NCBI GenBank assembly: GCA_019670725.1
Contig: AP024629.1
Coordinates: 434,001 to 498,000, forward strand
Direction: 5' to 3'
From: Alphaproteobacteria bacterium SO-S41
Lineage (GTDB): Bacteria > Pseudomonadota > Alphaproteobacteria > Micropepsales > Micropepsaceae
DNA length: 64,000 nucleotides
Part shown: positions 1 to 64,000 of the stretch, piece after piece
How the letters are laid out: every line of letters starts with the position of its first letter
Numbering within the stretch: position 1 is the stretch's first letter
Translations under genes and position numbers: made by a program
The notes under the pieces: generated by a model
Seen by the model: the letters and a program-made list of their open reading frames with translations, nothing else
Told to the model about the DNA's origin: nothing
Databases searched by the model: none

Positions 1-463
1 GGAATTTCGGAATCTGCGTCCGCATGAAGCCGCCGGCTTTGGCGTCGCCGTCATAGATCGTGACGTGGAACCCCAGCGGCAGCAGGTCGCGCGCGACCGT
101 CAGCGCGGCCGGACCGGCGCCGACCAGCGCGACGCGCTTGCCATTCTTCTCGGTCGCGGGCTTGGGCAGGCGGTCCTGGATGTCGCCCTTGTTGTCGGCG
201 GTGACGCGCTTCAGGCGGCAGATCGCGACGGGCTGCTCCTCGACCCGGCCACGGCGGCAGGCGGGCTCGCAGGGCCGGTCGCAGGTGCGGCCGAGCACGC
301 CCGGGAACACGTTGGAATGCCAGTTGACCATATAGGCGTCGGCGTAGCGGCCGGCGGCGATTAGGCGGATGTATTCAGGGACGGGGGTATGGGCGGGACA
401 CGCCCACTGGCAGTCGACGACCTTGTGCCAGTAATCCGCACCTGCGGGCTCTGTCGGATTCAT
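1..463 (-). CDS. GltD-like FAD/NAD(P)-dependent oxidoreductase, N-terminal part (cut by window edge)
   Basis: The complement reads from ATG at 463 with no stop to the window edge, so at least 154 codons are visible. Cys18-x3-Cys22 and Cys61-x3-Cys65-x3-Cys69 form the cysteine-rich 4Fe-4S region found at the N terminus of glutamate synthase small subunits and related oxidoreductases. Around residue 115 a VALVGAGPAALTVARDL segment is the FAD-binding GxGxxG fold, followed by an acidic strand end (IYDGD). The family passes electrons from NAD(P)H through FAD to Fe-S clusters. Whether this is GltD itself, a dihydropyrimidine dehydrogenase-type subunit or an orphan paralogue cannot be decided without the C-terminal part and its neighbour. 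It is divergent from the TonB receptor gene. Confidence 0.8.
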   Translation of the reverse strand, partial: MNPTEPAGADYWHKVVDCQWACPAHTPVPEYIRLIAAGRYADAYMVNWHSNVFPGVLGRTCDRPCEPACRRGRVEEQPVAICRLKRVTADNKGDIQDRLPKPATEKNGKRVALVGAGPAALTVARDLLPLGFHVTIYDGDAKAGGFMRTQIPKF

Positions 464-654
464 GCGGGTGCAAGGCCCCACCGCGCGGGGCTCAACCAAA
501 AGCGCAACTCAACCATGTTCTCGGGCCACCCTCATGGTCGCCGTTTACCCGGCGATCCCTGCGGTTATTTTCGACCCGTCATGGGCTTAGCGCAATAAAA
601 TCTACGCGGGTGCGCCGCAGCAATCGTCCATTTAGCTGTCAAAAATCGTCCAAA

Positions 655-669
655 TAAGAATCATTCTCA
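655..669. promoter_or_regulatory. Candidate Fur box upstream of the TonB receptor
   Basis: TAAGAATCATTCTCA contains a perfect AGAAT-C-ATTCT inverted repeat (658-668) in a locally AT-rich stretch, 69 bp before the receptor start. It resembles the 7-1-7 form of Fur/Irr-type iron boxes (TGAGAATNATTCTCA). Position and downstream gene content fit iron-dependent repression. Binding is inferred. Confidence 0.6.
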
Positions 670-737
670 TTGTCATCTCAGATATCCGTCGCTAGAAGTG
701 CGCCGCATTCGCAATACCGGGGCAACGGGGACCGAAA

Positions 738-3122
738 TTGATGATGAAGAAGCATGCTGGCGTGCGGGCGATTGCTCGCCCGCGTCTGGGGCTGTCGGCG
801 GTGGCTGGCGTGGCGGGATTGGCGCTGGCACATGGCGCCGCGCAGGCCGCTGACACCACGGCGCCGGTTCAGGTCGCCGAAGTGAACGCAAGCGGCGAGA
901 CGGTCAACGTCACCGGCGAGCGCAAGAAGCCGGAATCGCCGAAATACACGGCGCCGCTGCTCGACACGCCGCAGACCATCACCATCATCGATTCCGGCAC
1001 GATCCGCGGCCAGAACCTGCTGACCCTGCGCGAGATCCTCTCGACCGCGCCCGGCATCACCTTCGGCGCCGGCGAAGGCGGCGGCGGCTATGGCGACAGC
1101 ATCAACCTGCGCGGCTATGCGGCGAACTCCGACATCACCGTCGACGGCGTGAAGGACAGCGCGCAGTACACCCGCACCGACCCCTTCAACCTCGAGCAGA
1201 TCGAGCTCGTGAACGGCGCGAACTCCGTCTATGGCGGTTCGGGCTCGCTGGGCGGTTCGATCAACATCGTTTCCAAGACGCCGCACGGCAACGACACGAC
1301 CACGGTCGTCGGCGGCCTCGGCACCGACGGCTATGGCCGCGTCACGCTGGATACCGACCAGAAGGTCACGGACCAGATCGCCATCCGCCTCAACGCCATG
1401 GGCCATAAGCAGGACGTGCCCGGCCGCGACGTGGAAAACTACAGCCGCTGGGGCATCGCGCCGTCGATCGTCTTCGGTCTCGGCTCGCCGACCACCGTCA
1501 CGCTCAACTATCTCCATCAGGAAGACGATAACATCCCGCAATACGGCGTGCCGTATTACGCCAACGCCTTCAACAACGGCCCGGTGCCCGGCGTCGATCC
1601 ATCGAAGTATTATGGCTACGCCAATCTCGATACCCAGCTGATCGACGTCGACCAGTTCACCGTAAAGGTCGATCACGAGTTCAACGAATGGCTCTCGGTC
1701 CGCAACCTCACCCGTTACCAGGAAGTCGATCAGGTCTCGGTCGTCGACCCGCCGCAGAGCGGCGTGTGGTGTATCGCCTCCGGCATCAACATCGCGACCG
1801 GCGCCGCCTGTGCGACACCCGGCCAGTACACGGTCGGCGGCCCGCGCGGCAATCGCCGCGATACCAAGAATACGCTGCTCTACAACCAGACCGACTTCGC
1901 GGCGCAGTTCGAGACCGGTGGGCTGAAGCACAGCCTCGTCTTCGGCTTCTCGATCGCGGACGAGGACTACCACCTCGAAACCGGCAACGTGCTGCGCAAC
2001 CCGAACGGCGCGACGCCTAACCCGGTGCTGCCGAATATGAGCATCGCGAACCCGAACAATATCTGGACGGGTCCGGTCAATTTCGTGCGCACCGGCATCA
2101 GCGACGGCCAGCAGACCACCAAGGCCGTCTATCTGTTCGACACGATCGAGCTGAACGACCAGTGGGAAATCAACGCGGGCATCCGCTACGACCGGGTCGA
2201 CGGCGAATTCACCGCCGCCGCACTGCCCGCCAACACGACGCCCGGCAGCGGCGTCGGTCCGTGGACCAGCAACGAACCCGCACTCGTCCAGGGCGCGATC
2301 TTCCGCAACGCGGACGATCTCGTCTCCTATCGCGCCGGCATCGTCTACAAGCCGGTCTCGAACGCCAGCATCTACTTCGCTTACGGCAATACCGAGACGC
2401 CCTCGCAGGCGTCGGTCAATGGCGGCTGCACGGCGCTCACCTGCAATGTCGATCCGGAGAAGGGCGAGATCTACGAACTCGGCGTAAAGTGGAACATCCT
2501 CGACGACCGCCTGTCGCTGTCGGCCTCGATCTTCCAGAACGACCGCACCAACTACAAGGTCGCCTCGAACGATCCGACGCTGCCCGACAACACGCTCGAC
2601 GGTTCGGCCCGCGTCCGCGGCCTCACGCTCAGCGCCACCGGCAACATCACCGACGAGCTGACGATCTTCGCGAACTACACCTATCTCGACACGGAAGTGA
2701 TCCAGGGCATCTCGGACTTCTGCCTGACGCAGCCGCTTACCAATACGGCGTGCTACGGCCCCACGGTTCCCTATGTTGGCAACCCGCTCACCAACACGCC
2801 GGAAAACTCCGGCAGCATCTGGGCGACCTACGAGATCGGCAGCGGCTTCACCATCGGCTACGGTGTCAGCTATCAGGGCGAGTACTACCTGAATAACGGC
2901 GTCACCGTGACCGGCGGCGTCGCGCGCAACCTGCTCTACACGTCCGAGGCCTATTGGCTGCACAGCGCGATGGTGAACTACGAGGTTACCGAGGATCTCG
3001 GCCTCCAACTCAACGTGAAGAACGTGCTGGACGAAGAGTACTACATCCGCATACGCAACAATGGCTGGGCGGTCCCCGGCGACACGCGTTCGGCGACGCT
3101 AACCGCCACCTACACGTTCTAG
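738..3122 (+). CDS. TonB-dependent siderophore receptor
   Basis: A 794-residue outer-membrane receptor. Residues 1-37 form a long signal peptide with an AAQA-A cleavage site. Then comes a plug domain (about 55-180; [16 protein letters not shown] and [19 protein letters not shown] are typical siderophore-receptor plug motifs), then a beta-barrel ending in TATYTF with a C-terminal Phe as required for barrel assembly. The [20 protein letters not shown] stretch is the conserved plug segment. The adjacent PiuC-like dioxygenase is the classic partner of Fiu/PiuA catecholate receptors, so a catecholate or xenosiderophore substrate is likely. The gene lies behind a Fur-like palindrome and starts the six-gene cassette. 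The start at 738 is the first of three Met codons; 741 or 744 are also possible. Confidence 0.93.
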
Positions 3123-3150
3123 GCCGCGCGAGCGCGCGACAGAGGAAGCG

Positions 3151-3834
3151 ATGCTGCTCCAGATTCCCGGTGTTCTCGGTAAGGACCAGGTCGCATCCCT
3201 CCGTCGCGTCCTCGATGCGGCGCCGTGGGTCGACGGCAATCTGACGTCGGGCTATCAGGCGGCGCTGGCGAAGAAAAATCGCCAGCTCCCGCAGGGCGAT
3301 CCGGTGGCCCGTCAGGCAGGCGCCGAGATCGTCGCCGCGCTGGAGAAGAATCCGCTCTTCACCTCGGCGGCCCTGCCGCACACCATCCTGCCGCCGCTGT
3401 TCAACCGCTACGGGATCAGCGAAGGCTTCGGCGCGCATGTCGACAACGCCGTGCGCACCAATATCGATACTGGCCGCCGCATCCGCACCGATCTGTCGGC
3501 CACGCTGTTCCTCAGCGAGCCCGACGATTACGACGGCGGCGAGCTGACGATCGAAGACACCTACGGCGCCCACAGCGTGAAGCTGGAAGGCGGCGACCTC
3601 ATTCTCTACCCCGCGACCAGCCTTCATTCGGTCAGCGCCATCACGCGCGGCGAGCGGGTCGGTGCGTTCTTCTGGATCCAGAGCTTGGTGCGCAGCGATG
3701 TCAGCCGCGCGCTGCTTTTCGACATGGACGTCGCGATCCAGAGCCTCAGCGCCAAGGTTGGCGCCGATGATCTCGCCATCGTCTCGCTCACCGGCACCTA
3801 TCACAACCTGCTGCGTCAATGGGCCGAGCTGTGA
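3151..3834 (+). CDS. piuC: PKHD-type Fe(II)/2-oxoglutarate dioxygenase, PiuC/YbiX family
   Basis: A 227-residue protein that matches the family's usual length (about 225). The double-stranded beta-helix carries an HxD pair (His96, Asp98 in [11 protein letters not shown]) and a distal His159 (PATSLHSV), with Arg169 after it to bind 2-oxoglutarate. Members sit next to TonB-dependent catecholate receptors and are thought to modify siderophores or act in the iron response; the substrate is not established. The gene begins 28 bp after the receptor behind an AGAGGAAG ribosome-binding site. Its stop overlaps the next start. Confidence 0.93.
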
Positions 3835-4493
3835 AGCCCGACACGCTTGCCGCGCCCGCGCCGCCGCGTCCGGCACGGCCGAAGCCCAAGATGAATCCCA
3901 AGATGTGGTGGCTGACCCAGTTCCGGAACTGGCACTGGATCAGCGGCGCGATCTGCCTCGCCGGCATTTTCCTGTTCGCGCTCACCGGCATCACGCTCAA
4001 CCACGCCGCCGATATCGAGGCGAAGCCCGTCGTCACGCGGCTGGAAACCACGCTCGCGCCCGAAACCTTGGCTCAGCTTGGTCCGGGTGGCGCCGATGCG
4101 CCGGTGCCCGATCCCGTCGCCGCGGCGATCGACACCGCCATCAGCATCGACGTCGCGGGCCGACCGGGCGAATGGTCGGACGATGAGGTCTATGTCGCGC
4201 TGCCACGGCCCGGGGGCGACGCCTTCCTCACCATCGACCGGCTGGAAGGCGCGGTGCAATACGAGCGCACCGATCGCGGCTGGGTCTCCTATCTCAACGA
4301 CCTCCACAAGGGCCGCAACACCGGCACGGCGTGGATCTGGTTCATCGACATCTTCGCCGTGGCCTGCATCGTCTTCTCGGTCACCGGCATCTGCCTCCTC
4401 TACATGTATGCGCGTAACCGCAAGTCGACCTGGCCGCTGGTCGGCCTCGGCTTCGCCATTCCCATCCTGCTCGCCATTTTCTTCATCCACTGA
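3831..4493 (+). CDS. PepSY-associated transmembrane protein
   Basis: About 220 residues. Three hydrophobic helices are visible: one after the FRNWHWISG motif near the N terminus, one around [17 protein letters not shown], and one at the extreme C terminus ([18 protein letters not shown]). The [16 protein letters not shown] segment is the signature of PepSY-associated TM proteins, which occur in iron-siderophore reductase cassettes. It probably acts in the inner membrane in ferric-siderophore handling. I chose the GTG at 3831, which overlaps the piuC stop as GTGA and suggests translational coupling. An ATG at 3819 would add four residues. Confidence 0.85.
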
Positions 4494-4506
4494 AACGAGG
4501 ACCTCG

Positions 4507-4998
4507 ATGCGTATTGCCGTTCCAGCGCTTGCCTTGCTCAGCGCGGTGCCCGCCTCCGCTGCGGGAGTCACCGTCAGCGTCGAGATCCCGAAGCTCGACG
4601 TTGCCGAGTACCACAAGCCATATCTCGCGATCTGGATCGAGAAGTCGGACCAGTCCGTCGCCGCCAATCTTGCGGTCTGGTACGGCACCAAACTCAAGGA
4701 AAACGAAGGCGAGAAGTGGCTGAAGGACTTGCGCCAATGGTGGCGCCGGGCCGGCCGCGACCTGAAAATGCCGATTGACGGCGTCAGCGGCCCGACCCGC
4801 GCGCCCGGTACCGAAACCGTCACCGCGACGCCGACGCTCGAGCCGGGCTCCTACAGCCTCGTCGTCGAAGCCGCGCGTGAATCCGGTGGCCGCGAAGTCG
4901 TCAAGGTGCCCTTCACCTGGCCGGCCGAGGCGGCGACGAGCGCCAGCGGCGCCGGCACGTCCGAACTCGGCGCCATCAAGCTCGACATCCAGCCATAA
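4507..4998 (+). CDS. DUF2271 domain-containing periplasmic protein
   Basis: 163 residues with a short signal peptide ending in AAGV near residue 20. The body has PYLAIWIEKSDQSVAANLAV and the LKDLRQWWRRAG segment typical of DUF2271. It ends with a beta-rich half (LEPGSYSLVVEAARESGGRE). Biochemical function is unknown; the family recurs with PepSY proteins, DUF4198 and ApbE in iron cassettes. It starts 13 bp after the PepSY gene behind a GAGGA site. I use 4507 because the signal peptide begins there. Confidence 0.85.
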   Translation: MRIAVPALALLSAVPASAAGVTVSVEIPKLDVAEYHKPYLAIWIEKSDQSVAANLAVWYGTKLKENEGEKWLKDLRQWWRRAGRDLKMPIDGVSGPTRAPGTETVTATPTLEPGSYSLVVEAARESGGREVVKVPFTWPAEAATSASGAGTSELGAIKLDIQP

Positions 4999-5017
4999 GA
5001 CCGCAACGGAGAGACCC

Positions 5018-5833
5018 ATGACCGTCCGCCGCCATCTCGCGCTTTTCGTCACCGCCGCCGTGCTCGCCGCGGTTCCCTTCACCGCCACGGCCCACCGCCA
5101 GTGGATCGTCCCCTCGGCGACCGTCCTTTCGGGCGACGATCCGTGGGTGTCGTTCGACGCCGCGGTCTCGAACGAGCTGTTCTATGCCGACCACAATCCG
5201 CTGAAGCTCGACAATCTCTCGGTCGAACTGCCCGACGGCACCTATGCGGCGCCCGAGAACATTGCGACCGGCAAGTATCGCAGCGTCTTCGATCTCCATC
5301 TGACGCAGCCCGGCACCTACAAGGTCTTCACCGCCGGCGACAATGCGATGGCGAGCTATGAGCTGAACGGCGAGAAGAAGCGCTGGCGCGGCAAGAAGGA
5401 CGAGATCGGTACGGCTATTCCCGAAGGGGCCACCAATGTCGAACTCTCCGAAGGCCAGAACCGTCTCGAAGTCTTCGTGACCCGCGGCGCGCCCACCGAC
5501 ACCGTCTTCAAGCCGATCGGCCTCGGCCTCGAACTGGTGCCCGTCACCCATCCCAACGATCTCTTCGTCGGCGAGGCGGCCAGCTTCAAGCTGCTGCTCG
5601 ACGGCCAGCCCGCCAAGGGCGTCGAGGTCACCTACATCCCCGGCAATGCGCGCTATCGCAACGGCACGGGCGAAGCCAAGGTGACGACCGGCGACGACGG
5701 CAGCTTCCAGATCACCTTCCCCGAAGCCGGCATGTTCTGGGTGAACGCGACGCAGCAGGATCTGCCCTCGCAGATCGAAGGCGCCAAGCGCCGCGTCGGC
5801 TACACGACCGTGCTTGAAGTCCTGAATCCCTAA
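5018..5833 (+). CDS. DUF4198 domain-containing periplasmic protein
   Basis: 271 residues. The signal peptide ends in TATA before HRQWIVPSATVLSG, the conserved start of the mature DUF4198 domain. The fold should be tandem Ig-like beta domains (CbiK/NikM-like periplasmic family). The second domain is visible as the LLLDGQPAKGVEVTYIPGN segment and the third as VTTGDDGSFQITFPEAGMFW. This family is associated with metal uptake and carries an N-terminal His for metal binding. The ATG follows GGAGAG at a good distance, 19 bp after the DUF2271 stop. Confidence 0.88.
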   Translation: MTVRRHLALFVTAAVLAAVPFTATAHRQWIVPSATVLSGDDPWVSFDAAVSNELFYADHNPLKLDNLSVELPDGTYAAPENIATGKYRSVFDLHLTQPGTYKVFTAGDNAMASYELNGEKKRWRGKKDEIGTAIPEGATNVELSEGQNRLEVFVTRGAPTDTVFKPIGLGLELVPVTHPNDLFVGEAASFKLLLDGQPAKGVEVTYIPGNARYRNGTGEAKVTTGDDGSFQITFPEAGMFWVNATQQDLPSQIEGAKRRVGYTTVLEVLNP

Positions 5834-5850
5834 GGGTTGATGCGGCTGCG

Positions 5851-6831
5851 ATGACTAGGGTCCTGATCCCCCCGATCACGCAGCCGCCCATTGCCGCCGA
5901 CGGCCCGCTCATCCGTCTGCACGGCGTCTCCATGGGCACGACTTGGTCGGTCCGCGCCTATGGCACGGACGCCGCCGTGGTCGAGCACGCGATCAAGATC
6001 TGCCTTACGCAGGTGATCGCGGACATGAGCACTTGGGAAGCGGACGCGTTCATCAGCGGCTTCAACACCGCGCCCGCCGCAAGCTGGCACGACGCGCCCG
6101 ACGATTTCCTGACCGTGCTGACTGAAGCGCTGCGCATCGCGGCGCTCAGTGACGGGGCGTTCGATCCCGCCTGCGGCGCGCTGGTCGATCTCTGGGGCTT
6201 CGGGCCCGGCGGCGTCGCCTCATCCCTGCCGACCCCGCGGGCCCTCGCCAGGGCCCGCGCCGAGGGCGACTGGCGGCGTCTCGCGCTTGACGGCACACGC
6301 GTCCTTCAGCCCGGCGGTATCCGCCTCGACTTCTCCGGTATCGCCAAGGGGTTTGCCGTCGACAAGGTCGCGCAGGCGCTGACGCGCTTGGGCATCGGCG
6401 CTTATCTCGTAGAGATCGGCGGCGAGCTGAAGGGGCAGGGCATGAAGCCGGACGGCACGCCTTGGTTCGTCGGTTTCGAAACCCCGCCCGCTGCTGGGGC
6501 GCCGGAAGAACTCGTGATCGCGCTGCACGCCATGGCGATCGCCAGCTCAGGCGATTACCACCGCGTCCGCGTCCAGGGCGGGCGGCGCATCGCGCATACG
6601 ATCGATCCCCGTACCGGCCTGCCGCTCGGCGACGACGCGCCTGCCGGGGTCAGCGTCGTTCATCGGTCCTGCATGACCGCGGACGGTTTCGCGACGGCGC
6701 TCGGCGTGCTCGGCCTCGTCGATGGCATGGCCTTCGCCGCGCAGCATCAGCTCGCCGCGCGCTTCCTGATGCGCGAGGGCGACGCCTTCATCGAGCACCT
6801 GTCACCGGCGCTCGCCGCCATGCTCGACTGA
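5851..6831 (+). CDS. apbE: FAD:protein FMN transferase
   Basis: 326 residues, the normal ApbE size. Motifs in order: SMGTTWSVRAY near the N terminus, DPACGALVDLWGFGP, LDFSGIAKGFAVD, LVEIGGELKG, and HTIDPRTGLP, the hallmark of the flavin- and Mg2+-binding site. ApbE attaches FMN covalently to a Thr of target flavoproteins, usually in the periplasm. No lipoprotein or Sec signal is obvious here, so a cytoplasmic or differently exported form is possible. It is the last gene of the iron cassette, 17 bp after DUF4198. Its flavinylation target is presumably a membrane reductase such as the PepSY protein or one encoded elsewhere. Confidence 0.93.
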   Translation: MTRVLIPPITQPPIAADGPLIRLHGVSMGTTWSVRAYGTDAAVVEHAIKICLTQVIADMSTWEADAFISGFNTAPAASWHDAPDDFLTVLTEALRIAALSDGAFDPACGALVDLWGFGPGGVASSLPTPRALARARAEGDWRRLALDGTRVLQPGGIRLDFSGIAKGFAVDKVAQALTRLGIGAYLVEIGGELKGQGMKPDGTPWFVGFETPPAAGAPEELVIALHAMAIASSGDYHRVRVQGGRRIAHTIDPRTGLPLGDDAPAGVSVVHRSCMTADGFATALGVLGLVDGMAFAAQHQLAARFLMREGDAFIEHLSPALAAMLD

Positions 6832-6833
6832 GT

Positions 6834-7301
6834 TCAGTGGTGGTCGTGGCCGCCGCTGCCGCCGGCGCGGACGGTCAGCTCGGCGCTCACGTCGCCGGCA
6901 TGTTCGAAGACGAAGGTCAGCGTGCCTGTTGTGCCCTCGCGCAGCGGCGCCTTCAGGCCGATCAGCATGATGTGTGTGCCGCCGCTCTCCAGCATCACCA
7001 TGCCGCCGGCGGGCACGTCGACGCCGTCCACCTTGCGCATTTGCATGACGCCGCCCTCTTCGCTCATCGCATGCAGCTCGACGGCGGCAGCGAGATCGCT
7101 CTTTACCGCGATCAGCCGATCGGCCGCCGCGCCGCCGTTCATGATCATCGCATAGACCGCGCCGTTGCTGCCCGGCGCGGCGTTCGCCCAGACATCGCTG
7201 ACCGCGATGGCGGTTTCGCCATGCGTCATGCTGGCCATGTCATGCGCCTCGGCGGGCAGCGCGATGGCGAGAAATGCGGCAGCGAGAAACGTGCGGATCA
7301 T
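6834..7301 (-). CDS. PCu(A)C copper chaperone
   Basis: 155 residues with a signal peptide cleaved after AEA near residue 19. The exact Cu(I)-binding signature is present: His77-x10-Met88-x21-His110-x-Met112. A His-rich tail (GGHDHH) adds metal ligands. Proteins of this family deliver copper to the Cu(A) or Cu(B) site of cytochrome oxidase in the periplasm. It is convergent with apbE, with stops 2 bp apart. It follows rsgA on the same strand, but a terminator-like hairpin lies between them. Confidence 0.93.
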   Translation of the reverse strand: MIRTFLAAAFLAIALPAEAHDMASMTHGETAIAVSDVWANAAPGSNGAVYAMIMNGGAAADRLIAVKSDLAAAVELHAMSEEGGVMQMRKVDGVDVPAGGMVMLESGGTHIMLIGLKAPLREGTTGTLTFVFEHAGDVSAELTVRAGGSGGHDHH

Positions 7302-7332
7302 GGAACGCTCACGGGTGGTCGAAAACGGAAAC

Positions 7333-7364
7333 GCAGGCGGCGCACCATACGGATCGCCGCCTGC
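7333..7364 (-). terminator. Rho-independent-type terminator after rsgA
   Basis: A perfect 10-bp stem (GCAGGCGGCG at 7333-7342 with CGCCGCCTGC at 7355-7364) and 12-nt loop. On the minus strand it is followed by GTTTCCGTTTT. It lies 20 bp after the rsgA stop. Confidence 0.65.
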
Positions 7365-7384
7365 TTGTCGATCCCGCGCGGGGC

Positions 7385-8446
7385 TCAGTCCTTGTCGCGG
7401 TCCTTCACGAGCGCGCGATAGGCCTTGTGGCGGCCGATATAGACCTTTTTCTGCGCCTGCCGCGCGACCCAGTCGCCCTTGCGCACCTCATGGGCGAGTT
7501 CGCGCTGCAGTTTGCTGTAGGACTCCCAGCGCGCCGCATCCAGCGTGCCGCCCTCCAGCGCCGCGCGCACCGCGCAGCCCGGCTCGCTCCCATGGCCGCA
7601 ATTCGTGAAGCGGCAATTGAGCGCCAGCTCCTCGATATCGGTGAAGGTCGCCGCGACGCCCTCCTCGGCATCCCAGAGGCCGAGCTCGCGCATGCCGGGC
7701 GTGTCGAGCAGCAAAGCCCCGCCCGGCAGGCGCACGAGTTCGCGGTGCGTTGTCGTGTGCCGGCCGCGTGCACCCTCGGCGATGATGCCCTGCGTCGCCA
7801 TCAGCGCCTCGCCGGCGAGCGCATTGACCAGCGTCGACTTGCCGGCGCCCGAGCTCCCCAGCAGCACCGCGGTACGCCGCGGTCCCACGGCGGCTTCCAG
7901 CGCCTCCAGGCCAAGCCCGCTCATCGCCGATACGGCATGCACAGCGGCGCCGAGCGCGATCGCCTCAACCTCCGCCACACGCGCCGCGACGTCGTCGCAG
8001 AGATCGGCCTTGGTCAGCACGATCAGCGGCGTCGCACGGCTCTCGCGCGCCGTCGCGAGATAACGCTCCAGCCGGCGCAGGCTGAGATCGGCATTCAGCG
8101 ACGCCGTCAGCAGCGCGAAGTCCGCATTCGCCGCCACAACCTGCGCCTCGCGTCCGGTGCCGGACGCCTTCCGCACGAAGGCGCTGGAGCGCGGCAGTAC
8201 GGCATGGATCGTCGCCGCGTCTTCTTCGGGACGTAGGGAAGCGGCGACCCAGTCGCCGGCGACGGGATAGTCGCCATTGGTGTTCGACAGCCGCCCGGCG
8301 ACGCCGGCGATGAGATCGCCGTCATCGGTCGCTAGCCGATAGCGGCCGCGCTGCTGCATCGTCACCCGCGCGGGCTTCAGGCCCTCGGCGGCGTAGTCGT
8401 GGAAAGTTTCCTGGAGCGCATCGCTCCAGCCGTAGAGTTCGATCAC
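7385..8446 (-). CDS. rsgA: Ribosome small subunit-dependent GTPase A
   Basis: 353 residues. An N-terminal OB-fold is followed by a circularly permuted GTPase with motif order G4 (LTKADL), G1 (GSSGAGKSTL), G3 (DTPGMRE). A C-terminal zinc-knuckle region has CRFTNCGHGSEPGCAV. RsgA is a late-stage 30S assembly checkpoint GTPase stimulated by the small subunit. The start codon is GTG at 8446 behind an AGGA site. A possible short leader ORF lies 60 bp upstream. Confidence 0.95.
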   Translation of the reverse strand: MIELYGWSDALQETFHDYAAEGLKPARVTMQQRGRYRLATDDGDLIAGVAGRLSNTNGDYPVAGDWVAASLRPEEDAATIHAVLPRSSAFVRKASGTGREAQVVAANADFALLTASLNADLSLRRLERYLATARESRATPLIVLTKADLCDDVAARVAEVEAIALGAAVHAVSAMSGLGLEALEAAVGPRRTAVLLGSSGAGKSTLVNALAGEALMATQGIIAEGARGRHTTTHRELVRLPGGALLLDTPGMRELGLWDAEEGVAATFTDIEELALNCRFTNCGHGSEPGCAVRAALEGGTLDAARWESYSKLQRELAHEVRKGDWVARQAQKKVYIGRHKAYRALVKDRDKD

Positions 8447-8506
8447 GGAATTATCCTGAAAAGGGGAAGGGCGCTGTTCAGCGCCACCCGGCAGGACTCC
8501 TGATTG

Positions 8507-8557
8507 TCAGGCAGACCAGTCGGCGGCGCGGCAAGGGGCGCTGGCAATATCTGTCAT
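8507..8557 (-). CDS. Possible 16-residue leader peptide upstream of rsgA
   Basis: The complement reads MTDIASAPCRAADWSA then TGA, preceded by a near-perfect Shine-Dalgarno sequence (AGAGGAGG ending 6 nt before ATG), stronger than that of rsgA. A small GCGCTG-AACAGCGC-type hairpin lies between its stop and rsgA. It may be a translated leader controlling rsgA. Function is unknown and chance is possible at this length. Confidence 0.35.
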   Translation of the reverse strand: MTDIASAPCRAADWSA

Positions 8558-8736
8558 GAGCAGCCTCCTCTGCAGGCGGTTCCAACCGGAAAAGCGCGAA
8601 TACGCCTCAATTCCACGGCGGTCAAGGTGACGTGCGCACCGCCGCGCTGCACGTGAACGCCTTGTTCAAGTGGGGTTCATGGAACTCCGAACATTATGGG
8701 CGCGTTAACCAAGCGACTGACTGAAAGGAACACGCC

Positions 8737-9111
8737 ATGAAAAAAGTCATCAGCACGACGCTGGCGCTCGCCATGGCTGCAACGAGCAGCGTGGCGCTTG
8801 CGGGCTCATCGGAAGCGCGCCGCGGCGATCGCCACGGCTATTATGACAATCGCGGCTACGACCATCATCGTCGCCATCGCGGCAATGGCGACGCTGCCGC
8901 TGCGGCGATCGTGGGCCTCGCGCTCGGCGCCATTATTATCGGCTCGACGCAGGAACGCCGCCGCACCACGACGTACTACTACGACGATGGCTATCGCGGC
9001 GATTCCAACTGGGATCATGTGCGACGCTGCGAGAGCCGCTACCGCTCGTATGATCGTGGCTCCGACACCTTCGTCGGCCGCGACGGCCGCCGGTACTACT
9101 GCAACCTGTAA
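8737..9111 (+). CDS. Secreted BA14K-like protein, paralogue 1
   Basis: 124 residues. The signal peptide is cleaved near ALA-GSS (residue 22). The mature protein starts with a His/Arg/Tyr-rich segment, then a hydrophobic Ala/Gly/Ile stretch (AAAIVGLALGAIIIG), then a C-terminal motif RRCESRYRSYDRGSDTFVG ending in RYYCNL. That C-terminal motif is the BA14K/lectin-like signature (C-x3-Y-x-SYD...G.DG+...C). The two Cys residues probably form a disulfide in the periplasm. A tandem paralogue follows. Confidence 0.8.
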   Translation: MKKVISTTLALAMAATSSVALAGSSEARRGDRHGYYDNRGYDHHRRHRGNGDAAAAAIVGLALGAIIIGSTQERRRTTTYYYDDGYRGDSNWDHVRRCESRYRSYDRGSDTFVGRDGRRYYCNL

Positions 9112-9133
9112 CGGCGCCCGGCAGCACTCAACG

Positions 9134-9165
9134 AACGCCCTTCCCGTGAAAGCGGGGAGGGCGTT
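9134..9165 (+). terminator. Hairpin terminator after first BA14K gene
   Basis: AACGCCCTTCCC (9134-9145) pairs with GGGGAGGGCGTT (9154-9165) with one G-U pair and an 8-nt loop. The T-run is weak (GTTTGC). It lies 22 bp after the stop. Confidence 0.55.
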
Positions 9166-9309
9166 TGCATGTCTCACGCTGCGCCGGCACGCCGATCACG
9201 CTTGCGCGACATGACTTATTTTCAATCGCTCAGCTCGCAGGAATAAGCGCATCTCGCGCGTTCATCTCGCATCACAGCCGCCGCTCCGGCACTGTTCAGG
9301 AGATGTCCC

Positions 9310-9717
9310 ATGCGCAAATTCCTCAGCGCCGTCCTCGTCACCGCGATCGTCGGCTCTGGTCTTGTCGGCCTGTCCTCTACAGCGTCCGCGCGCGAGCACG
9401 GCTATCGCGACCGCAACGACTACGTCACCTCCTACTGCGCGCAGAACCCGCGCGCGCGCGACTGCCAGGACTGGAAGCGCAACGGGCGCAGCTGGAAGGA
9501 CAGCAATTATCGCGGCTTCTACGAACGCAATCACCGCGGCAACGACAATGCGCTCGCCGCATTGTTCGGCATCGCGGTCAGCGCGGCGATCGCCTCCGAC
9601 AATCACGGCAACGGCCGCGATCACGTCCGCGCCTGCGAAGCGACCTATCGTTCCTATGACCGCCGCACCGACACCTATGTCGGCCGCAACGGCCGCCGCT
9701 ATACCTGCAACCTCTGA
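9310..9717 (+). CDS. Secreted BA14K-like protein, paralogue 2
   Basis: 135 residues with a signal peptide cleaved near ASA-REH. An extra Cys pair (SYCAQNPRARDCQDWKRN) precedes a hydrophobic stretch (LAALFGIAVSAAIAS). The C-terminal motif RACEATYRSYDRRTDTYVG ends in RYTCNL and aligns almost residue for residue with the gene at 8737. This is a diverged tandem duplicate with its own upstream region. It ends 3 bp before the convergent hutU stop. Confidence 0.8.
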   Translation: MRKFLSAVLVTAIVGSGLVGLSSTASAREHGYRDRNDYVTSYCAQNPRARDCQDWKRNGRSWKDSNYRGFYERNHRGNDNALAALFGIAVSAAIASDNHGNGRDHVRACEATYRSYDRRTDTYVGRNGRRYTCNL

Positions 9718-9720
9718 CGG

Positions 9721-11388
9721 CTAGAGCGCGATCCCGGGCAGATCGAGCCGGTTTGCCCGGGCGCTGTCTTTCGCGATGTCATAGCCGGCATCCGCGTGGC
9801 GCATGACACCGGTCGCGGGATCGTTCCACAGCACACGCTCGACGCGTCGCGCGGCGGCTTCGGTGCCGTCGCAGACGATGACCATGCCGCTATGCTGCGA
9901 GAACCCCATCCCGACACCGCCGCCGTGATGCAGCGACACCCAGGTCGCGCCAGACGCGCAGTTGAGCAACGCATTCAGCAGCGGCCAGTCCGACACGGCG
10001 TCGGAACCGTCCAGCATCGCCTCCGTCTCGCGATTGGGCGAGGCGACCGAGCCTGAATCCAGATGATCGCGCCCGATCACGATCGGCGCGCTGACCTCGC
10101 CCTTCGCCACCATCTCGTTGAAGGCAAGCCCCAGCCGATGGCGGTCGCCCAGGCCCACCCAGCAGATGCGCGCCGGGAGGCCCTGGAACTTGATCTTGGC
10201 GCGCGCCATGTCGAGCCAGTTATGCAAATGCGCGTCATGCGGCATCAGCTCTTTGACCTTGGCGTCGGTCTTGTAGATGTCTTCGGAATCGCCGGAGAGC
10301 GCGACCCAGCGGAATGGCCCGACGCCGCGGCAGAAAAGCGGGCGGATATAGGCCGGCACGAAACCCGGAAAGGCGAACGCGTCGCTGACGCCCTCGTCCT
10401 TCGCGACTTGGCGGATATTGTTGCCGTAATCGACGGTCGGCACGCCCATCGCATTGAAGGCAAGCATGGCATTTACATGCTCCACGATCGACGCGCGCGC
10501 TGCAGCCTCGACGCCCTTGGGATCACGCTGTTTGCGGTCTTCCCACTCGCCCAGCGTCCAGCCCTTCGGCAGATAGCCGTTCAGCACGTCATGTGCCGAG
10601 GTCTGGTCCGTCACCGCATCGGGCCGTACCCCGCGCCGCACCAGCTCCGGCACGATGTCGGCGGCATTGCCGAGCAGGCCGATGGAGACGGGCTTCCCCG
10701 CCACCTTCGCCTCGGCCAGCATGCTGAGTGCTTCGTCGAGATCGGCGGTGCTCTTGTCGAGATAGCCCGTCTTCAACCGCATCTCGATGCGCGAGGGCTG
10801 GCACTCGATCGCGAGGCACGAGGCGCCGGCCATCACGGCGGCCAGCGGCTGCGCGCCGCCCATCCCGCCAAGGCCTGCCGTCAGGATCCAACGGCCGCTG
10901 AGATCGCCATCGTAATGCTTGCGGCCCAGTTCGACGAAGGTCTCATACGTGCCCTGTACGATACCCTGCGTGCCGATATAGATCCACGACCCCGCCGTCA
11001 TCTGGCCGTACATCATCAGGCCCATGCGATCGAGCTCGTTGAACTTGTCCCAGGTCGCCCAGTGCGGCACGAGATTGGAGTTGGCGATCAGCACGCGCGG
11101 CGCATCGGCATGGGTGCGGAAGACGCCCACGGGCTTGCCGGATTGCACCAGCAGCGTCTCCTCGCCTTCCAGCCGCTTCAACGTCTCGACGATCCGGTCG
11201 AAGGCGTTCCAGTCCCGTGCCGCCCGGCCGATGCCGCCATAGACGACCAGCTCTTCCGGCTTCTCCGCGACCTCGCGGTCGAGGTTGTTCATCAACATGC
11301 GCAGCGGCGCTTCGGTCAGCCAAGATTTCGCGCTCAAGGCCGTGCCGCGCGCGGCGCTGATAATGCGGGAGTTATCCAGCCGGTTCAT
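9721..11388 (-). CDS. hutU: Urocanate hydratase
   Basis: 555 residues, the standard family length. It converts urocanate to imidazolonepropionate with NAD+ as an electrophile. Seen motifs include [10 protein letters not shown] (Rossmann part), RIGVGDRHR-type [30 protein letters not shown] and the C-terminal [17 protein letters not shown]. It is last in the minus-strand hut operon; its ATG overlaps the hutG stop as ATGA. Confidence 0.97.
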
Positions 11389-12203
11389 GTCGCTTCCTTC
11401 GCAAAGGCGATGCAGGCGTTCAGCACGCGCTTCAGCGTCGCCTGGGTTGGGGCGGCGAGATCGGCGTCGAAGGCGGTCGGCCAGTTTTCCTCGTCCGGCA
11501 TGTGCGGCTCGCGCATGTACGACCGCATCGCCAGCTCCATCTGGATCGCGTGGACGCCGCGCTCGGGATCGCCATAGAGCCGCGTGATATGCCCGCCCTT
11601 GAAGCGTCCGTTCGCGATGGTCGGCTGGCCGCTGCCGGCGCAGATCATCTGCGCGGCGCTGCTCAGCTCCATCTCGCAGCTCCGCCCGCTATTCGTGCCG
11701 ATGTTGAAGACGGGCAGCGTCCCCTCGAACAGGCGCGGGATCTGGCTGCGGATGGAATGCGCGTCATACAGCACGACGGCATTGTGCGTGCGCTTCAGCC
11801 GCTTGATCTCGTCATAGAGCGCGGCGTGATAGGGCAGGAAATATTGCCCGCGCCGCTCGTCGATCTCGTCCTCGGTCGGCCCCTTGGCATTGAGATAGAG
11901 CTCGTCGCCGGCGAAGGTCGTCAGCGGACACAGGCTCGTCGTCGCCTGGCCGGGATAGAGCGAGGCGCCGGACGGATCACGATTGACGTCGATCACCGTG
12001 CGCGAGATCGCCGTCGAGATCACCGTCGCGCCCAGCGCCTTCGCGAAGTCGTAGAGCGTGGGCATATGCCAGTCGGCATCCATCCGCCCCCGCCAGAGCG
12101 AAACCAGCCGCGCTTCGATCTCGCGGGGAATCTCCGTTCCCGCATGGGGAATGGAAACGATCAGCGGCGCCTCGCCGCGATGGATGCTCAGCCAGTCTTT
12201 CAT
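11385..12203 (-). CDS. hutG: N-formylglutamate deformylase
   Basis: 272 residues of the N-formylglutamate amidohydrolase family. IPHAGTEIP and [13 protein letters not shown] near the N terminus carry the metal-site residues, and [14 protein letters not shown] supplies another. It releases formate and glutamate and completes the HutF-dependent five-step route. The start overlaps the hutH stop by one base (TGATG) and the end overlaps hutU by 4 bp. Confidence 0.95.
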
Positions 12204-13735
12204 CAGGAAATCCCCGGCAATGGTATTTCGCGCGCGGCCTCGCTCACCGCGCCGCTCCGCACCAGGGCGATCGCCGCCTGGATGTCGGGATGGAAGTAGC
12301 GATCATGATCCAGCGGCGGCACATCGGCGCGTAGCGTCGCCCGCACGTTCTCCAGCGCGCCGCTCGACGCGAGCCCGGCATGGAAGTCGCAGCCTTGGCA
12401 CGCGGCCAGCAACTCGATGGCGACGACCGCCGTGGCATTGTCGGCCATGGCCATCAACCGCCGGGCACCGTGCGCGGCCATCGAGACGTGGTCTTCCTGA
12501 TTGGCGGACGTCGGAATGGAATCGACGCTGGCGGGCATCGCGCGCTGCTTGTTCTCCGACACCAGCGCCGCGGCGGTCACCTGCGGAATCATGAAGCCGG
12601 AATTCAGCCCCGGCTGCGGCGTCAGAAACGCCGGCAGGCCCGACAAAGCAGGATCGACCAGCATGGCGATGCGCCGCTCGCTGAGCGAACCGATCTCGCA
12701 GATCGCCAGCGCGATCATGTCGGCGGCGAAGGCGACGGGCTCGGCATGGAAATTACCGCCCGACAGCGCCTCGTCGGTGTCGGCGAAGATCAGCGGATTG
12801 TCGCTCACCCCGTTCGCCTCGATGGTCAGCGTCGCCGCCGCCTGGCGCAGCAGGTCGAGCACCGCGCCCATCACCTGCGGCTGGCAGCGCAGGCAATAGG
12901 GATCCTGCACGCGGGGATCGTCCACCGCATGCGAGGCGCGGATCGCCGATCCCGCCATCAGCGCCCGCAGCGCCGCGCCGCAGGCGATCTGCCCGGCATG
13001 GCCGCGCAGCGCGTGGATGCGCGGATCGAACGGCGCGTCGGTGCCTTTCGCCGCCTCGGTCGACAGCGCCCCCGTCACCAGCGCGCTCTGGAACACGCGC
13101 TCCGTTTCAAACAACGCCGCCAGGGCATAGGCGGTCGAGAACTGCGTCCCGTTCAGCAGCGCCAGCCCCTCTTTCGGGCCCAAGGTCAGCGGTCGTAGCC
13201 CGGCATCGCGCAGTGCCTCGTCTGCGGGATACCGCCCGGCCGGTGTATCGATCTCGCCGACGCCGATCATCGCGGCGGCCATATGGGCGAGCGGCGCCAG
13301 ATCGCCGGACGCGCCGACCGAGCCTTGCGCGGGCACGACGGGCGTCAGCCGCGCGGCCAGCATCGCCTCCAGCAGCGCCGTCGTCTCTTCCTTCACGCCG
13401 GACGCGCCCTGCGCCAAGCTCGCCAGCTTCAGCGCCATCATCAGCCGCGCGATCGCCGGCGGCATCGGTTCGCCCACGCCTGCCGCATGGCTCAGCACGA
13501 TGTTCGTCTGCAATTGCGCGAGGTCCTCGTCCTCGATGCGGACGCTCGCCAGTTTCCCGAAGCCGGTATTGATGCCGTAGACCGGCGCGCCCTTCGCGAG
13601 GATGCGCCGCACTGCCGCCGCGCTTTCCGCGATCTTAGCGCGCGCGCCGTCCGCCAGACGCGGCACCGCGCCGCGATAGATCGCGCGCCAGTCGGTCAGG
13701 CTTACTCCGCCCGGAGTCATCGCGATCTCGCTCAT
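12203..13735 (-). CDS. hutH: Histidine ammonia-lyase
   Basis: 510 residues. The Ala142-Ser143-Gly144 triplet ([14 protein letters not shown]) is the precursor of the MIO electrophile. [12 protein letters not shown] near residue 57 and the [20 protein letters not shown] segment are family hallmarks. It deaminates histidine to urocanate. The frame stays open upstream, but the ATG at 13735 overlaps the hutI stop as ATGA and gives the standard N terminus, so I use that start. Confidence 0.96.
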
Positions 13736-14928
13736 CGTCCCCCTCGAACGCGCGTGTGCAGCGGATTGAAGCCGATGCGATAGACCAGTTCGGCGGGATC
13801 GCCGACCTCCCAGATCGCGAGATCGCAGGCCTTGCCGGCCTCCAGCGTGCCGATCTCGTTTTGCAGGCCCAGCGCAAACGCCGCCTCGCGCGTCACCCCC
13901 GCAAGACACTCCTGCACCGTCAGCCGGAACAGCGTCGCGCCCATGTTCACGGCAAGCAGCAGCGAAGTAAGCGGCGACGTTCCGGGATTGCAGTCGGTCG
14001 CGAGCGCGATCCGGACACCCGCGTCGCGCAGCATCTGCACCGGCGGCAGGCGCGTCTCGCGCGTGAAATAGAACGCGCCGGGCAGCAGCACCGCCGTGGT
14101 CCCGGCCTTGGCCATCGCCGCCGCGCCATCAGCGTTCAGATGCTCCAGATGGTCTGCCGACAACGCGCCGTAATGCGCCGCCAACGCCGCGCCGTTCAGG
14201 TCGGATAGTTGTTCGGCGTGGATTTTGATCTTCAGCCCATAGGCCCGCGCCGCCGCGAAGACGCGCTCCGTTTCGGCCGGCGTGAACCCGATCCCCTCGC
14301 AGAACGCATCGACATTCACGGCCAACCGCGACCCCGCAACGGCGGGAATCATCTCGTCGCAGACCAGGTCGATATAGGCACCGGGATGGCCTTTCAGTTC
14401 GGCCGGCACGGTATGGGCGCCCAGAAAGGTCGGCACGACACGCACATCGCGCGCCTTACCCAAGGCGCGGATCGCCCGCAGCGCCTTCAGCTCGTGCTCG
14501 AGGCTCAGCCCATAGCCCGATTTGATCTCGATCGTCGTCACGCCCTCGGCGATCAGCGCATCCAGCCGGGGCAGCGATTGCGCGATGAGCTCGTCCTCGC
14601 TCGCGGCCCGCGTCGCCGCGACGGTCGAAACGATCCCGCCCCCGGCTCGCGCGATCTCTTCATAGCTGACGCCCGCAATGCGCCTCTCGAACTCCGCGGC
14701 GCGATTGCCGCCATAGACGAGATGGGTGTGCGCATCGATCAGCCCCGGCGTCACCACCCGTCCGGCGCAGTCGACGGTCTTGTCCGCCTCGAACGAAACG
14801 TCCGCCGCCGGCCCGGCATAGGCGATCTTGCCGGCGACCGCGCCGACCATGCCGCCCGCGATCACCCACGGCCCGCCCTCGGCCATGGTCGCCAGCGTCG
14901 CATTCGTCCAGACCGTGTCGAACCGCAT
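13732..14928 (-). CDS. hutI: Imidazolonepropionase
   Basis: 398 residues of the amidohydrolase superfamily. [12 protein letters not shown] supplies the metal-binding His-x-His and [18 protein letters not shown] the substrate region; [15 protein letters not shown] holds the metal-binding Asp. It hydrolyses imidazolonepropionate to formiminoglutamate. It is first in the hutI-H-G-U unit and diverges from hutF across 55 bp that must hold both promoters. No hutC-type regulator gene is nearby. Confidence 0.96.
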
Positions 14929-14983
14929 CGCGCGACCCTAGCCGCCTTGCCCCCGCGCGTCAGCCCTATGCTAGAACCCGCCC

Positions 14984-16330
14984 ATGCCCTCGCTCTGGTT
15001 CTCGCAAGCGCTGCTGCCCACGGGATGGGCATCCTCGGTGCGTGCCCAGATTTCCGGCGGGCGGTTCACGGCGATCACCGCCGACACGCCCTTCCAGTCC
15101 GGCGACCATCGGCTCGGCCCGGCCTTTCCCGGCCTCGCCAATGTCCACTCCCACGCCTTCCAGCGCGGCATGGCGGGGCTCGCGGAAACCGCCGGTCCCA
15201 CGGACGACGATTTCTGGTCGTGGCGCGAGGCGATGTACCGCTTCGTGTTGACGCTGAATCCCGACCAGATCGAGGCCATCGCCGCGCTCGCCTTCGCCGA
15301 AATGGCCGAGGCCGGCTTCACCACGGTCGGCGAGTTCCACTATCTCCACCACGCTCCCGACGGCACGCGTTACGCCAATATCGCCGAACTCGCCTTCCGC
15401 ATCGGCGCGGCGGCGGAAACCGTGGGGCTCGGCCTCACACTGCTCCCCGTCTTCTACGCCCACGGCAATTTCGGCGGCGCGCCGGCCAGTCCGCGCCAGG
15501 CGCGCTTCCTCACCTCGATCGAAGAGTATGCGAAGCTCGTCGAGGCCGCGCGCGAAGCGATCATCCATCTCGACGACTCTGTCCTTGGCACCGCGCCGCA
15601 CTCCCTGCGCGCGGCGTCGCTCGATGAAATCATCACCGCCGCGGCGCTCGCCAAAGGCGGCCCGGTCCATATCCACGCCGCCGAACAGACCCGCGAGGTC
15701 GCGGATTGCGTCGCCCATTTCGGCGCGCGGCCTGTCGAGGTCCTGCTCGACCGCGCCGGGGCGGCTGACAACTGGTGCCTCATCCACGCGACCCATCTCA
15801 CCGAATCGGAAACGCAACGACTGGCGCACAGCGGCGCGGTCGCGGGCCTCTGCCCCGTCACCGAATCCAATCTCGGCGATGGCGTGTTCCCGACCCCGGC
15901 TTATCTCGCCGCCGGCGGTCGCTTCGGCATCGGCACCGATTCCAACATTCTCATTTCCGCCGCCGACGAGCTGAAGGCGCTCGAATACATCCAGCGCCTC
16001 ACCCACCGCGCCCGCAACGTCCTTGCGCCGCCGGGCGGTTCGACGGGCCGCCGCCTGTTCGACGCCGCGCTCGCGGGCGGCAATCGCGCCCTCGGCCTTG
16101 GCGACCGCGCCATCGCCCCCGGTTGTGTGGCCGATGTCGTGACGCTCGACGCCGCCCATCCCTCGCTAGCCCTGGCCAAGGGCGACGGCCTCCTCGACGC
16201 CTGGATCTTCGCCGGCGCTCGGATCGACGCGGTCTGGCGCGCGGGGCGGCAGATCGTCGCCGGCGGCCGCCATGTCGGCAAGGACGCGATCCTTTCCCGT
16301 TACGCCCGCACCATGGCCTCGCTGGCCTAG
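14984..16330 (+). CDS. hutF: Formimidoylglutamate deiminase
   Basis: 448 residues of the amidohydrolase superfamily. ANVHSHAFQRGMAG carries the metal-binding HxH and the HutF-specific FQRGMAG; PVHIHAAEQTREV, CLIHATHL and FGIGTDSNILISA supply the other site residues. It deaminates formiminoglutamate to N-formylglutamate, the substrate of HutG. Its presence with HutG shows the five-step route, not the HutE/formamide route. It is transcribed divergently from hutI. Confidence 0.95.
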   Translation: MPSLWFSQALLPTGWASSVRAQISGGRFTAITADTPFQSGDHRLGPAFPGLANVHSHAFQRGMAGLAETAGPTDDDFWSWREAMYRFVLTLNPDQIEAIAALAFAEMAEAGFTTVGEFHYLHHAPDGTRYANIAELAFRIGAAAETVGLGLTLLPVFYAHGNFGGAPASPRQARFLTSIEEYAKLVEAAREAIIHLDDSVLGTAPHSLRAASLDEIITAAALAKGGPVHIHAAEQTREVADCVAHFGARPVEVLLDRAGAADNWCLIHATHLTESETQRLAHSGAVAGLCPVTESNLGDGVFPTPAYLAAGGRFGIGTDSNILISAADELKALEYIQRLTHRARNVLAPPGGSTGRRLFDAALAGGNRALGLGDRAIAPGCVADVVTLDAAHPSLALAKGDGLLDAWIFAGARIDAVWRAGRQIVAGGRHVGKDAILSRYARTMASLA

Positions 16331-16388
16331 CGCGAACGCGCATCCGGCTCTAAGCACAACGGATCAGAATTCCGCTTCCGGACGGCCC

Positions 16389-17207
16389 ATGCCCATCCTC
16401 GACATCAAGGCGACCCACAACCCGCATCGCTGGTACCTGCCGGTGGAAGAACGGCTCTGTGTGGGGCCGCCGGGCAAGGCGTTCATGTTCGGCGGCGTCG
16501 GCCTCGCGGCGGGCGTCCAGGCGCTCCAGCGCACGACCGGCCGCCCCCTGATCTGGGCGACCGCGCACTACCTCTCCTTCGCGCGCCCGCCCTCGATCGT
16601 CGATCTCGATGTCGAGATTCCCGCGCCCGGCAACTCCGTCAGCCAGGCCCGCGTCTCCGCTCATGTGGGGGACAAGGAGATCATCACGGTCAACGCCGCT
16701 CTCGGGTCGCGCGACCTCGACATCTCCCGCCAGTGGGTCGACGCGCCCAAGGTCCCGCCGCCGCAGGACTGCGCGCCGGTCGAACACTGGCGCAGCGACG
16801 GCAGCGACCTCCACGGCAATATCGAGCTGCGCCTCGCCCAGGGCCGCTACGGCTTTGCTCATTCCGCGGGCCGCGGAGCCAGCGGCGACGGCCGTATCAT
16901 CATGTGGATGCGCACCCGCGACGGCCTGCCCGCCGACGCCGTGACGCTCGCGATCTTCGCCGACCATGTGCCCGGCGGCATCGGTAATGCGCTCGACCTG
17001 CACGCCGGCGGCAACAGCCTCGACAACACGATCCGCATCGTGAACCTCGTCGAGACCGACTGGGTGCTCAGCGAGATCATCATCCACGGCATCCATGGCG
17101 GCTTCGCCCATGGCGCCCAGCGCATGTTCGCGTCCGATGGGACATTGATGGCGACGGGCAGTCAGTCGATGATCGTGCGCGTCCACGAACCGCCGCCAAA
17201 ACAATAA
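16389..17207 (+). CDS. Acyl-CoA thioesterase family protein (double hot-dog)
   Basis: 272 residues, fitting a TesB-like tandem hot-dog protein. The first hot-dog has GKAFMFGGVGLAAGVQALQR and WATAHYLSFARPPSIVDLDV; the second ends with HGIHGGFAHGAQRMFASDGT and a terminal ATGSQSMIVR strand. Such proteins hydrolyse acyl-CoA thioesters in the cytoplasm; the acyl specificity is unknown. The start at 16389 follows the hutF stop by 58 bp. The MFS gene begins 21 bp later, so the pair may be an operon. Confidence 0.8.
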   Translation: MPILDIKATHNPHRWYLPVEERLCVGPPGKAFMFGGVGLAAGVQALQRTTGRPLIWATAHYLSFARPPSIVDLDVEIPAPGNSVSQARVSAHVGDKEIITVNAALGSRDLDISRQWVDAPKVPPPQDCAPVEHWRSDGSDLHGNIELRLAQGRYGFAHSAGRGASGDGRIIMWMRTRDGLPADAVTLAIFADHVPGGIGNALDLHAGGNSLDNTIRIVNLVETDWVLSEIIIHGIHGGFAHGAQRMFASDGTLMATGSQSMIVRVHEPPPKQ

Positions 17208-17228
17208 ACGACTCCGGGGGGAGATGAC

Positions 17229-18509
17229 ATGACGACCGAGATCGGCGCCCGCGCCGCGGGAGAGCGGCTGACCCGCCGCGACGTCCGCACGCTCAGCCTC
17301 GCCTCGCTGGGCGGCGCGCTGGAATTCTACGATTTCGTCGTCTTCGTCTTCTTCACCGCGACCATCGCGAAACTCTTCTTCCCGCCAGACATGCCGGAAT
17401 GGCTGGCGCTCGCGCAGACCTGGGGGCTGTTTGCCGCCGGTTATCTCGCACGGCCCCTTGGCGGCATCGTCATGGCGCATTTCGGCGACCTTATCGGCCG
17501 CAAGCGCATGTTCGTCTTCTCGGTCTTCTTGATGGCGGTGCCGACGCTGCTCATCGGTCTGATGCCGACCTATGCGACGCTCGGCTATGCCGCACCGATC
17601 CTGCTGCTCGTCTTTCGCGTGCTGCAGGGTGCGGCGATCGGCGGCGAGGCGCCCGGCGCCTGGGTCTTCGTGGCCGAACACGTGCCGCCCGGACGCACCG
17701 GCCTCGCCTGCGGCATGCTCACCGGCGGGCTCACGCTCGGCATTCTCTTCGGCTCGCTGATGGCCCTCGTCGTCAATCGCAGCTTCGCGCCGGAGGTGAT
17801 CCTCGACTGGGCTTGGCGCATTCCCTTCCTCGCGGGCGGCGTCTTCGGCCTTATCGCCATGTATCTCCGCCGCTTCCTTGAGGAGACCCCGGTCTTCGAA
17901 GCCATGCGCGCCCGCGCCGAACTCGCGCGCGGCCTGCCGCTCGCCCAGGCGCTGCGCGGCCACTGGCGCGGCGTCGTGCTCTCGATCCTCGCAAGCTGGA
18001 TGCTCACCGCCGCGATCGTCGTCCTCATCCTCCAGGCGCCGACGCTGCTGCCCAAGCTCTATCCGGCGCTCGGCCCCGACATGCCCTTCGCCAGCGTCGT
18101 CGCGACGCTGACCCTCACCTTCTCCGCCGTTGCGGTAGGCGCGGGCATCGACCGCTTCGGCCTTCGCCCGATGATGGCGATCTTCGGCATCGCGCTCATC
18201 GCCGCCGCCTATGCGCTCTTCACCTATGGCGCCGATCCCGCGCTGCTGCTGCCGGTCTATGCGCTCACGGGCATCGCGGTCGGTGCGGTCAGCATCGTGC
18301 CGACCATGATGGTCCGCGCCTTCCCCGCAGACGTCCGCTTCAGCGGCGTCTCGTTCTCCTACAATCTCGCTTATGCCGTCTTCGGCGCCGCGACCCCGCC
18401 GCTGATCCAGGTGCTGATCACGCAAAGCCCGCTGGGGCCCGCCCACTACGTCACGGCGGCGACCCTCGTCGGGACCGCCGCCGTCTTCATCAGCGCGCGA
18501 AAGGCCTAG
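17229..18509 (+). CDS. MFS transporter, metabolite:H+ symporter (MHS)-like
   Basis: 426 residues and about 12 membrane helices. The N terminus has SLGGALEFYDFVVFVFF, the MHS/ProP/ShiA signature for helix 1. The loop 2-3 motif is GDLIGRKRMFVFS, followed by VLQGAAIGGEAPGAW in helix 4. The substrate cannot be deduced; carboxylates and betaines are common in the subfamily. It ends with a 4-bp tail-to-tail overlap with the monooxygenase gene. Confidence 0.85.
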   Translation: MTTEIGARAAGERLTRRDVRTLSLASLGGALEFYDFVVFVFFTATIAKLFFPPDMPEWLALAQTWGLFAAGYLARPLGGIVMAHFGDLIGRKRMFVFSVFLMAVPTLLIGLMPTYATLGYAAPILLLVFRVLQGAAIGGEAPGAWVFVAEHVPPGRTGLACGMLTGGLTLGILFGSLMALVVNRSFAPEVILDWAWRIPFLAGGVFGLIAMYLRRFLEETPVFEAMRARAELARGLPLAQALRGHWRGVVLSILASWMLTAAIVVLILQAPTLLPKLYPALGPDMPFASVVATLTLTFSAVAVGAGIDRFGLRPMMAIFGIALIAAAYALFTYGADPALLLPVYALTGIAVGAVSIVPTMMVRAFPADVRFSGVSFSYNLAYAVFGAATPPLIQVLITQSPLGPAHYVTAATLVGTAAVFISARKA

Positions 18510-20422
18510 GCGGCCTTCGCCTTGGTCGCGTCGCCGCCGTCCAGGATGAAATCATCCGGGTTCGGCTTCAGCGTCGCCTGCCAGTATTCGACGTTCGGGA
18601 ACGGCCAGTTCTGGCTGACGCGGCCGAGCGCGTTCTTGTACCAGCTCATCACGTTGGGCGAGCCCCACGCCATCTTGGCATTGCCTTCATCGACCCGCGC
18701 GTTGAAGGCGTCGTGCACGTCCTTCTTCACCTCCATCGTCGCTGCGCCCGTCTCGGCCAGCAGGTCCAGTGCGCCGACCACATAACGCACCGAGCATTCC
18801 GAGAAGAAGATGATCGAGCCGTTGACGACGATGTTGGTGTTGGGGCCGTAGAGGATGAAGAAGTTGGGGAAGCCCGGCGCGGTCATGCCGAGATAGGCGC
18901 GCGCGTCACCCGCCCATTCCTCGTGCAGTTCCTTGCCCCCACGCCCGACCACTTTGTAGGTGTCGAGGAACGAGCTCGCCTTGAAGCCGGTGCCATAGAT
19001 CAGCACGTCCGCCTTGTGCAGCTTGCCGTCGGCGGTCTCGACGCCCTCGGCGACGATGCGGGCGATCTTGTCGGTGACGAGATCGACATTCTCCCGCTTC
19101 AGCGCGTCCAGCCACACGCCGTTGTCGCGCACCATGCGCTTGCCGCCGAGCGGATAGTCCGGGATCACCTTGTCGATCAGGTCCGGCCGGTCGTGCAGCT
19201 GCATCTTCACCATCTCGGTGAACATGGTGCGCAGCTCGTGATTGAGCGGGCTCACCGCGTCCTTGCGGTCGGCCCATTCCGGGTCGATCTTCATCGCCTC
19301 GTAGACGCCGTCCGTGCCCATCCAGAACAGCCAGAAGCGATACCACTTGTCATAGAAGGGCAGGTTCTGGATCAGCCAGTTCATGCCGTCGTCGGTCTTG
19401 TTGTGATAGTCGAGCGTCGGGCTCAGCCACGGCGGCGTGCGCTGGAAGAGGCTCATATGCGCGACATCCGGCGCGATTGCCGGCACGAACTGGAAGGCGC
19501 TCGCGCCCGTCCCGATCACCGCGACGTCCTTGCCTTTCAGCTCGACCGAATGGTCCCAGCGCGCCGAATGGAAAGTCGGGCCCTTGAACGCGCCGACGCC
19601 CTCGATGGCGGGATAGTTGGGCTGGTTCAACTGCCCGACCGCGCTGACGACGGCGGTCGCGGTCAGCACCTCCTGCTTGCCGTCCTTGCCCGTCACCGTG
19701 ACGCGCCATTCGTTCGCGGCTTCATCGAAGCGCGCCTCGTTCACATGGGTGTCGAAGCGGACATGCTTAGCGAGGTCGTGGCGTTTCGCGACGCCCTGGA
19801 AATAGGCGAGCAGCACGGGCTGGGTCGAGAACAGATACGGCCACACATGGTTGTCCTCGAACGAGTACGAGTACATGTGGCTCGGATTATCGACGCGGCA
19901 GCCGGGATAGAGATTCTCAAGCCATGTGCCGCCGAAATTCGGGTTCTTCTCGACGATCTGGAAATCGACGCCCGCCTGCTTCAGGCGCAGCGCCGTCAGA
20001 ATGCCCGACATGCCGGCGCCGATGATCAGCACCTTCATCGCCCGGCCCTTCAGCTTGGGCGCAATCGGCGCGGGCTGCTTGGGGTCGCGCCCGTCAATCG
20101 CCAGTTCCTCTTCAAGGAACGGCACGTAGTGCGGCGGGATCTCGACGCCCGCGACATAGTTCATCATCTTGCGCAGCGTGGCGGTGTTCGGCACGGGCGC
20201 CAGCGGCTTGCCCGCCTTGTGGGCCAGCAGCGCGGCCTTTACCTTGGCCTTGACCTCGTCCTGCAGCGCCGGAGCCAAATTGCCGTTGCCGTCGCCCGTC
20301 ATCTCGTAGACCAGCGGCGGGGCGTTATCGATATGGCTGGTGTCGCCGGTCAGGTGGACCAGCGCCATCATCAGCGTCGGCGTGTGCGCGGTCGCAAGGG
20401 CGCGATCGAGTTCAGCCTCCAT
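18506..20422 (-). CDS. Flavin-containing Baeyer-Villiger-type monooxygenase
   Basis: 638 residues. KVLIIGAGMSGILTALRL is the FAD Rossmann motif and FKGPTFHSARWD fits the BVMO fingerprint FxGxxxHxxxW. VIGTGASAFQ is the NADPH-binding motif. About 130 residues precede the FAD domain, as in the extended steroid/ketone monooxygenases. It likely oxygenates a ketone to an ester or lactone using NADPH and O2. I start at 20422, behind GGGAG 9 nt upstream; an open frame continues to 20491 but lacks a better site. Confidence 0.88.
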   Translation of the reverse strand: MEAELDRALATAHTPTLMMALVHLTGDTSHIDNAPPLVYEMTGDGNGNLAPALQDEVKAKVKAALLAHKAGKPLAPVPNTATLRKMMNYVAGVEIPPHYVPFLEEELAIDGRDPKQPAPIAPKLKGRAMKVLIIGAGMSGILTALRLKQAGVDFQIVEKNPNFGGTWLENLYPGCRVDNPSHMYSYSFEDNHVWPYLFSTQPVLLAYFQGVAKRHDLAKHVRFDTHVNEARFDEAANEWRVTVTGKDGKQEVLTATAVVSAVGQLNQPNYPAIEGVGAFKGPTFHSARWDHSVELKGKDVAVIGTGASAFQFVPAIAPDVAHMSLFQRTPPWLSPTLDYHNKTDDGMNWLIQNLPFYDKWYRFWLFWMGTDGVYEAMKIDPEWADRKDAVSPLNHELRTMFTEMVKMQLHDRPDLIDKVIPDYPLGGKRMVRDNGVWLDALKRENVDLVTDKIARIVAEGVETADGKLHKADVLIYGTGFKASSFLDTYKVVGRGGKELHEEWAGDARAYLGMTAPGFPNFFILYGPNTNIVVNGSIIFFSECSVRYVVGALDLLAETGAATMEVKKDVHDAFNARVDEGNAKMAWGSPNVMSWYKNALGRVSQNWPFPNVEYWQATLKPNPDDFILDGGDATKAKAA

Positions 20423-20568
20423 CTTCGTGTTCTCCCGGAATTTTCTAATGCATTGATGCCAAAGTGTGCGCCGTCCGCCGCGCCGGATCAATCGTGCGGC
20501 GCAACACGGCGGTGGCCCTGCCTTGCGTCCAGCGGCTATGGTCGGACGGGGTTGTCGGGCAGGTGTTT

Positions 20569-22674
20569 GTGTCGCATTCGGGTTCAGGGCCGCAGGTCCC
20601 CAATGGTTTCCGCTACCGCGCCTTCATCTCCTACCGCCATGCCGACAAGGTCTGGGGCGACTGGCTGCATAAAAGCCTGGAATCCTACCGCGTTCCCCGT
20701 GAACTGGTCGGCGCGGCCAGCGAGACCGGCCCCGTCCCGGCCCGGCTGACGCCCATCTTCCGCGATCGCGAGGAACTGGGCGCCGCCCACGACCTCGGCG
20801 AACGCCTGCGCGCGGCTTTGGAGGGCAGCGCCAATCTCATCGTCATCTGCTCGCCGTTGGCGGCCAAGTCGCACTGGGTGAACGAGGAGATTCTCGCAAC
20901 CAAGCGCCTCGGCCGCTCGCACCGGATTTTCGCGATCATCGTGGCGGGCGAACCCAATGCCGCCGATCCCGCCTTCGAATGCTTCCCGCCGGCCTTGAAA
21001 TACGAAATCGACAGCGACGGCACGCTCTCCACGCGCCTCGCCGAGCCGCTCGCCGCCGATGCGCGCGACCATGCCGACGGCAAGCACAACGCCAAGCTGA
21101 AGCTGATCGCAGGGCTCCTCGGGGTGCCCTACGACAAGCTCCGCCGCCGGGAACTGGAGGCTCAGCGCCGTGCCTTCCGGCGCTTCGCCGCGGTCGCCTC
21201 CACGCTCACGCTGGTTTTCGCCGGGCTCGCGGCGGCGGCGGGCTGGTTCGGCTATCAGGCGATGCTGGAACGCGACCGCGCCCAGGCCAATCTCCTCGCC
21301 GCGACAACGGCGGCAGAGAACGCGACCAAGCGGGTCGAGGACGACATGCTGGGCCGCCAGCGCCTGCCGCGCGACGAGGCGGCGCGGATGCTGGAGGGCA
21401 TGTCGAACCTCCTCGACCAGCTCGCCGAGGGCCAGGCGCTGTCGCCGGAAGGCGAGCAGGCCCGCTGGAAGACGATGATCCGCCGCGCCGACGCTGCCCT
21501 GACGCTTGGCGAACTCGATGCCGCCACGGACCACGCCGCCAAGGCGCTCGATCTTGCCGACCGGCTCGCCGCCGGTACGCCGGACGACACCCCGCTGCAG
21601 CACAATCTCTTGCTCAGCCTCATCAAATCCGGCGACATCGTCTACAAGCGCGCCGACTTTCCGGCGGCGACTGCGCTTTATGAACGCGCTTTGCAGCTTG
21701 CCGAGCGCGCCAGCGCGGCGGCGCCTGATAATACTGAGCTGAAGGCCGATCTCGCGACGGCGTATCTCAGGAACGGCATGGCGGCGTTGGCGCGCAGCGA
21801 CCTCCAGGCGACCGAGGCCGAGTTCCAGCGTGCCGTGGAGATCGATCGCGCCTTGGCCAAGGCCGATCCTGAAAACGCCGAACGGCGGAAGGCGCTGGCC
21901 TTCGACTACAATCTGCTCGGCCGCATCCAGACCTATCTCGGCGATCTCGACGGTGCCGAGACGGTCCTGCGCGAGGCGCTCGCCATCAACACGCAATTGG
22001 CGGCGGAGGACCCGCTCAGCGTCGCCCATCGCTATGCCGCCGCCGACAATGAAGTGTCGATCGCGGTCGCGCTCTACCATCAGGCTGACCTCGATGGCGC
22101 CTTGGCCGGGTTCCAGCGCGCCTTGGCGGTGATCGAACCGTTGGCCGCCGCCGACCCCGTCAATGCCGACATGCAGAACGCCACCGCATTCGCCTACAGC
22201 CAGATCGGCGATGTCCAGATCGACCGCGACGACCTACCCGGCGCGGAAGCCGCTTATGAAAAGAACCAGATCATCCTGAAGCGCCTCGTCGATTTCTCGC
22301 CGAACGATGCCGTGCTGCGCTCGCGCTATGGCTGGGCGCTGGCGCGCACCGGCGACGTGCAGCTGAAACGCAGCGACTTCGCGGGCGCGCGCACCTCGTT
22401 CTTGACGGGGCTTGCAGTCCTCGAAGCCCTCGACCGGGATGATGGCGAGGCCGTCGTCTACCAGCGCGAAGTCGCCTCGATGAAGGAACGCGTCGCAGTG
22501 GCTGCGGACCGCCTCGGCGACAAGAATGAGGTGCTGCGGCACCTGACCGAAGCGGATGCGATCATGAAGCGCCTGCTCGCCGCCTCGCCCGACAATCCCG
22601 AATACATTCCGGTCGGCGCCCTGATCACCCGCCAGCTCCAGCACGCTGAACGAGGGGAGCCGCTCGAAGACTAG
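20569..22674 (+). CDS. TIR domain - transmembrane helix - TPR protein
   Basis: About 701 residues from GTG 20569. The TIR domain (residues 14-190) has YRAFISYRHADK in box 1, a PIFRDREELGAAHDLGERL segment, and SHWVNEEI, where the Glu106/107 pair is the likely catalytic Glu of TIR NAD hydrolases. One hydrophobic helix follows at about 206-230, then a short coiled region and at least seven TPR-like repeats to the C terminus. Topology predicts TIR inside and TPRs in the periplasm. The start is uncertain: an ATG at 20464 is in frame but its 35 extra residues look noncoding, and GTG 20563 is possible. It is divergent from the monooxygenase gene. Its role may be NAD-based signalling or stress and defence; this is not established. 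Confidence 0.82.
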   Translation: MSHSGSGPQVPNGFRYRAFISYRHADKVWGDWLHKSLESYRVPRELVGAASETGPVPARLTPIFRDREELGAAHDLGERLRAALEGSANLIVICSPLAAKSHWVNEEILATKRLGRSHRIFAIIVAGEPNAADPAFECFPPALKYEIDSDGTLSTRLAEPLAADARDHADGKHNAKLKLIAGLLGVPYDKLRRRELEAQRRAFRRFAAVASTLTLVFAGLAAAAGWFGYQAMLERDRAQANLLAATTAAENATKRVEDDMLGRQRLPRDEAARMLEGMSNLLDQLAEGQALSPEGEQARWKTMIRRADAALTLGELDAATDHAAKALDLADRLAAGTPDDTPLQHNLLLSLIKSGDIVYKRADFPAATALYERALQLAERASAAAPDNTELKADLATAYLRNGMAALARSDLQATEAEFQRAVEIDRALAKADPENAERRKALAFDYNLLGRIQTYLGDLDGAETVLREALAINTQLAAEDPLSVAHRYAAADNEVSIAVALYHQADLDGALAGFQRALAVIEPLAAADPVNADMQNATAFAYSQIGDVQIDRDDLPGAEAAYEKNQIILKRLVDFSPNDAVLRSRYGWALARTGDVQLKRSDFAGARTSFLTGLAVLEALDRDDGEAVVYQREVASMKERVAVAADRLGDKNEVLRHLTEADAIMKRLLAASPDNPEYIPVGALITRQLQHAERGEPLED

Positions 22675-22710
22675 AGCGCGTTCTGTTCAAACGGGCTCAG
22701 ACTAATCGCC

Positions 22711-22789
22711 CTCATGGCTGGGCTTGACCCGGCCATCCATGCAAACTCTCAGTCGGTTGGTGGATGGCCGGGTCCAGCCCGGCCATGAG
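22711..22789. repeat. Intergenic palindromic repeat, family A copy 1
   Basis: Arms at 22711-22738 and 22762-22789 are inverted and match at 26 of 28 positions, with a 23-nt spacer. Each arm itself contains GGCCGGG-type self-complementary sequence. A diverged copy of the GGATGGCCGGGT...CCCGGCCATGA unit is found at 56631-56715. It sits just after the TIR-TPR stop and could act as a transcript-end structure. Confidence 0.8.
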
Positions 22790-22849
22790 GCATAGAAGGG
22801 CTAACGGAAAATTCTCTGGCGCCTAATGCTGATGGCGTAACCCACCCAA

Positions 22850-22931
22850 CTGTCATGCCCGCGCAGGCGGGCATCCAGTGCTCCTGCCACCGTGACTGGC
22901 CCATGGATTCCCGCCTGCGCGGGAATGACAG
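22850..22931. repeat. Intergenic palindromic repeat, family B
   Basis: Arms at 22850-22877 and 22904-22931 (CTGTCAT..CCCGCGCAGGCGGG.ATCCA and its inverse) match at 26 of 28 positions with a 26-nt spacer. Each arm also folds on itself (CCCGC-GCAG-GCGGG). This is the ATTCCCGCCTGCGCGGGAAT style of dispersed repeat seen in many proteobacterial genomes. Confidence 0.8.
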
Positions 22932-23235
22932 GGCGAGATGGTCCGCACATGGCTCCGGGCGTCAGCCACTTCCCAAAATAGGAATATATGCTATATTGAC
23001 GTCAGCAATACGTGCGGGCGTTCCCGGGCGGGGCGGTGTGTCTGATGGAGCGAAAGGAGAGGACGCGGTGACATGAACAACATCAAAAAAGCGACGTTCA
23101 ATTCCCTGCCCCCTCCCCCTCTCTCCCGATGAGGAATAAAGATGCTTTTCGTCAGGGGCGCGAAATAAAATGTCTCGCCCTTCTCGCGCGCCGCTCCGCT
23201 AGGATGCGGCCTCCCGTCATCACCGGAACTGACTC

Positions 23236-24441
23236 ATGACAGCCATTCGCCGCGCCGCCATCGTCGCTCCCGTCCGCACCCCGGTCGCCAAGTTCCTGGG
23301 CGCGCTCCAGTCGGTGCCGGTCGAAACCCTCGCCGCGACGGTCGTGAAAGAGGTCATGGCCCGCACCGGCATCGACACCGGGCTCGTCGAGGATGTCGTG
23401 TTCGCCCAGTCCTATGCCAGCGGTGAAACCCCCTGCATCGGGCGCTGGGCGGCGCTCGCGGCGGGCCTCCCGATCGACGTGCCCGGCATGCAGCTTGACC
23501 GCCGTTGCGGCGGCGGTCTCACGGCCGTCACGACCGCCGCGATGATGGTTCAGTCCGGCGCTGCCGATATCGTCCTCGCCGGCGGCGTCGAGAGCATGTC
23601 GAATGTCGAATACTACACGACCGACATGCGCGGCGGCGCCCGCGCCGGCACGGTGAAGCTGCATGACCGTCTGGAACGCGGCCGCGAGCGGTCGCAGCCC
23701 GTCGAGCGCTTCGGCAAGATCAGCGGCATGATCGAGACGGCAGAGAACGTTGCGCGGGAATGCGGCATCACGCGTGAGGCGAGCGACGAATACGCCGCCG
23801 AAAGCCACCGCCGCGCCGCCGCGGCCTGGGACGCCGGCAAATTCGACGGCGAGATCGTTCCCGTTGCGGTGCCGCAGAAGAAGGGCGACCCGATCTTCTT
23901 TGCCAAGGATGAAGGCATCCGCGCCGACGCCACCGCGACATCTATGGGCGCGCTGAAGCCTTTGATGAAGGACGGGGTCGTCACCGCCGGCAATTCCAGC
24001 CAGCAGAACGACGCCGCCGCGGCTTGCCTCGTCGTCGCCGAACACAGATTGAAGGAACTCGACCTTACGCCGTCAGGCTTCCTCGTCGGCTGGGCCGCCG
24101 CTGGCTGCCACCCCGCGACGATGGGCCTAGGCCCGGTGCCTGCTGTGCAGCGTCTCTTCGCGAAGACCGGCCTCTCCTGGAACGATATCGGCCTCGTCGA
24201 GCTCAACGAGGCCTTTGCATGTCAGGTGCTTGGCGTGCTGAAGGGTTGGGGCTGGGACGAGCGCGACAAGCTCAACGTCAACGGCTCCGGCATCTCGCTT
24301 GGCCATCCCATCGCCGCGACGGGCGTGCGCATCCTCGCGACCATGCTCGGTGAGATGCAGCGCCGCGGCGTCCGCTACGGCCTCGAGACGATGTGCGTCG
24401 GCGGGGGCCAGGGCGTCGCCGCGGTGTTCGAGCGGGCCTAG
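23236..24441 (+). CDS. Acetyl-CoA acetyltransferase / thiolase
   Basis: 401 residues of the thiolase II family. Cys91 in QLDRRCGGGLTAV is the acyl-accepting nucleophile; SLGHPIAATG carries the catalytic His and MCVGGGQG the second Cys. It either condenses two acetyl-CoA or cleaves 3-ketoacyl-CoA; the sequence alone does not separate these. Nearby acyl-CoA synthetase and thioesterase genes favour fatty-acid or sterol-side-chain degradation. It ends with a 4-bp tail-to-tail overlap with the next minus-strand gene. Confidence 0.93.
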   Translation: MTAIRRAAIVAPVRTPVAKFLGALQSVPVETLAATVVKEVMARTGIDTGLVEDVVFAQSYASGETPCIGRWAALAAGLPIDVPGMQLDRRCGGGLTAVTTAAMMVQSGAADIVLAGGVESMSNVEYYTTDMRGGARAGTVKLHDRLERGRERSQPVERFGKISGMIETAENVARECGITREASDEYAAESHRRAAAAWDAGKFDGEIVPVAVPQKKGDPIFFAKDEGIRADATATSMGALKPLMKDGVVTAGNSSQQNDAAAACLVVAEHRLKELDLTPSGFLVGWAAAGCHPATMGLGPVPAVQRLFAKTGLSWNDIGLVELNEAFACQVLGVLKGWGWDERDKLNVNGSGISLGHPIAATGVRILATMLGEMQRRGVRYGLETMCVGGGQGVAAVFERA

Positions 24442-24647
24442 GCCTTCTCGGGCGCCCGCTCGCGTTCAGTGCGGTGCGGATCGTCGTCGTCGGGCGTGCC
24501 GGGCGCGGGCGTATCGGGATCGGGCTCGTTCGGCCCGTGCGATTCATGGGGCTGCATCCCATCCTGCCCGGGAACCTGCTTTTGCTTGGTCTTGCCGGTC
24601 GCGCCGTAGTCTTCCTTCTTCGGCGCGTCGTGTTTGGCTGAGGCCAT
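24438..24647 (-). CDS. Small hydrophilic protein of unknown function
   Basis: 69 residues from ATG 24647, chosen because GAGGAG lies 6 nt upstream. The product is rich in Asp, Glu, Lys, Pro and Gly, with no hydrophobic core, and is probably disordered (PDPDTPAPGTPDDDDPHR). No family is recognised. Its 3' end overlaps the thiolase stop. The strong ribosome-binding site supports expression. Confidence 0.6.
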   Translation of the reverse strand: MASAKHDAPKKEDYGATGKTKQKQVPGQDGMQPHESHGPNEPDPDTPAPGTPDDDDPHRTERERAPEKA

Positions 24648-24689
24648 GGCGGTCTCCTCTCGGTTCACGAGAGACAAACGCCAGCGGGA

Positions 24690-26387
24690 TCAGGCGGTTC
24701 CGTTCGCGGCGGCGGGCACCAGCGCCGCCATGGCGAGACCGATCTCGCGCTCGCCGATCACCGTCGCCGTCGCGCCCAGCCGCATCACATGCTCGCGCTC
24801 GGCATCGGAATGCGCTCGCACGATGATCGGCAGGCCCGCATTCATCGCGCGCGCGCGTTCGACAATGCCGCCGGCCTCGAACCCGTCGGGAATGGCGACG
24901 AACAGTGTCGCCGCGCCCTTCACATTCGCCGCCGTCAGCACGTCGCTTTCCAGCACGTTCCCGCGGATCACCTCGACGCCCATGGCCTGCGCGGCAGCAG
25001 CGGCCTTCTCGTTCTCCTCGACCGCCAGGATCGGCGCGCCGGCGCTCCGCCGCGCTTCGGCGATGGCATGGCCGACGCGTCCGAAGCCCACGACGATCTC
25101 ATGCCCCGACAGGGCGGTGGGTATCAAATCTTCCTCGGGCGCGGGCGCGATCGGCGCAGGTATATCCTCGACCGGCTTCGGCGCGGGGCGCTCGATCCGG
25201 CTTCGCACTCTTTCAGCGAGCGAGAAGATCGCGGGATTGAGCAGGATCGAGATCATCGCCGCCGCCAGGATCAGGCTGCGGCCTTCCTCGTGCAGCAGGC
25301 CGATGCCGACGCTAAGATTGGCGAGGATGAACGAGAACTCACCGATCTGCGCGAGGCTCGCCGACACGGTCAGCGCCGTGCCGTTGGGATAGCCGAATAA
25401 TCGGACGATCAGGAACGCAGCGATCGACTTGCCGAACACCACGATGACGACGGCGGCGGCGACCGCGAGGGGCTGATTGACCAGGATGAAGGGGTCGAAC
25501 AGCATGCCGACCGAGACGAAGAACAGCACCGCGAACGCATCGCGCAGCGGCAGCGTCTCTTCCATCGCGCGCTGGCTCAGCTCCGATTCCGCCAGCACCA
25601 TGCCGGCGAAAAAGGCCCCAAGCGCGAACGACACGTCGAACAGCTTCGCCGCACCGAAGGCGATGCCGAGCGCGATCGCCAGCACGGCCAAGCGGAAGAG
25701 CTCGCGCGAGCCCATATGCACGACGGCGTGAAGGATGCGCGGCACCAGCCAGCGCCCGACGATCAGCATGAAGGCGACGAAGAACGCGACTTTCCCGAGC
25801 GTGATCGCGATCGCGATCAGGATGTCGCTCAGCGGCATCGCTGCGCCTTCGGCGGCGAGGCCGCCCATCGCGGGGATGAGCACCAGCGCCAGGACCATCG
25901 CGAGGTCCTCGACGATCAACCAACCGACCGCGATCCGGCCGCGTTCCGTCTTGACGATCCGCTTCTCCTGCAGCGCCCGCAGCAGCACGACGGTCGAGGC
26001 GACCGACAGTGCGAGGCCGAAGATCAGGCTCTGCGCGGTCGTCCAGCCCGCGACCCAGCCGAGCGCCCAGCCCATCGCCGTCGCGACCGCGATCTGCACG
26101 ACTGCGCCGGGAATCGCGATGGCGCGCACGCTCATCAGGTCTTTCAGCGAGAAGTGCAGCCCCACGCCGAACATCAGCAGAATGACGCCGATTTCTGCGA
26201 GTTCGCCCGCCAGATGCGCGTCGGCGACGAAGCCAGGCGTGTGCGGACCGACGAGAACGCCGGCCAAGAGGTATCCGGCAAGCGGGGAAATCCGCAGTTT
26301 GTGGGCCAGCGCGCCGAAAGCGAACGCAAGCACCAGACCTGCGACGATCGTCGCGATCAAGGGCGTGTCGTGTGGCATGGCGGCCAT
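24690..26387 (-). CDS. Kef/YbaL-type cation:proton antiporter with RCK domain
   Basis: 565 residues. About 12 membrane helices of the CPA2 family (LAGYLLAGVLVGPHTPGFV, EIGVILLMFGVGLHFSLKDL, GWLIVEDLAMVLAL) are followed by a cytoplasmic TrkA-N/RCK domain from about 420 (HEIVVGFGRVGHAIAEARR) that binds NAD(H) or nucleotides. It probably exchanges K+ for H+ in the inner membrane. The YbaL subgroup is suggested by overall length and by the lack of a KefF/KefG partner gene. Confidence 0.9.
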   Translation of the reverse strand: MAAMPHDTPLIATIVAGLVLAFAFGALAHKLRISPLAGYLLAGVLVGPHTPGFVADAHLAGELAEIGVILLMFGVGLHFSLKDLMSVRAIAIPGAVVQIAVATAMGWALGWVAGWTTAQSLIFGLALSVASTVVLLRALQEKRIVKTERGRIAVGWLIVEDLAMVLALVLIPAMGGLAAEGAAMPLSDILIAIAITLGKVAFFVAFMLIVGRWLVPRILHAVVHMGSRELFRLAVLAIALGIAFGAAKLFDVSFALGAFFAGMVLAESELSQRAMEETLPLRDAFAVLFFVSVGMLFDPFILVNQPLAVAAAVVIVVFGKSIAAFLIVRLFGYPNGTALTVSASLAQIGEFSFILANLSVGIGLLHEEGRSLILAAAMISILLNPAIFSLAERVRSRIERPAPKPVEDIPAPIAPAPEEDLIPTALSGHEIVVGFGRVGHAIAEARRSAGAPILAVEENEKAAAAAQAMGVEVIRGNVLESDVLTAANVKGAATLFVAIPDGFEAGGIVERARAMNAGLPIIVRAHSDAEREHVMRLGATATVIGEREIGLAMAALVPAAANGTA

Positions 26388-26487
26388 GGTCGCCTATCGG
26401 TCGCGGTGCTGACAACCCCAAAACCGCCGCAGCTTGACCAATTCGTCGCATGCGTGTGGCATTCCTCGCCAAGAGGATGATTTTCAG

Positions 26488-27519
26488 ATGCCGGATGCCA
26501 CCATCGACGCCTTCATCGCCGGCCTTCCCAAGGCGGAGCTTCATCTCCATATCGAGGGCAGTCTCGAGCCCGAGGCGATGTTCGCGATCGGCAAGCGCAA
26601 CAAGGTAACGCTGCCCTTCAAGTCGGTAGACGAGGTGCGTGCCGCCTACGCCTTCTCGCGGCTGCAGGACTTTCTCGACATCTACTATGCGGGCGCACAG
26701 GTCCTGCTGCACGAGCAGGATTTCTTCGATCTCGGCATCGCCTATTTCCGCCGTGCCGCCGCCGACAATGTCCGCCACGCCGAAATCTTCTTCGATCCGC
26801 AGACCCATACGGATCGCGGCGTGCCCTTCGCCGTCGTCGCCGACGGATTGCTGCGCGCCATGGCCGTCGCGGAACGCGATCTCGGTGTCAGCTCGAAATT
26901 GATCCTCTGCTTCCTCCGCCATCTCGATGAGGACGCCGCCTTCGCGACGCTCAGGATGGCCGAACCCTATGTCGACCGCATCGCCGGCGTCGGCCTCGAC
27001 TCGTCCGAGGTCGGCCATCCTCCTTCGAAATTTGCCGGCGTCTTCAAGGCGGCGGGCGAGCGCGGCCTGCATCTCACCGCCCATGCCGGCGAAGAGGGCC
27101 CGCCCGCCTATGTCTATGAAGCGCTCGACCTCCTGAAGGTCGGCCGGATCGACCACGGCAACCGCGCGCTCGAAGACGACGTGTTGACCCGCCGCCTCGT
27201 GGCAGAAGGCAAGACGCTGACGGTGTGCCCACTCTCCAATCTCAAGCTCTGCGTCGTCCATGACATGGTGCAGCATCCGCTGAAGCGCATGTTGGATCTC
27301 GGCCTCAAGGCGACGATCAACTCCGACGACCCCGCCTATTTCGGCGGCTATGTGAACGACAATTTCCGCGCCGTCGCGCACGGTCTCGGCCTGACGCGCG
27401 CCGACTTCGCGACGCTGGCGCGCAACAGTTTCACGGGATCATGGCTTGGCGCCGCGGAGATCAGCAAGAATCTCGCCGCGCTCGACGCCTATATCGAAGG
27501 CGGCGGCGTTTCGGGCTGA
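26488..27519 (+). CDS. Adenosine/adenine deaminase family protein
   Basis: 343 residues. AELHLHIEGSLEPE (zinc His18 and His20), LTAHAGEEG (His plus catalytic Glu) and NSDDPAYFGGYV (zinc and catalytic Asp residues) complete the TIM-barrel deaminase site. The IEGSLEPE variant and SDDPAYFGGY are closer to bacterial adenine deaminase type 2 than to classic adenosine deaminase, so adenine is my preferred substrate. The ATG at 26488 follows AGAGGA. Its 3' end overlaps the methyltransferase gene by 31 bp on opposite strands. Confidence 0.9.
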   Translation: MPDATIDAFIAGLPKAELHLHIEGSLEPEAMFAIGKRNKVTLPFKSVDEVRAAYAFSRLQDFLDIYYAGAQVLLHEQDFFDLGIAYFRRAAADNVRHAEIFFDPQTHTDRGVPFAVVADGLLRAMAVAERDLGVSSKLILCFLRHLDEDAAFATLRMAEPYVDRIAGVGLDSSEVGHPPSKFAGVFKAAGERGLHLTAHAGEEGPPAYVYEALDLLKVGRIDHGNRALEDDVLTRRLVAEGKTLTVCPLSNLKLCVVHDMVQHPLKRMLDLGLKATINSDDPAYFGGYVNDNFRAVAHGLGLTRADFATLARNSFTGSWLGAAEISKNLAALDAYIEGGGVSG

Positions 27520-28418
27520 GATTTGCCGGTCGCGGATTTGACGAAGCGCCCAAGCGTGCGGCGCGCGCGTCCGGCGAAGTAGCGGACGCTGCCGCTGATG
27601 CGCATCGCCGCGCGCTGCCAGGCTGATGGCGACGCCTCCTCAACGCACCGCACGACATACATGTCCTGGTGACCCCACCAGCTCGCGGGCTCGACGGCGA
27701 CGAGCTCCAGCCCCTTGATCCGCTTGATCGCCGCCACGACGAAGGGCTCATAGGTGATGGCCTGGACGTAGTAATCCGTGGACAGATCGAACTGCTCCGA
27801 CGTCTTCATCATGCCGTAGCCGTCGGCATCGATCGCAACATCGGGCATGGTCGCGTCATGGGATTCCCGGCCATGCGCCGTGAAGATCAGCATGCCGCCG
27901 GGCTTCATCAGGCGATGCAGCGCCTGCAGCCATTTGTCGAACAGCGCGCGGCGCACATGAGAAAAGAACGAGAGCGCGACGACGTAATCGAATGTCCGGT
28001 CGCTGACGACGAGCTCGGGCTCGTTGTGCGACAGGATGGTGTCCAGCCCCAGCGTGTCGCGATTGAAGCTGACGGCGGTCGGATGGATATCCATCGCGGT
28101 ATAAAAGGCTGCGGGCATGAGCTTGCTGAGATGCCGTCCCACCCGGCCATAGCCGGACGCGAAGTCGAGCAGGCTGAGCGGCGCTGAAGCCGCGGCCAGG
28201 CGCGCGCCGTCGAACTTCTCCAGCACCGCCTTGACGGCCAGCGCATTCGCGCGGCCGTCCTCGATATAGTGGCGGAAGGCGACGCCAACATCCTTCATCA
28301 CCCAGATGAGGGCGTTCATGATGTAGTCCTGTGGCGCGATCCGCGCGCTGACGCCGAACTCCGCCTCGAGTGCCGTGGCCATCGGCCCGGTCAGAACACC
28401 GTCTTCGTCCTTGAGCAT
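27489..28418 (-). CDS. Class I SAM-dependent methyltransferase
   Basis: 309 residues. SLLDFASGYGRVGRHLSKL is motif I of the SAM-binding Rossmann fold (residues about 82-100), then YTAMDIHPTAVSFNRD (motif II acidic residue), FDYVVALSFFSHV (motif IV) and LMKPGGMLIFTAHGRE (post-motif). The C-terminal tail is basic. The methyl acceptor is unknown. It overlaps the deaminase gene tail-to-tail. Confidence 0.82.
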   Translation of the reverse strand: MLKDEDGVLTGPMATALEAEFGVSARIAPQDYIMNALIWVMKDVGVAFRHYIEDGRANALAVKAVLEKFDGARLAAASAPLSLLDFASGYGRVGRHLSKLMPAAFYTAMDIHPTAVSFNRDTLGLDTILSHNEPELVVSDRTFDYVVALSFFSHVRRALFDKWLQALHRLMKPGGMLIFTAHGRESHDATMPDVAIDADGYGMMKTSEQFDLSTDYYVQAITYEPFVVAAIKRIKGLELVAVEPASWWGHQDMYVVRCVEEASPSAWQRAAMRISGSVRYFAGRARRTLGRFVKSATGKSQPETPPPSI

Positions 28419-28553
28419 GATCTAGACGAGGTTCATCGCAACCATGACCGCATCGTCTCTGCGGCCGCCAGAATCAGCCGCCGCACGGATGGGTCCTTTG
28501 AAAGGGGCCGGTTTCCACCATGGCGGCGCTCATGGTGTCAACCGGCCCGCCGG

Positions 28554-30158
28554 TCATTGGGCGCGGGCGAACTCCAGCACCGCCTTGTAGTCGGCCTTGC
28601 CGTTGGGCGCGCGCATCGCGACGTTCTCGCCGATCAGGATGCGCTTGGGCGTCTTATAAGGGGCGAGCTTTTCGCGCACGTGGGTTTTCAATTCATCCTC
28701 GGCGAAACCAAAACCGGGCGTCAGCTTGACGACCGCCGTAATGGCCTGGCCCCAGGTTGGATCGGGCAGGCCGACGACCAGCGCATCCTCGATCGAGGGA
28801 TGGGTCTTCAGCGCTTCCTCGACCTCTTCGGGAAAGACCTTCTCGCCGCCCGTGTTGATCGACGCGCTGCCGCGGCCGATCAGGGTCAGCGAGCCGTCGG
28901 CCTCCACCGTGCACCAGTCGCCGGGCACCGAATAGATCGTGTCGCCGATCTTGCGGAAGGTCTTGGCGGTCTTCGCCTCGTCCTTGTAGTAGCCGAGCGG
29001 GATCGGCGGCATCATGGCGATGATGCCGGGCTTGCCGCTACCGGGTTCGACCGGCTGGTCGTTCTCATCGAACACCTTGCAGCGGTCGCCGATCACGAAC
29101 TTGGCGGTCGGAATCTCGCCGTCCTTCGTCATCTGCGAGGCGCCGAAGCCGACGCCTTCCGAGGCACCGAAACTGTCGGTCATGACGGTCTGCGGCATGA
29201 ACTCAAGCAGAGCGCGCTTGTTGTCGGTGCCCCACATGACGCCGGACGAAATGATGACGAGCACGCTGGAGACGTCATATTCGCCAGGACGCTCCTGAAG
29301 AGCCTGCAGCATGGGCCGTGCGAAGACCTCGCCGACGATGGCGATCGTGCCGACCTTGTGGCGGTCGACGGCGCGCCACAATTCCTGCGCGTCGAAGGAC
29401 TGGCCTTCCAGCGTCACGACCGCACCGCCATTGCCGGTCGCGCCGATCGCCGAGAAAAAGCCGGTGCCGTGCATCAGCGGGCAGGCGGGGATGAACGGTG
29501 CGCCCCCGCCGGTCAGCTTGATCGCCGCAGCGAGTTCCTCGTGGGTTTCAGGTGCCGGCCCCAGCTTGCGGGCGCCCATCAACTGAATTTCGCGCAGTGC
29601 CTTGTGCGGCCACATCACGCCTTTGGGCAGGCCCGTCGTGCCACCGGTATAAAGGAAGAGCAGATCGTCGCCCGAGCGCTTGATGTCGAGCCCCGACGCG
29701 TCGCCTTCGCTCGACAGGCGCTCGAAATCCTCGGCAAAGGATGCGCGGTCGGCGCCGCCGCCGACCTCAATATAGAGCTTTACTGTCGGCAAGCGGTCGC
29801 GGATCGCGGCGACCGTGTCGCGGAAAACAGCATCATAGACGAGCGCGGCGGCGTCGGAATTCTCGACGATGTAGGCGACCTCGTCGGGCCGGTAACGGTA
29901 GTTGATGTTGACGTGGGTGAAGCGGCCTTTGAAGCAGGCACGCGTCGTTTCCATATAGGCCGGGCTGTTGCGCATGTAGTGCGCAACCTTGTCGCCGGGC
30001 TTGAGGCCGGCGGCCTGAAGCGCGCGTGCGAGGCGATTGCCGCGCTTGGCGGCCTCGCCCCAGGTGATCGTGCGCTCGCCATGGGCGAAGGCGAGTTTCG
30101 CAGGATCAATCGCGTCTTCGACCGTTTCGAGAATGTCTCCGAAATTCCAATCCGTCAT
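28554..30158 (-). CDS. Acyl-CoA synthetase (AMP-forming)
   Basis: 534 residues of the ANL superfamily. Motifs: LYTGGTTGLPKGVMWPH (phosphate-binding loop), TDSFGASEGVGFG (A5 region), PGDWCTVEADGSLTLIGRGS (A7-A8 hinge) and PNGKADYK with the C-terminal catalytic Lys (A10). It activates a carboxylic acid to acyl-AMP and then acyl-CoA. The RSGDDLLFLYTGG context resembles actinobacterial and alphaproteobacterial FadD3/FadD17-type enzymes used for long-chain or sterol-ring acids. It is 19 bp downstream of the WS/DGAT gene, so the two are probably co-transcribed. Confidence 0.92.
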   Translation of the reverse strand: MTDWNFGDILETVEDAIDPAKLAFAHGERTITWGEAAKRGNRLARALQAAGLKPGDKVAHYMRNSPAYMETTRACFKGRFTHVNINYRYRPDEVAYIVENSDAAALVYDAVFRDTVAAIRDRLPTVKLYIEVGGGADRASFAEDFERLSSEGDASGLDIKRSGDDLLFLYTGGTTGLPKGVMWPHKALREIQLMGARKLGPAPETHEELAAAIKLTGGGAPFIPACPLMHGTGFFSAIGATGNGGAVVTLEGQSFDAQELWRAVDRHKVGTIAIVGEVFARPMLQALQERPGEYDVSSVLVIISSGVMWGTDNKRALLEFMPQTVMTDSFGASEGVGFGASQMTKDGEIPTAKFVIGDRCKVFDENDQPVEPGSGKPGIIAMMPPIPLGYYKDEAKTAKTFRKIGDTIYSVPGDWCTVEADGSLTLIGRGSASINTGGEKVFPEEVEEALKTHPSIEDALVVGLPDPTWGQAITAVVKLTPGFGFAEDELKTHVREKLAPYKTPKRILIGENVAMRAPNGKADYKAVLEFARAQ

Positions 30159-30177
30159 GATGCCTTGCTGGGTTTGG

Positions 30178-31686
30178 TTATGAATGGAGTTGGGCGCTCG
30201 CCTTGGTCTTGCGGCGCTTCGGCGGCGGCGCTGTCGCCGCGGCGGGTTCGGCAGGCTTTTCGGTTGCGGCCTTGGCCGCCGCCGCCTTCAGTTCGTCGAG
30301 CGCATCGCCCAGATAGGTCGCGAGCTTTTTCACGTCGGGCATGGCGCGGCGGCAGGCGGTGATGCCGAAATCGAGATTGCCGTTATAGGACTGCACCGTG
30401 ATGTTGCAGCCGATGCCGTGCGTCGGGATCGACACCGGGTACATCGAGCGCAGCATGGCGCGGGTCATGTAGAGCGGATAGTTCGGGCCGGGCACGTTGG
30501 AGATCGCGACATTGGCGATCGGCGGGATGTTGCTGGCGAGGTTCGAGCGCCCATAGAGCGCGACGATCCCCGTCATCAGCCAAGGCGTTCCGATGGAGGG
30601 CGCGTCGATCGCGCCTAGGCCCTTCATCTTGCTGCCGAGATCCTTCATCCGGTTGGACGACTTGCGAATGGCGGTGAGGCGCTCCAGCGGATGCTTGATG
30701 TCCGAATGCAGCGAAACCGGCAGCATCGTCACCTGGTTGTTCTGCGACGAGTCCCCTTCGGCCCGCATCGACATCGGCACGGCGGCGATCATCGATTTCT
30801 TCGGTACCTCGTCGTAATCCTTGAGGTAGCGCAGCAGCGCGCCGGAACAGAGCGCCAGCACCATGTCGTTGACGGTGGCGCCGACGGTCTTGCCGACGGC
30901 CTTCACCTCGGCGATGGGCAGCGACTTCGCGGCAAAGGCGCGCTGGTTGGTGATGGTGACGTTGATATGGGTGCGCGGCGCCAGGCCGAACGCGCCTTTG
31001 AATTTCTCGAAGCCCCATTTCCCGTCGGCATCGGTGGCGCGATAGGTGTCGATCGCCGACTTCACGACCTTGGGCGCGACGCGGGCGAGCTTCACATATT
31101 GCGAAAGCGCGTTGGTGGTGGCCGACCACAGGAGCTCGCCGATGCCGAGCTGGTACTGGCGGCTGCGCGGGCGCGGTGGGGGCGCGCCGACCTCACGGGG
31201 CTCTTCGGTCGCGTCGAGCAGCGCCATGGTCAGCTTCATGCCGGCCTGGCCGTCGAGCGCGGCGTGATGGACCTTGGAATAGAAGGCGAGATCGCCGTTC
31301 TGCAGCCCGTCGATGACGAAGAACTCCCACAGGGGGCGCGAGCGGTCGAGCAGCGAGGAGTGCAGGCGGCCCACCAGTTTCTCCAGCTGGTCCATCGTGC
31401 CGGGCTTGGTCAGCGTCACCTGGCGGATGTGGTAGTCGTAGTCGACGTCGTCGTCCTCGATCCACACGGGGTTGGCGAGCTCGAAGGGCATGTTGTTCAG
31501 CTTGTGCGTGAACAAGGGCGCGGTGTGGGCGCGCGCCTTGATCATGTCGCGATACTCTTCCGCGTAGTTCTCGGAGCCGTGGGCCGGGGGCTTCAATAGG
31601 TAGAGCGAGCCGATATGCATCGGCATTTCCGGCGTCTCGACATAGAGGAAGCCGGCGTCGGTGGCGCTGAGATGGCCCTTGTGCAT
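30178..31686 (-). CDS. WS/DGAT family O-acyltransferase
   Basis: 502 residues. LSATDAGFLYVETPEMPMHI is the typical N terminus and KVHHAALDGQAG contains the HHxxxDG active-site motif (His140, His141, Asp145, Gly146). PNYPLYMTRAMLRSMYPV matches the conserved C-terminal PLY motif of wax ester synthase / diacylglycerol acyltransferases. It acylates fatty alcohols or diacylglycerol to storage lipids. The ATG at 31686 has GGGAGGA 4 nt upstream. The Pro/Ala/Lys-rich tail (EPAAATAPPPKRRKTKA) is probably disordered. Confidence 0.92.
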   Translation of the reverse strand: MHKGHLSATDAGFLYVETPEMPMHIGSLYLLKPPAHGSENYAEEYRDMIKARAHTAPLFTHKLNNMPFELANPVWIEDDDVDYDYHIRQVTLTKPGTMDQLEKLVGRLHSSLLDRSRPLWEFFVIDGLQNGDLAFYSKVHHAALDGQAGMKLTMALLDATEEPREVGAPPPRPRSRQYQLGIGELLWSATTNALSQYVKLARVAPKVVKSAIDTYRATDADGKWGFEKFKGAFGLAPRTHINVTITNQRAFAAKSLPIAEVKAVGKTVGATVNDMVLALCSGALLRYLKDYDEVPKKSMIAAVPMSMRAEGDSSQNNQVTMLPVSLHSDIKHPLERLTAIRKSSNRMKDLGSKMKGLGAIDAPSIGTPWLMTGIVALYGRSNLASNIPPIANVAISNVPGPNYPLYMTRAMLRSMYPVSIPTHGIGCNITVQSYNGNLDFGITACRRAMPDVKKLATYLGDALDELKAAAAKAATEKPAEPAAATAPPPKRRKTKASAQLHS

Positions 31687-31804
31687 GTCGTCCTCCCGGC
31701 GCGGAACTCTGTCGGCCCGCTGCATTTCCTTGAGGACAGCGCACAACCAAACGGGGCGGGGCGCAAGGGAAACCTCGCGGCGGTAGACTTTGGTCTGGCG
31801 GCGA

Positions 31805-32254
31805 TCAGCCGCCGCCCGTGCCGAGCCTTGTCAGGTTGAATTCCAGCAGAACCGGGTCGGGCACGGTCTCGGTGGCCTGGAGTGCGGCGTAAAGCGCCAT
31901 GGCCGCCGTGTTCGAGCGCTCGGTGGCGAGCCAGGCATTGGCGCAGCCGAGCCCGCGGCCGTGCCGCAGCAGCGCCTGCATCAGGGCCGTCGCGATACCG
32001 CGGCGCTGGTGTGTGGGCAGGACGGCGGCTTCGTTGACGAAGAGTTCGGCGGGCTTGTCGGGATGGACGTAATGGACGCCTGACGCGAAGCCGATGATCG
32101 CGCCGCCCTCGACCGCGACGGCGATGTGATGGCGCGGATCGCCCAGGAACTCCCGCGCGAGGGCCGGATCGACCGCGGCGTCGAAGAGATCGGCCGGCGC
32201 TTCCAGCAGCAAGGCCTCGTCGCCGGCCCCCAGCAGGCGGATGTCGAATGTCAT
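31805..32254 (-). CDS. GNAT family N-acetyltransferase
   Basis: 149 residues. The acetyl-CoA-binding motif A is VNEAAVLPTHQRRGIATALM (Q/RxxGxA); NAWLATERSNTAAMALYAAL is motif B. The pattern resembles AAC(3)-I-type and related small-molecule acetyltransferases, but the substrate is unknown. I use the ATG at 32254, with GGAG upstream; a GTG at 32269 would add five residues. Confidence 0.8.
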   Translation of the reverse strand: MTFDIRLLGAGDEALLLEAPADLFDAAVDPALAREFLGDPRHHIAVAVEGGAIIGFASGVHYVHPDKPAELFVNEAAVLPTHQRRGIATALMQALLRHGRGLGCANAWLATERSNTAAMALYAALQATETVPDPVLLEFNLTRLGTGGG

Positions 32255-32301
32255 CGAAGGCGTCTCCACGGCGACGAGGAAGACTTAGCCCGCCGCGCCG
32301 A

Positions 32302-32682
32302 TCACGGCTTGCAGTAGACGCAGATCTTGTTGCCGGTGGGATCGCGCAGATAGGCGCCGTAGAAGCTGGTGGAATCCTCAGGGCGCGGGCCCGGCGCCCC
32401 TTCATCGGTGCCACCGGCTTCGAGGCCTGCAGCATAGGCGGCATCGACCGCGGCTTTGTCGGGCCCCTTGAAGGCGATCATGATGCCGTTGCCGCCGCGC
32501 GCGGGCTGGCCGTCGAACGGCGGGCAGAGGAAGACATTTTGGTCGTCGCTGCCCTCGGGGCCATAACCCGCCCAGCCGCCGTCGAAGAAGGCGCGCTTCA
32601 TGCCGATCGCCGACAGGACCGGATCGTAGAAGGCGAGAGCGGGTTCAGCGTGCAGATAGCCGATGGTGACATAGCCAAGCAT
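32302..32682 (-). CDS. VOC (glyoxalase/bleomycin resistance-like) family protein
   Basis: 126 residues with two beta-alpha-beta-beta-beta repeats. The first ends near FLCPPFDGQ and the second near SFYGAYLRDPTGNKICVYC, the usual C-terminal strand with a potential metal ligand. The function is not deducible. It is 47 bp upstream of the GNAT gene on the same strand. Confidence 0.8.
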   Translation of the reverse strand: MLGYVTIGYLHAEPALAFYDPVLSAIGMKRAFFDGGWAGYGPEGSDDQNVFLCPPFDGQPARGGNGIMIAFKGPDKAAVDAAYAAGLEAGGTDEGAPGPRPEDSTSFYGAYLRDPTGNKICVYCKP

Positions 32683-32771
32683 GGTGGTCTCTCCCCAGAG
32701 GTTGGAGGAACGCTATCGCTCAACTTGGAACATTTCAAGAACGATTGCGCGAAGGCTCTGCGACAAAAAGA

Positions 32772-32796
32772 AACGGCGCGGGTGAACCGCGCCGTT
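32772..32796 (-). terminator. Rho-independent terminator after the aldehyde dehydrogenase gene
   Basis: A perfect 10-bp stem (AACGGCGCGG at 32772-32781 with CCGCGCCGTT at 32787-32796) and 5-nt loop. On the minus strand it is followed by TCTTTTTG. It is 23 bp past the stop codon at 32820. Confidence 0.85.
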
Positions 32797-32819
32797 CTTC
32801 ATCGTGGTGACTTTGAAGG

Positions 32820-34250
32820 TTAGGCCGCTTCGTAACCGAGCACAGCCTTCACTTCGAGGAACTCGTGGAAGCCGAACTCGCCCCACTCGCGGCCGTTGCC
32901 AGACTGCTTGAAGCCGCCGAACGGCGCCCGCGCGTCCATGCCGGGATGGTTGATGCGCACGTCGCCCGCGCGGATCTGGCGGGCGATCTTGCGGGCGCGC
33001 TCGATATTGCCCGACTGGACATAGCCCGACAGGCCGTAGGGCGTGTCGTTCGCCATGGCGACGGCATCTTCCTCGGTCTTGTAGGGGATGATGGTCATCA
33101 CCGGCCCGAAGATTTCCTCGCGCGCGATCGTCATGTCGTTGGTCGCGTTGGCGAAGATGGTGGGACGCACGAAGAAGCCGCGATTGAGGCCTTCGGGACG
33201 GCCGACGCCGCCGGCGGCGACGGTCGCGCCCTCATCGATGCCCTTTTGGATGAGGCCCTGGATCTTCTCGAACTGGGTCTTGTTGACGACGGGGCCGATC
33301 GTGGTGCCTTCGGCGAAGGGGTCGCCGACTTTCACCTTGTTGGCGGCGCCGGCGGCGATCGCCACCGCTTCGTCGTGCAGCTTCTCAGGCACGAACATGC
33401 GGCTCGGCGCGTTGCAGCTCTGGCCGGAGTTCATCATCATGGTCTGGACCGAACCGCCGACGGCCTTCACGAGGTCGGCATCGTCGAGCACGATGTTCGG
33501 GCCCTTGCCACCCAGTTCCTGCGCGACGCGCTTGACCGTATCGGCGGCGGCCTTGGCGACCAGGATGCCGGCGCGGGTCGAGCCGGTGAACGACATCATG
33601 TCGACGCCGGGATGGGCCGAGAGCGGCGCGCCGACGCCGGGGCCGTCGCCGTTGACGAGATTGAAGACGCCGGCGGGAACGCCCGCCTCATGCATGATCT
33701 CGGCGACGATGAGCGCGTTCAGCGGCGTGTATTCGCTGGGCTTCAGCACCATGGTGCAGCCGGCTGCGAGGGCCGGGGCGACCTTGCAGAAGATCTGGTT
33801 GATCGGCCAGTTCCAGGGCGTGATCATGCCGATGACGCCGATCGCCTCATAGGCGATGCGGGTTTTGCCCTGCGTGCGCTCGAACTGGAAATCCTTGAGG
33901 TAGGTGATGGTCTCGTTGAGATGGGCAAGGCCCATCGCGGCCTGCGCGGCCTTCGCGAGCCAGATGGGGGCGCCCATCTCGCGGCTGATCGTTTCGGCGA
34001 TCTCGTCCTTGCGGCGGGCGTAGACGGCCATGATCCGGCCGAGCACTTCAAGGCGCTCTTCGCGGCTGGTCAGCGCCCACTTGGGGAACGCGGCCTGGGC
34101 GGCGGCGACGGCCTTGTCGACGTCGGCCGACGAGCCGAGCGCGATGTCGGCATACTTCTCTTCGGTGGCAGGATTGATGAGGTCCCAGCTGCGCGCGGTC
34201 GCGGGCTTCACCCACTGGCCGCCGATATAGAACTCGTGATTATGCGACAT
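32820..34250 (-). CDS. NAD(P)+-dependent aldehyde dehydrogenase
   Basis: 476 residues. MITPWNWPINQ is the cofactor-binding start, FTGSTRAGILVA the Rossmann turn, Glu245 (QELGGKGPN) the general base and Cys279 (NSGQSCNAPSR) the nucleophile; EEIFGPVMTIIPY and APFGGFKQSGNGREWG are the C-terminal motifs. The substrate is undetermined. The start at 34250 is supported by AGGAGG 10 nt upstream. The open frame continues far upstream but there it lies antisense to the EEP gene and is not coding. Confidence 0.95.
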   Translation of the reverse strand: MSHNHEFYIGGQWVKPATARSWDLINPATEEKYADIALGSSADVDKAVAAAQAAFPKWALTSREERLEVLGRIMAVYARRKDEIAETISREMGAPIWLAKAAQAAMGLAHLNETITYLKDFQFERTQGKTRIAYEAIGVIGMITPWNWPINQIFCKVAPALAAGCTMVLKPSEYTPLNALIVAEIMHEAGVPAGVFNLVNGDGPGVGAPLSAHPGVDMMSFTGSTRAGILVAKAAADTVKRVAQELGGKGPNIVLDDADLVKAVGGSVQTMMMNSGQSCNAPSRMFVPEKLHDEAVAIAAGAANKVKVGDPFAEGTTIGPVVNKTQFEKIQGLIQKGIDEGATVAAGGVGRPEGLNRGFFVRPTIFANATNDMTIAREEIFGPVMTIIPYKTEEDAVAMANDTPYGLSGYVQSGNIERARKIARQIRAGDVRINHPGMDARAPFGGFKQSGNGREWGEFGFHEFLEVKAVLGYEAA

Positions 34251-34370
34251 GTTTTTGTTTCCTCCTGACGATGACGGGCGCGTCCTTATATAGGGCCGCG
34301 GCCACTTCGTAAAACGGGGTCCGACGATGCCGTATTGACCCTCGGTCACTTCGCGGCCGATCCTTAGGTC

Positions 34371-35564
34371 ATGCAGAAGTTCCGCGTCGCCGCCTTCAAT
34401 GTCGAAAACCTCTTCGCGCGGCCGCGCCTCTTCGCGGCGGTGGACGATCCGGGCGCGGCAGAAGCGCTTCGCGCGGCGGCGGTGCTGCAGCGGCTGCTGA
34501 ACGCCAAAAGCTACAAGCCCGACGAGATCATCAAGATCTTCAACGACGGCAAGCTCGACAACTATCTCTCCGTCCAGAGCGAGCGGATCAGCGGGCCGGA
34601 TGTGCGCTCGCAGCGCTTCTTCTTCTATGAGCGCGAGGGCGACGAGACCTCGCCGGTCGTGTCGCTGAACTCGGCGATCCGCGGCCGCGGCGACTGGGTG
34701 GGCGGCATTCAGCTGAAGGGCGAGACGCTGTCGGGGACGCAGGTCCAGGCGCTGGGCAAAGTCATCCGCAAGGTCGACGCCGATGTGATCGGCCTCTGCG
34801 AGGTGGAAGACCGCCGCACGCTGGAGGCCTTCAACGCGCAGTATCTCGGCCGCAAATATCCCAATGCCGTGCTGTTCGAGGGGAATGACGAACGCGGCAT
34901 TGATGTCGGCCTGCTGTCCAAACACCCCATCGGCGCGCTGCACACCAACGTCTTCACCGTCGATCCGGCCGAAAAGAAGCGCCGCGACGGGGCGTCGCCG
35001 CGACTCTTCAACCGCGACTGTATCGAGGTGATGGTCGATCTCCCCGGCGGGCGGGGACCGCTGGCGGTGCTGGTGACGCATCTCAAATCCAAACGCGGCA
35101 CCGACGAGATGGAGATGGAAACCGACCGCAAGCGGCTGCGCCAATCCACCGAGATCGCGCGCATCGTGAAGGAGCGCTATTCCAAGGACGGCAAGCCGCA
35201 CCGCGTGATCGTGTGCGGCGATTTCAACGAAAGCTCCAACCGCGACGGCGCGAACGGCGCGGCGCTCGGCCCCTACAAGACCTCGATCGATCCGATCCTG
35301 GTGGAGGCGGGGCTTTCGAACATCGTCGGCGACACGCTGGGCCCGGCCAAGGCGTTCACCCACGCGGAGGAGCGGCGCGGGAAGCTGCGCCGCAGCCAGA
35401 TCGACTATATCCTGATCTCGCCCGACCTCCGGGCCGCCGCGACGAGCTGCGGTATCGACCGCTCCGGCCAGGCTTTCTGGGGGCCGAAGGCCATCACCCG
35501 CGCCGAGGCGGCCTCGGACCACGCCTGCCTGTTCGTCGATTTCGACCTGGAGAAGCTGGTCTAG
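34371..35564 (+). CDS. Endonuclease/exonuclease/phosphatase family protein
   Basis: 397 residues. AAFNVENLFARPR carries the metal-binding Asn, VIGLCEVEDRR the metal-binding Glu, VLVTHLKSKRG the His, VIVCGDFNESS the DxN pair, and AASDHACLFVDF the terminal catalytic His. These are the ordered motifs of the DNase I/Mg2+ phosphodiesterase fold. No signal peptide is visible, so the protein is cytoplasmic. The substrate may be nucleic acid, phosphoinositide-like or a nucleotide. Its stop abuts that of the convergent SnoaL-like gene. Confidence 0.9.
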   Translation: MQKFRVAAFNVENLFARPRLFAAVDDPGAAEALRAAAVLQRLLNAKSYKPDEIIKIFNDGKLDNYLSVQSERISGPDVRSQRFFFYEREGDETSPVVSLNSAIRGRGDWVGGIQLKGETLSGTQVQALGKVIRKVDADVIGLCEVEDRRTLEAFNAQYLGRKYPNAVLFEGNDERGIDVGLLSKHPIGALHTNVFTVDPAEKKRRDGASPRLFNRDCIEVMVDLPGGRGPLAVLVTHLKSKRGTDEMEMETDRKRLRQSTEIARIVKERYSKDGKPHRVIVCGDFNESSNRDGANGAALGPYKTSIDPILVEAGLSNIVGDTLGPAKAFTHAEERRGKLRRSQIDYILISPDLRAAATSCGIDRSGQAFWGPKAITRAEAASDHACLFVDFDLEKLV

Positions 35565-36002
35565 TTACTTCGCCGGCGGGATCATCGTCACCTGAATGTA
35601 GACGACCTTCCAGGTATCGCCGCGCTTCGCCCAGACATCAGAGAAGCGAATATGTTCGGAAAACGCCTCGTCGCCGTCCGTACCGGTGAGAGTAACCTCG
35701 CCACTCGCGACGACCACGTCGGGATTGAGCTCGGTGAAGCTGTGATCCTTGATTTCGAACGGGTCGAGCTTGAAGGCGGGTGCGGTGAAGCCCTCCATAA
35801 AGCTCTTCTTGTCCGCGACCCGGCCGGATCCGCGGATGAAGACGAGATCGTCGGCCATCGAACGGTCGAGCACCGCGGCGTCCTTGTCCACCTGCGCCTG
35901 ATCGAAGGCGGTGGCGAGCGGACGGACTTCGTCGATGGGCCCGGCGAGGGCACTCCCGGTCAGGACGGCGGCTAGCAGGGCGGCCCGCAAACGCAATTTC
36001 AT
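35565..36002 (-). CDS. Periplasmic SnoaL/DUF4440-like (NTF2-fold) protein
   Basis: 145 residues. The signal peptide is cleaved after ALA near residue 20. The mature domain (ATAFDQAQVDKDAAVLDRSM, FIRGSGRVADKKSFMEGF, SDVWAKRGDTWKVVYIQVT) is an NTF2-like cone fold of the DUF4440 type. No catalytic assignment is possible. The ATG at 36002 has GGGAG upstream. It is divergent from the RND efflux operon across 179 bp. Confidence 0.8.
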   Translation of the reverse strand: MKLRLRAALLAAVLTGSALAGPIDEVRPLATAFDQAQVDKDAAVLDRSMADDLVFIRGSGRVADKKSFMEGFTAPAFKLDPFEIKDHSFTELNPDVVVASGEVTLTGTDGDEAFSEHIRFSDVWAKRGDTWKVVYIQVTMIPPAK

Positions 36003-36120
36003 GTCGGTTCTCCCAAGGCCTGCCGAGCCTAGCTGCGCTGTCCGCCGGGTCCAGCGCCCTCCGCCAAATGTGATCCCTGAACACACGCCTTGATGAGTGA
36101 ATGGTTTCCTCAAGATTCAG

Positions 36121-36135
36121 CTAGACAGTGTCTAG
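36121..36135. promoter_or_regulatory. Perfect palindromic operator, likely for the local TetR
   Basis: CTAGACA-G-TGTCTAG is an exact 7-1-7 inverted repeat 46 bp upstream of the RND adaptor gene. A further TCTAGACA half-site follows at 36153-36160. TetR/AcrR regulators of RND pumps bind such sites, and the operon ends with a TetR gene, so autoregulated repression is likely. Confidence 0.7.
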
Positions 36136-36181
36136 TTCTTGCGGCACCTTTATCTAGACAGCGACAAGATTGGGGTTCGCG

Positions 36182-37261
36182 ATGCGTGTTTTTTCAGGTT
36201 TTCCGCAAGGTTTGGCCGTGATTTCCCTGGGTCTCACCCTTGCTGCCTGCGGCGGGTCGTCCGCGGCGCCTACGACCGGAGAGGCCGAAACCAAGGCCGT
36301 GCCCGTCCGTGTTGCCGCTGCGGCGCCCGCCGATTTTCTCTCCAATATTGCGGTGGTCGGGCGGGTTGAGCCCGACCGGTCCTTCATTCTCGCCTTCAAG
36401 ACGCCGGGCGTCGTCACGGTGCTGAATGTAGAGGAGGGCGACACGGTCAAGAAAGGTCAGGTTCTCGCCGAACTCGATTCGCGCGACGTCGATGCGCAGT
36501 GGCGCCAGGCGGAGGAAGCCGCCGACAAGGCCGCGCGCGAGCTGGTGCGGGTCCAGCAGCTCAACGCCAAGGGCTTCGCTTCAAAGGCCGCGCTGCAGGA
36601 CGCCGCGGCGCTGGCGAAGTCGACCCGCGCGACCGCCCAAGCGGCCGGCTCCAATCGCGGCTACGCCAAGATCGTCGCGCCCAATGACGGTGTCGTGCTG
36701 AAGCGCCATGTCGAGGCGAACGGCGTCGTCGCCGCCGGCGCACCGGTGCTGACGCTCTCCGACATGAGCGAATCCTATGTCCTCTCGGCCGGGCTCGCCG
36801 ACCGCGACGCGCTGCGTGTTGCATTGGGCGATGCCGCGCAAGTGACGTTCGACGCCTTCCCCGGCCAGGCTTTCGCCGCCACGGTGACCGAGATCGGCGC
36901 CGACGCTGATGCCCGCACCGGCACGTTCCAGGTGAAGCTGAAGATCGCGGCGTCAGAGGACACGCTGAAGAGCGGTCTGGTCGGCCGGGCCGCGATCCGG
37001 CCCTCGGGCCAGGTCGCTGCCAATCTCGCCGTGCCGATCGATGCGATCCTGGAAGGCCACGGCGAAGACGCCTTCGTCTTCGTGGTGGACGCCGCAGGCA
37101 ACGCCAAGCGCACGCGCATCAAGGTCGGACGGCTTTCGGGCGGTCTCGTCGCTGTGACCGGCGGGCTCGGCAACGGGGCGCAGGTCGTGGTTGACGGTGC
37201 CGGCTATCTCACCGACGGCGAGAAGGTCTCCGTCGCCACCGCCAGCGCCGCCGCGGAGTAA
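36182..37261 (+). CDS. RND efflux periplasmic adaptor (lipoprotein)
   Basis: 359 residues. A lipoprotein signal (LGLTLAACGG) anchors the protein to the inner membrane. The order is beta-barrel strand (VPVRVAAAAPADFL), split lipoyl/biotinyl halves (VEEGDTVKKGQVLAELDSR and GYAKIVAPNDGVVLKRHVEA) around an alpha hairpin, then beta-barrel and membrane-proximal domains. It links the RND pump to an outer-membrane channel not encoded here. An alternative ATG at 36170 would add four residues before the signal. Confidence 0.92.
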   Translation: MRVFSGFPQGLAVISLGLTLAACGGSSAAPTTGEAETKAVPVRVAAAAPADFLSNIAVVGRVEPDRSFILAFKTPGVVTVLNVEEGDTVKKGQVLAELDSRDVDAQWRQAEEAADKAARELVRVQQLNAKGFASKAALQDAAALAKSTRATAQAAGSNRGYAKIVAPNDGVVLKRHVEANGVVAAGAPVLTLSDMSESYVLSAGLADRDALRVALGDAAQVTFDAFPGQAFAATVTEIGADADARTGTFQVKLKIAASEDTLKSGLVGRAAIRPSGQVAANLAVPIDAILEGHGEDAFVFVVDAAGNAKRTRIKVGRLSGGLVAVTGGLGNGAQVVVDGAGYLTDGEKVSVATASAAAE

Positions 37262-37266
37262 GTCCG

Positions 37267-40200
37267 ATGAACCCCGCCGCCTTCGCCGTCCGCAACTGGC
37301 AGTTCACGCTGGTGATGACGCTGCTTTTCGCGGCGCTCGGCTACAACGCGTTCATGCAGATCCCGCGCGCCGAGGATCCGAGCTTCAACGCGCCGTTCTT
37401 CACCGTGATCACCCAGGCACCGGGCATGGAGGCGAGCGAGGTCGAGAAGCTCATCACCGATCCGATCGAGGATGCCTTCAACGAACTCGACGATGTCCAC
37501 GAGATCAAGTCGACGACGACCAACGGCGTCGCCGTCGTCAACGTGCAGTTCGAGTGGGGTCTCCCCGACATGGATCGCAAGTATGACGAAATCATCCGCG
37601 AGATGAATCGTCTGCGGCCCGAACTTCCCGATGCCGTGCGCGACGTGAAGGTGCGCAAGGGCCAGCCGGGCTATACCAACATCATCCAGTTCGCGCTGAT
37701 CGGCGATGTCTCATATCGCGAGCTGACCGACCGCGCCCGGGACTTCAAGGACACGGTCGAGGGCGTCAACGGCGTCCGCCAGGTTGAAGTCTGGGGCGGT
37801 CCGGTGCCTGAAGTGCGCGTGGCGCTGGACCTGCCCAAGATGAGCCGGCTCGGCGTTTCCATCGACCAGGTGAGCCGCGCGATCCAGGGTGAGAACGCCG
37901 AAATCCCCGGCGGCGCGGTGGAAGCCGGCGGCACGCGCTTCAACCTCAAGACGACGGGCTCCTATGAGAGCCTCGACGAGATCGCCGATACGATCGTCTC
38001 GGCCGAAGGCACCGCGACGGCGCGGGTGCGCGACATCGCCGAGGTCAAGTGGGCCGAGGACGAGGCGACCTACACCGCCCGCTATGACGGGCAGAAGGCG
38101 GTCTACATCACCGCCAATATGCGCGACGGGCAAAGCGTCTTCGATGTGCGCGACGCGATCGTCCGCAAGGCCGATGCGTTCCGCACGACCCTGCCGTCCG
38201 ACATGAAGCTCGAAATCGGCTTCGACCAGAGCGAGAGCGTCGACAAGCGGCTCGGCGGCCTTGCCACCGACTTCCTGATCGCCATCGCGCTGGTGCTGCT
38301 GACGCTGCTGCCGCTCGGCCTCCGTGCCGCGCTGGTCGTGATGTTCTCGATCCCGCTCTCGCTGGCGCTCGGCGTCTTCATGATGGGGCATGCGGGCTTT
38401 TCGCTGAACCAGTTGTCGATCGCCGGCTTCGTGATCTCGCTCGGCCTCCTCGTCGACGATTCCATCGTGGTCGTGGAAAACATCGCGCGTCATATGCGCA
38501 TGGGCAAACGGCCCATGGACGCCGCGATCGACGGGACGAAGCAGATCTCGCTCGCCGTGCTCGGCTGCACGGCGACGCTGATGTTCGCCTTCCTGCCGCT
38601 GCTCTTCCTGCCGGAAGGCGCGGGCGCCTTCACGCGGTCGCTGCCGGTCGCGGTGCTGCTGACCGTCGCCGCCTCGCTCTTCGTCTCGATGACGATCATT
38701 CCCTTCATCGCCTCCAAGCTGCTGAAGCCCGAGGCGCATGAAGAGGGCAACTGGCTGCTCCGCACGGTGATGGCGGGCGTCCACGGCGTCTATCGTCCGC
38801 TGCTCCACCGGGCGCTGGCACGGCCGCTTGTCACCATCGCGATCGCGGCGCTGCTCTTCGTCGGTACGATGATGCTGGTGCCGCGCATCGGCTTCAGCCT
38901 CTTCCCGCTGGCGGATTCACGCGTCGTGATGATCCAGATCGAGCTGCCCGAGGGCGCATCGACCGAGAAGACCGACGCGGCGCTGCGCTTCGTCGAGAAC
39001 GAGGTGAACAAGTCCGACGCCGTCCAGCACGTCATGGCCAATCTCGGCCGCGGCAATCCGCGCGTCTATTACAACGTCAACCAGCGCGAGCTGGCGTCGA
39101 ACATCGCCGACGCCTTCGTGATGCTGAAGGCCTATGACCCCAAGACGACGCCCGGCCTGCTCGACGACTGGCGCAAGGCGTTCGACACCTATCCGGGCGC
39201 CAAGATTCTCGTGAAGTCGATGGAGAATGGGCCGCCGCTCGAAGCCCCCATCGCCATCCGCGTGCGCGGCCCGGAAGTCGAGGGCGTCCGCGAGGTCGCG
39301 CGGCGGCTGGAGGACATGATGCGCGACGTCCCCGGCACGCGCGACGTCAACAACGCCTCGCGCGCGACGCGCACCGATCTGAAGGTCGATGTCGACGAGG
39401 GCAAGGCGGCGCTGCTGGGCATCGCGCCGGGCACGGTCGACCGGGTCGTGCGCCTCGCGGTCGCGGGCGAAACGGCCGGCGACTTTCTCGACAATGACGG
39501 CGAATCCTATCCGATCACGCTGCGCCTGCCGCTCGGCGACCACCACGCGCCGGACATCCTGGACGAGATCTACATCCCGACCGCCTCCGGCGCCGCGGCT
39601 CCGCTCGCCCAGATCGCGACGCTGCGCTTCGACGCCAGCCCTGCGCGGATCGACCGCTTCGACCGCCTGCGCTCGGCGACGGTCACGGCCTATCCGCAGA
39701 CGGGATACCTCACCTCGAACCTCACGACCGAGATCGTGGCGCGGGCAAAGACGATGGAGCTGCCGCCCGGCTATGAGCTGCAAACCGGCGGCGAGTCCGA
39801 GGCGAGCGCCAAGTCGTTCGGCGGCATGGGCAGCGTCGCACTGGTCGCCCTCTTCGGCATCTTCGCGGTGCTGATCTTGGAGTTCCGTTCCTTCAAGTCG
39901 ACGCTGATCGTCGCGAGCGTCATTCCGCTCGGTCTGCTCGGCGGCATTCTCGGCCTCTATGTTTCGGGCTACACGCTCTCGTTCACCGCGATGATCGGGC
40001 TGATCGCGCTGGTCGGTATCGAGATCAAGAACTCGATCCTGCTGGTCGATTTCACCAACCAGCTCCGCGCCCAGGGCGCGCCGCTGCGCGAGGCGATCGA
40101 GACGGCGGGCGAGGTGCGCTTCCTGCCGATCCTCTTGACCTCGATCACCGCGATCGGCGGCATGCTGCCGCTGGCGGTGCAGGGCTCGGGCCTCTATTCG

Positions 40201-40353
40201 CCGCTCGCCTGTGTGCTGATCGGCGGGCTCGTGACCTCGACGCTGCTCTCGCGCCTGGTGACCCCGGCCTGCTATCTTCTGCTTGCGCCGCGCGACAAAA
40301 AGCCCGCCCCCATCGAGGCGCCCGAAGGGGCTATGCTCGCGGCGGGGGAGTGA
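37267..40353 (+). CDS. RND family efflux permease
   Basis: 1028 residues, the usual RND length, with 12 membrane helices in two halves and two large periplasmic loops. Helix 4 has GLLVDDSIVVVENIARHMR with the proton-relay Asp pair; the C-terminal half has ALVGIEIKNSILLVDFTNQL. The N terminus (MNPAAFAVRNWQFTLV) and the IPRAEDPSFNAPFF segment suggest the MexF/heavy-metal-independent HAE-1-like group; the substrate is unknown. It begins 5 bp after the adaptor and is translationally clustered with it. Confidence 0.95.
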   Translation: MNPAAFAVRNWQFTLVMTLLFAALGYNAFMQIPRAEDPSFNAPFFTVITQAPGMEASEVEKLITDPIEDAFNELDDVHEIKSTTTNGVAVVNVQFEWGLPDMDRKYDEIIREMNRLRPELPDAVRDVKVRKGQPGYTNIIQFALIGDVSYRELTDRARDFKDTVEGVNGVRQVEVWGGPVPEVRVALDLPKMSRLGVSIDQVSRAIQGENAEIPGGAVEAGGTRFNLKTTGSYESLDEIADTIVSAEGTATARVRDIAEVKWAEDEATYTARYDGQKAVYITANMRDGQSVFDVRDAIVRKADAFRTTLPSDMKLEIGFDQSESVDKRLGGLATDFLIAIALVLLTLLPLGLRAALVVMFSIPLSLALGVFMMGHAGFSLNQLSIAGFVISLGLLVDDSIVVVENIARHMRMGKRPMDAAIDGTKQISLAVLGCTATLMFAFLPLLFLPEGAGAFTRSLPVAVLLTVAASLFVSMTIIPFIASKLLKPEAHEEGNWLLRTVMAGVHGVYRPLLHRALARPLVTIAIAALLFVGTMMLVPRIGFSLFPLADSRVVMIQIELPEGASTEKTDAALRFVENEVNKSDAVQHVMANLGRGNPRVYYNVNQRELASNIADAFVMLKAYDPKTTPGLLDDWRKAFDTYPGAKILVKSMENGPPLEAPIAIRVRGPEVEGVREVARRLEDMMRDVPGTRDVNNASRATRTDLKVDVDEGKAALLGIAPGTVDRVVRLAVAGETAGDFLDNDGESYPITLRLPLGDHHAPDILDEIYIPTASGAAAPLAQIATLRFDASPARIDRFDRLRSATVTAYPQTGYLTSNLTTEIVARAKTMELPPGYELQTGGESEASAKSFGGMGSVALVALFGIFAVLILEFRSFKSTLIVASVIPLGLLGGILGLYVSGYTLSFTAMIGLIALVGIEIKNSILLVDFTNQLRAQGAPLREAIETAGEVRFLPILLTSITAIGGMLPLAVQGSGLYSPLACVLIGGLVTSTLLSRLVTPACYLLLAPRDKKPAPIEAPEGAMLAAGE

Positions 40354-40362
40354 GTTGATTCA

Positions 40363-40995
40363 ATGAAACCGCAGCAGAAATCCGCCTATCATCATGGCGA
40401 TCTGAAGGAAGCGCTGGTCGAAGCGACGCGCGAGATCATCGAGAGCGAGGGCCTCGACCAGTTCACGATGCGCGAGAGCGCGCGGCGGGCGGGCGTCAGC
40501 CACGGTGCGCCGGCCCATCATTTCGGCGACAAGACGGGCCTGCTGACCGAACTTGCCGTGCAGTCCTTCGAAGCCCGGGTGGCCCAGTCCGAAGCCTATA
40601 TGGCCGAGGCCGGCGACGATCCGATGGCGCGGCTGAGGGCCTGCGGTCTCGCCCATATCGACTACACAATCCGCCATCCCCGCCTGCATGAGCTCTGCTC
40701 GCGCCCCGACATGACAAACCGCGACGATCCGCATCTGCAGGCGGTGATCACACGCATGTCCGAGATGCTGATCGCGACGATGAGCGAAGTCGCAGGGCAC
40801 GAGCTGAAGCCTGAGAAGGAAGCCAACCCCGAAACCCTGCTGGCGCTGGTCGTGGTGCACGGCTTCGCGGCACTGGTGAATGACGGGATGATCCTCGCCG
40901 ACGTGCCCGACGCCGAGCGCCCCGCGCGTGCGCGGGTGCTGGCGGAAGGGGTGATGGGCCTTCTGGAAAAGGCATTCCGCGCACCCCGCGAGTGA
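40363..40995 (+). CDS. TetR/AcrR family transcriptional regulator
   Basis: 210 residues. The N-terminal helix-turn-helix has FTMRESARRAGVSHGAPAHH and FGDKTGLLTELA, preceded by YHHGDLKEALVEA, a common TetR opening. The C-terminal ligand domain is all-helical and diverged. It lies 9 bp after the pump gene and probably represses the operon through the palindrome at 36121. A bidirectional terminator follows. Confidence 0.92.
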   Translation: MKPQQKSAYHHGDLKEALVEATREIIESEGLDQFTMRESARRAGVSHGAPAHHFGDKTGLLTELAVQSFEARVAQSEAYMAEAGDDPMARLRACGLAHIDYTIRHPRLHELCSRPDMTNRDDPHLQAVITRMSEMLIATMSEVAGHELKPEKEANPETLLALVVVHGFAALVNDGMILADVPDAERPARARVLAEGVMGLLEKAFRAPRE

Positions 40996-41019
40996 CTCCG
41001 CGCTTCATTGAGAGAGATG

Positions 41020-41050
41020 AAAAACCCCGAAGGAGCCCTCCGGGGTTTTT
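41020..41050. terminator. Bidirectional rho-independent terminator
   Basis: AAAAACCCCG-AAGGAGCCCTC-CGGGGTTTTT forms a GC-rich stem with A/T flanks on both sides. It separates the convergent TetR gene and the DUF6600 gene and can serve both. Confidence 0.88.
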
Positions 41051-41053
41051 GTC

Positions 41054-42679
41054 TTACTGGTTGGTCGTGGTCTCCGCCGGCGGCGGGGGCTCCGGGGCAG
41101 GGGGTGGCGGCGGCGCTTCATAGACCGGCGCGGGCGGCGGCTCGTAGGCCGGTTCCGGCGGTGTGTAGCTTTCGACCGGCGCCTCATAGGCAGGCTCCGG
41201 CGCGACATAGGCCTCGGCCTGTGGCGCCTCGTAGCTGGGCTCCGGCGGGGCGGGCTGCTCGTAGGCTGGCTCCGGTGCGGTGTACGTTTCGGCCGGCTGC
41301 TCATAGCTCGGCTCGGGCGCCGCATAGGTCTCCGCTGGCGGCTCGTAGGTCGGCTCCGGCGCCGTATACGTCTCTACCGGCGCCTCATAGGCGGGCTCGG
41401 ACGGCGGCGCATAGGCTTCGACCGGCGCGTCGTAGGTCGGCTCGGGCGCAGGTGCCGGAATGGTCTCGGCCGGGGCTTCATAGACCGGTTCCTGCGGCGT
41501 GACGGCCTCGACCGGCGCCTCATAGACAGGCGCTTCCGGCGTGACATAGGCCTCGGCCGGCGGCGTATAGGCGGCGTCCGGCGCCGGGGGCACGGTCGTG
41601 TCCTGAGGCACGTCGGGGATCACGGCATCGGCGCCGGGTTCCGCGGGCAGCGGCGCAGTCGGGGCGATCGCGGCCTCGAGGGGCTGTTCGCCGGGCTGTG
41701 CTTCAGGCACGGCCGGCGCGATCCGTCCGATCTCGGTTGCATCGGCCGGCGGCACCGTGACATCGGGCTGGGCGGGCAGCGGCTCGGTCGGGCCGTTCGC
41801 GGTTTCGGTCGCGACCGTCGTCTGCTCGGTGGCGATCTGCTCGATCACCGCCGGGTCGTCGGCGATCGGGGTCTCGACGGGGCGGTAGACCTCGACGACG
41901 CCCGGACCCGCAGCGTCGCCGCCGGCATTGGGAGCGGTCGCCTCGGTCACCGTCACGGTCTCGATCGGGGTCTCGGCGACCGCGTTCACGGCATCGACCG
42001 ACACGCCGTAATTGTAGACGCGATTATCGACAATCGTCACATTGGTGATGTTGTTCACCACCGTCGTATTGTTGTTGACGATGGTGACGTTCTGCTGCGC
42101 CGGCACGACATGGCGGTCGATGCGGCGGTCGCCGAGATGACGGCGCGGCGCATAGCACCAGCTGTCGCGATAGACGATCTGGATGATCGGCCGGTACGAG
42201 AAGAAGTCGTTGAAGGCGTTGCCCCACAGATAGGACGAGGGGATCGGCGCCCAGCCGAGATAGTCGCCCTGGTCCGACCACGTCACCCAGGCGGGGCCCC
42301 AGACATAGCCGGGCACCCAATACCAGCCGAGGCGGCGGTCATAGTCCCACGAGCCATAGTGATAGGTCGCCCAGCCGAACGGCTCGGCACTGGACCACAT
42401 CCAGCCGTAATCGCGCGTATTGACCCAGCGGCCGACCGTGTAGGGGCGCCAGTTGCGCTGCCGGTGGGGCACCCAGACCTGGCCGTAGCGGCCGTAATTG
42501 ACCCAGCGGCCATAGGGCTGGAGCTGGTCGTAGAACACGCTGAAGCTGACGGAGGTGCGGCCCCGCGCTTCGGCGGTGGCGGTGAATTCGAAGCGGCCAG
42601 GCTCGCTGAGCGAGGGGCCGGCGCCGAAAAAGGCGAGGCCCGCGACGGTGGCGGCGAGAAGGCCGGGCAGGGTCTTCAT
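41054..42679 (-). CDS. DUF6600-like secreted protein with proline-rich repeat tail
   Basis: 541 residues from ATG 42679, which opens with a signal peptide (PGLLAATVAGLAFFGAG). Residues about 40-190 are Trp/Tyr-rich with repeated YGRWV, GRWVNTRDYGWMW and LGWYWVPGYVWGPAWV units typical of the DUF6600 region. Residues about 195-230 are Asn/Val-rich (NNNTTVVNNITNVTIVDN). The remaining half is a low-complexity Pro/Glu/Ala/Tyr tail with about a dozen EPxYExPxE(A/T)Y units. It is likely surface or periplasm localised with a wall-spanning or adhesive tail. The exact role is unknown. Confidence 0.75.
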   Translation of the reverse strand: MKTLPGLLAATVAGLAFFGAGPSLSEPGRFEFTATAEARGRTSVSFSVFYDQLQPYGRWVNYGRYGQVWVPHRQRNWRPYTVGRWVNTRDYGWMWSSAEPFGWATYHYGSWDYDRRLGWYWVPGYVWGPAWVTWSDQGDYLGWAPIPSSYLWGNAFNDFFSYRPIIQIVYRDSWCYAPRRHLGDRRIDRHVVPAQQNVTIVNNNTTVVNNITNVTIVDNRVYNYGVSVDAVNAVAETPIETVTVTEATAPNAGGDAAGPGVVEVYRPVETPIADDPAVIEQIATEQTTVATETANGPTEPLPAQPDVTVPPADATEIGRIAPAVPEAQPGEQPLEAAIAPTAPLPAEPGADAVIPDVPQDTTVPPAPDAAYTPPAEAYVTPEAPVYEAPVEAVTPQEPVYEAPAETIPAPAPEPTYDAPVEAYAPPSEPAYEAPVETYTAPEPTYEPPAETYAAPEPSYEQPAETYTAPEPAYEQPAPPEPSYEAPQAEAYVAPEPAYEAPVESYTPPEPAYEPPPAPVYEAPPPPPAPEPPPPAETTTNQ

Positions 42680-42801
42680 AGGCAAGTCCTCAAGTCGAAA
42701 GGCGCCCCCAGGCAGCCGATATGGGGTCAAAATCGCGTGGACCACCTGTACGGCGGCTGAACGCGCGGGCCGGCACCTGCGGCATTCCGTCCCTGCGTGG
42801 C

Positions 42802-43680
42802 TCAGAGACCGGCCGCCCAGCGCTCCAGCATCGCGGTGATCGCAGGCAGCATCGCCGGATCGCCTGCGGCGCCCGCGAGTTCGTCGAGCCGCAGGACCGC
42901 CGTCAGAGTTTCGATCCGGTTGCGGTCCAGGCAGCGGCCGGAAAGCGGTTCATAGGCGTCGGCGATCCGCCAGGCGAGGTCGCGTGCCACGAAGCCCGGA
43001 TAGACGAATTCGCGGTGCACTGCGCCGAAGCCGGAATCGCCGAAGTCGAAGAGGCCATTCAGCCGATGCCGGGCGTGGTCGAACGCCATGTTCCAACCAT
43101 GACCGTCGAAGTAGCCAAAGGTTTCGTCGAGCGGATCGGGCGGCAGAGCGGCCCAGGCGCCGAGGGTCCGCTCGGCGAAATCCTGGAGACGGGTGGGGAG
43201 GACGGCGGCGATGTCGCGCTCGATCGTGCTGGCGTCGTGCCATGGCCCGATCGCAAGAGCGCCGGCCGCGCGCATTTCGCCGTGATCCAGCCGGTGCAGC
43301 TCGGCGAAGAACCGTGCCATGTCCCGGGCGAGCCGGTCGCGGGCGGCAAGCGGCAGGCGGTCGTAATCTGCGGCGACGAGATGCTCGCCTTTCAACTTCG
43401 CGTGACGGGAGAAGAGCCGCTCGCCTTCATGAAGTGTCGTGCGAGGCAGTGTCATGGTGACCGCCGGCGCGACCGCGGCGAGCAGGCGGGATTCCCGGAT
43501 CAGCGCTTCCTCCGCCCGGGCGTGGCGCGGGAACTTGAAGATCAGTGCATCGTCCACGTCGACGGCGGCGCTGTCCCAGCCCTCGTTCAACAAGGAGAAG
43601 CGAGACCCCGCCAGCTCCGGAAAGGCCGTCAGGATGACCGGCGTCAGCGCTTCAAGGGCGATGTCGGGCTTGAGGGCCAT
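42802..43680 (-). CDS. APH-fold aminoglycoside phosphotransferase-like protein
   Basis: 292 residues from ATG 43680. N-lobe features include LIFKFPRHARAEEALIRE (Lys of the nucleotide site) and the C-lobe has FGYFDGHGWNMAFD (Brenner-like loop with Asp and Asn) and LFDFGDSGFGAVHREF (DFG-like metal site). The family phosphorylates small molecules, and true aminoglycoside resistance is not implied. A further open frame to 43764 has no better start. It is divergent from the nSTAND gene across 182 bp. Confidence 0.8.
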   Translation of the reverse strand: MALKPDIALEALTPVILTAFPELAGSRFSLLNEGWDSAAVDVDDALIFKFPRHARAEEALIRESRLLAAVAPAVTMTLPRTTLHEGERLFSRHAKLKGEHLVAADYDRLPLAARDRLARDMARFFAELHRLDHGEMRAAGALAIGPWHDASTIERDIAAVLPTRLQDFAERTLGAWAALPPDPLDETFGYFDGHGWNMAFDHARHRLNGLFDFGDSGFGAVHREFVYPGFVARDLAWRIADAYEPLSGRCLDRNRIETLTAVLRLDELAGAAGDPAMLPAITAMLERWAAGL

Positions 43681-43862
43681 CCGACGGGCATAAAGGCGGT
43701 GCGGCGGATTGTCATGGGTAGTTCTGCAACTCGCCCTTTCCGCGCGGAAATCGGCAAACGCCATGTTGCCGCCGTAAAGGCTTGCCCCTTATCGTGCCGC
43801 GCCGATCCGTCCATGGACGGGCGGGCCTGCCGCGTGCCTGTTGCGTCGTATCCGGGGTTCCC

Positions 43863-46800
43863 ATGCCGAAGCCATTGCGCATTTTCATCTCCTCGCCCGG
43901 CGACGTGTCGGCCGAGCGCCGGCGTTCGGCGCTGGTGGTGGAGAGCCTGAAAAAGGAATTCGCGCGCTTCTTCGACATTACCGCCTATCTCTGGGAACAC
44001 GAGGCGATGCTCGCGACCGGGCATTTCCAGGACGTCATCGAGCCGCCAAGCCAGTCCGACATCGTGGTGCTGATCCTCTGGTCGCGCCTCGGCACGCCGC
44101 TGCCGGTTAATTCGGGCAAGCGCGAATATCGCGGCCTCGACGGCCGCGCGCCGGTGACGGGCACCGAATGGGAATATGAGGACGCGCTCGCGGCCAATCG
44201 CGACAAGGGCGCGCCGGACCTGCTGGTCTATCGCTCCAACCGTGAGCCGCAGATCTCGCTGCGTGATCCCCAGAAGAAGCAGCTGGCCGAAAACCAGTGG
44301 ACGGCGCTAGAGGATTTCTGGTCGCGCTATTTCCAGGCGGGCGGCGTCTTTCTCTCCGCCTATCACGGCTTCGACGACCTCGAAGATTTCGGCGACATGC
44401 TGGAGGCGCATCTGCGCCAGCTCATCCGCAGCCGCATCGAGAAGGGCCGGATCGAGGCGGGCAGCGACGTGCGCGCGACCTGGATGCAGTCGCCGTTCCG
44501 CGGCCTCTCGTCTTATGAATTCGAACACGCCCCGATCTTCTTCGGGCGTGGCGCGGCGCAGCTGAAAGCCGTCGAACAGGTCGTCAAGAACGCCAATGAA
44601 GGCAAGGCTTTCCTGCTGGTGCTGGGTGCCTCCGGTTCGGGCAAGTCCTCGCTGGTCCGCGCGGGCCTCCTCCCCAACCTCTTCGCGCGCGGCGTCGCCG
44701 ATGGCGCGGGCCTGTGGCGGCGGGCCATCTTCAAGCCGGGCGATGCGGACGGCAATCTGTTCCTCGGCCTTGCCAGGACGCTGACCGAGGACCGCGTGAA
44801 GGAAGGGGTCGGCCTGCCGGAAATTCTCGGCCCCGGCGTCACGCTGGAGCAGCTGGAAAATGCGCTGCGCCGTTCGGTCGATGATCCCGGTTTCGTCTTC
44901 ACCCCGGCACTCGGCAAGGTGTCGTCCGAAGCGCGCGCCGCCGGCAAGATCATGGGCCATGAAAGCGCGAAGCTCGCGCTGGTGCTGGATCAGCTCGAAG
45001 AGATCTTTACGGATGCCTCGATCTCGACCGAGGAGCGCAACACCTTCATCCGCCTAATCGGCTCGCTCGCGAAGAGCGGCCAGGTCTGGGTGATCGCGAC
45101 GATGCGCTCCGACTTTTGGCACAAGGCCGCGGCCTCGCCGGAACTGGTGGCGCTGGCCGAAGGGCTCGGCCGCATGGATCTGCTGCCGCCGAGCCAGGCG
45201 GAGCTAGCGGAAATGATCCGCCGTCCCGCCGCCGCCGCGGGCCTCAGCTTCGAGGATCATTCCGAAACGCGCGTCGGCCTCGACGGCGTGATTGCGGAAG
45301 AGGCCTCGCGCGATCCGGGGTCGCTGCCGCTCGTCTCGTTCATGCTCGACGCGCTCTACAAGACGGATGTCGAGAAATCCAAGGGCGCGGTCCTTACCTA
45401 CGGCACCTACGAGGCACTGGGCGGCATCAAGGGCGCGATCGCGACCCGGGCCGACGAGATCCTGAACGCGCAGCCCGCCGACGTTCAGGCGGCGCTGCCC
45501 TCGGTACTGCGGGCCCTCGTTACCGTCGACAGCGACCGCGACCAGAATGCGACGGCCCGTACCGCACCGTTAAATGCGTTCCCGGCGGGTTCGCCCCGCC
45601 GCGCATTGGTTGATGCCTTCCTCGATCCCGCCGCGCGCCTGCTCATCGCCGATGGCGATGGCGGCGAAGCCCGCATCCGCGTCGCGCACGAGGCGCTGAT
45701 CAACCACTGGACCCGCGCCCGCGAACAGATCAATCGCGACCGCCGCGATCTCGAAACCCGCACGCGCCTCGAAGAAGACGAGCAGCTGTGGCGCGCCGCG
45801 CCGGCGGCGGAGAAGCCGGCCCGCCTGCTGGAAGGCCTGGCGCTGGAAGAGGGCAAGGACCTCGTCGTCAAATGGAGCGACGAGCTGCCGCAGTCGCTGA
45901 AGGATTACATTGAGGAAAGCCGCAAGACTGCGAACCTCAAACGCAACCGCCGCACGCGTATCTTGACCGCCGTCGCCGCCGTGATGGCGGTGCTGGCGAT
46001 CGGCGCCGGCGTGCTCGGCATTTTCGCGCTGCGCCAGGAAGCGCTGGCGCAGGCCGAGAGCGAACGCGCACAGGCCGAAAGCGAGCGCGCCAAATCGGCC
46101 GAGGACCAGGCCGAGGAGCGGCTGAAGGATACCCAGCGCGGCAGTGCGCGGCTCGTCGCACGACAGTCCTATCTCGCCTCGCATGGCGGCTATTCGGAGC
46201 TCGCGCTGGCGCTTGCGGTCGAGTCGGTGCGGATCGCGCAACAGGCCGGCGGCGAATTGCCGCTCGCCTCGCTGGCGGCGCTGCAGCATGCGGCGTCGAC
46301 CGACACGATCGTCTCGGTGCTCGCCGATTCCAACGGATCGCTGGGTGCCCTTTCGTTCGGTGCCGATCCCGGCGTCATCTATACCGGCGGCAACGGTACG
46401 CTGACCGTGTGGAACACCTTCCTCGGCACCGAGCGGGCATTCTTCGGTACGAACGAGGTCGGCTTCGTCACCAGCGATGCCGACGACGCGGGCCATTATC
46501 TCGTCAACGCCTACAACGACAAGACGCTGCAGGTCTTCGACGCCTCGACCTTCGAGACCGTGGGCAACATGCTCACCTTCGACGCCGGGTTGACGATGGT
46601 CGAGATCGACCGCAACGGGCGCGAGATCCTGGTCGCCGATGATGCGGGGGCGATCCATTTCATCGACGCCGCTACGCAGCAGCCGATCGCCTCGGAAAAG
46701 GCGCACGATGCGCCGCTCGGCGACATGAAGATCGCGGATAATCTGTCGATCGCCGTGACGGCGGACAGTGCCGGCAAGGCGGTGATCTGGGACCTCGCGA

Positions 46801-49202
46801 CCCATACGCAGCGCGCGGTCATCTATCACGGCACGCAGGAGAGCCCGAGCGCCATCACCGGCGTTGCGATTTCGCCAAGCGGCAATCAGGTCATCCTGAT
46901 CGGCAACGGCTATGCCTCGGTCTATGACAGCGCCGGCACCTTTGTGCAGCAGATCAATATCGACAACGCCTTCCTCTACCGCGTGGTCTACACGCCGGAC
47001 GGGTCGAGCGTAATCTACACCGCCGGCAAGAACGCCTATGCGGCGCGGTCCTCCGACTTCGTCGTCACCAAGACTTTCTCGGGGCATACTTTCGACGTGC
47101 GCGAGCTTTCGCTCTCGTCGGACGGCAAGCGGATGCTGACCGCGGCGGGCGACAACACGCTGCGCCTGTGGGACGTCGATTCCGCGTCCACGCTCCGTAT
47201 CTACCGTTCCCCCAAGGGCAGCATCGCCACCGGCGGCCTCAGCCTCAGCTCCGACGGCAACTACGTCGCTGCGGTGTTCGATGACGGCAACGCGGTCGTC
47301 TGGGCGGTTGAAGGCCTCTCGCCGGCCTCTGCCCGCGTCGTGCACGACTGGAACATCAACTCGATCGTCTGGAGTCCCGACGGCCAATACGTGCTGACCA
47401 CCGCCAACGAATCCGCCGGCGGGCGCGCGGTGCTGTCCGACGTCGAGACGGGGCATCCCGAATTCAGCCTGCCGGCCAGCGACGACCCGCTGCCTGCGGC
47501 CAGCGACATGAGCAGCGCGATCTTCACGCCGGACGGCACCAAGATCGTGACGGGCGACAATCTCGGCCGCATCCGCCTGTGGACGGCGTCGACGGGCGAC
47601 CCGGTCCGGGTCATCGGCCAGGGTCCCGAGGGCTACAACATCAACTGGGTGGTGATGACGCCCGACGGCAAATACGTGCTGGGCACGCGTTACGGCGGCA
47701 TCGGCGTCTATGCGTTCGACAAGACCGAAGCGCCGGAGGAACGCGTCTTCAACGCGCCCAATGCGGCGCTCTTTACCGCGGCGATCAGTCCCGACGGCAC
47801 GCGCGTCGCGACCGGCGCGTCGGACGGGCGGGTGTTCATCTGGGATTTCGCGACCGGCAAGCTGTTGTTCGAGCGGCGCGAGGACCGCAGCCAGATCAAC
47901 TCGGTGAACTTCTCGCCCGACAGCAAGCATCTCGTCACGGCATCGAGCGACCGTACGATCCGGGTGTGGGATGTCGAAACCGGCGCTTCGACGCTGCTGC
48001 TGACCGGCCATGACGATCTGGTGCTGTGGGCGGCCTATAGCGCCGATGGCCAGCGCATCGCCTCGTCCGGGTTCGATGCGACGGTGAAGGTATGGGACGC
48101 CGCAACCGGCGCAGAACTGCTGAGCTATACGGGCCCGGGCAAACCGTTCCGCGTCGCGGTCTTCAATCCCGACGGCACGACACTGGCGGCGGGCGGCGAC
48201 GACTTCCGGCTCTATCTCTGGAAACTGCCGGAGAAGAATTTCGCCAACACGCCGACGGCGGGGCCGATCCTCAAGGCCCAGCTCGACGCCGATGACGGCA
48301 AGATGCTGAAGGAAATGCTGGCCTGGGCGCCGCTGACGGTTTCCAAGCCGCTCAGCCCGACCGACCGGCGCGACAACTTCCTCGAAGCCGATCCTGGCGT
48401 GCGGACGTTCGATCCGCGGGCCGATGCCTGTCACCAGCTCGCCGCCTTCCAGTCCGACCCGCAGCGCCTGGCGCCTGGCGTTCGCGCCGACGATCTCTAT
48501 GGCGTCGATGCGGAAGCGGCGTGCCGTCTAGCGCTGAAAACGACACCGGACGACCCGCGGCTTCATCTTCAGCTGGGCCGGGCGCTGCTGGTGCAGGACA
48601 AGACCGATGAAGGCCGCAAGGAAGTCCAGCTCGCCGTCGATGCGGGCTATCCCGGCGCGATCTACTTCCTCGGCCTCTATCTGACCGATCCGAGCATCCC
48701 CGGCCTCACGACCGACGATGTGAAGCACGGCTTTGAGCTGGTGCGCAAAGCCTGGGACATGGGCCTTGCCGATGCCGGCGACCGGCTCGCACAGTTCACT
48801 CTGTCGGGCCGCAAGACCGACGACGGGCAGGAGATCATCAAGCAGGACGAGCCGGCCGCGATCGCGCTCTACAAGCAGGCCTCGGAAAAGGGCTCGTGGT
48901 ACTCGTCCAATGCGTTGGCGCAGAAGAGCGAGTTCGGCGAGAACGGTGTCACTCAGGACATGCTGGAAGCGCTGTTCTACTATGCGCTGGCCGCTCGTCA
49001 GGTCGAAGTGCAGGGCCTGGTCGAGACGACGGAAACGAAGTGGTCCTCATACCTCTTCTCGCGTCGCGCCTCGATCGCCCGGCAGTTGATCCGTGACGGG
49101 AAAAGCGCCGAGGTCGCAGCGGTCGCCGACCGCGTGAGCGCCTGGAAGATGCCGGCCGACGCGCCTGCGACCCCGGCCGGACCGGCGCCGGCCACGCAAT
49201 AG
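43863..49202 (+). CDS. DUF4062/TIR-like - STAND NTPase (nSTAND1) - TM - WD40 - Sel1 protein
   Basis: 1779 residues. Residues 1-195 are a Rossmann-like DUF4062/TIR-like domain (LRIFISSPGDVSAERR, SDIVVLILWSRLGTP, GTEWEYEDAL). The NTPase at about 215-640 has Walker A GASGSGKSS (Lys261), Walker B ALVLDQLEEIF (Asp376), an arginine sensor region (VWVIATMRSDF) and a winged-helix-like DPGSLPLVSFMLDALYK. A hydrophobic helix spans 700-723, then a Glu/Ala-rich coiled coil. WD40-like blades run from about 827 to 1456; I count 15 by eye, consistent with two propellers. Sel1/TPR-like repeats end the protein. If the helix is real, the WD40 half is periplasmic. The start follows the APH gene divergently; GC content resembles the neighbours. 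Likely a sensor-switch protein of the STAND type. Confidence 0.88.
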   Translation: MPKPLRIFISSPGDVSAERRRSALVVESLKKEFARFFDITAYLWEHEAMLATGHFQDVIEPPSQSDIVVLILWSRLGTPLPVNSGKREYRGLDGRAPVTGTEWEYEDALAANRDKGAPDLLVYRSNREPQISLRDPQKKQLAENQWTALEDFWSRYFQAGGVFLSAYHGFDDLEDFGDMLEAHLRQLIRSRIEKGRIEAGSDVRATWMQSPFRGLSSYEFEHAPIFFGRGAAQLKAVEQVVKNANEGKAFLLVLGASGSGKSSLVRAGLLPNLFARGVADGAGLWRRAIFKPGDADGNLFLGLARTLTEDRVKEGVGLPEILGPGVTLEQLENALRRSVDDPGFVFTPALGKVSSEARAAGKIMGHESAKLALVLDQLEEIFTDASISTEERNTFIRLIGSLAKSGQVWVIATMRSDFWHKAAASPELVALAEGLGRMDLLPPSQAELAEMIRRPAAAAGLSFEDHSETRVGLDGVIAEEASRDPGSLPLVSFMLDALYKTDVEKSKGAVLTYGTYEALGGIKGAIATRADEILNAQPADVQAALPSVLRALVTVDSDRDQNATARTAPLNAFPAGSPRRALVDAFLDPAARLLIADGDGGEARIRVAHEALINHWTRAREQINRDRRDLETRTRLEEDEQLWRAAPAAEKPARLLEGLALEEGKDLVVKWSDELPQSLKDYIEESRKTANLKRNRRTRILTAVAAVMAVLAIGAGVLGIFALRQEALAQAESERAQAESERAKSAEDQAEERLKDTQRGSARLVARQSYLASHGGYSELALALAVESVRIAQQAGGELPLASLAALQHAASTDTIVSVLADSNGSLGALSFGADPGVIYTGGNGTLTVWNTFLGTERAFFGTNEVGFVTSDADDAGHYLVNAYNDKTLQVFDASTFETVGNMLTFDAGLTMVEIDRNGREILVADDAGAIHFIDAATQQPIASEKAHDAPLGDMKIADNLSIAVTADSAGKAVIWDLATHTQRAVIYHGTQESPSAITGVAISPSGNQVILIGNGYASVYDSAGTFVQQINIDNAFLYRVVYTPDGSSVIYTAGKNAYAARSSDFVVTKTFSGHTFDVRELSLSSDGKRMLTAAGDNTLRLWDVDSASTLRIYRSPKGSIATGGLSLSSDGNYVAAVFDDGNAVVWAVEGLSPASARVVHDWNINSIVWSPDGQYVLTTANESAGGRAVLSDVETGHPEFSLPASDDPLPAASDMSSAIFTPDGTKIVTGDNLGRIRLWTASTGDPVRVIGQGPEGYNINWVVMTPDGKYVLGTRYGGIGVYAFDKTEAPEERVFNAPNAALFTAAISPDGTRVATGASDGRVFIWDFATGKLLFERREDRSQINSVNFSPDSKHLVTASSDRTIRVWDVETGASTLLLTGHDDLVLWAAYSADGQRIASSGFDATVKVWDAATGAELLSYTGPGKPFRVAVFNPDGTTLAAGGDDFRLYLWKLPEKNFANTPTAGPILKAQLDADDGKMLKEMLAWAPLTVSKPLSPTDRRDNFLEADPGVRTFDPRADACHQLAAFQSDPQRLAPGVRADDLYGVDAEAACRLALKTTPDDPRLHLQLGRALLVQDKTDEGRKEVQLAVDAGYPGAIYFLGLYLTDPSIPGLTTDDVKHGFELVRKAWDMGLADAGDRLAQFTLSGRKTDDGQEIIKQDEPAAIALYKQASEKGSWYSSNALAQKSEFGENGVTQDMLEALFYYALAARQVEVQGLVETTETKWSSYLFSRRASIARQLIRDGKSAEVAAVADRVSAWKMPADAPATPAGPAPATQ

Positions 49203-49208
49203 GCGCGA

Positions 49209-49826
49209 TCAGCTGAGCACGGCGAGGAAGCTGTCCTCGCCGCCGGCTGCGGGGCGCTCGCCGCTGGCCAGTGCCGGTATATCTTCCGCGGTCACGGCGA
49301 GCGCTGAGCGCTCGCCTCTGGCGTCGATCCACAGCACGGGCAGGCGGCGGAAGAGCGCCAGCATCATCGTGTCGTAGGCGCCGGCCTTCAGCGCGGTCGG
49401 CTCGCCGTCCCAGATGGCGATCACGGCGTCCGAGCGCGCCAGCATTTCGCCGCTGGCGGCGATATAGCCCTCTGTGTCGTCGGCAAGATCGAGCCGGTTC
49501 GGCGTGCAGTTCATCGTCCGCGCCGCCAGCATGAGCCGGCGCAGCGTGTCGGTCGGCGGGCCCTTCGCGAAATCGCGCGCATAGTGACCGGCGGGAAACG
49601 GCAGCGGCGCGAAGAGCTCCCAGCCCAGCGCCAGCGCTGCCTCCGCCGCCATGGTGTCGGCGCCTTCGGCGAGCGAACTCACGCAGATGAACCGCCGGGG
49701 CGCGAGACGGGCCTGAACATGCATCATGACGCGGCGGATATCGGCGGCGATGACGTCGAGGCGTTCAGGATTCAACTTGTGCGGACGATGGCCGGTAACG
49801 CCCAGCGCGAATATGGGAATGGTCAT
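49209..49826 (-). CDS. SLOG-like nucleotide-sensing domain protein
   Basis: 205 residues. FALGVTGHRPHKL opens a Rossmann-like fold, SLAEGADTMAAEAALALGWEL matches the SLOG/LOG-like EGAD helix, and FPAGHYARDF plus DAVIAIWDGEPTALKAGAYDT complete the nucleotide-binding pattern. SLOG domains bind or process nucleotide ligands in predicted conflict systems. It is convergent with the nSTAND gene (6 bp apart) and its ATG overlaps the upstream TPR gene stop as ATGA, so the two are translationally coupled. Confidence 0.75.
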   Translation of the reverse strand: MTIPIFALGVTGHRPHKLNPERLDVIAADIRRVMMHVQARLAPRRFICVSSLAEGADTMAAEAALALGWELFAPLPFPAGHYARDFAKGPPTDTLRRLMLAARTMNCTPNRLDLADDTEGYIAASGEMLARSDAVIAIWDGEPTALKAGAYDTMMLALFRRLPVLWIDARGERSALAVTAEDIPALASGERPAAGGEDSFLAVLS

Positions 49827-51001
49827 GCGACCACGTCTTGCTGGCCGAGCGTGGCGGAAATGCGTTTCGCCTGCGCCTTGGTGCCCTCGATGCTGCCGGT
49901 CAACCAGGCATAGTCGGCGAAGGCGGCGGCATAGACGGCACCCGCCTCATCCGTCTGCCCCGCGATCAACAGGGCCTCGGCACGGCTGACGCGGTCGTAG
50001 TACTCGGCAAGCCCGCCATCCTGCGGAACCAGCGAGGCCTTGGTGAGCGCCTCGTCGCGCAGATCCATCGCGGCGGCCACGGTGCCGGCGATGTTTCGCG
50101 CGAGGTCCACCTCGCCGCGATAGACCGCGGTCGCCGCGGCGTTGACGCCGAGATAGGCGTTGATCTTCTTCCCGCGCTCCCACTGCTTCTTGTAGAGGTC
50201 GTGGGCCTTGTCGAGCGCTTTGGTCTGGCTCTGGTCGCGGTCCCAGCGGCGCTTGTAGATGCCGCCGGCGATCCCCGCGGTTTCGTCGTCATCGCCGTAG
50301 CGCTGCAGCAGTTTGCCGGCGGCGGCGACCGCTTCCTCAAGCTTGCCGGTCCGCGAAAGCACGAGCGCTGCGAGCTGCTGATGGCGCTGGTCGCTGCCAT
50401 AGGCTTCGGCGCAGCGCGCGAGCAGATCACCGGCTTCGGCGGCCTTGCCGCAGGCGATCAGCGACTCCGCGCAGAGCATCGCAAGAAAGCGCGAGGAGAG
50501 CGCATCCTCGCGCCGCGCGACGAGGCCATCGACGGCCGGCTTGTCGCCGTCCTCGATACGGGTCAGCAGATCGACCAGCGCGACGACGCTCCAGCCGGGA
50601 TCGATGCGGTTGTTGAGCTGGACGAGTGCGCCGGCGAATTCATCGCCAGGATCGAGGCTCTCGAACCAGCGCAGCATTTCGTGGACGAGCACCATGGCGA
50701 GCTTGGTGTCGTCCTCGGTGGAATTGTCGAGCGTGTGGCGCACCCCGTTGCCCATGCGCCGCAACGTGTGGGCGAGCTCGCGGCCGATCGTGTCGATCAG
50801 CCGGTGCGACTCGATGGTCATGAGATTGGAGAAGATGTTGGGCGAGGGCTTCTGCCCCAGCCGCGCGATCAGTCCGGCGCACATGCCGTCGAGCATCCGC
50901 GCGCAATAGAAGATCACGCCCTCAGGCGCGCTGGCCGGGGGGATGACGACCAGGCGGCGAACCTGGTCCAGGATGATCTTGCGGTCGGCGGGCGCGGCCA
51001 T
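49823..51001 (-). CDS. TRAFs-binding / TPR-S-like helical repeat protein
   Basis: 392 residues from ATG 51001. Residues about 1-120 are helical (VIFYCARMLDGMCAGLIARL). The C-terminal part has GDDDETAGIAGGIYKRRWDRD, LYKKQWERGKKINAYLGVNA and EAGAVYAAAFADYAWLTGSI, which match the pattern of the MAP3K TRAFs-binding/TPR-S family. These proteins accompany SLOG and trypsin-like genes in predicted conflict loci. It shares a 4-bp overlap with the SLOG gene and is divergent from the pseudoprotease gene across 93 bp. The start is moderately certain; ribosome-binding sequence is weak. Confidence 0.75.
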   Translation of the reverse strand: MAAPADRKIILDQVRRLVVIPPASAPEGVIFYCARMLDGMCAGLIARLGQKPSPNIFSNLMTIESHRLIDTIGRELAHTLRRMGNGVRHTLDNSTEDDTKLAMVLVHEMLRWFESLDPGDEFAGALVQLNNRIDPGWSVVALVDLLTRIEDGDKPAVDGLVARREDALSSRFLAMLCAESLIACGKAAEAGDLLARCAEAYGSDQRHQQLAALVLSRTGKLEEAVAAAGKLLQRYGDDDETAGIAGGIYKRRWDRDQSQTKALDKAHDLYKKQWERGKKINAYLGVNAAATAVYRGEVDLARNIAGTVAAAMDLRDEALTKASLVPQDGGLAEYYDRVSRAEALLIAGQTDEAGAVYAAAFADYAWLTGSIEGTKAQAKRISATLGQQDVVA

Positions 51002-51094
51002 GGCGCGAAGATGGCTGCTGACGCTGTCTGAGACAACCTCGTCTTGATCCGCTCGCGGCGGGCGGACTAGCTTCGGACGCTCGGGGGAACGCCA

Positions 51095-52423
51095 ATGGGC
51101 CAGAAGGCCTTGTCCTTTGCCTGGCCGGTTCTGGCGGTCCTCCTGGCGGCCGGCGGATGGTGGCTGATCCGGGCGCCGGAAGCGGAGACGCCCGCGACCT
51201 ATCGCGCGCAAATGGCGGCGCGGGGCGCGACGGCGCCGGTCGCCGATATCGCGGCGGCGGCGCAGGGAAGCGTCTACCTGGTCACGATCGAGTTGCCGAG
51301 CGGCCGGCGCAGTCCTGTCGGCACGGCCTTCGTCGTCGCGCGCCGGGATGGGACGAAGGTGCTCGCGACCTCGGCGCTGGTCGCGGACCTCTTTCGCCGG
51401 GACCTCCAAGCCAATCCCGATTTCAACGGCGGCCGAATGATGGCGGCGCAGCCGAAGCCGCCGGACTATCCCGCGCTGCGCGTCACCGGTGTCGAGGTCC
51501 ATCCCGCCTGGGACGCGCTGGGCGAGGCGGCGCCCTACTGGTCGGCCTATGGCGTCGCGCTGCTGCTGGTCGATGACCCCGCCCGTCTCGGACCGCCGCT
51601 GGCGCTCGCCCGACGCACGGTCCTCGAGACGCTGAAGGCGGGCGATCCCGTCGTCCTCGTTGGGTATGTCGCCCGCGACCTGCCGCTCGGCGACCTGACC
51701 CGCCCGGTGCCCTCGGCCGAGGCCGGGATCGTCACCGCGCTGACCGGTTTCGACCGGACGCGGGGGCCGGATGCCGCCAATCTGCTGATCCAGTCCTCGC
51801 TGGAGGCGGCCGACGGCGCGGCGGGCAGCCCCATGTTGAACGCGGCCGGCGAGGTGGTCGGGCTCTTCAACGACGGCGACCCCTCGGGGCTGCTCTATGG
51901 GCAGGTACGACCGCGTCCCGCCGATCTGCTGGTCAGCACCGGTGCGCGCGGCGATCTCGTGGCCGCGCTGCTGGACGGAACCGCGGCCTCGGATCTTCCC
52001 GGCATTGTTGCGGCGTGGAGCACGGCGGGACTTGACCGACGCGCCGCGGCGCCGGCTCCCGACCAGCTCGTGCAGCTCAAGGCGCGCGCGGGACCGGATG
52101 CCGATATCGTGATGGTGGCCGAGCGGGAGGGGGCGCTTGTGGCGGCCGATCCCCTGTTCCCTGGCGCCCGCGCCGCCTGGTTCGATTTGGACCTGCCGGG
52201 CCCCGGCCTCTATCTCGCGCTGGCCCGTTCGGAGACCGGCGCGCGTGTCGGCGCGGTCCTGCAAGGCCCCGATGGCGCCATCATCGAGGTCGGAACCGTG
52301 GGCGCGCTGGTCTCAAGCTGCATGGTGCGCAGCGAAGGGCCGGCGTCGCTGCGTCTGGGCGTCGTCGGAGACGGCGGCCGGGTGCGTGTCCAGCTCTACC
52401 GGGCCGCGCGGCCGGGCGGCTGA
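51095..52423 (+). CDS. Membrane-anchored trypsin-like pseudoprotease
   Basis: 442 residues. A signal-anchor helix (AWPVLAVLLAAGGWWLI, about 9-25) has no FHA domain before it. The trypsin-like domain (about 50-265) aligns with the proteases at 52671 and 54698, but all triad positions differ: Leu95 replaces His (TSALVADL against NSHVADI and NAHIAEI), Gly153 replaces Asp (AYGVALL against GFDVALL) and Ala243 replaces Ser (GAAGSP against GASGSP). The last 110 residues form the shared beta domain ending in VQLYRAARPGG. It is probably inactive as a protease and may bind ligands or regulate the other two. It is first of the three tandem paralogues. Confidence 0.82.
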   Translation: MGQKALSFAWPVLAVLLAAGGWWLIRAPEAETPATYRAQMAARGATAPVADIAAAAQGSVYLVTIELPSGRRSPVGTAFVVARRDGTKVLATSALVADLFRRDLQANPDFNGGRMMAAQPKPPDYPALRVTGVEVHPAWDALGEAAPYWSAYGVALLLVDDPARLGPPLALARRTVLETLKAGDPVVLVGYVARDLPLGDLTRPVPSAEAGIVTALTGFDRTRGPDAANLLIQSSLEAADGAAGSPMLNAAGEVVGLFNDGDPSGLLYGQVRPRPADLLVSTGARGDLVAALLDGTAASDLPGIVAAWSTAGLDRRAAAPAPDQLVQLKARAGPDADIVMVAEREGALVAADPLFPGARAAWFDLDLPGPGLYLALARSETGARVGAVLQGPDGAIIEVGTVGALVSSCMVRSEGPASLRLGVVGDGGRVRVQLYRAARPGG

Positions 52424-52670
52424 ACCGGGCTTGAATGGGGGATACCGCCCGCGCTGGCGGCATTGCAATAAAGCGGCCGATCCGCGAGGCTGGCGCTGGT
52501 GCCGGTTGGGGCAGGCGGCGCAAATGTCGCAGGCACCACAGACTCCGCGCGTGCGGCGTCGGTATAGACTATCCGCCGGACGGCAGGCCGCTTCACGGCC
52601 GAGCGGCCGGCCATGAGACATGAATTCATCCGTCGCGCGCGGGCGCGGCGGACCATTTGGGGAGACACGT
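52424..52670. other. 247-bp intergenic region before first FHA-protease gene
   Basis: No gene recognised. Short frames on both strands lack family signatures. The only clear element is the GGGGAG ribosome-binding site at 52660-52665 of the next gene; a separate promoter is likely here because the gap is large for an operon. Confidence 0.5.
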
Positions 52671-54563
52671 ATGGGACTCGTCATCAAGTTCTTGGGCCAG
52701 CCTTATCCGGGCCGCGAGATCACGGTGGACGACGCCAAGAGCGAAGTGAAGTTCGGCCGCGGCATCGACTGCGACGTCGGATTTCCCGAAGACATGGCGA
52801 TCGTCAGCCGCGACCATTTCGCGCTGAAGAAGGAGCTGGGCGGCTACAAGTTCGTCATCAACCGCGAAAAGCCGGTCTTCCTGAATGGCCGCCCGGTCTA
52901 TGACGACCAGGACATGCCGAAATCGGCCGAGATCCAGCTGTCGGGACCGACCGGTCCGAAGCTGCGCGTCGAGCGCACCGATGGCGGGCCGAGCAATCAG
53001 GTCAAGACCGAGATCCTGAAGCCCCAGAAGGACCTCGTCGAGGTCGTCCACCAGACGAAGACGCGCGGCAACCGCACGCTCGGCCTCGTCGCCGGCATCG
53101 CGGCGCTCGTCGCCGTGCTGGGCGGCGGCGGCTATCTGATCGCCAAGAGCCTGCAGGACCAGACCCAGCAGCTCGGCACGGACATGGCCGGGGTCAAGGA
53201 AGACCTGATCACCGTCAAGAACGAGCTGCCGGCGCTGAAGGCCCAGACGGCCGCGCTTGCCGGCCAGGCGCCCGCGAACCTCGCCTCGATCATCGAGAAG
53301 AACAAGAACTCGGTCTATCTCGTCTCGATCCAGCTGCCTTCGGGCACGCGCATGGGCGGCGGTACGGCCTCGGTCGTGCTGCTTCCCGACGGGACCAAGG
53401 CGCTGGCGACCAATAGCCACGTCGCCGATATCCTGAAGGACATCGAAAGCGATCCGCGCCTCGCCGGCGCCTCGCTCGTCGCCGTCCAGCCGAAAGCGCC
53501 GGACTACAAGACGTTGAAGGTCACCCACGTGCTGAAGCACCCGGGCTATGACAAGCTGAACGAGTGGCAGCAGAACTACTTCGTCAAGGCGCACACCTTC
53601 TCGGCGCAGCAGATGGAGTTCGTGCCCGGCTTCGACGTCGCTCTGCTCTATGTCGAGGACCAGACGCAGCTCGGCGATCCCCTGACCTACGCCCCGCGCG
53701 CGGAGATGGAGGCCCTGAAGGCCGGCCAGCAGCTTGTGCTGATCGGTTATCCTTCCGAGCAGCTGAACGGCACCGACCTCGCGCGGCCCGAGCCGACCTC
53801 GCAGACCGGCATCATCACCTCGCTGACGACGTTCTTCCTGTCGCAGGGCGAGCCCAAGGATGACCTGCTGATCCAGCATTCGGCCCCTGCCACGGGCGGC
53901 GCCTCGGGCAGCCCGATGTTCAACAACAAGGGCGAGGTTGTCGCGTTCCTGAACGCCGGCAACATCATCATGTACCAGACGCCGGATGGCGGCACGATGC
54001 GCCAGCCCTCCGCCGCGCTCGTCAACTACGCGCAGCGCGCCGACCTGCTGCTCGACGTTGCCGAGGGCAAGGCTGAAGGCAACATGCCGGCCTACGAAAA
54101 GCAGATGAAGGACGCCGACGACGCGCTGACCAAGTCGCCCGACGTCTTCATCAAGGATCTCGTGGCGATCTTCGGCCAGGAAATGGGCGACCAGAAGAAC
54201 GTCACCCAGGTCGCCGAGACCGAAGCGACGATGGACACGCCGGTGCCGTGGCTGAACGGCCGCCGCGGCGCGGGCTTCGAAGTCGAGATCAAGGAACCCG
54301 GCATCTATGTCTTCGCCGGCTCCTCGCTCGACAAGCGCATCGTGCAGGCGTCGATCTACGAGACGCAGGCGGACGGTTCGATCACCCATATCGACGACGG
54401 CGTCGGCCTGACGCCGCACTCCTTTGTGGTCAGCCCGCGCGAAACGCCCGGCAAGATCTTCGTGGTCATCGCCGACATGTCGGCGGCCGATCCCTCGAAG
54501 GATACGAGCCCTCCGGGCAAGGTGAAGATCTGGGTCTATCGCGGCATTCCCGCGGGCGGCTGA
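52671..54563 (+). CDS. FHA - transmembrane - trypsin-like serine protease, copy 1
   Basis: 630 residues from ATG 52671, behind GGGGAG. The FHA domain (about 1-105) has VKFGRGIDCDVG, the phosphothreonine-binding VSRDHF and an LNGRPVYDD Asn loop. One hydrophobic helix follows at about 145-166 (LVAGIAALVAVLGGGGYLI), then a short coiled stretch. The protease domain has His250 (NSHVADI), Asp322 (GFDVALLYVED) and Ser412 (GGASGSP), so the triad is intact. A C-terminal beta domain ends in VKIWVYRGIPAGG. Predicted FHA inside and protease outside. It may respond to phosphorylated partners of the kinase at 56747. Confidence 0.88.
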   Translation: MGLVIKFLGQPYPGREITVDDAKSEVKFGRGIDCDVGFPEDMAIVSRDHFALKKELGGYKFVINREKPVFLNGRPVYDDQDMPKSAEIQLSGPTGPKLRVERTDGGPSNQVKTEILKPQKDLVEVVHQTKTRGNRTLGLVAGIAALVAVLGGGGYLIAKSLQDQTQQLGTDMAGVKEDLITVKNELPALKAQTAALAGQAPANLASIIEKNKNSVYLVSIQLPSGTRMGGGTASVVLLPDGTKALATNSHVADILKDIESDPRLAGASLVAVQPKAPDYKTLKVTHVLKHPGYDKLNEWQQNYFVKAHTFSAQQMEFVPGFDVALLYVEDQTQLGDPLTYAPRAEMEALKAGQQLVLIGYPSEQLNGTDLARPEPTSQTGIITSLTTFFLSQGEPKDDLLIQHSAPATGGASGSPMFNNKGEVVAFLNAGNIIMYQTPDGGTMRQPSAALVNYAQRADLLLDVAEGKAEGNMPAYEKQMKDADDALTKSPDVFIKDLVAIFGQEMGDQKNVTQVAETEATMDTPVPWLNGRRGAGFEVEIKEPGIYVFAGSSLDKRIVQASIYETQADGSITHIDDGVGLTPHSFVVSPRETPGKIFVVIADMSAADPSKDTSPPGKVKIWVYRGIPAGG

Positions 54564-54584
54564 TCGCCTGACCCATCGATAAGG

Positions 54585-54612
54585 AAAGGCCCGCTTCACG
54601 GCGGGCCTTTTC
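54585..54612 (+). terminator. Rho-independent terminator after FHA-protease copy 1
   Basis: AAAGGCCCGC (54585-54594) pairs perfectly with GCGGGCCTTT (54601-54610), with a 6-nt loop and a TTTT end. It lies 21 bp after the stop, so the second FHA gene is probably transcribed from its own promoter. Confidence 0.88.
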
Positions 54613-54697
54613 ATTCGTGCCTGAGACGCGCCGCCGCAGGGTGAGGCCGTGGCCTCGCTGACGGCGCTCACGTAATCTTGCTCCTCGGGAGAACGTC

Positions 54698-56605
54698 ATG
54701 CCGCTGAAGATCCGCTACCTCAACGGGCCCTATGCCGGGCGCGACATCGACATCGAGGACGACCGCGAGGAGATTCGCTTCGGGCGCGGGCTGGATGCGG
54801 AGATTCCGTTCCCCGAGGACATGACCTCGGTCAGCCACCAGCATTTCGGACTGCAGAAGGAATATGGCGGCTACAAGTTCATCATCAATCGCGAGAAGCC
54901 CGTCTTCCTCGACGGCCGTCCGGTGTTCGACAACCAGGATCTGCCCAAGGTCGCGGAGATCCAGCTCTCGGGTCCGAACGGGCCGCGGCTCAAGATCGAA
55001 CGGCTGGAGGCCTATGGCGCCAATCAGCTGAAGACCGAAATCTTCAAGGCCTCCGACGACGTCGCGAGCGTCATTCACAAGGAGCGCACCAAGTCGCGCA
55101 TCACGTCGGGCACGCTCGCTGCTGTTGCGTTGGCGCTGATCGTCGCGGCGGGTGCGGGCTACTGGCTGTGGAAGGGGACGCAGGAACAGGTCGTCGCCAC
55201 CGGTCAGGCCGTCTCGGAAACGCAGGCGGCTGTTGCGCAGACCCAGAGCGACGTCGCCGCGCTGAAGGAGGAGCTCCCCAGCCTCAAGCAGCAACTTGAG
55301 ACGATGAGCAATTCGTTCGACTTCACCGCACTCATCGAACAGGTGAAGGGCTCGGTCTACCAGGTCGCCGTCGAGCGGCCGAGCGGCACGCTGGTCGCGA
55401 TGGGCACGGCCTGGGTCATCCAGCTCCCCGACGGCACCAAGGCGCTCGGCACGAACGCACATATCGCCGAGATCTATGACGAGGTGCGGAACGATCCCTC
55501 ATGGGGTGGCGCGCGCCTGATCGCGATCGAGCCGAAGGGTCCGACGTATCAGCATGTCGTCATCACCAAGGCGGTGAAGCATCCCGCCTATGACCAGTGG
55601 GCCGAATTCGCCAACGCTTATTACGCTAAGGCACAGGCCGGCACGGTGCGCCAGGTCTTCCTGCCGATCGGCTACGATGTCGGCATCATGTATGTCGACA
55701 AGCCCGAACTGCTCGGCAAGCCGTTGAAGATCGCGCCGGAAGAGACGCTGGAGGAAATGAAGGCGGGCGAGCGGCTGCTGCAGATCGGCTACCCGTCCGA
55801 GAACGTGCTCGGCACCGACATTTCGCGTCCTGAGCCCACGTCGAACTCAGGCGCGATCACCGCGATGACCTCGTTCTTCCTGTCGTCCGGCGATGCCGTC
55901 GATCGCCAGTTCATCCAGCACACCGCCGCAGGCGCCGGCGGTTCGTCGGGCAGTGCGATGTTCAACACCAAGGGCGAAGTCGTCGGCCTGCACAATTCGG
56001 GCAACTACATCTTCATCCAGACAGGTCCCGGCGAGAATGACTACCAGCGCGTGCCGTCGGCGGGGAACATCAACTACGCCCAGCGCGCCGACCTTCTGAC
56101 CGAGCTGATGGAAGGCCGCGCCGAGGAGCGCACCGAGAAGGTCTACAAGCCGATGTGGGCGGCGGCGGAGGCGCAATTCTCCAAGCCGGCCGAGGCGGTC
56201 ATCGAGGACCAGATCGCCTATCTCGGCGCCGCGGTCGGCGGCATCGAAAAGGTCGAGACCTGGAAGACCTTCGACGGCGAGATGGCGAGTGCGGACCCGG
56301 TGCTGGAAGGGCTGCGCGGCGTCTTCTTCGATATCGATCCGCCGGTCGGTTACGCTTATCTCTTCCTCGCGGAGGGCGAGGATCAGCGCAATGTCGCCAT
56401 CGCGGTCTTCCAGAAGGATTCGAGCGAGATTTTCGGGATCGGCAGCCGCGGCTCGTTCTTCTCGAGCTACACGATCTACTACGACGAGACGATGCCGATC
56501 AGGCTCGCCGTGTTCGACGACTTCGCCGGCAATGCGTCGGACGACAAGCGCCCGCCCGGCAAGATCAAGCTGACCGTCTATCGCGCGCCGCTGCCGAGCG
56601 GTTAG
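54698..56605 (+). CDS. FHA - transmembrane - trypsin-like serine protease, copy 2
   Basis: 635 residues. The FHA domain (about 1-105) carries IRFGRGLDAEI, VSHQHF and LDGRPVFDN. A transmembrane helix lies at about 142-163 (LAAVALALIVAAGAGYWLW). The protease triad is His255 (NAHIAEI), Asp327 (GYDVGIMYVD) and Ser417 (GSSGSAMF). The C-terminal beta domain ends in IKLTVYRAPLPSG. It is a diverged tandem copy of the gene at 52671, sharing about 40-50% identity by eye in the FHA part. It begins 86 bp after a terminator, and a ribosome-binding CGGGAG precedes the ATG. Confidence 0.88.
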   Translation: MPLKIRYLNGPYAGRDIDIEDDREEIRFGRGLDAEIPFPEDMTSVSHQHFGLQKEYGGYKFIINREKPVFLDGRPVFDNQDLPKVAEIQLSGPNGPRLKIERLEAYGANQLKTEIFKASDDVASVIHKERTKSRITSGTLAAVALALIVAAGAGYWLWKGTQEQVVATGQAVSETQAAVAQTQSDVAALKEELPSLKQQLETMSNSFDFTALIEQVKGSVYQVAVERPSGTLVAMGTAWVIQLPDGTKALGTNAHIAEIYDEVRNDPSWGGARLIAIEPKGPTYQHVVITKAVKHPAYDQWAEFANAYYAKAQAGTVRQVFLPIGYDVGIMYVDKPELLGKPLKIAPEETLEEMKAGERLLQIGYPSENVLGTDISRPEPTSNSGAITAMTSFFLSSGDAVDRQFIQHTAAGAGGSSGSAMFNTKGEVVGLHNSGNYIFIQTGPGENDYQRVPSAGNINYAQRADLLTELMEGRAEERTEKVYKPMWAAAEAQFSKPAEAVIEDQIAYLGAAVGGIEKVETWKTFDGEMASADPVLEGLRGVFFDIDPPVGYAYLFLAEGEDQRNVAIAVFQKDSSEIFGIGSRGSFFSSYTIYYDETMPIRLAVFDDFAGNASDDKRPPGKIKLTVYRAPLPSG

Positions 56606-56630
56606 GGCGGTTCTGACGCCAAACCACTCT

Positions 56631-56715
56631 CGTCATGACCGCCCTTGAGGTGGTCATCCAGGGCAAGCGGCAGTGCGGTTGCACCTGGATGGCCGGGTCA
56701 AGCCCGGCCATGACG
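56631..56715. repeat. Intergenic palindromic repeat, family A copy 2
   Basis: Arms at 56631-56662 and 56684-56715 match inversely at 25 of 32 positions. The right arm CCTGGATGGCCGGGTCAAGC plus CCGGCCATGACG is nearly the same as the arms at 22711-22789. It lies between the convergent protease and kinase genes. Confidence 0.78.
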
Positions 56716-56746
56716 ATCATGTGAGAGACAAAGGCAGAAACCTGAT

Positions 56747-58831
56747 CTAACCCGCTTTCAAATTCGCCTGCTCGGCATAGGCGCGGATCTGCTCGAAGCG
56801 GTGCGCGGCGGTCTCGACATCGCCGAGCCGCTCCTCGGCGGGGGCGAGCATTTCGCGCACCAAAGTGAGGAAGCGGATTTCGGCTTCGGAGCGCTCAACC
56901 TCCTTCGCACCGCCGAACCAGCCCTTCTTTTTGGGCGCGGGATCGGGGATGGAATCGCGGCCCTTCTCGGGGCGCGCGCCCGAGAACCACTCCCACGCCA
57001 TGATGCCCAGCGGAAACATGTCGAGCTTGGGGTCGGCTGACTTGGTCGATCCCTGCTCGGGCGGGGCATAGCCTCTGGTGCCCGCACCGCCCTGGAAGTT
57101 CGGCAGGACGAGTCCCGCGACATGGGCGATGCCGAAGTCGATGAGGATCGGCGCGCCGGCATCGGTGACGACAACGTTTTCCGGCTTGAGATCGCGATGG
57201 ATGACGCCGCCGCGATGCAGCGCGCCGACGCCGTGACAAATCATCGCCATGTAGTTGCAGATGCGGTCGAGGCCCTTGACCGAGCCTTCGGAAATGATGG
57301 CGCGGAGCTGACGGCCCGAAACGAATTGCTGGACGATATAGGGATTGCCGAGCGCGTCGCGCCCGATCGCGTAGACTTCGGCGACGCCCGGGTGGCGGGC
57401 GCGGGCGGCGGCCTCGATCTCCAGGCGCAGCGAATCGAGGAAGGTGTCGCGGGTCGCGCGGTCATAGACGGCGTCAAGCTGCAGCAGCTTCAGCGCGACA
57501 TCCTTGCCGCGCTGCAGGTCGAAGGCGCGATAGACCGTGCCGAACGAGCCTGAGCCCAGCTCCTCGCGGATGAAATAGCCCGACAGCGCCTCGTCTGGCC
57601 GCCAGCCGATCGCGCGGCCGGCTTCCTCGGAGACGCCTTCCTCGACGCCGTAGCGCGCCATCGCTTCGGACAGCGTGCGCAGATACCGGGTGAGGCCGCG
57701 GGCGCGGCAGCGCTTTACCGCGAGCAGCAAGGCGGCGGACGCATCGCCGGTGCGATCCTGGTCGCGGTAGAGGTCGGCGGCGAGCAGGCGCGCCTGGATC
57801 TCGACATCGGGCACGTCGATATAGGTGAGCTGCTGCAAGGCGCTTTCAGCGAGTTCCAGCGCGCGCTTGGGATCGTCCTTGCGCAGGGTCTCGGCTTCGA
57901 TGAGATCGAGCAGCAGCCTTTCGAACTCGGCGCCTCCTGCCGGCAGCAAGGCACGCGCTTCCGACAGCGCCGCCATCGCGCCCTTGGTATCGCCGCTTCC
58001 CGCTAGCGTGTCGGCCTTGTCCTTCAGGCAGAAGAAGATGATGCCGCCGAGCCCATTGGCCTTGGCGAGCGCGAGCCCTTCGTCGAGCTTCGCGAGCGCT
58101 TCCGACGTCTTGCCCTCGGCAGCGAGGACGCGGCCGACATCGTTCAGCAATTTCGCCTCGCCGCGCACGTCGCCCAACTGCCGCGCGAGGAGAAGGTCAT
58201 TGGTGAAATAGTGCAGCGCATCGCCGTAGCGGCCGGACTGGAAGGACAGGCGGCCGAGATTGCCGAGGGTGATGGCGATGCCCTGGCGGTCGCCCAGCAC
58301 CGTCTTGTCGGCGAGCGAGCGGGCATAGGCGCCGAGCGCATGATCGATCTGGCCGAGCGTCATGTAGCAGGTGCCGAGCGAGTCGTTCACCTGCGCGGAC
58401 CCCGCCACATTGCCGAGCTTGGTGAAGCCGTCGGCGGCGGCGAGCAGGTCCTTGACCGCGCTCTGCATGTCCACCCGGCGCATCGCGACGAGCGCACGGA
58501 GATGGAGAGCGCGGGGACGCGCGGCTTCTTCCGAACCGCCGCTTTCGATCACAGGTTCGATCAGGGCGAGCGCGGCAGTCTCGCCGCCGACGCCGCGCAA
58601 TTCGCACATCGCGAGCTCCAGCGCTGCGGCGACCGCGAGCCGGGGTTCCTCGCGCAGCTTGGTGAGATCGTCGCGCGCCTCGGCGAAACGGCCGAGCTGG
58701 ACGAGGGCGGCGGCCCGCGCGAAGCGCTCGTCGCTATTGCTCGGCGAAATGCCCGCCAGCTCCGCGAACTTGGCGGCGTGCAGCTTTTCCTCGACCGGCC
58801 CGTCGATGAGATCGACCGTCTTGATCCACAT
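56747..58831 (-). CDS. TPR - serine/threonine protein kinase
   Basis: 694 residues. The N-terminal 410 residues are TPR-like helical repeats (for example AARPRALHLRALVAMRRVDM and TLGNLGRLSFQSGRYGDALH). The Hanks-type kinase follows: GSGSFG loop from Gly426, Lys448 in VALKLL, HRDLKPEN with catalytic Asp547, DFG at Asp565 and APPEQG after the activation loop. The kinase at the C terminus, TPRs first, is the reverse of the most common arrangement. No membrane helix is visible. It is convergent with the second FHA-protease gene and is a good candidate to phosphorylate its partner for FHA recognition. Confidence 0.9.
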   Translation of the reverse strand: MWIKTVDLIDGPVEEKLHAAKFAELAGISPSNSDERFARAAALVQLGRFAEARDDLTKLREEPRLAVAAALELAMCELRGVGGETAALALIEPVIESGGSEEAARPRALHLRALVAMRRVDMQSAVKDLLAAADGFTKLGNVAGSAQVNDSLGTCYMTLGQIDHALGAYARSLADKTVLGDRQGIAITLGNLGRLSFQSGRYGDALHYFTNDLLLARQLGDVRGEAKLLNDVGRVLAAEGKTSEALAKLDEGLALAKANGLGGIIFFCLKDKADTLAGSGDTKGAMAALSEARALLPAGGAEFERLLLDLIEAETLRKDDPKRALELAESALQQLTYIDVPDVEIQARLLAADLYRDQDRTGDASAALLLAVKRCRARGLTRYLRTLSEAMARYGVEEGVSEEAGRAIGWRPDEALSGYFIREELGSGSFGTVYRAFDLQRGKDVALKLLQLDAVYDRATRDTFLDSLRLEIEAAARARHPGVAEVYAIGRDALGNPYIVQQFVSGRQLRAIISEGSVKGLDRICNYMAMICHGVGALHRGGVIHRDLKPENVVVTDAGAPILIDFGIAHVAGLVLPNFQGGAGTRGYAPPEQGSTKSADPKLDMFPLGIMAWEWFSGARPEKGRDSIPDPAPKKKGWFGGAKEVERSEAEIRFLTLVREMLAPAEERLGDVETAAHRFEQIRAYAEQANLKAG

Positions 58832-58882
58832 TCCCGTGGTCCCCGCATTTACGGCCTCAATCTGCTGAGGTCGCCAAGGAAA

Positions 58883-59035
58883 TCAATCCCGCGGGGGTCT
58901 GCCCCGGAAACCCTTCACGATCAGCGCGATGCTGATGCCGAGGATCACGATGACGACGGCGCCGATGGCGAGCTCGCCACCGCTCATGTCCTCGAAAAAG
59001 CCGGAGGTGACGTCGGCTGCAAAAAGGGCGCTCAT
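58883..59035 (-). CDS. 50-residue single-pass membrane microprotein
   Basis: The complement reads MSALFAADVTSGFFEDMSGG, then a 20-residue hydrophobic helix (ELAIGAVVIVILGISIALIV) and a basic KGFRGRPPRD tail before TGA. The ATG at 59035 overlaps the transglutaminase stop as ATGA, which supports translation by coupling. Charge distribution predicts a cytoplasmic C terminus. No family is known to me. It lies between the transglutaminase operon and the kinase gene (51 bp further on) and could belong to either. Confidence 0.6.
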   Translation of the reverse strand: MSALFAADVTSGFFEDMSGGELAIGAVVIVILGISIALIVKGFRGRPPRD

Positions 59036-59922
59036 GCCGCGTTCGCCTCCTCGACCGGCGCGACGTCGACGCTGACGTCTACCTCGTGCTCCCCGCCGCC
59101 CAGCATGACGCCACTGATCGGTGAAATGTCCGAATAGTCGCGGCCATAGGCGAGCGTGATGTGCTCGTCGTCGGGCAGGATGCCGTTGGTCGGATCATAG
59201 TCGATCCAGCCGAGCGGCGGGCACCAGACGGAGACCCAGGCATGGCTCTGGTCGGCGCCCTGCAGCTTCGGGCGGCCCGGCGGCGGCCGGGTCATCAGGT
59301 AACCGCTGACATAGCGCGCCGCGATGCCATGGGCGCGCAGGACGGCAAGCATGACATGGCTCTGGTCCTGGCAGACGCCGCCCTTGATCTCGAGGACGCG
59401 GTCGACGGGCGTCGAGACGTCGGTGACGCCGGGCTTGTATTTGATGTCGCGGCGGATGTGGTTCATCAGATCGCGCGCCGCGAGCGCGACCGGACGGCCG
59501 GGCGTGAAATCCGCCTTGGCGTAGGCGATGAGATCCTGCTCGGCGCGGGTCAGCTTGGTGTCGAACAGGAACTGCGCCGCCTCGATCTCGGCATCCGCGC
59601 GGGCGCCCGAGAGAGCATCGCCGATGCCTTCCCAGGCCATTGTGTTTTCAAGGTCGCGCGGACGGCGCTTGGTGACACGCACGACGCTCTGTGCGTCGAT
59701 GGTCATCTCCTCGTGCGGCTCCTCCAGCGTCACCATCTCCATGCGGTTGCCGAAATAATCGTCGCGGGCGGTACGCCGCTGCGGTGCGGGCGACATCGCG
59801 ACTTCGGAGCTGGAGCAGACCTGATTGTCCGTCAGGCGCGGACGCAGGCGCAGCACGTGCTGTGAGGAGAGCACGCGCTTGGAGTATTCGTAGGTAGTGA
59901 TATGGCGGACGCGGTAGAGCAT
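59032..59922 (-). CDS. Transglutaminase-like family protein
   Basis: 296 residues. The N-terminal MLYRVRHITTYEYSKRV and SQHVLRLRPR are the bacterial transglutaminase N-region. The core has GGVCQDQSHVMLAVLRAHGI (nucleophile Cys), ADQSHAWVSVWCPPLG (His) and WIDYDPTNGI (Asp). It likely cleaves or crosslinks peptide bonds made by the neighbouring ATP-grasp. The start overlaps the ATP-grasp stop as TGATG; the end overlaps the microprotein start. Confidence 0.92.
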   Translation of the reverse strand: MLYRVRHITTYEYSKRVLSSQHVLRLRPRLTDNQVCSSSEVAMSPAPQRRTARDDYFGNRMEMVTLEEPHEEMTIDAQSVVRVTKRRPRDLENTMAWEGIGDALSGARADAEIEAAQFLFDTKLTRAEQDLIAYAKADFTPGRPVALAARDLMNHIRRDIKYKPGVTDVSTPVDRVLEIKGGVCQDQSHVMLAVLRAHGIAARYVSGYLMTRPPPGRPKLQGADQSHAWVSVWCPPLGWIDYDPTNGILPDDEHITLAYGRDYSDISPISGVMLGGGEHEVDVSVDVAPVEEANAA

Positions 59923-62510
59923 CAGTCCGCCTTTGCCGCATTGGCCGCGTCCGCGACGGCAATCGGACGATGGCGCGGCGCAGCGCCCGCAACGCGGCGG
60001 CCGACCAACCGGAAATAGGATTCGCTGTATTCGTTGGAGAGGTCGCCGAGCCGGTCCTGGATGAGGCCGATCAACGTGCGCAGCGCCGGGCGGCCACCCT
60101 TGGCGTCGATATCGGTCAAGGCGCGCGCGTCGATCGTGCGCAGCCGCCCGTGCATCGCTTCGACGATTTCCTTGTCGCGGCCGCGCGACTGCGCGGGCGT
60201 CGCGCGGGGCAGGGCGGCGGCGCGCGCCTTCAGCGTCGCGATCTGATGAGCAATCGAGCGCGGATTGGTTTCGTCGAGCACGAGAAGATCGATCACCGGC
60301 GCCGTCTCGAAGACGCCCATATAGCGAGCGCGATAGGTCATGAAACTGTCGGCGATGTCGAGCGTCAGCGCGAGATTGTCGGGACTCTCGTCTTCCGGCC
60401 CGTCGCCGCCCTCGGCCAGCATCGCCTCGATCAGCCAGGTCGTGTTGACCGCGCGTTCGATGCGGCGGCCGACATCGAGGAAGAGCCAGCCCGCGCCGCG
60501 CGTCATGTTCTCGTTCGCGAGACCGGCAAAGGCCGCCATGGTGCGGATGAGTTCGTCGAGATCGCCGCGCGCGAAACTGAGCACCGCGTCGGGCTCGCCC
60601 TTTCGTTCCGGCACGGTAAGGCCGTTGAGCGCGCGCCAGGCATCGGCCGACAGACGGTCGCGCACCCGCCAGGCGGCGCGCGCGGTGCTTTTCAGCAGAG
60701 GCTGCAGACCGTGTGCGTTCTTGGGCTCGTAGACCAGCGAGTGCATCTCGGTGACGAGCTGCACGAACTCGCCGCCCGCGGCCATCTCGGCGGCGGATTT
60801 TGAAATCTGCTCCATCGGCACAAGCAAGCGGATCGCCGCGTCCGCCGCACTGGCGTCGCCGGCGAAGCCGGAGACTTCGCCGAGCCGGGTGAAGAGGGCA
60901 CGCAGCGTGCGCACGAAATCCTCGGCGCGTTCGGTATAGCGGCCGAGCCAGAAGAGATTGTCGGCAGCGCGGCTGGCGATGTCGTCCTGCGTGCGGCGCG
61001 GTTCGAGGCGCGTCTCGCGGGGTTTGAGCAGGCTGAACGGGCTGACCTCGCCGTCGCTGAGCACCCAGACATCCTTGGAGACCGCGCCGCTCTGCAGCGA
61101 GATCGCCTGCATCGAGGCGGCGGCGCCCGCGCGTTCGGCGACGCGGGCGAGGCCGCCCGGCATGGCGCGATAGCCATCCGGGGTCAGCGCCACAAAGCAG
61201 CGCAGCGTTACGGCACGCGGCTCCAGCCGGCCGCGTTCCTCCACCGGCGTCGAGGAAAGGCGGCCTGGCGCTTCCGCCCAATAGCGCGCGCCCTGCAGGC
61301 GCAGCCGATCCTCGAACATGCCGGCTTCGGCAGGCCGCCCCACTGCGCGGCCGTTGCGCATCAGCGGCGCGAAGCGGCCGATCTCGGCGATGGCGAGCCG
61401 CTTGCGGGCGCCTTCGACGGCGTCGCGTTGACGCGGATCGCCGCACCAATAGGTTTCGACGCTCGGCAATTTCAGGTCTTCGCCAAGCAGGCGGCGGGCC
61501 AGGCCCGGCAGGAACGGCATCATAGCGCGGGTCTCGACGACGCCGCTGCCGAGCGCATTGGCGACGACGACATTGCCGGCGCGCACCGCCTCGGTAAGGC
61601 CGGGGACGCCGAGCGCGCTGTCGCTGCGCAGCTCCAGCGGATCGCAGAAATCGGAATCCTGACGGCGCAGGATGAGGTCGACCTTCTTCGCGCCCGACAA
61701 CGTCTTCAGATAGACGTGGCGGTCGCGCACGGTCAGGTCATCGCCCTCGACCAAGGTGAAGCCGAGATAGCGTGCGAGATAGGCGTGTTCGAAATAGGCC
61801 TCGTTGAGCGGACCGGGGGTCAGCAGGACCGCGACGGGGTGTTGCACGCCGGTGAGCTGGAAGAGCTTCTCGCGAAAGCCGGAGAAGAAGGCGGCAAGAC
61901 GCTCGACCCGGCAGTCGCGGAACAGCTCGGGCAGCATCTGCGAAATGATGATGCGATTTTCCAGCGCATAACCGGCGCCCGCCGGCGCTTCCGCGCGGTC
62001 CGCGAGCACCGCCCAGCGCCCGTCGGGCAGGCGGCCGAGATCGGCGGCGTAGAGATGGAGATAGGCGCCGCCCGCTGCCTGCGCGCCGCGGAAGGGACGC
62101 AGGAATTGCGGGCTGGCGGCGACGAGCGCGGCGGGCAGTTCGCCGGACTTGAAGAGCGTCTGTTCGCCATAGATGTCGGCCGCGATGCGGTCGAGCAGTT
62201 GGGCACGCTGGATGAGGCCGGCTTCCAGCGTCCGCCATTCCGCCGGATCGATTGCCAGCGGCGCGATGTCGAGTTCCCACGGCCGGGCGCGACCGTCGGG
62301 ATCGCCATAGACATTGTAGGTGATGCCGTTGTCGCGAACCATACGCAGCGCAGTCGCTTCGAGGCGATGCAGCTCTTCGCCGCCGAGCGCCGACAGGCCA
62401 TCGATCAGCTGGCGCCAATGCGGACGCATCTCGCCGTCGAGACCGACGAGTTCGTCGGTCGCGCCCGGCAGAGGCGCGTAGCCTTGCAGGAGGGCGGAGG
62501 AAATACGCAT
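59922..62510 (-). CDS. Circularly permuted ATP-grasp / alpha-E domain fusion
   Basis: 862 residues. Residues about 1-470 form the circularly permuted type-2 ATP-grasp (DNGITYNVYGDPDGRARPWE, LLTPGPLNEAYFEHAYLARY, LILRRQDSDFCDPLELR, VVVANALGSGVVETRAM). From about 510 to 830 lies the helical alpha-E domain (RAADNLFWLGRYTERAEDFV). In many bacteria these are two separate genes; here they are fused. The family is predicted to make amide bonds in small peptides. It is second in the minus-strand operon, after the DUF2126 gene. Confidence 0.92.
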   Translation of the reverse strand: MRISSALLQGYAPLPGATDELVGLDGEMRPHWRQLIDGLSALGGEELHRLEATALRMVRDNGITYNVYGDPDGRARPWELDIAPLAIDPAEWRTLEAGLIQRAQLLDRIAADIYGEQTLFKSGELPAALVAASPQFLRPFRGAQAAGGAYLHLYAADLGRLPDGRWAVLADRAEAPAGAGYALENRIIISQMLPELFRDCRVERLAAFFSGFREKLFQLTGVQHPVAVLLTPGPLNEAYFEHAYLARYLGFTLVEGDDLTVRDRHVYLKTLSGAKKVDLILRRQDSDFCDPLELRSDSALGVPGLTEAVRAGNVVVANALGSGVVETRAMMPFLPGLARRLLGEDLKLPSVETYWCGDPRQRDAVEGARKRLAIAEIGRFAPLMRNGRAVGRPAEAGMFEDRLRLQGARYWAEAPGRLSSTPVEERGRLEPRAVTLRCFVALTPDGYRAMPGGLARVAERAGAAASMQAISLQSGAVSKDVWVLSDGEVSPFSLLKPRETRLEPRRTQDDIASRAADNLFWLGRYTERAEDFVRTLRALFTRLGEVSGFAGDASAADAAIRLLVPMEQISKSAAEMAAGGEFVQLVTEMHSLVYEPKNAHGLQPLLKSTARAAWRVRDRLSADAWRALNGLTVPERKGEPDAVLSFARGDLDELIRTMAAFAGLANENMTRGAGWLFLDVGRRIERAVNTTWLIEAMLAEGGDGPEDESPDNLALTLDIADSFMTYRARYMGVFETAPVIDLLVLDETNPRSIAHQIATLKARAAALPRATPAQSRGRDKEIVEAMHGRLRTIDARALTDIDAKGGRPALRTLIGLIQDRLGDLSNEYSESYFRLVGRRVAGAAPRHRPIAVADAANAAKAD

Positions 62511-62552
62511 GGGGCTAGCGTGTCGCTCCGGTGTGCGCTGGGGGCGTCAAGA

Positions 62553-64000
62553 TCATCGCCTGAGGTCGAGCGTCAAGGGAAAGTCGGGATTGGGCACACC
62601 CTGTTCCATCACGACCGGCCCGGCGGTCTGGCCGCGCGGTTCAAAGCGCGCGAGCCGGCGGCCTTCGGCCTCATAGGCGTTGACCGGGAAGGTCTCGTAA
62701 TTGCGCCCCGCGGGATGGGCGACGTGATAGGTGCAGCCGCCGAGCGAGCGGCCCGACCAGCTATCGACGATTTCGACCAGCAGCGGCCCGTGCGGCTTGA
62801 TGGTCGGGTGCAGCGAGCGCGCCGCGGCCCAGGCGCGGAAGCGTACACCGGCGACGAGTTCGCCGCGTGTGCCGGTTTCAGCCAGCGGGGCCGCGCGGCC
62901 ATTGACGGTGACGAGGTGGCGGCCGGGCGTCGCGTTGGAGAGCTTCAGCTGCAGCCGCTCGACGGAGCTATCGACGTAACGCACCGTGCCGCCTGCCGCC
63001 CCTTCCTCGCCCATGACATGCCAGGGTTCGAGGGCCTGGCGCAGTTCCAGCTCGACGCCGCCGCGCTCGACCCGGCCATAGACGGGGAAGCGGAACTCGA
63101 AATGCGGCGCAAACCACTCCTCTTTCAGCGCATAGCCGTGCGCGTTCATGTCGGCGACGATATCGGCGAGATCGGCGCGCACGAAATGCGGCAGCATGAA
63201 CTTGTCGTGCAGCGAGGTGCCCCAGCGCACGAAGCCGGCTTTGTAGGGCGTCTTCCAGAACCGGGCGATGAGCGCGCGCAGCAGCAGGCCCTGCGCGAGG
63301 CTCATCTCGGCATGGGGCGGCATCTCGAAGCCGCGGAACTCGACAAGACCGAGCCGGCCCGTCGGTCCGTCCGGCGAATAGAGCTTGTCGATGCAGATTT
63401 CGCTGCGATGCGTATTCCCTGAGGAATCGATCAGCAGATTGCGGAACAGGCGATCGACCAGCCAGGGCGGTGGAGCGAGGCCTTCGCCGGGCGCCGGCAC
63501 CTGCTTCAGCGCGATCTCAAGCTCGTAGAGCGAATCATGGCGGGCCTCATCGACGCGTGGGGCCTGGGAGGTCGGACCGATGAAGAGGCCGGAGAAGAGA
63601 TAGGAGAGCGCCGGGTGGTTCTGCCAGAAGCGGATAAGGCTGCCGAGCAGATCGGGCCGCCGCAGGAACGGCGAGTCGGCCGCGCGCCGACCTCCGAGCA
63701 CGATATGGTTGCCGCCGCCCGTGCCGGTGTGGCGGCCGTCGATCATGAACTTCTCGGCGCCGAGGCGCGTGAGGCGCGCTTCCTCGTAGACGGCGCGGGT
63801 GATCTCGACCTGCTGGCGCCAGTTCGTCGCCGGGTGGATGTTGACCTCGATGACGCCGGGATCGGGCGTCACCTTGATGACGTTCAGCCGCGCATCGCCG
63901 GGCGGGGTGTAGCCTTCGACATGGACGGCGACGTTCAGTTCGCGCGCGGTGTCCTCGATGGCCGAGATGAGCTCGACATAGTCGGCGCCGTTCTCGACCG
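62553..64000 (-). CDS. DUF2126 transglutaminase-like protein, C-terminal part (cut by window edge)
   Basis: The frame is open from the right edge for about 482 codons to the stop at 62553. [48 protein letters not shown] and [20 protein letters not shown] are DUF2126 hallmarks. In full-length relatives an N-terminal transglutaminase core precedes this region; here it lies outside the window. It ends 42 bp before the ATP-grasp start and is probably the first gene of that operon within view. Confidence 0.92.

What the first reader, a model, noticed from the sequence alone, without database searches (positions are those of the whole stretch)
43863..58831. Putative membrane-spanning STAND / SLOG / protease / kinase conflict locus
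Seven genes combine a DUF4062/TIR-like-STAND-WD40 protein, a SLOG protein coupled to a TRAFs-binding/TPR-S-like protein, three trypsin-like membrane proteins and a TPR-Ser/Thr kinase. From memory, SLOG, TPR-S, trypsin and STAND domains co-occur in predicted NTP-dependent bacterial conflict systems. I do not know of a described system with this exact set, with the WD40 and protease parts outside the inner membrane and FHA domains inside. The genes form convergent and divergent pairs, not one operon, so functional unity is inferred.
Basis: partly seen in the sequence, partly recalled or inferred. Interest (0 to 1): 0.88.

Follow-up and report, generated by a model that had tools for sequence, protein, structure and literature searches.

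The report
Membrane-spanning kinase, sensor and protease cluster
A bacterial gene cluster combines an ATP-driven receptor, nucleotide-sensor-type proteins, a protein kinase and membrane-anchored proteases that point outwards; its core recurs as a unit in unrelated bacteria, so it looks like a real and apparently undescribed signalling system, possibly defensive, whose function is untested.

Summary
Window 43863-58831 encodes seven genes: DUF4062-like/nSTAND1/TM/WD40/Sel1; SLOG; TPR-S with a DUF4145-like N-terminus; three trypsin-fold membrane proteins; and a TPR-Ser/Thr kinase. One correction: the first trypsin-like protein (51095-52423) has lost all three catalytic residues and has no FHA domain. 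Only the next two are FHA-TM-protease proteins with an intact triad.

The order STAND/SLOG/TPR-S/FHA-proteases/kinase recurs in four other species of the genus, and SLOG and TPR-S are fused in two of them. Outside the genus, FHA-TM-protease plus TPR-kinase, often with TPR-S, recurs in other Alphaproteobacteria, Gammaproteobacteria and Planctomycetota. The kinase lies within 4 kb in 10 of 13 Pseudomonadota lineages (0.09 expected), and in several it is the genome's only kinase. In a sister genus the trio occupies a site that is empty in a relative.

Partner genes elsewhere (TIR, SLOG, nSTAND1, CorA-like, RyR) are typical of nucleotide-centred conflict systems. Against defence: fixed location in the genus, no defence island, no PADLOC system match. 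Best reading: an NTP- and phosphorylation-controlled, inside-out periplasmic protease system, probably for conflict or envelope stress. New variant of a known kind. Function is inferred.

The parts
43863..49202 (+). DUF4062-like domain / nSTAND1 NTPase / TM helix (res. 697-725) / WD40 repeats / Sel1-TPR C-terminus, 1779 aa
   Evidence: Pfam nSTAND1 3e-83 and WD40; DUF4062 0.0042, Sel1 3e-8; Walker A GASGSGKS at 255; TM. The only nSTAND1 of the genome.
49209..49826 (-). SLOG-fold protein, 205 aa
   Evidence: AlphaFold model pLDDT 93.4; Foldseek YpsA 2nx2 E 3.7e-7, DprA, ShosA 8zva, TRPM2; the fused orthologue hits Pfam YAcAr 4.6e-4
49823..51001 (-). TPR-S protein with DUF4145-like N-terminal domain, 392 aa; overlaps the SLOG gene by 4 bp
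   Evidence: Pfam TPR-S 9e-16, DUF4145 3e-5; only TPR-S of the genome; fused to SLOG in two relatives
51095..52423 (+). N-terminally anchored pseudoprotease (trypsin fold, no FHA, H/D/S replaced by L/G/A), 442 aa; absent at this place in the four other genus genomes
   Evidence: Trypsin_2 6e-11; alignment columns; gene maps
52671..54563 (+). FHA-TM-trypsin-fold protease 1 with C-terminal beta domain, 630 aa, triad H250/D322/S412
   Evidence: Trypsin_2 2e-15, FHA 6e-5, model with HtrA/DegP-like protease domain, triad
54698..56605 (+). FHA-TM-trypsin-fold protease 2, 635 aa, intact triad
   Evidence: Trypsin_2 5e-11; 42% identical to protease 1; triad
56747..58831 (-). TPR - Ser/Thr protein kinase, 694 aa, HRDLKPEN and DFG motifs present
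   Evidence: Pkinase 7e-35 and TPR_12 1.6e-14; motifs; one of five kinases in the genome

Best explanation
This is one lineage-specific version of a conserved membrane-spanning signalling system whose effector is a periplasmic HtrA-like serine protease. Proposed flow: the nSTAND1 receptor, with its WD40 part outside, binds an envelope-side ligand and oligomerises with ATP inside. Its DUF4062-like domain and the SLOG/TPR-S pair relay the event, probably through a nucleotide such as an NAD-derived one, to the TPR-kinase. Phosphorylation then controls assembly of the FHA-TM-proteases through their cytosolic FHA domains, switching proteolysis on outside the inner membrane to stop the cell or remove the threat. 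The pseudoprotease would be a decoy or brake. Shown here: gene set, domains, topology by sequence, conserved linkage, fusion, cassette behaviour. Inferred: order of signalling, ligand, phosphorylation of any partner, biological purpose. I put about 0.8 on one functional system with the protease as output, and about 0.5 on conflict or defence as its purpose.
For: Same gene order in G001-G004, with flanking genes conserved. SLOG and TPR-S fused in one frame in two species. FHA-TM-protease next to TPR-kinase in Shewanella, Rhizobium terricola, Bauldia, Methylocapsa, other Hyphomicrobiales, gammaproteobacterial and planctomycete MAGs: 10 of 13 Pseudomonadota lineages within 4 kb against 0.09 expected from kinase counts, including several genomes with a single kinase. 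The protease-TPR-S-kinase trio is present in G009 and missing at the colinear site in G033. TPR-S lies in the same cluster as the protease also in gammaproteobacteria. Related loci add nSTAND1, TIR, CorA-like and RyR proteins. Triad H/D/S invariant in 21 aligned proteases. In the STAND protein the cytosolic half is 86-94% identical between species but the WD40 parts 46-83%, as expected for a fixed engine with a diverging sensor.
Against: No defence island: neighbours are hut, RND efflux, wax-ester and transglutaminase-type genes. Fixed place in all five genus members. No plasmid or phage carriers. The FHA Ser and Asn that usually touch phosphothreonine vary between members, so phospho-binding is not certain. 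Two other FHA-protease copies in the genome stand alone in metabolic surroundings. Phycisphaerales versions lack a nearby kinase. The tests ignore shared ancestry among kinase-linked loci.
Confidence: 0.6

Rival explanations
1. A housekeeping envelope-stress or quality-control system: a phosphorylation-controlled HtrA-type protease that handles damaged periplasmic proteins, with STAND-WD40 as a stress sensor, not a conflict system.
For: Protease domain is HtrA/DegP-like; cluster fixed in all five genus members with housekeeping flanks; kinase identity across species (80-84%) equals that of the neighbouring transglutaminase (78-83%); no defence island.
Against: Rare and patchy: 0 of 397 other phylum genomes and 2 of 384 class genomes besides the own one for TPR-S; cassette presence/absence in a sister genus; SLOG, TIR, nSTAND1, CorA-like and RyR company is unusual for a quality-control system.
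Confidence: 0.3
2. Anti-phage abortive-infection system proper: phage attack at the envelope or in the cytosol triggers the STAND/SLOG/TPR-S/kinase relay and the proteases kill the cell by cleaving periplasmic proteins. (A narrower form of the best explanation, so the two confidences overlap.)
For: Domain repertoire matches predicted nucleotide-centred conflict systems (PMC7159879, PMC8195603, PMC9503650); PADLOC candidate PDC-S60 matches the STAND N-terminus at 2e-6; trypsin-like proteases act as activating partners in tested defence systems (PMC12799240).
Against: No PADLOC system match, no defence neighbours, no mobile carriers; kinase matches to PD-T4-6/MADS cover only the kinase domain.
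Confidence: 0.4
3. Chance or loose neighbourhood: seven genes that happen to adjoin.
For: Genes on both strands, no single operon; STAND and SLOG are not in every related locus.
Against: Conserved order in five species, gene fusion, cross-phylum linkage (P about 5e-21 under a random-placement model) and cassette behaviour.
Confidence: 0.05

Closest known systems
STAND/trypsin conflict systems of Kaur et al. 2020/2021 (VMAP ternary, iSTAND, NucA-trypsin, EAD systems; PMC7159879, PMC8195603)
   Same: NTP-dependent STAND proteins, trypsin-like peptidases, TIR/SLOG-type nucleotide domains, kinases and FHA listed as components; inactive trypsins are common there too; nSTAND1 was defined in the 2021 paper
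   Different: No MoxR, vWA, VMAP, EAD or NucA in the Pfam scans here; protease is on an FHA-TM protein with the protease outside; dedicated TPR-kinase and TPR-S; no system with this set was found in the passages read
TPR-S systems / metazoan ASK signalosome (Burroughs & Aravind 2020; paper not held, content from memory; ASK link stated in PMC8195603)
   Same: TPR-S protein coupled to SLOG and associated with a Ser/Thr kinase; two relatives hit Pfam MAP3K_TRAF_bd
   Different: Kinase is a separate gene with its own TPRs; a DUF4145-like domain precedes TPR-S; output is a membrane protease
Thoeris (TIR + SLOG)
   Same: SLOG as a likely sensor of NAD-derived signals; TIR genes in some related loci
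   Different: No SIR2 effector; the window SLOG is free-standing and next to TPR-S; the TIR-like part is a weak DUF4062 match
Type III CRISPR CorA-type membrane effectors
   Same: CorA-like proteins sit inside related loci (PADLOC CorA 5e-13)
   Different: No CRISPR genes seen in those loci; no CorA in the window
HtrA/DegP/DegS proteases
   Same: Protease fold and periplasmic placement
   Different: FHA and TM at the N-terminus, no PDZ hit, kinase-linked
Protease-activated nuclease pairs in Hachiman/AVAST/Lamassu (PMC12799240)
   Same: Trypsin-like protease as part of a multi-gene immune system, one of them STAND-based
   Different: Those proteases are fused to defence enzymes and cut a partner nuclease; none here

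Membership tests
nSTAND1 NTPase | nSTAND1 profile over cut-off with P-loop | tested here: met
   E 3e-83, 281 bits versus cut-off 27.1; GASGSGKS
DUF4062 / TIR-like domain | Profile over cut-off | tested here: inconclusive
   17.7 bits versus 24.7 for the window protein; a related nSTAND1 protein in R. terricola and a separate TIR/DUF4062 protein in Bauldia pass (27.5, 27.6)
SLOG superfamily | SLOG Rossmann-like fold | tested here: met
   Model pLDDT 93 matches YpsA, DprA, ShosA
SLOG superfamily | Nucleotide binding or hydrolysis | not testable with these tools
   Needs biochemistry
TPR-S family | TPR-S profile over cut-off | tested here: met
   58.7 bits versus 27.6
FHA domain | FHA profile / fold | tested here: met
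   16 of 18 members hit PF00498 (window 23.7 bits versus 20.7); profile hits solved FHA structures
FHA domain | Phosphothreonine-contact residues | tested here: inconclusive
   Arg invariant; Ser is Ser/Gly/Ala and the Asn varies
Chymotrypsin-fold serine protease (S1/HtrA-like) | H-D-S triad | tested here: met
   Invariant in all 21 aligned FHA-proteases including P0005 and P0006; NOT met in P0004 (L/G/A)
Eukaryotic-type Ser/Thr kinase | Catalytic motifs | tested here: met
   HRDLKPEN, DFG, Pkinase 7e-35
Thoeris | TIR protein plus SIR2-SLOG effector | tested here: not met
   No SIR2 hit in any of the seven proteins
VMAP/vWA-MoxR or NucA-trypsin conflict systems | MoxR, vWA, VMAP or NucA genes | tested here: not met
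   No such hits in the seven proteins
PD-T4-6 / MADS kinase defence | Full-length family match and partner genes | tested here: not met
   Matches confined to the kinase domain; MADS6 112.8 bits versus cut-off 460
Anti-phage defence system | Protection against phage | not testable with these tools
   Needs phage challenge

The most novel reading that the evidence does not exclude
A previously undescribed class of inside-out immune or stress system: a cytosolic nucleotide/STAND signal is passed through a TPR-S/SLOG sensor and a Ser/Thr kinase, resembling the animal ASK signalosome, to FHA-tethered membrane proteases that act as executioners outside the inner membrane.
Probability: 0.3. Interest if true: 0.85.

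Novelty: new variant of a known kind. Interest (0 to 1): 0.62.

Why it matters
It gives a testable multi-gene system in which kinase signalling inside the cell appears wired to protease domains outside the inner membrane, with STAND and nucleotide-sensor partners. It would add an effector compartment (the periplasm) to predicted nucleotide-centred conflict systems and offers a bacterial setting for TPR-S next to a Ser/Thr kinase, the pairing found in animal ASK kinases. A cultured carrier (Shewanella ulleungensis JCM 32305, locus L078) makes it accessible.

Tried and rejected
Pfam DUF4062 search of the own genome gave nothing over threshold; the domain call rests on weaker hits and relatives. 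Plasmid and phage/virus carriage was sought and not found (the viral scan gave only short trypsin-motif matches). A defence-island reading of the window was tested and dropped. TPR-S in 385 class genomes and FHA-protease in 398 phylum genomes gave almost nothing beyond the family, so prevalence is low. Many trypsin-only hits in the genome-wide scan (Opitutaceae, Lentisphaeria, Hirschia and others) lack the FHA part and were left out of the statistics. Phycisphaerales FHA-proteases (about 1100-1270 aa) are a different architecture without an adjacent kinase; they were kept in the all-lineage test as negatives. Foldseek with the full FHA-protease model listed only protease matches in the top 50, so FHA was settled by sequence profile instead. 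The paper defining TPR-S (J Bacteriol 2020) is not held, so I cannot exclude that it already shows such a neighbourhood.
Full report
WHAT IS THERE. The window lies at 434001-498000 of a single 4.44 Mb contig. It comes from an alphaproteobacterium whose close relatives are unnamed metagenome-assembled genomes. Seven genes fill 43863-58831. Pfam and structure work give: nSTAND1 with WD40 and Sel1 repeats and a weak DUF4062 N-terminus; a SLOG-fold protein; a TPR-S protein with a DUF4145-like N-terminus; three trypsin-fold proteins; and a TPR-kinase. SLOG was nearly invisible to Pfam, but its model (pLDDT 93) matches YpsA, DprA, ShosA and the TRPM2 channel structures. FHA was weak in single proteins, but 16 of 18 aligned N-terminal domains hit PF00498 and the profile hits solved FHA domains of Rv1747, GarA and OdhI.

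TOPOLOGY AND ACTIVITY. One TM helix follows a basic stretch in the STAND protein (697-725) and in both FHA-proteases (135-161, 133-158). This puts nSTAND1 and FHA inside and WD40 and protease outside; it is a prediction. H250, D322 and S412 are invariant in 21 aligned FHA-proteases, and the protease domain resembles HtrA/DegP. The first trypsin-like gene is different: no FHA, and L/G/A at the triad. It is a pseudoprotease and is missing at this place in the four sister species. The kinase keeps HRDLKPEN and DFG, and nSTAND1 its P-loop.

CONSERVED UNIT IN THE GENUS. The order STAND, SLOG, TPR-S, FHA-proteases, kinase, flanked by the same efflux/TetR genes and transglutaminase genes, recurs in G001, G003 and G004, and in G002 across two contigs. 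In G004 and G002 SLOG and TPR-S form one continuous reading frame, which is strong evidence that they work together. In the STAND protein the cytosolic half is 86-94% identical between species while the WD40 segments are 46-83% identical.

CONSERVED CORE BEYOND THE GENUS. In sister genera the protease, TPR-S and kinase genes adjoin (G006, G009, G040). G033 carries the same flanks as G009, with the left flank followed directly by the next conserved gene and the trio absent, so the trio comes or goes as a cassette. A genome-wide scan found FHA-TM-protease loci in Shewanella, Rhizobium, Bauldia, Methylocapsa, other Hyphomicrobiales, gammaproteobacterial MAGs and Planctomycetota. A TPR-kinase adjoins in most. 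Using kinase counts per genome and one entry per lineage, 10 of 13 Pseudomonadota lineages have it within 4 kb where 0.09 are expected; over all 21 lineages it is 12 against 0.57. In G444, G445, G454, G462 and G474 one kinase was found genome-wide, and in each the related locus carries one beside the protease. The model assumes random placement and independent lineages, so the P values are indicative only.

COMPANY. Related loci replace or add partners: nSTAND1 proteins in R. terricola, Bauldia and L094; a TIR/DUF4062 protein in Bauldia; TIR-WD40 and TIR proteins and a SLOG protein in Shewanella; CorA-like membrane proteins in gammaproteobacterial loci and one planctomycete; RyR-TrkA_N beside the R. 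terricola locus; a TPR-S/cyclase protein in G006. TIR, SLOG, STAND, kinase, FHA and trypsin domains are listed for nucleotide- and NTP-dependent conflict systems (PMC7159879, PMC8195603, PMC9503650); that CorA and RyR belong to the same circle is from memory and from the PADLOC CorA models. YpsA-like SLOG domains are described in PMC9503650 as including sensors of cADPR-type signals.

WHAT SPEAKS AGAINST DEFENCE. The window neighbours scanned are metabolic or transport genes and no PADLOC system was matched. No plasmid or virus carries close relatives. The cluster is fixed in the genus and evolves at about the pace of its flanks apart from SLOG, protease 2 and the WD40 part. Two further FHA-protease genes in the genome have metabolic neighbours. 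FHA contact residues other than Arg vary.

MECHANISM. I judge most likely that the STAND receptor and the SLOG/TPR-S pair set a threshold, the kinase converts it to phosphorylation, and the FHA domains gather or activate the proteases whose action is outside the inner membrane. Steps after 'these genes belong together and the protease is the likely output' are inference. Defence or other conflict (about one half) and envelope stress (about one third) both remain open.

NOVELTY. In the held literature I found no system combining FHA-TM-protease, TPR-kinase and TPR-S, but the paper defining TPR-S could not be read. I therefore rate it a new variant of a known kind, predicted nucleotide/NTP-dependent conflict systems, and not a member of any named one.

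Noticed in passing
window:20563-22674 (+): A 703-aa TIR-TPR protein (TIR_2 2.7e-10, ThsB_TIR 4e-9) about 21 kb left of the finding; possibly another conflict-type gene of the same genome.
   Followed up: no
L072:6243-7961 (+): TPR-S plus SLOG-like segment plus class III adenylate/guanylate cyclase in one protein beside the kinase/protease/TPR-S locus of a sister genus, with a MAP3K TRAFs-binding hit.
   Followed up: partly
L055:8193-10046 and L056:9263-11053 (G000:C1 4290205-4292046 and 1095263-1097038): Two more FHA-TM-protease genes in the same genome with metabolic neighbours and no adjacent kinase, so the protein can also stand alone.
   Followed up: partly
L077:8418-9899, L078:8218-9741, L080:8361-9839, L095:14826-16274: CorA-like membrane proteins inside related loci; the first two match PADLOC models of CorA-type effectors, the L095 one hits Pfam CorA weakly; the L080 one is placed by position and size only.
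   Followed up: partly
L059:7973-9616 and L060:9263-10945: Nearest SLOG relatives outside this system are longer proteins with a DUF4231 domain, a common partner of SLOG in conflict proteins (from memory).
   Followed up: no
L079:1386-3248: RyR domain plus TrkA_N protein next to the Rhizobium terricola locus.
   Followed up: no
L049:11286-11804 and L050:679-1188: A GNAT-like acetyltransferase gene sits between FHA-protease genes in two sister species (family named by eye).
   Followed up: no
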